Source: Candidatus Nomurabacteria bacterium RIFCSPHIGHO2_01_FULL_39_9 (GTDB lineage: Bacteria > Patescibacteriota > Minisyncoccia > Phycocordibacterales > DATEUR01). From it: a stretch of DNA of 8,283 nt. The DNA is taken from the NCBI GenBank assembly GCA_001786825.1, contig MFTL01000001.1, positions 24,000 through 32,282 of the forward strand. Reading direction: 5' to 3'. The notes below the pieces were generated by a model. It saw only the letters and a program-made list of their open reading frames with translations. It ran no database searches and was not told the DNA's origin. This document shows positions 1 through 8,283 of this stretch, in pieces. The position numbers were made by a program, and so were the translations under genes. Each line of letters opens with the position of its first letter. Position 1 is the first letter of the stretch.

Positions 1-236
1 GTCTGTGATTCATTTAAAATACTAGAAGGTGTTTGACCTAGATCAAATGTGTCTTTTTTATCTTTTCCGTATGTTACTACAACAATTACAATACCGGCCA
101 CAATTAAAACGCCAGCCGAAATTAAAATCGGCAGACGATATTTCGTCCAAAAATTATCCTCATCTTTAAACTTAATTTTAACCTTATTGCCAAATTGATC
201 TCCTGATTCGTTGCTTAATTCATTGTCTGGTTCCAT
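1..236 (-). CDS. Membrane-anchored protein of unknown function, N-terminal part only
   Basis: An open frame starts at the ATG at 236-234 and runs off the left edge without a stop, giving 78 codons. The product begins MEPDNELSNES, has a polar, charged stretch of about 33 residues, then one hydrophobic segment at about residues 35-56 (LPILISAGVLIVAGIVIVVV), followed by a charged KDKKD patch. This fits a cytoplasmic N-tail, one membrane helix and an extracytoplasmic C-terminal domain that lies outside the window. I do not recognise the family, because the anchor alone is not diagnostic. An extended -10 element (TGGTATAAT) ends 6 nt before the ATG, which supports this start and suggests a leaderless transcript. 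The gene is divergent from the phosphotransferase at 367. Confidence 0.72.
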   Translation of the reverse strand, partial: MEPDNELSNESGDQFGNKVKIKFKDEDNFWTKYRLPILISAGVLIVAGIVIVVVTYGKDKKDTFDLGQTPSSILNESQ

Positions 237-242
237 ATTAGT

Positions 243-251
243 ATTATACCA
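243..251 (-). promoter_or_regulatory. Extended -10 promoter for the membrane-anchored protein
   Basis: Read on the minus strand, TGGTATAAT is a perfect extended -10 (TG-n-TATAAT). Six bases (ACTAAT) separate it from the ATG at 236, so initiation about 7 nt downstream would fall on or beside the start codon. No good -35 is present at 16-18 bp spacing, as is common for extended -10 promoters. Confidence 0.6.
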
Positions 252-269
252 GTTCTTGTGTCCAACCTG

Positions 270-313
270 TATACAGAAAAAGAGTCCTATTGCTATGGCT
301 CTTTTTCTGTATA
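270..313. terminator. Perfect 15-bp-stem hairpin, bidirectional terminator-like, between divergent genes
   Basis: TATACAGAAAAAGAG (270-284) is exactly complementary to 299-313, with a 14-nt loop in which CC and GG can also pair. Each strand reads a G/C-containing stem base followed by five T, the form of a bidirectional intrinsic terminator. It sits upstream of both divergent promoters, so no gene in the window obviously needs it. It may insulate the two promoters, be a leftover from an older gene order, or serve another role. Confidence 0.5.
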
Positions 314-354
314 TCTGACTTAGAGAATAATGTTAATTCATAAAATAAAGCTGA

Positions 355-360
355 TATAAT
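355..360 (+). promoter_or_regulatory. -10 element of the phosphotransferase gene
   Basis: A consensus TATAAT lies 6 nt (AAGAAA) before the GTG at 367. The best -35 candidate is a poor TGTTAA at 331-336 with an 18-bp spacer. The geometry predicts a transcript starting at or next to the GTG, so the mRNA would be leaderless. The AAGAAA stretch is too close to the start to be a normal Shine-Dalgarno sequence. Confidence 0.5.
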
Positions 361-366
361 AAGAAA

Positions 367-1254
367 GTGAAAAAGAACGTATCAAAGGAAGAGCTTACTG
401 CCATTATTATGGAAGATTTTCCTGATCTAATTATTAAAAAAGTAGATAATATCGAAACAGGAACAGAAAATATTGTTCTTAGTGTGAATGATGAATTTAT
501 TTTTCGTTTTTCGATTGACATAAAAGACAACTTTATTAAAGAAGAAAAAGTCCTTAATGTTCTCAAAGGAAAACTATCATTTAAAATCCCTGAAATTATT
601 TTTGAAGGGAAAAGCCATCTTTATTTTGGATACAAGAAAATTCAAGGAAAAATACTAACTGCTGATGAGTACAGCATCTTATCAATAACAACTAAAGATT
701 ATATTGCATCACAACTATCCTCTTTTCTTATTGAGATTCATAATCAACCAGTGAGTTATTTTTCTTTTATTGATCTAGAGCCAGCCAATAAAGATTTATT
801 AATTGGTGAAATAGAGAATAAAAAGAATCAAATTCCATTCGACGACATAAGAAAACATGCTTATTTTGTATTGGATTGGTATAAAAAAATTAAAGAAGAT
901 AAGACTAACCAATCTCTTATTCACTGGGATCTTAATTTTAATAACTTTCTCGTAGATGAAAATTATAACATTACAGGTATTATTGATTTTAGTACTGTAA
1001 CAATTGGAGATCCGCACCTTGATTTTCATTCCGAATATAGGGATTCAATGGACTTGGTTATACGAGTGGTCGAACAATATAATCTTAAATCAAAAAAACA
1101 AATCAATCTTAAAAGAGTAATGCTTTACTCGTGGATTAACGAACTCTATGATTTATGTGTTAATTTAGACAACCAAGATTCTGTTAATTTTAAAAATGCC
1201 GTCCAAAGAATGAGAAGCTGGGAAAAAATTAGCTACTTAGATATTACTTCTTAA
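367..1254 (+). CDS. APH-family phosphotransferase (aminoglycoside phosphotransferase/choline kinase fold)
   Basis: This 295-residue protein has the eukaryotic-kinase-like fold of the APH superfamily and would transfer a phosphate from ATP or GTP to a small molecule in the cytoplasm. The N-lobe includes the strand FIFRFS (residues 45-50), where many members have a lysine. The catalytic Brenner-type motif HWDLNFNN supplies H186, D188 and N193. The metal-binding IDF motif has D207, followed by the family-typical GDPHLDF at 214-220. The layout resembles APH(2'') enzymes, but the substrate cannot be read from the sequence and resistance should not be assumed. The start is GTG at 367, placed to include the first helix; ATG at 409 (Met15) is the alternative. 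It is the only plus-strand gene in the window. It is A+T-rich (15 G/C in 421-480), although parts of mnmA are similar. It ends before a strong terminator and looks like a monocistronic accessory gene. Confidence 0.85.
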   Translation: MKKNVSKEELTAIIMEDFPDLIIKKVDNIETGTENIVLSVNDEFIFRFSIDIKDNFIKEEKVLNVLKGKLSFKIPEIIFEGKSHLYFGYKKIQGKILTADEYSILSITTKDYIASQLSSFLIEIHNQPVSYFSFIDLEPANKDLLIGEIENKKNQIPFDDIRKHAYFVLDWYKKIKEDKTNQSLIHWDLNFNNFLVDENYNITGIIDFSTVTIGDPHLDFHSEYRDSMDLVIRVVEQYNLKSKKQINLKRVMLYSWINELYDLCVNLDNQDSVNFKNAVQRMRSWEKISYLDITS

Positions 1255-1268
1255 AGTTATTGGCCACA

Positions 1269-1319
1269 GAAAAAGCCCCTCATTTAGTAGAATGACCTAC
1301 TGGGCTGAAGGGCTTTTTC
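1269..1319. terminator. Bidirectional intrinsic terminator shared by the phosphotransferase and the tRNA-Asp end
   Basis: GAAAAAGCCC (1269-1278) pairs perfectly with GGGCTTTTTC (1310-1319). Inner pairs extend the stem, with AGTAG at 1286-1290 against CTACT at 1297-1301 and an apical loop of six bases. A T5 tract closes it on the plus strand and the same holds on the minus strand. It lies 14 nt after the phosphotransferase stop and 5 nt beyond the 3' end of tRNA-Asp, so it can stop both convergent transcripts. Confidence 0.85.
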
Positions 1320-1324
1320 CTTTG

Positions 1325-1398
1325 CGCGGTCGACCGGACTTGAACCGGCAACCTCCCGCGTGACAGGCGGGTGCTCTAACCAGTTGAGCTACGACCGC
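1325..1398 (-). tRNA. tRNA-Asp (anticodon GTC)
   Basis: A complete 74-nt cloverleaf. The acceptor stem GCGGTCG/CGACCGC is perfect, the D-loop AACTGGTTA has the normal G18-G19, the anticodon arm is CCCGC-CTGTCAC-GCGGG (GTC), and the T-loop is a normal TTCAAGT. The discriminator is G, as expected for tRNA-Asp. CCA is not encoded (GCAAA follows), so it must be added after transcription. It is the last of three minus-strand tRNA genes and runs into the shared terminator. It is the canonical reference against which the two CAT tRNAs upstream look unusual. Confidence 0.95.
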
Positions 1399-1523
1399 AT
1401 ATTTATATGACTATTTCTTTCTTTAAAAACATAAAGAAAGAGCCCTTGTATTATACATGAAATGAAAAATTTTTTAAGTGTTTTTAATGAATTTTTTAAG
1501 ATTCTACTAAAAATAGATTTCGA
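1399..1523 (-). promoter_or_regulatory. A+T-rich tRNA spacer with -10 element and short hairpin
   Basis: This 125-bp spacer contains no gene. On the minus strand it has a consensus TATAAT at 1455-1450 with a weak TTAAAA (1477-1472) upstream at 16 bp, a plausible promoter for tRNA-Asp. An A/T hairpin with a 10-bp stem (TCTTTCTTTA at 1416-1425 against 1432-1441) lies between this promoter and the tRNA. It lacks G/C pairs at its base and does not resemble a strong terminator; it could take part in processing the tRNA 5' leader. Confidence 0.4.
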
Positions 1524-1597
1524 TGCCGGTGACTGGAGTTGCACCAGTGACCTTCGCTTTATGAGTGCGATGCTCTAACTACCTGAGCTACACCGGC
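1524..1597 (-). tRNA. tRNA-Met, elongator type (anticodon CAT); tRNA-Ile2 not excluded
   Basis: A complete 74-nt cloverleaf with perfect acceptor stem GCCGGTG/CACCGGC, D-stem GCTC/GAGC, T-stem ACTGG/CCAGT and discriminator A. The loop CTCATAA gives anticodon CAT. The 1-72 pair is G-C, so it is not the initiator. Elongator Met is favoured by its resemblance to the usual GTAGCTCAG...GTTAGAGCA body, but an Ile2 tRNA (C34 changed to lysidine) has the same gene anticodon and cannot be excluded. Oddities are an A31-A39 mismatch closing the anticodon stem, a D-loop AGGTAGTTA with A18-G19 instead of GG, and a T-loop TGCAACT with G55 instead of U55. CCA is not encoded. A copy of its first 12 bases and leader lies at 1681-1696. 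Confidence 0.9.
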
Positions 1598-1659
1598 AAT
1601 ATTTATATACTTTATCGTACTTATAAATTATTTACAAATTTGCCACACGCCTCCGACAG

Positions 1660-1680
1660 ATCGGAAGCTTCGCTTCCGAT
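1660..1680. repeat. Perfect 9-bp hairpin between two tRNA genes, with a competing upstream arm
   Basis: ATCGGAAGC (1660-1668) and GCTTCCGAT (1672-1680) form a perfect stem with a 3-nt loop. TCCGA at 1652-1656 can also pair with TCGGA at 1661-1665, so three segments alternate as TCCGA/TCGGA/TCCGA. The hairpin ends exactly where the 16-bp tRNA-derived repeat begins at 1681. There is no T-tract on either strand, so it is not an intrinsic terminator. It is more G+C-rich than the spacer around it, which suggests inserted or recombined DNA. Confidence 0.65.
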
Positions 1681-1696
1681 AGCTACACCGGCAATA
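1681..1696 (-). repeat. Second copy of the tRNA-Met 5' end (16-bp direct repeat)
   Basis: AGCTACACCGGCAATA occurs at 1586-1601 and again at 1681-1696, identical over 16 bp and 95 bp apart. The first copy is the first 12 bases of tRNA-Met plus four bases of its leader, read on the minus strand. The second copy is a tRNA 5' fragment with no tRNA body after it. Likely origins are a partial tandem duplication or a target-site scar left by an element that used the tRNA gene. Confidence 0.75.
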
Positions 1697-1700
1697 ACTT

Positions 1701-1771
1701 TTGCGGGGCCGGGAATTGCACCCAGGTCTGAAGGTTATGAGCCTTCCGAGATACTACTTCTCTACCCCGCG
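1701..1771 (-). tRNA. Initiator tRNA-fMet (anticodon CAT)
   Basis: A 71-nt cloverleaf with the initiator hallmarks: C1 opposite A72 (CGCGGGG against CCCCGCA), A11-U24 in the D-stem GAGA/TCTC, and CTCATAA in the anticodon loop. The anticodon stem is GAAGG/CCTTC, so pairs 29-41, 30-40 and 31-39 are A-U, G-C, G-C instead of three G-C pairs. The D-loop has seven bases (AGTAGTA) with A18-G19, and the T-loop is TGCAATT with G55. The variable loop has four bases. The discriminator is A and CCA is not encoded. A promoter with near-consensus boxes precedes it, and it heads the tRNA group. Confidence 0.93.
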
Positions 1772-1782
1772 ATGAGCTTATT

Positions 1783-1810
1783 ATTATACTTAAAAAAAAT
1801 TAAATGGCAA
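1783..1810 (-). promoter_or_regulatory. Sigma-70-type promoter of tRNA-fMet
   Basis: On the minus strand, TTGCCA (1810-1805, 5 of 6 to consensus) and TATAAT (1788-1783, perfect) are separated by 16 bp. The tRNA 5' end is 12 nt past the -10, giving a leader of about five bases. The spacer contains a run of eight A on the plus strand (1792-1799). The promoter lies just after the mgtC stop, so the tRNAs are transcribed independently of the protein operon. Confidence 0.75.
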
Positions 1811-1827
1811 GAAGATTATTATTACAA

Positions 1828-2277
1828 CTATTTATTATAACCGCGCCATTCTTTGATTTTGTGTTCAATAAACCAAAGAATCGTAAAAATAAACAAAGTT
1901 AAAATTGTGGTGATAATGGCCAAACCATAAAGTTCAAAACCAACCGCCATGCCAATACCAGCCGCAACCCAAACGCCGCTAGCAGTAGTCAAGCCAACAA
2001 CTCGCTCGCCCTGCAAGATAAGCATGCCGCCACCCAAGAAACCAATGCCAACAATAATCTGAGAAGCAACACGCAACGGATCAAACATTGTCTGGCCTAA
2101 GAATTTTTGCGCAACCATTTGCGAAATTATGACAAACAATGCGGAGCCTAATGAAACAAGTGCATAAGTTCTCATGCCCGCTGATTTATGAGCAATGACA
2201 CGTTCAGTACCGATAACTGTGCCAAGCAAGAGTGCTAGCAATAGTTTTGCAATTAATGATGATGTAAGTTCAAACAT
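1828..2277 (-). CDS. MgtC/SapB (YhiD-like) family inner-membrane protein
   Basis: This 149-residue hydrophobic protein is of the MgtC/SapB family, whose founding member supports growth at low magnesium; many members have no known function. Visible family motifs, numbered from this start, are GTVIGTER at about 18-25, the AGMRTYALVSLGSALF stretch at about 33-48, GIGFLGGGMLI near 80-90, and GLTTASGVWVAAGIGMAVG near 98-116. About four or five membrane helices follow from the hydrophobicity. It lacks the C-terminal ACT-like domain of Salmonella MgtC and so resembles the short YhiD/SapB form. I choose the ATG at 2277, because the family starts just before the first helix and an extended -10 lies 6 nt before it. 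A GTG at 2304 would add nine residues and overlap mnmA. The ATG is 4 nt past the mnmA stop, so read-through from the operon is also likely. Confidence 0.88.
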   Translation of the reverse strand: MFELTSSLIAKLLLALLLGTVIGTERVIAHKSAGMRTYALVSLGSALFVIISQMVAQKFLGQTMFDPLRVASQIIVGIGFLGGGMLILQGERVVGLTTASGVWVAAGIGMAVGFELYGLAIITTILTLFIFTILWFIEHKIKEWRGYNK

Positions 2278-2281
2278 GATT

Positions 2282-3313
2282 TTATTGTACCACAACTCCG
2301 CCACCTAAACATTTTTCTCTGTCATAAAGAACCAAAGACTGGCCCGGCGCTACTAAAACAGGCTCTTTAAAAAAGACACCTTGCTTTGTAAATATTACTT
2401 CTTTCAATTCCCCAAGATGCCTGATTCGTGCTGAATATTTTTTGTTTATTTTCGGTTTTTCAATCCAGTTTATTTCTCGGATTTTTACCAAATTTTTTCC
2501 TTTAATTTCGTGAGCTACTGTCAAAGTATTTTTCTTCACATCTTTCTTAATAATATAATAAGGTTTATCTTCAGGAGTTTTTTTACTGATTGTAAAACCA
2601 TGACGCTCACCTAACGTGTGAAAATAAACTCCCTTGTGCCAACCAATTACTTCCCCATTTTCATTTAAAACTTTTCCTTTTTTTTCTTTAATGTATTTTT
2701 TTAAAAATTCTTTTATATCTATCTTTCCTAAAAAACAAATACCCTGACTGTCGGGTTTTTCCGCGGTTGGTAAATTATTTTTCTTTGCCGATTGTCTCAC
2801 CTCTTTTTTAAGATATTCCCCAATTGGAAAAATAGAATATTTTAATTCTTTTTTTGTAAGAGCCCAAAGAAAATAACTTTGATCCTTTGTCTTGTCGCGA
2901 GCTTGATATAGTTTCCCATTTTTAAGTCGCGCATAGTGACCAGTCGCAACAAAATTTGCACCCATCGCTCGCGCCTTTTTAAAGAAAGCGCCAAACTTTA
3001 CGAATTTATTGCACATGACATCCGGATTTGGTGTTCTTCCCTTCTTATATTCCTTAATCAAATAATCGGTAACTTCTTTTTTGTAGACTTTTTCTAAATT
3101 TAATTCTAAAAATGGAATGCCTATTTTTGCACAAACGCGAATCGCGTCCCGCCGATCAATCGGATAAGGACAAGGAAACCCGGGCGGGTACCAAGATTTT
3201 ATATAAACACCGACGACGTTATAGCCTTTTTTCTTTAATAAAAGCGCGGCCACCGACGAGTCAACGCCACCGGAAACACCGACAAAAACCGTTTTTTTCT
3301 TATTTGGTTTCAT
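2282..3313 (-). CDS. mnmA: tRNA-specific 2-thiouridylase MnmA
   Basis: MnmA adenylates U34 of tRNA-Lys, -Glu and -Gln with ATP and replaces O2 with sulfur, giving s2U34 in the cytoplasm. The 343 residues start with the PP-loop SGGVDSS (14-20). TPNPDVMC ends in the catalytic C101, and SQGICFLG contains the second catalytic C193. Other family blocks are ATGHYARL (123-130), DQSYFLW (144-150) and HTLGERHGF (232-240), followed by the C-terminal beta-barrel with the APGQSLVLYD block. Length is slightly below the usual 360-380. The start ATG overlaps the exonuclease stop in TAATG, so translation is probably coupled. The gene is lysine-rich and locally A+T-rich, with an eight-base T run on the plus strand near 2678-2685. 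Sulfur donors such as IscS or TusA-like relays are not in the window. Confidence 0.96.
   Translation of the reverse strand: MKPNKKKTVFVGVSGGVDSSVAALLLKKKGYNVVGVYIKSWYPPGFPCPYPIDRRDAIRVCAKIGIPFLELNLEKVYKKEVTDYLIKEYKKGRTPNPDVMCNKFVKFGAFFKKARAMGANFVATGHYARLKNGKLYQARDKTKDQSYFLWALTKKELKYSIFPIGEYLKKEVRQSAKKNNLPTAEKPDSQGICFLGKIDIKEFLKKYIKEKKGKVLNENGEVIGWHKGVYFHTLGERHGFTISKKTPEDKPYYIIKKDVKKNTLTVAHEIKGKNLVKIREINWIEKPKINKKYSARIRHLGELKEVIFTKQGVFFKEPVLVAPGQSLVLYDREKCLGGGVVVQ
2284..2292 (-). promoter_or_regulatory. Extended -10 promoter inside the mnmA 3' end, for mgtC
   Basis: The minus strand reads TGGTACAAT, an extended -10 with one mismatch in the hexamer. Six bases (AAAATC) separate it from the mgtC ATG at 2277, the same geometry as TGGTATAAT before the gene at 236. 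It would give a leaderless mgtC mRNA in addition to operon read-through. No -35 is evident. Confidence 0.45.
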
Positions 3314-3846
3314 TACGGCAGGGCCACTAACTTTTTAAAAAGTTCGTAAGTGGCGCGAGCGTCAGCGAGCGCCGTATGAGCATATTTATAATCAATGCCA
3401 AACATATTGCAAAGAAATCCCAGCGAATATTTTTGTGCATCGCCATTTTTGCCAAGCTTAGCAAAAGCCATCGAGATAGTGTCGAGTTTATGATAATGCA
3501 TTAAATTCGGCACGCCAGTGTTGAAAAAAGCTTTTTGCAAAAAAGAATAATCAAAAGTTATATTTTGAGCAACCATAATAGTGTCTTTTGTTTTCTCCGA
3601 AAAAGTCTTCATCGCTTCTGGTAAAGAAACTGCAAAGAGCCAATTAGCCGGATCAAAACGATTGATGCGAAGTGCTTCTGGTTCCGCCACGGCTAAATTC
3701 TCAGGTTTGACTTTCATTTCAAATTCTTCGACAATTTTTAAATCCGGCGAAACGATCACGCCGCCAATTTCAATTATTTCATGAATTTCCGAATTTAAAC
3801 CGGTCGTTTCAATGTCGATGAAAGCTAAATTTTTTTTCTGGTTCAT
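3313..3846 (-). CDS. DEDDh-type 3'-5' exonuclease (DnaQ/RNase T-like)
   Basis: A 177-residue single-domain exonuclease that should remove nucleotides from 3' ends using two metal ions. The Exo I motif FIDIETTG gives D11 and E13, Exo II NITFDYSFL gives D99, and Exo III HTALADARATY gives H157 and D162, the complete DEDDh set. It is the size of a free-standing epsilon-like subunit or oligoribonuclease-type enzyme and has no polymerase, GIY-YIG or helicase fusion. Whether it proofreads for DNA polymerase III or acts on RNA or short oligonucleotides cannot be decided from the sequence. The ATG overlaps the mltG stop (ATGA) and its stop overlaps the mnmA start, so it is the middle gene of a tightly coupled trio. 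Confidence 0.92.
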   Translation of the reverse strand: MNQKKNLAFIDIETTGLNSEIHEIIEIGGVIVSPDLKIVEEFEMKVKPENLAVAEPEALRINRFDPANWLFAVSLPEAMKTFSEKTKDTIMVAQNITFDYSFLQKAFFNTGVPNLMHYHKLDTISMAFAKLGKNGDAQKYSLGFLCNMFGIDYKYAHTALADARATYELFKKLVALP

Positions 3847-4790
3847 AAATATTTCTTTTTATTGCTAACATGTTCTTGAAAGGTTTTAGAAAAATAAACT
3901 TTCCCATTCTTATCGTGAAGATAATAAAGATAAGGCGATTCTTTTGGGAAAATGGCGGCAATAATAGCATCAAGACCGGGATTACCAATCGGCCCGGGCG
4001 GCAGACCTTTGTTTCGATAAGTATTATAAGCCGAATCGATCTTTAAGTCATCTCGGGTGAGCTCCAAGCTTGCTTTGCCGTTAATATAGAGAAAAGAAGC
4101 GTCAACTTGAAGCGGCATGCCAATTTTTATTCTTTTCCATAGAATTCCGCTGACAATTTGCCGCTCATCACTATCAAAAGATTCGCGTTCAATAATTGAA
4201 GCCATGGTGACAATTTCATCGAGCGTATGACCGCTTTTTTTTATCGCTTCGGCAAGATCTTTAGTTTTAAATTCAAAATTACCATGAAGCGCGCCGATCA
4301 CATCTTCCGGTTTGGAATCAAGAAAGAAATAATAAGTATCAGGAAAAAGATAGCCTTCTTTTGGCAGAGCCAATTTTAAAAATTTTTCTTGATTAAAGTC
4401 TTTAAGTTCCTTAGTAAACAGCATAGCCATATCGCGCGTTGATATTCCTTCCGGAAAAGTGATTTTCACCGGCGCGAGATTGTGCTGCCAGCGAACAAGC
4501 CGCCAAGCCACTTCCAGCGCATTTAGTTTCTTTTCAAAAAAATAACTCCCTGCCAAAACTCCCCGCCGACCGCCCATCATAATTACAAAAAGCTCAAAAG
4601 AAAATCGCGAACGGATAATTTTATTTTCCTTCAAATCCAAAGAAATTTTATGAAGACCCGTTCCCTCCGTAATCGTCTGAATCTTGCCAACCGGAAATTT
4701 TATTGGCGCGCTCACTATAAAAAAATACAAAACCAAAAGCGCCGAAAGCGCCATTCCTATTTTTATTTTCCAATCAAATTTTAAGATCAT
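3843..4790 (-). CDS. mltG: Endolytic murein transglycosylase MltG
   Basis: MltG cleaves nascent peptidoglycan glycan strands inside the chain from the outer face of the cytoplasmic membrane and is thought to end their elongation. The 315 residues include one N-terminal membrane helix (about 10-30). A LysM-like region follows, including AGSYFFEKKLNALEVAWRL (about 80-98). The catalytic YceG domain contains FPEGISTRDMA at 112-122, EGYLFPDTYYF at 145-155, MASIIERES with catalytic E201, the LQVDAS block near 227-232 and YNTYRNKGLPPGPIGNPG (255-272). All hallmark blocks are present and the length is typical. The start is the only ATG before the membrane helix; there is no Shine-Dalgarno sequence, and an imperfect inverted repeat lies just upstream. 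It follows the DUF8128-like gene by 38 nt and overlaps the exonuclease by 4 nt. Confidence 0.95.
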   Translation of the reverse strand: MILKFDWKIKIGMALSALLVLYFFIVSAPIKFPVGKIQTITEGTGLHKISLDLKENKIIRSRFSFELFVIMMGGRRGVLAGSYFFEKKLNALEVAWRLVRWQHNLAPVKITFPEGISTRDMAMLFTKELKDFNQEKFLKLALPKEGYLFPDTYYFFLDSKPEDVIGALHGNFEFKTKDLAEAIKKSGHTLDEIVTMASIIERESFDSDERQIVSGILWKRIKIGMPLQVDASFLYINGKASLELTRDDLKIDSAYNTYRNKGLPPGPIGNPGLDAIIAAIFPKESPYLYYLHDKNGKVYFSKTFQEHVSNKKKYL

Positions 4791-4804
4791 AATTTTCTAA
4801 ATTA

Positions 4805-4819
4805 CGAAACAGTGTTCCG
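4805..4819. promoter_or_regulatory. 15-bp imperfect palindrome in the gap before mltG
   Basis: CGAAACAGTGTTCCG has six of seven half-site bases complementary around a single central G. It fills the middle of the 38-nt gap between the upstream stop (4829) and the mltG ATG (4790). It is too tight to form a hairpin, so it could be a protein-binding site. The spacing does not match a LexA box (GAAC-N4-GTTC). The evidence is weak. Confidence 0.25.
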
Positions 4820-4828
4820 AATTTTTAA

Positions 4829-6022
4829 TTATATTGGCAAATTGGCTGGTGGTTCGGCTTTTTTGGAAAGAATACGTTCAAATGACGGCGTTTCCAAAAC
4901 GCGGCCCGGGAAGTGATAAATTGTCGCCAATTCTTCCGAATTTAGCACAAAAGGCTTCCTTTCGAAAGGAATGTAAAAATAAGAGCGCAAACGATAAGCT
5001 TGAAGCAATTTCTTTTTCAAACGAGCAACTCTATTCTTGCTAGGATCCTGCCAAGGATAATCAAAACCCGTCGCATTCATAACACCAAAACTATTTGCGT
5101 TTGGAGCACTAAATTGACGGAAAGAACCAGTCATGCCGGTTATATTAATCGGATCAAACTTTCCCGCTTTGGCTAAATAAATTGCTCTGATACCACAATC
5201 GAAAGCAAGTTTGGAAATGCTGCGATCAATCATCGAAAGCATCTCTCCTTCCGATTTCGTCATTTTTTGTCCTTCGCCGCCATATTTCTTTTTCAATTCT
5301 TTTATTAAATCCTGTCCGGCTTTAACAAAACTTTGTTTGCCAAAATGAGATCCCGGGACTGGATGTCTTTCGGTTGCCGCCCGAACTAAAATTTGCATCC
5401 AAACATAATTGCCTTCTGTCAGCGACCCTAAAAATTCCATCAGCGGCGTAATGGGATCAATCTTCTGCTCCTCTTCTAATGAGCCGGTCGCTCGATCAAG
5501 GCCGTAGTCAACGTAAGTTTTTATCGGATATGGATCGGGTTTATTCAATTTAAATTCGCAACCCCACATTTCAAATTCGCCATTTTTAACATAAGCCGGA
5601 AATTGTTCGGTGTAATCAGCCGCTTCTTTTATTTCTGCTTGCGGATATTGGGAATAAACCTGACTTTCAACAAGTGGTCGGAAATTTTTAGGAATTCGCA
5701 TCAAAAAGAAAATATTTCCTTCCAAAGAAACAATCTCAAGTGAAAAATATTGTCTTAGTTTCCCTTCAACATATTTATTGTACCAAGTGCCCGTGCCACC
5801 CGATTGATGAAAGGCGTTAATAAGCACAAGCTCCATCGCCAGCGGTGATTTAAAAACTTCTTTCGGTATTCGCACTTCTAAAATCACCCATTTAATAGAC
5901 GTCAAAAAACCATAATTGATATGACGAAGCCACATACTCCAAGCAATCATACCCAAAATCAAAGCAGCTCCCGCAGGAATCAGTGCTTTCAGAAACTCTA
6001 ATACTGCTTCTGTGTCTATCAT
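4829..6022 (-). CDS. Conserved membrane-anchored protein, VirB4/TraD N-terminal-like, no ATPase domain (DUF8128-type)
   Basis: This 397-residue protein has one N-terminal membrane helix (about 13-32) and a large soluble part. Recognisable blocks are the VILEVRIPKE motif at 46-55, SLEIVSLEGNIFFLMRIPK with VESQVYSQYPQAEI (94-131), CEFKLNKPDPYPIKTYVDYG (155-174), and VLNSEELATIYHFPGRV with KKAEPPANLPI at the C-terminus (359-397). From memory these match a protein very widespread in Patescibacteria. They also match the region that precedes the ATPase domain in VirB4/TraD-type secretion or conjugation proteins of the same lineages. Here the protein stops where that ATPase would start, and no Walker A (GxxxxGK[ST]) is present. 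The molecular role is unknown; a scaffold or adaptor at the membrane is possible. A -10 element 4-9 nt before the ATG implies its own leaderless promoter. It probably continues into mltG. Confidence 0.8.
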   Translation of the reverse strand: MIDTEAVLEFLKALIPAGAALILGMIAWSMWLRHINYGFLTSIKWVILEVRIPKEVFKSPLAMELVLINAFHQSGGTGTWYNKYVEGKLRQYFSLEIVSLEGNIFFLMRIPKNFRPLVESQVYSQYPQAEIKEAADYTEQFPAYVKNGEFEMWGCEFKLNKPDPYPIKTYVDYGLDRATGSLEEEQKIDPITPLMEFLGSLTEGNYVWMQILVRAATERHPVPGSHFGKQSFVKAGQDLIKELKKKYGGEGQKMTKSEGEMLSMIDRSISKLAFDCGIRAIYLAKAGKFDPINITGMTGSFRQFSAPNANSFGVMNATGFDYPWQDPSKNRVARLKKKLLQAYRLRSYFYIPFERKPFVLNSEELATIYHFPGRVLETPSFERILSKKAEPPANLPI

Positions 6023-6026
6023 GATT

Positions 6027-6040
6027 ATTATATTTTAACA
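6027..6040 (-). promoter_or_regulatory. -10 elements of the DUF8128-type gene
   Basis: Two overlapping candidates are seen on the minus strand: an extended -10 TGTTAAAAT (6040-6032), 9 nt before the ATG at 6022, and a perfect TATAAT (6032-6027), 4 nt before it. Either would start the mRNA within about three bases of the ATG. The best -35 at 17 bp from TATAAT is only TTATTA. The whole 6023-6083 gap is A+T-rich and holds no gene. Confidence 0.5.
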
Positions 6041-6075
6041 CGAATTTAGTAATAAATAAAATATTATTTTTGTAA

Positions 6076-6089
6076 AAATAGTACTATTT
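6076..6089. repeat. 14-bp perfect palindrome overlapping the microprotein stop
   Basis: AAATAGTACTATTT is its own reverse complement and covers the last codon and the stop of the 26-residue reading frame. It has no loop and no G/C-rich stem, so it is a poor terminator. It could be an operator upstream of the DUF8128-type promoter, or chance in A+T-rich DNA. Confidence 0.3.
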
Positions 6090-6164
6090 CTTAAATATAC
6101 CAATAAGCACTGCGGCAATAATAAAGCCGAGGAGGATTACGAGAGCGTTAGTGAGCCCTTTCAT
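6084..6164 (-). CDS. 26-residue single-pass membrane microprotein
   Basis: An ATG at 6164-6162, 2 nt after the stop of the sigma-4/HARE gene, opens a frame of 26 codons ending in TAG at 6086-6084. The product starts MKGLTNALVILLGFIIAAVL and ends IGIFKK: one hydrophobic helix of about 19 residues framed by lysines at both ends. This pattern is what a functional small membrane protein looks like, and random translation of A+T-rich DNA rarely gives it. The DNA here is also more G+C-rich than the gap after it. The close spacing suggests translational coupling to the regulator gene. There is no Shine-Dalgarno sequence. The family and function are unknown; conservation in relatives has not been tested. 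Confidence 0.6.
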   Translation of the reverse strand: MKGLTNALVILLGFIIAAVLIGIFKK

Positions 6165-6166
6165 TT

Positions 6167-7192
6167 TTATGCGACGTTAAATAGACCTTCTCTATTTTTG
6201 CGGAAATATTTTGGATTTTGCAAATTTACGATGATTGTATTTTTTTCAACAAATCTTTCTTTCAGAACGCTATCGATGATGTCTTCACGAGAGAGCGGAC
6301 CTTCTTTTTTCAAAAGCTCAGAAATAACTTCACGAACAACGCCCGGGCGATAGCCCCATTCAGTGAGAGCGTATTTGCCACGGCCAACAATTACAAATCG
6401 TCTGTCTTTTATCAATTCGTTGTGACAAGTTGCCGTATTTGTTTTTCTGCCAAAAGTTGAACCGATTGATTTGGCAACTTCAGTGAAGTGTAGCGGGCTG
6501 CCATGACGGCGCAAAACAAGATAAGCATAATCTTTAATGCCTTTGAGTCTGATGTGCGGCGCCGAAGCCTTGCCCCATTCGCCGAGCAAATTGCAAACAA
6601 CGTGTTTGGAAATTGTAATCCAAGATTTAATAAATTCTTTCTTGCGATACTCCGCCGGTAAATCTTTTAAATTATTCAAAACTTGCTGAGCTAGATCATC
6701 ATCAGAGAGCATGTGATCATCACAAAGCCAGGCGTGGAATTTTTCAAATCCGGACTCAATACCGTCGGCGATTGATTCATCAACAAAAACTCTTTCTTTA
6801 AAATCATCATCTTCTTCGCGCAAAGTAAAATCTGGTGAAAGCACTAAATAAAATCGGAAATGATTTTGCGCTTCTTCGTCTTTTGCCAATTGCTTTAATA
6901 AATCTTCTACGGCAACAACACTACCGATACTTTCGATGTAATCTTTGAGTTCGGCTAAATTATTTTGTTCCGCCTTAAAAGAATCGCTTTTTCTAAGCGC
7001 GTTAAGAGCGGCTCCTTCTATCTGACGGACTCGTTCACGGGTAATATCATAGCGCTCGCCAATTGCTTTTAAAGTCTTTGGTGTATCGCCTTCAAGACCA
7101 AATCTTGAAACAATAACGTCATAAGCGCGGTCGTTTAAACCGCTTAAAATCTTCTTTGTTGTTTGTTTGGGTTTGAATGAAATAGTGTTCAT
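6167..7192 (-). CDS. Sigma-70 region 4-like HTH protein with HARE-HTH domains
   Basis: A 341-residue probable transcription factor. Residues about 17-68 form a sigma region 4-type helix-turn-helix, with LKAIGERYDITRERVRQIEG (41-60) as the -35-recognition-like motif. Regions 1-3 of a sigma factor are absent, so it cannot melt a promoter by itself. The middle (about 80-210) is acidic and helical. The C-terminus has a HARE-HTH-like winged helix (about 215-280, including GSPLHFTEVAKSIG and the GRGKYALTEWGY end) and a probable second one (about 283-341, GPLSREDIIDSVL to the GLFNVA end). HARE domains also occur in the RNA polymerase delta subunit of Firmicutes. An RNA-polymerase-associated regulator is inferred. 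It has a near-leaderless promoter and a microprotein immediately after it, and follows rseP by 105 nt. Confidence 0.85.
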   Translation of the reverse strand: MNTISFKPKQTTKKILSGLNDRAYDVIVSRFGLEGDTPKTLKAIGERYDITRERVRQIEGAALNALRKSDSFKAEQNNLAELKDYIESIGSVVAVEDLLKQLAKDEEAQNHFRFYLVLSPDFTLREEDDDFKERVFVDESIADGIESGFEKFHAWLCDDHMLSDDDLAQQVLNNLKDLPAEYRKKEFIKSWITISKHVVCNLLGEWGKASAPHIRLKGIKDYAYLVLRRHGSPLHFTEVAKSIGSTFGRKTNTATCHNELIKDRRFVIVGRGKYALTEWGYRPGVVREVISELLKKEGPLSREDIIDSVLKERFVEKNTIIVNLQNPKYFRKNREGLFNVA

Positions 7193-7201
7193 TTTAAGCT
7201 T

Positions 7202-7230
7202 ATTTTGCCACTTTTAATAAATAAAGTCAA
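7202..7230 (-). promoter_or_regulatory. Promoter of the sigma-4/HARE gene
   Basis: On the minus strand, TTGACT (7230-7225, 5 of 6 to consensus) and an extended -10 TGGCAAAAT (7210-7202) have a 17-bp spacer. Nine bases (AAGCTTAAA) separate the -10 from the ATG at 7192, so the 5' leader would be about 3 nt. No Shine-Dalgarno sequence is present. The rest of the 7193-7297 gap shows no convincing terminator for rseP. Confidence 0.65.
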
Positions 7231-7297
7231 AGGAAAAATGGGGGAAACTTCTGGATAAATACATAATAACATTTAAACGTAATTTTGTAAAGCCCTT

Positions 7298-8283
7298 TTA
7301 AAAAATCCTTACTATATCCTTATAAGTTACCACAACCATTAAAATAATCAATAAAATGAAACCAAAAGTATTTACTATTCCGACAATTTTGGGCGAGATT
7401 GAAGAACCTTTGATTCGTTCAAGTAAAATTATAAGCAAGCGGCCACCATCAAGCGCCGGGAAAGGAATCATGTTTATAATTGCCAGATTAATCGAGATAA
7501 GCGCCGTCAAAGAAATAAGATGGGCAATCCCAAGCCGATAAGCGTCACCGACAATACCAACCAAGCCGACCGGGCCGGTCAATGAATCAATGTGGGCTTT
7601 ACCCAAAAACGCATCACGGGCAAAACCAAAAAGCGCAACAGCCGTATCGCGAGTAAGTTTCAGAGATGAAGTCAGCCCTTCCCAAATCGCTAGATGAACT
7701 GGTAATTTTTTGATCCCCACCACAGCAAGCGACACGCCGATGCCGGCATGGTCTTCGATTACACCGAGCATTGGTGTGATAGAAATATTTTTCAAATCTT
7801 CCCCTCTTTTGATTTCTATTTTTATTTCTTTATCTGCATGACCAGCAATAAAGTTTTGAACTGATTCTTCAGTGATCTCAAAACTGCTGTCATCGTTTAA
7901 TGCCAAAATTTTATCACCCGGCAAAATCCCTGCCTCCTCTGCCGGTGAGTTTGGTAAGACGTTGACGATGACGAGCGCCGCATCTTTTATTTTTAGATCA
8001 CTAGAAGATCCGGCCGTCGGCATGCCAATCATAAAACCGGCCGAAAGCAAAAACCAAGCCAGCAAAAAATTAAAAAAGACGCCGGCCACAACAACAGCCG
8101 CTTGTTTTAATCTGTTTTGGCCAACAAAACTTCGGCTCGCTTCTTTTTCGGTCAATTCGCCGGCAACACAACTTTTAGCGACTTCTTCCCCATCTTCGCC
8201 AAAAATCTTCACAAAGCCGCCAAACGGCAAGGCGTTAAAAGAATATTCTGTTTCGCCGCGCTTGATACTCGCAATTTTTGGCG
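7298..8283 (-). CDS. rseP: Site-2 intramembrane zinc protease RseP, 5' end missing
   Basis: RseP-type proteases cut transmembrane segments of other proteins, such as anti-sigma factors and leftover signal peptides, within the membrane. The frame is open to the right edge, and the visible protein begins PKIASIKRGETEYSFNALPF, so the gene starts beyond the window; the HExxH zinc motif lies there. Present are the LPFGGFVKIFGEDGEE loop, a membrane helix at about 7,990-8,110, a PDZ domain whose core VLPNSPAEEAGILPGDKIL lies near 7,900-7,960, and the second active-site motif NMIPFPALDGG (7474-7442), whose aspartate codon is 7450-7448. LTGPVGLVGI precedes it, and a final helix ends the protein. One PDZ is seen, as in many Gram-positive and CPR members, against two in E. 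coli. A TTG at 8230 is an internal leucine codon. Confidence 0.95.
   Translation of the reverse strand, partial: PKIASIKRGETEYSFNALPFGGFVKIFGEDGEEVAKSCVAGELTEKEASRSFVGQNRLKQAAVVVAGVFFNFLLAWFLLSAGFMIGMPTAGSSSDLKIKDAALVIVNVLPNSPAEEAGILPGDKILALNDDSSFEITEESVQNFIAGHADKEIKIEIKRGEDLKNISITPMLGVIEDHAGIGVSLAVVGIKKLPVHLAIWEGLTSSLKLTRDTAVALFGFARDAFLGKAHIDSLTGPVGLVGIVGDAYRLGIAHLISLTALISINLAIINMIPFPALDGGRLLIILLERIKGSSISPKIVGIVNTFGFILLIILMVVVTYKDIVRIF

Follow-up and report, generated by a model that had tools for sequence, protein, structure and literature searches.

The window, as we call the whole stretch of 8,283 nucleotides analyzed here (positions 24000-32282 of contig C1 of genome G000), belongs to a 408 kb genome assembly of 28 contigs that is 62% complete. 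It contains three tRNA genes on the minus strand, each identified by ARAGORN and by the Rfam model RF00005: a tRNA-Asp, a tRNA with a CAT anticodon and an initiator tRNA, also with a CAT anticodon (Table 1). An open reading frame adjoining these genes (367-1254, plus strand) encodes an APH phosphotransferase domain (Pfam, E = 3.9e-13). Positions 1681-1696 are an exact 16-bp repeat of positions 1586-1601, a segment that includes the point where the second CAT tRNA gene starts, and the repeat may have been left behind when a tRNA was duplicated or inserted.

Table 1. tRNA genes of the window and the residues at positions 18 and 55 (coordinates are those of the window).
Feature	Position	Strand	Remarks
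Initiator tRNA (CAT)	1701..1771	-	RF00005 55.3 bits; A18-G19; T-loop TGCAATT
Initiator A18	1755	-	Read from sequence; G19 at 1754
Initiator G55	1719	-	Read from sequence; T54-G55-C56-A57-A58 = 1720-1716
Second CAT tRNA, most likely elongator tRNA-Met	1524..1597	-	RF00005 63.0 bits; A18-G19; T-loop TGCAACT
Second CAT tRNA A18	1580	-	Read from sequence; G19 at 1579
Second CAT tRNA G55	1542	-	Read from sequence; T54-G55-C56-A57-A58 = 1543-1539
tRNA-Asp (GTC), local control	1325..1398	-	RF00005 71.6 bits; ordinary G18-G19 and TTCAA

An earlier note on this DNA had reported that both CAT tRNAs carry A18-G19 in the D-loop and TGCAA, hence G55, in the T-loop, beside a tRNA-Asp that is normal at these positions, and rereading of the sequence, ARAGORN and the RF00005 alignments all confirm this. 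Neither CAT tRNA has the G18 and U55 of the canonical G18-Ψ55 elbow, both having A18 and G55 in their place. The RF00005 gathering threshold of 29 bits is exceeded by both genes (63.0 and 55.3 bits), and the remainder of the elbow is ordinary in each, with A14, G19, U54, C56, A58 and a T-loop of seven bases, the letters for the G19-C56 and U54-A58 pairs being kept. Both tRNAs also present a U-G-N-R-A loop (TGCAA) together with an adenosine that could insert into it (A18).

Bacterial initiator tRNAs are marked by the absence of a Watson-Crick pair between positions 1 and 72 and by an anticodon stem with three G-C pairs. In the tRNA at 1701-1771, C1 lies opposite A72 and so forms no Watson-Crick pair, and its anticodon stem (AGG/CCT) has A-U as one of the three pairs. 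The D-stem (GAGA/TCTC) provides A11-U24, in keeping with the purine 11-pyrimidine 24 rule for bacterial initiators (PMC2444032, in excerpt). Because these other two marks are present, we still read the tRNA as an initiator. AGG/CCT stands in place of GGG/CCC at positions 29-31/39-41 in most initiators of the window's order. The second CAT tRNA is most likely the elongator tRNA-Met, since none of the loci that we fetched contained a second, different non-initiator CAT tRNA and since matches to TilS were weak: none of 41 genomes had a TilS over the model cut-off (weak matches in 9 of the 41), compared with 10 of 14 controls.

Among the 24 tRNAs detected in the 62%-complete genome itself, 20 are G18/U55, two are G18/C55 (tRNA-Ala GGC and tRNA-Ala CGC) and two are A18/G55; A18 thus occurs in two tRNAs and G55 in the same two, both of them the CAT tRNAs. 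The T-loop TCCGATT, with C55 opposite G18, is found in these tRNA-Ala genes (loci L002 and L009) and also in tRNA-Thr and CAT tRNAs of relatives, the D-stem of such CAT tRNAs being mostly GTTC. Position 55 is therefore not limited to two paired states, as G18/C55 exists in Ala, Thr and some CAT tRNAs.

The earlier note had proposed that A18 and G55 form a compensated tertiary contact, a claim that predicts covariation among relatives. A sequence pattern in which position 55 was left free and position 18 was ignored, applied to 41 genomes (this genome and 40 others from the same order), returned initiators with GGTGCRA and with GGTTCRA, and in the 30 loci fetched, ARAGORN placed A18 in every initiator with G55 and G18 in every initiator with U55. 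The main pattern left both positions free, allowed two spacings and was applied to 297 genomes of the order; the matches listed comprise 183 initiators from 180 genomes, seven further matching genomes lie outside these, and about 110 genomes matched neither spacing. The 183 initiators listed divide into 93 with A18/G55, 89 with G18/U55 and one with G18/C55, and neither mixed combination (A18/U55 or G18/G55) occurs among them. For each of the 93 genomes concerned, the A18/G55 initiator is the sole one listed with either spacing. Among the matches listed, both states are found within 12 of 71 families and 5 of 115 genera, from which we conclude that positions 18 and 55 have switched jointly and repeatedly, although these counts come from related genomes without a tree and the mixed-state families and genera indicate the number of switches only roughly. 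Within genus g410, the matched stretches of genomes G650 and G574 differ only at position 18, position 55 and one further base. Also among the matches listed, A57 accompanies A18/G55 (82 of 93) far more often than G18/U55 (15 of 89); it is not required, however, as G57 is frequent in viral A18/G55 initiators. Beyond the order, a phylum-wide pattern with a single spacing fitted 11 of 379 genomes (two A18/G55, nine G18/U55), and a pattern that requires a 7-base D-loop, and is too narrow to speak for the class, matched only G660 among 96 alphaproteobacterial genomes. Position 18 was read by eye in some D-loops, namely that of L059 and those with G18-A19 and U56.

The absence of mixed states from the 183 initiators listed, and likewise from 116 viral initiators (below), upholds the proposed compensation. 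The earlier note had added that relatives with G18/U55 would point to an assembly error. About half of the relatives do have G18/U55, but each state is a matched pair, and A18/G55 is consequently no assembly error. The A18/G55 pattern is far more than chance.

The distribution of the swap among isotypes has to be read with the choice of loci in mind: most of those fetched were selected for an A18/G55 initiator, and shares for initiators are therefore taken only from the search of 297 genomes. Loci L001-L145, minus four from other phyla, contain A18/G55 in none of 143 distinct non-CAT tRNAs, while 10 of 84 non-initiator CAT tRNAs have G55, all 10 with A18. In 36 further loci of a species-wide scan (described below), A18/G55 was found in 4 of 28 non-initiator CAT tRNAs and in 2 of 34 non-CAT tRNAs, the latter both tRNA-Thr (L164, a Parcubacteria record, and L168, a Patescibacteria record). 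The totals for the patescibacterial loci fetched are thus 14 of 112 non-initiator CAT tRNAs vs. 2 of 177 non-CAT tRNAs, and the swap in Patescibacteria is concentrated in CAT tRNAs and not confined to them. The suggestion of a Met-specific constraint accordingly holds as a bias in Patescibacteria and fails as a strict rule, which is refuted by the two tRNA-Thr, by phage tRNAs and by a verrucomicrobial array. Shared ancestry of the two CAT genes, the other explanation offered in the earlier note, is contradicted by their switching separately: in locus L059 the initiator is G18/U55 and the elongator A18/G55, and among the listed loci selected by their A18/G55 initiator, the other CAT tRNA retains G18 in 52 of 59 cases (44 G18/U55, 8 G18/C55) and is A18/G55 in the remaining seven.

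An A18/G55 initiator scan of one genome per species (84,980 species) returned at least 116 stretches, and ARAGORN confirmed as tRNAs 76 of the 80 listed. Judged by record title, four of the at least 116 stretches lie outside Patescibacteria (a Prevotella MAG, Euryhalocaulis caribicus JL2009, a Nitratireductor MAG and a Verrucomicrobiaceae MAG), and the titles of all others are patescibacterial (Zambryski-, Kaiser-, Taylor-, Giovannoni-, Andersen- and Adlerbacteria, with two Saccharibacteria among further names) or say no more than "bacterium". The Euryhalocaulis and Nitratireductor genomes have additional CAT matches with U55, and the Euryhalocaulis A18/G55 copy lies about 3 kb from an open reading frame that, judged by eye, is integrase-like. 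One contig of the Verrucomicrobiaceae MAG carries 11 tRNAs in an array (L460:6752-8241), low in score and diverse in isotype, which we read partly by eye from covariance alignments. Ten of the 11 (Pro, CAT, Phe, His, two Leu and others) have A18 with G55, two of these ten also having G54 and G58 and one C54, and the eleventh has G18-A19 with U55-U56. On other contigs of the same MAG we found 27 tRNAs, all G18/U55.

Phages and viral contigs provided a second sample. A scan for A18/G55 initiators yielded at least 120 viral stretches, of which 72 of the 80 listed were tRNAs by ARAGORN. When positions 18 and 55 were both left free, at least 120 stretches were again returned (the first 80 represent 73 distinct sequences), and the 116 that we examined consist of 103 initiators with G18/U55, 12 with A18/G55 and one with G18/C55, with a mixed state in none. 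Scans of the whole viral collection for the mixed states gave eight A18/U55 stretches, two of them seen as tRNAs by ARAGORN, and a single G18/G55 stretch, which was no tRNA. Apparent exceptions to the coupling are two viral CAT tRNAs that read A18/U55 (L461 and L463), a viral tRNA-His that looks A18/U55 (L281; AGTAGAA, TTCGCGC) and a viral tRNA-Leu whose D-loop is ambiguous (L410); in further viral loci, a small number of D-loops read ambiguously. In the 80 listed viral loci, ten non-initiator tRNAs carry G55. Nine of them (Pro, Ser, His, Cys, Ile and CAT) also carry A18, and in two of the nine the T-loop is changed to AGCGTTA; in the tenth (L257), the D-loop is only 5 bases long and position 18 could not be assigned. 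Among named-phage records retrieved by BLAST, 2 of the 12 examined have A18/G55, those of Brevundimonas phages Kikimora and Gurke, in an initiator-like CAT tRNA that is unpaired at 1-72 but has C11-G24. In Caulobacter phage CcrSC, which belongs to their subfamily, the state is G18/U55.

Other viral tRNAs vary at the neighboring 19-56 pair. Six (L371, L382, L214, L249, L263 and L269) have G18-A19 with the T-loop TTTGA and thus an apparent A19-U56, and two (L205 and L366) have the T-loop TTAGA with an apparent U19-A56, the 19-56 pair seemingly exchanged. In three viral stretches (L462, L465 and L466) the initiator match is limited to the 3′ half and the upstream sequence is unlike tRNA; such a gene might be used as a phage attachment site.

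From these observations we propose that A18 and G55 pair with each other in place of G18-Ψ55 and that the elbow between D-loop and T-loop is retained, a reading to which we give a probability of roughly 85%. The pairing is inferred from covariation and analogy, its geometry being borrowed from other RNAs. In the canonical elbow, residue 18 lies between T-loop positions 4 and 5 and touches position 2, which is position 55 (PMC4810234, in excerpt), and in other RNAs an adenosine received by the T-loop pairs in trans sugar-edge/Hoogsteen fashion with the G that occupies position 2 (PMC11363276, in excerpt). By analogy, A18 would intercalate between residues 57 and 58, as G18 does, and would form with G55 a sheared (Hoogsteen/sugar-edge) pair of the kind seen for an intercalated A and a G in known RNAs; G19-C56 and U54-A58 would be unchanged, and the D-loop and T-loop would still lock to give the tRNA elbow. 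The claim that these tRNAs cannot carry Ψ55 follows directly from the G at position 55, and with A at position 18 the CAT tRNAs are also without Gm18, even though TruB is usually still encoded.

A rule of this form has reportedly been obtained in the laboratory: Steinberg and co-workers are said to have described, around 2004, a "specific purine trap" in selected suppressor tRNAs, in which U55 went with G18 and G55 with A18. Those tRNAs reportedly came from randomized libraries, whereas the present ones are natural tRNA genes from many lineages, and 182 of the 183 initiators listed for the order obey this rule, the remaining one being G18/C55. The tRNAs described here share with the canonical G18-Ψ55/G19-C56 elbow (PMC4810234 and PMC7912444, in excerpt) the positions involved, the letters of G19-C56 and U54-A58 and, presumably, the placement of residue 18 between 57 and 58; they differ in that both 18-55 partners are exchanged and the uridine for Ψ55 is absent. 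The T-loop of the FMN riboswitch 3F2T (described in the excerpt of PMC11363276) is similar in its U-G-N-R-A sequence, which an A enters between loop positions 4 and 5, but it belongs to another RNA, and in tRNA the corresponding contact between D-loop and T-loop is only proposed. A departure from G18/G19 and TΨC is likewise a feature of tRNA-Pyl and of mitochondrial tRNAs (PMC7609411, in excerpt); those tRNAs, however, lose or rebuild the contact, whereas the A18/G55 tRNAs have a normal cloverleaf in which only 18-55 is exchanged. We found no report of a natural A18-G55 tRNA in the open-access literature. We take the A18/G55 form to be a tRNA of the ordinary kind in which a compensated alternative replaces a tertiary contact that is nearly universal.

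Why the swap occurs is a separate question. Loss of TruB could make it a by-product, if without Ψ55 the G18-U55 pair were devalued and drifted to A18-G55. The TruB_N domain (PF01509) is indeed absent from 119 of the 297 genomes of the order (it is present in 14 of 14 controls), and TruB was not found in the 62%-complete genome of the window. However, TruB is present in 64 of 93 A18/G55 genomes vs. 44 of 86 G18/U55 genomes, the opposite of what loss predicts (Fisher p = 0.02, ancestry ignored), and the remaining tRNAs in the fetched loci almost all retain U55. Strong matches (E < 1e-30) do run in the direction of loss, weakly, with 14 of 93 vs. 23 of 86 (p = 0.07). An initial test on 41 genomes had given 11 of 17 vs. 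5 of 10. The check for truB suggested in the earlier note thus ended against such a cause: TruB absence fails to explain the swap in the 297 genomes, and we regard this explanation as highly improbable. As to TruB itself, many of the genomes without TruB_N are more than 95% complete, and in the 178 of 297 genomes with the domain its scores form one strong and one weaker group, perhaps two kinds of TruB. An elbow free of modification could instead be selected for in its own right, with phages and host-dependent bacteria gaining tRNAs whose folding and function need neither Ψ55 nor Gm18. This is possible, if still on the unlikely side: the same swap recurs in phage initiators, in the initiator-like tRNAs of the two Brevundimonas phages and in the verrucomicrobial array, but 103 of the 116 viral initiators examined keep G18/U55 and TruB is not rarer in A18/G55 genomes.

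The concentration of the swap in the CAT tRNAs of patescibacterial loci would be expected if a reader of the Met-tRNA elbow had changed, for example a C-terminal or Trbp111-like OB-fold domain of MetRS, leaving the CAT tRNAs to drift. Among the genomes matched with the first of the two spacings, matches to TIGR00399 (E <= 0.001) are somewhat less frequent in A18/G55 genomes (59 of 72) than in G18/U55 genomes (70 of 75; p = 0.045, ancestry ignored). The association is weak, though: the cut-off set for the model is reached in no more than 62 of 297 genomes, the domain is still matched in most of those with A18/G55 and the swap in phages also affects other isotypes, making a change of the MetRS domain a distinctly unlikely cause. 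Replacement of the host gene by a phage-borne initiator gene, as opposed to change in place, agrees with the occurrence of A18/G55 initiators in phages and with the Euryhalocaulis copy near its integrase-like open reading frame, in a genome that has another CAT match with U55. It is countered by the close pair G650 and G574, in which the rest of the matched stretch is the same but for one base, which argues for change in place, and we think replacement unlikely. That the swap reflects assembly error, a pseudogene or chance might be suspected from a fragmented and only 62%-complete assembly, but with a matched A18/G55 in 93 of the 183 initiators listed for the order and in 12 of 116 viral initiators, and no mixed initiator in either sample, its likelihood is negligible.

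By its title, a 2006 paper cited in PMC4810234 ties the 18-55 pair of the P-site tRNA to translocation, and the swap may therefore matter at the first elongation step. Against the proposed pairing stands a related case of compensation, G18U-U55G, which failed to bring back methylation by TrmK (PMC9801127, in excerpt). As to why CAT tRNAs switch most often in Patescibacteria, our guess is that the initiator tolerates the swap best because it enters the P site directly, and a further guess is that a change of both bases together is close to neutral.

More broadly, and with somewhat less than even confidence, we suggest that A18-G55 may be a second, modification-free elbow code, between which and the canonical one Patescibacteria and phages flip their initiators by paired changes, which the verrucomicrobial array would use nearly throughout, and with which a tRNA would fold and translate without TruB or TrmH. 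That both partners of the 18-55 contact are swapped at once, and differ even within a genus, would make the elbow look like a module that can be replaced. For Patescibacteria and phages, a survey that takes U55 for granted gives a misleading picture. The A18/G55 tRNAs are a natural test of the roles of Ψ55 and of the 18-55 contact in initiation, and the Brevundimonas phages Kikimora and Gurke would open the swap to bench tests.
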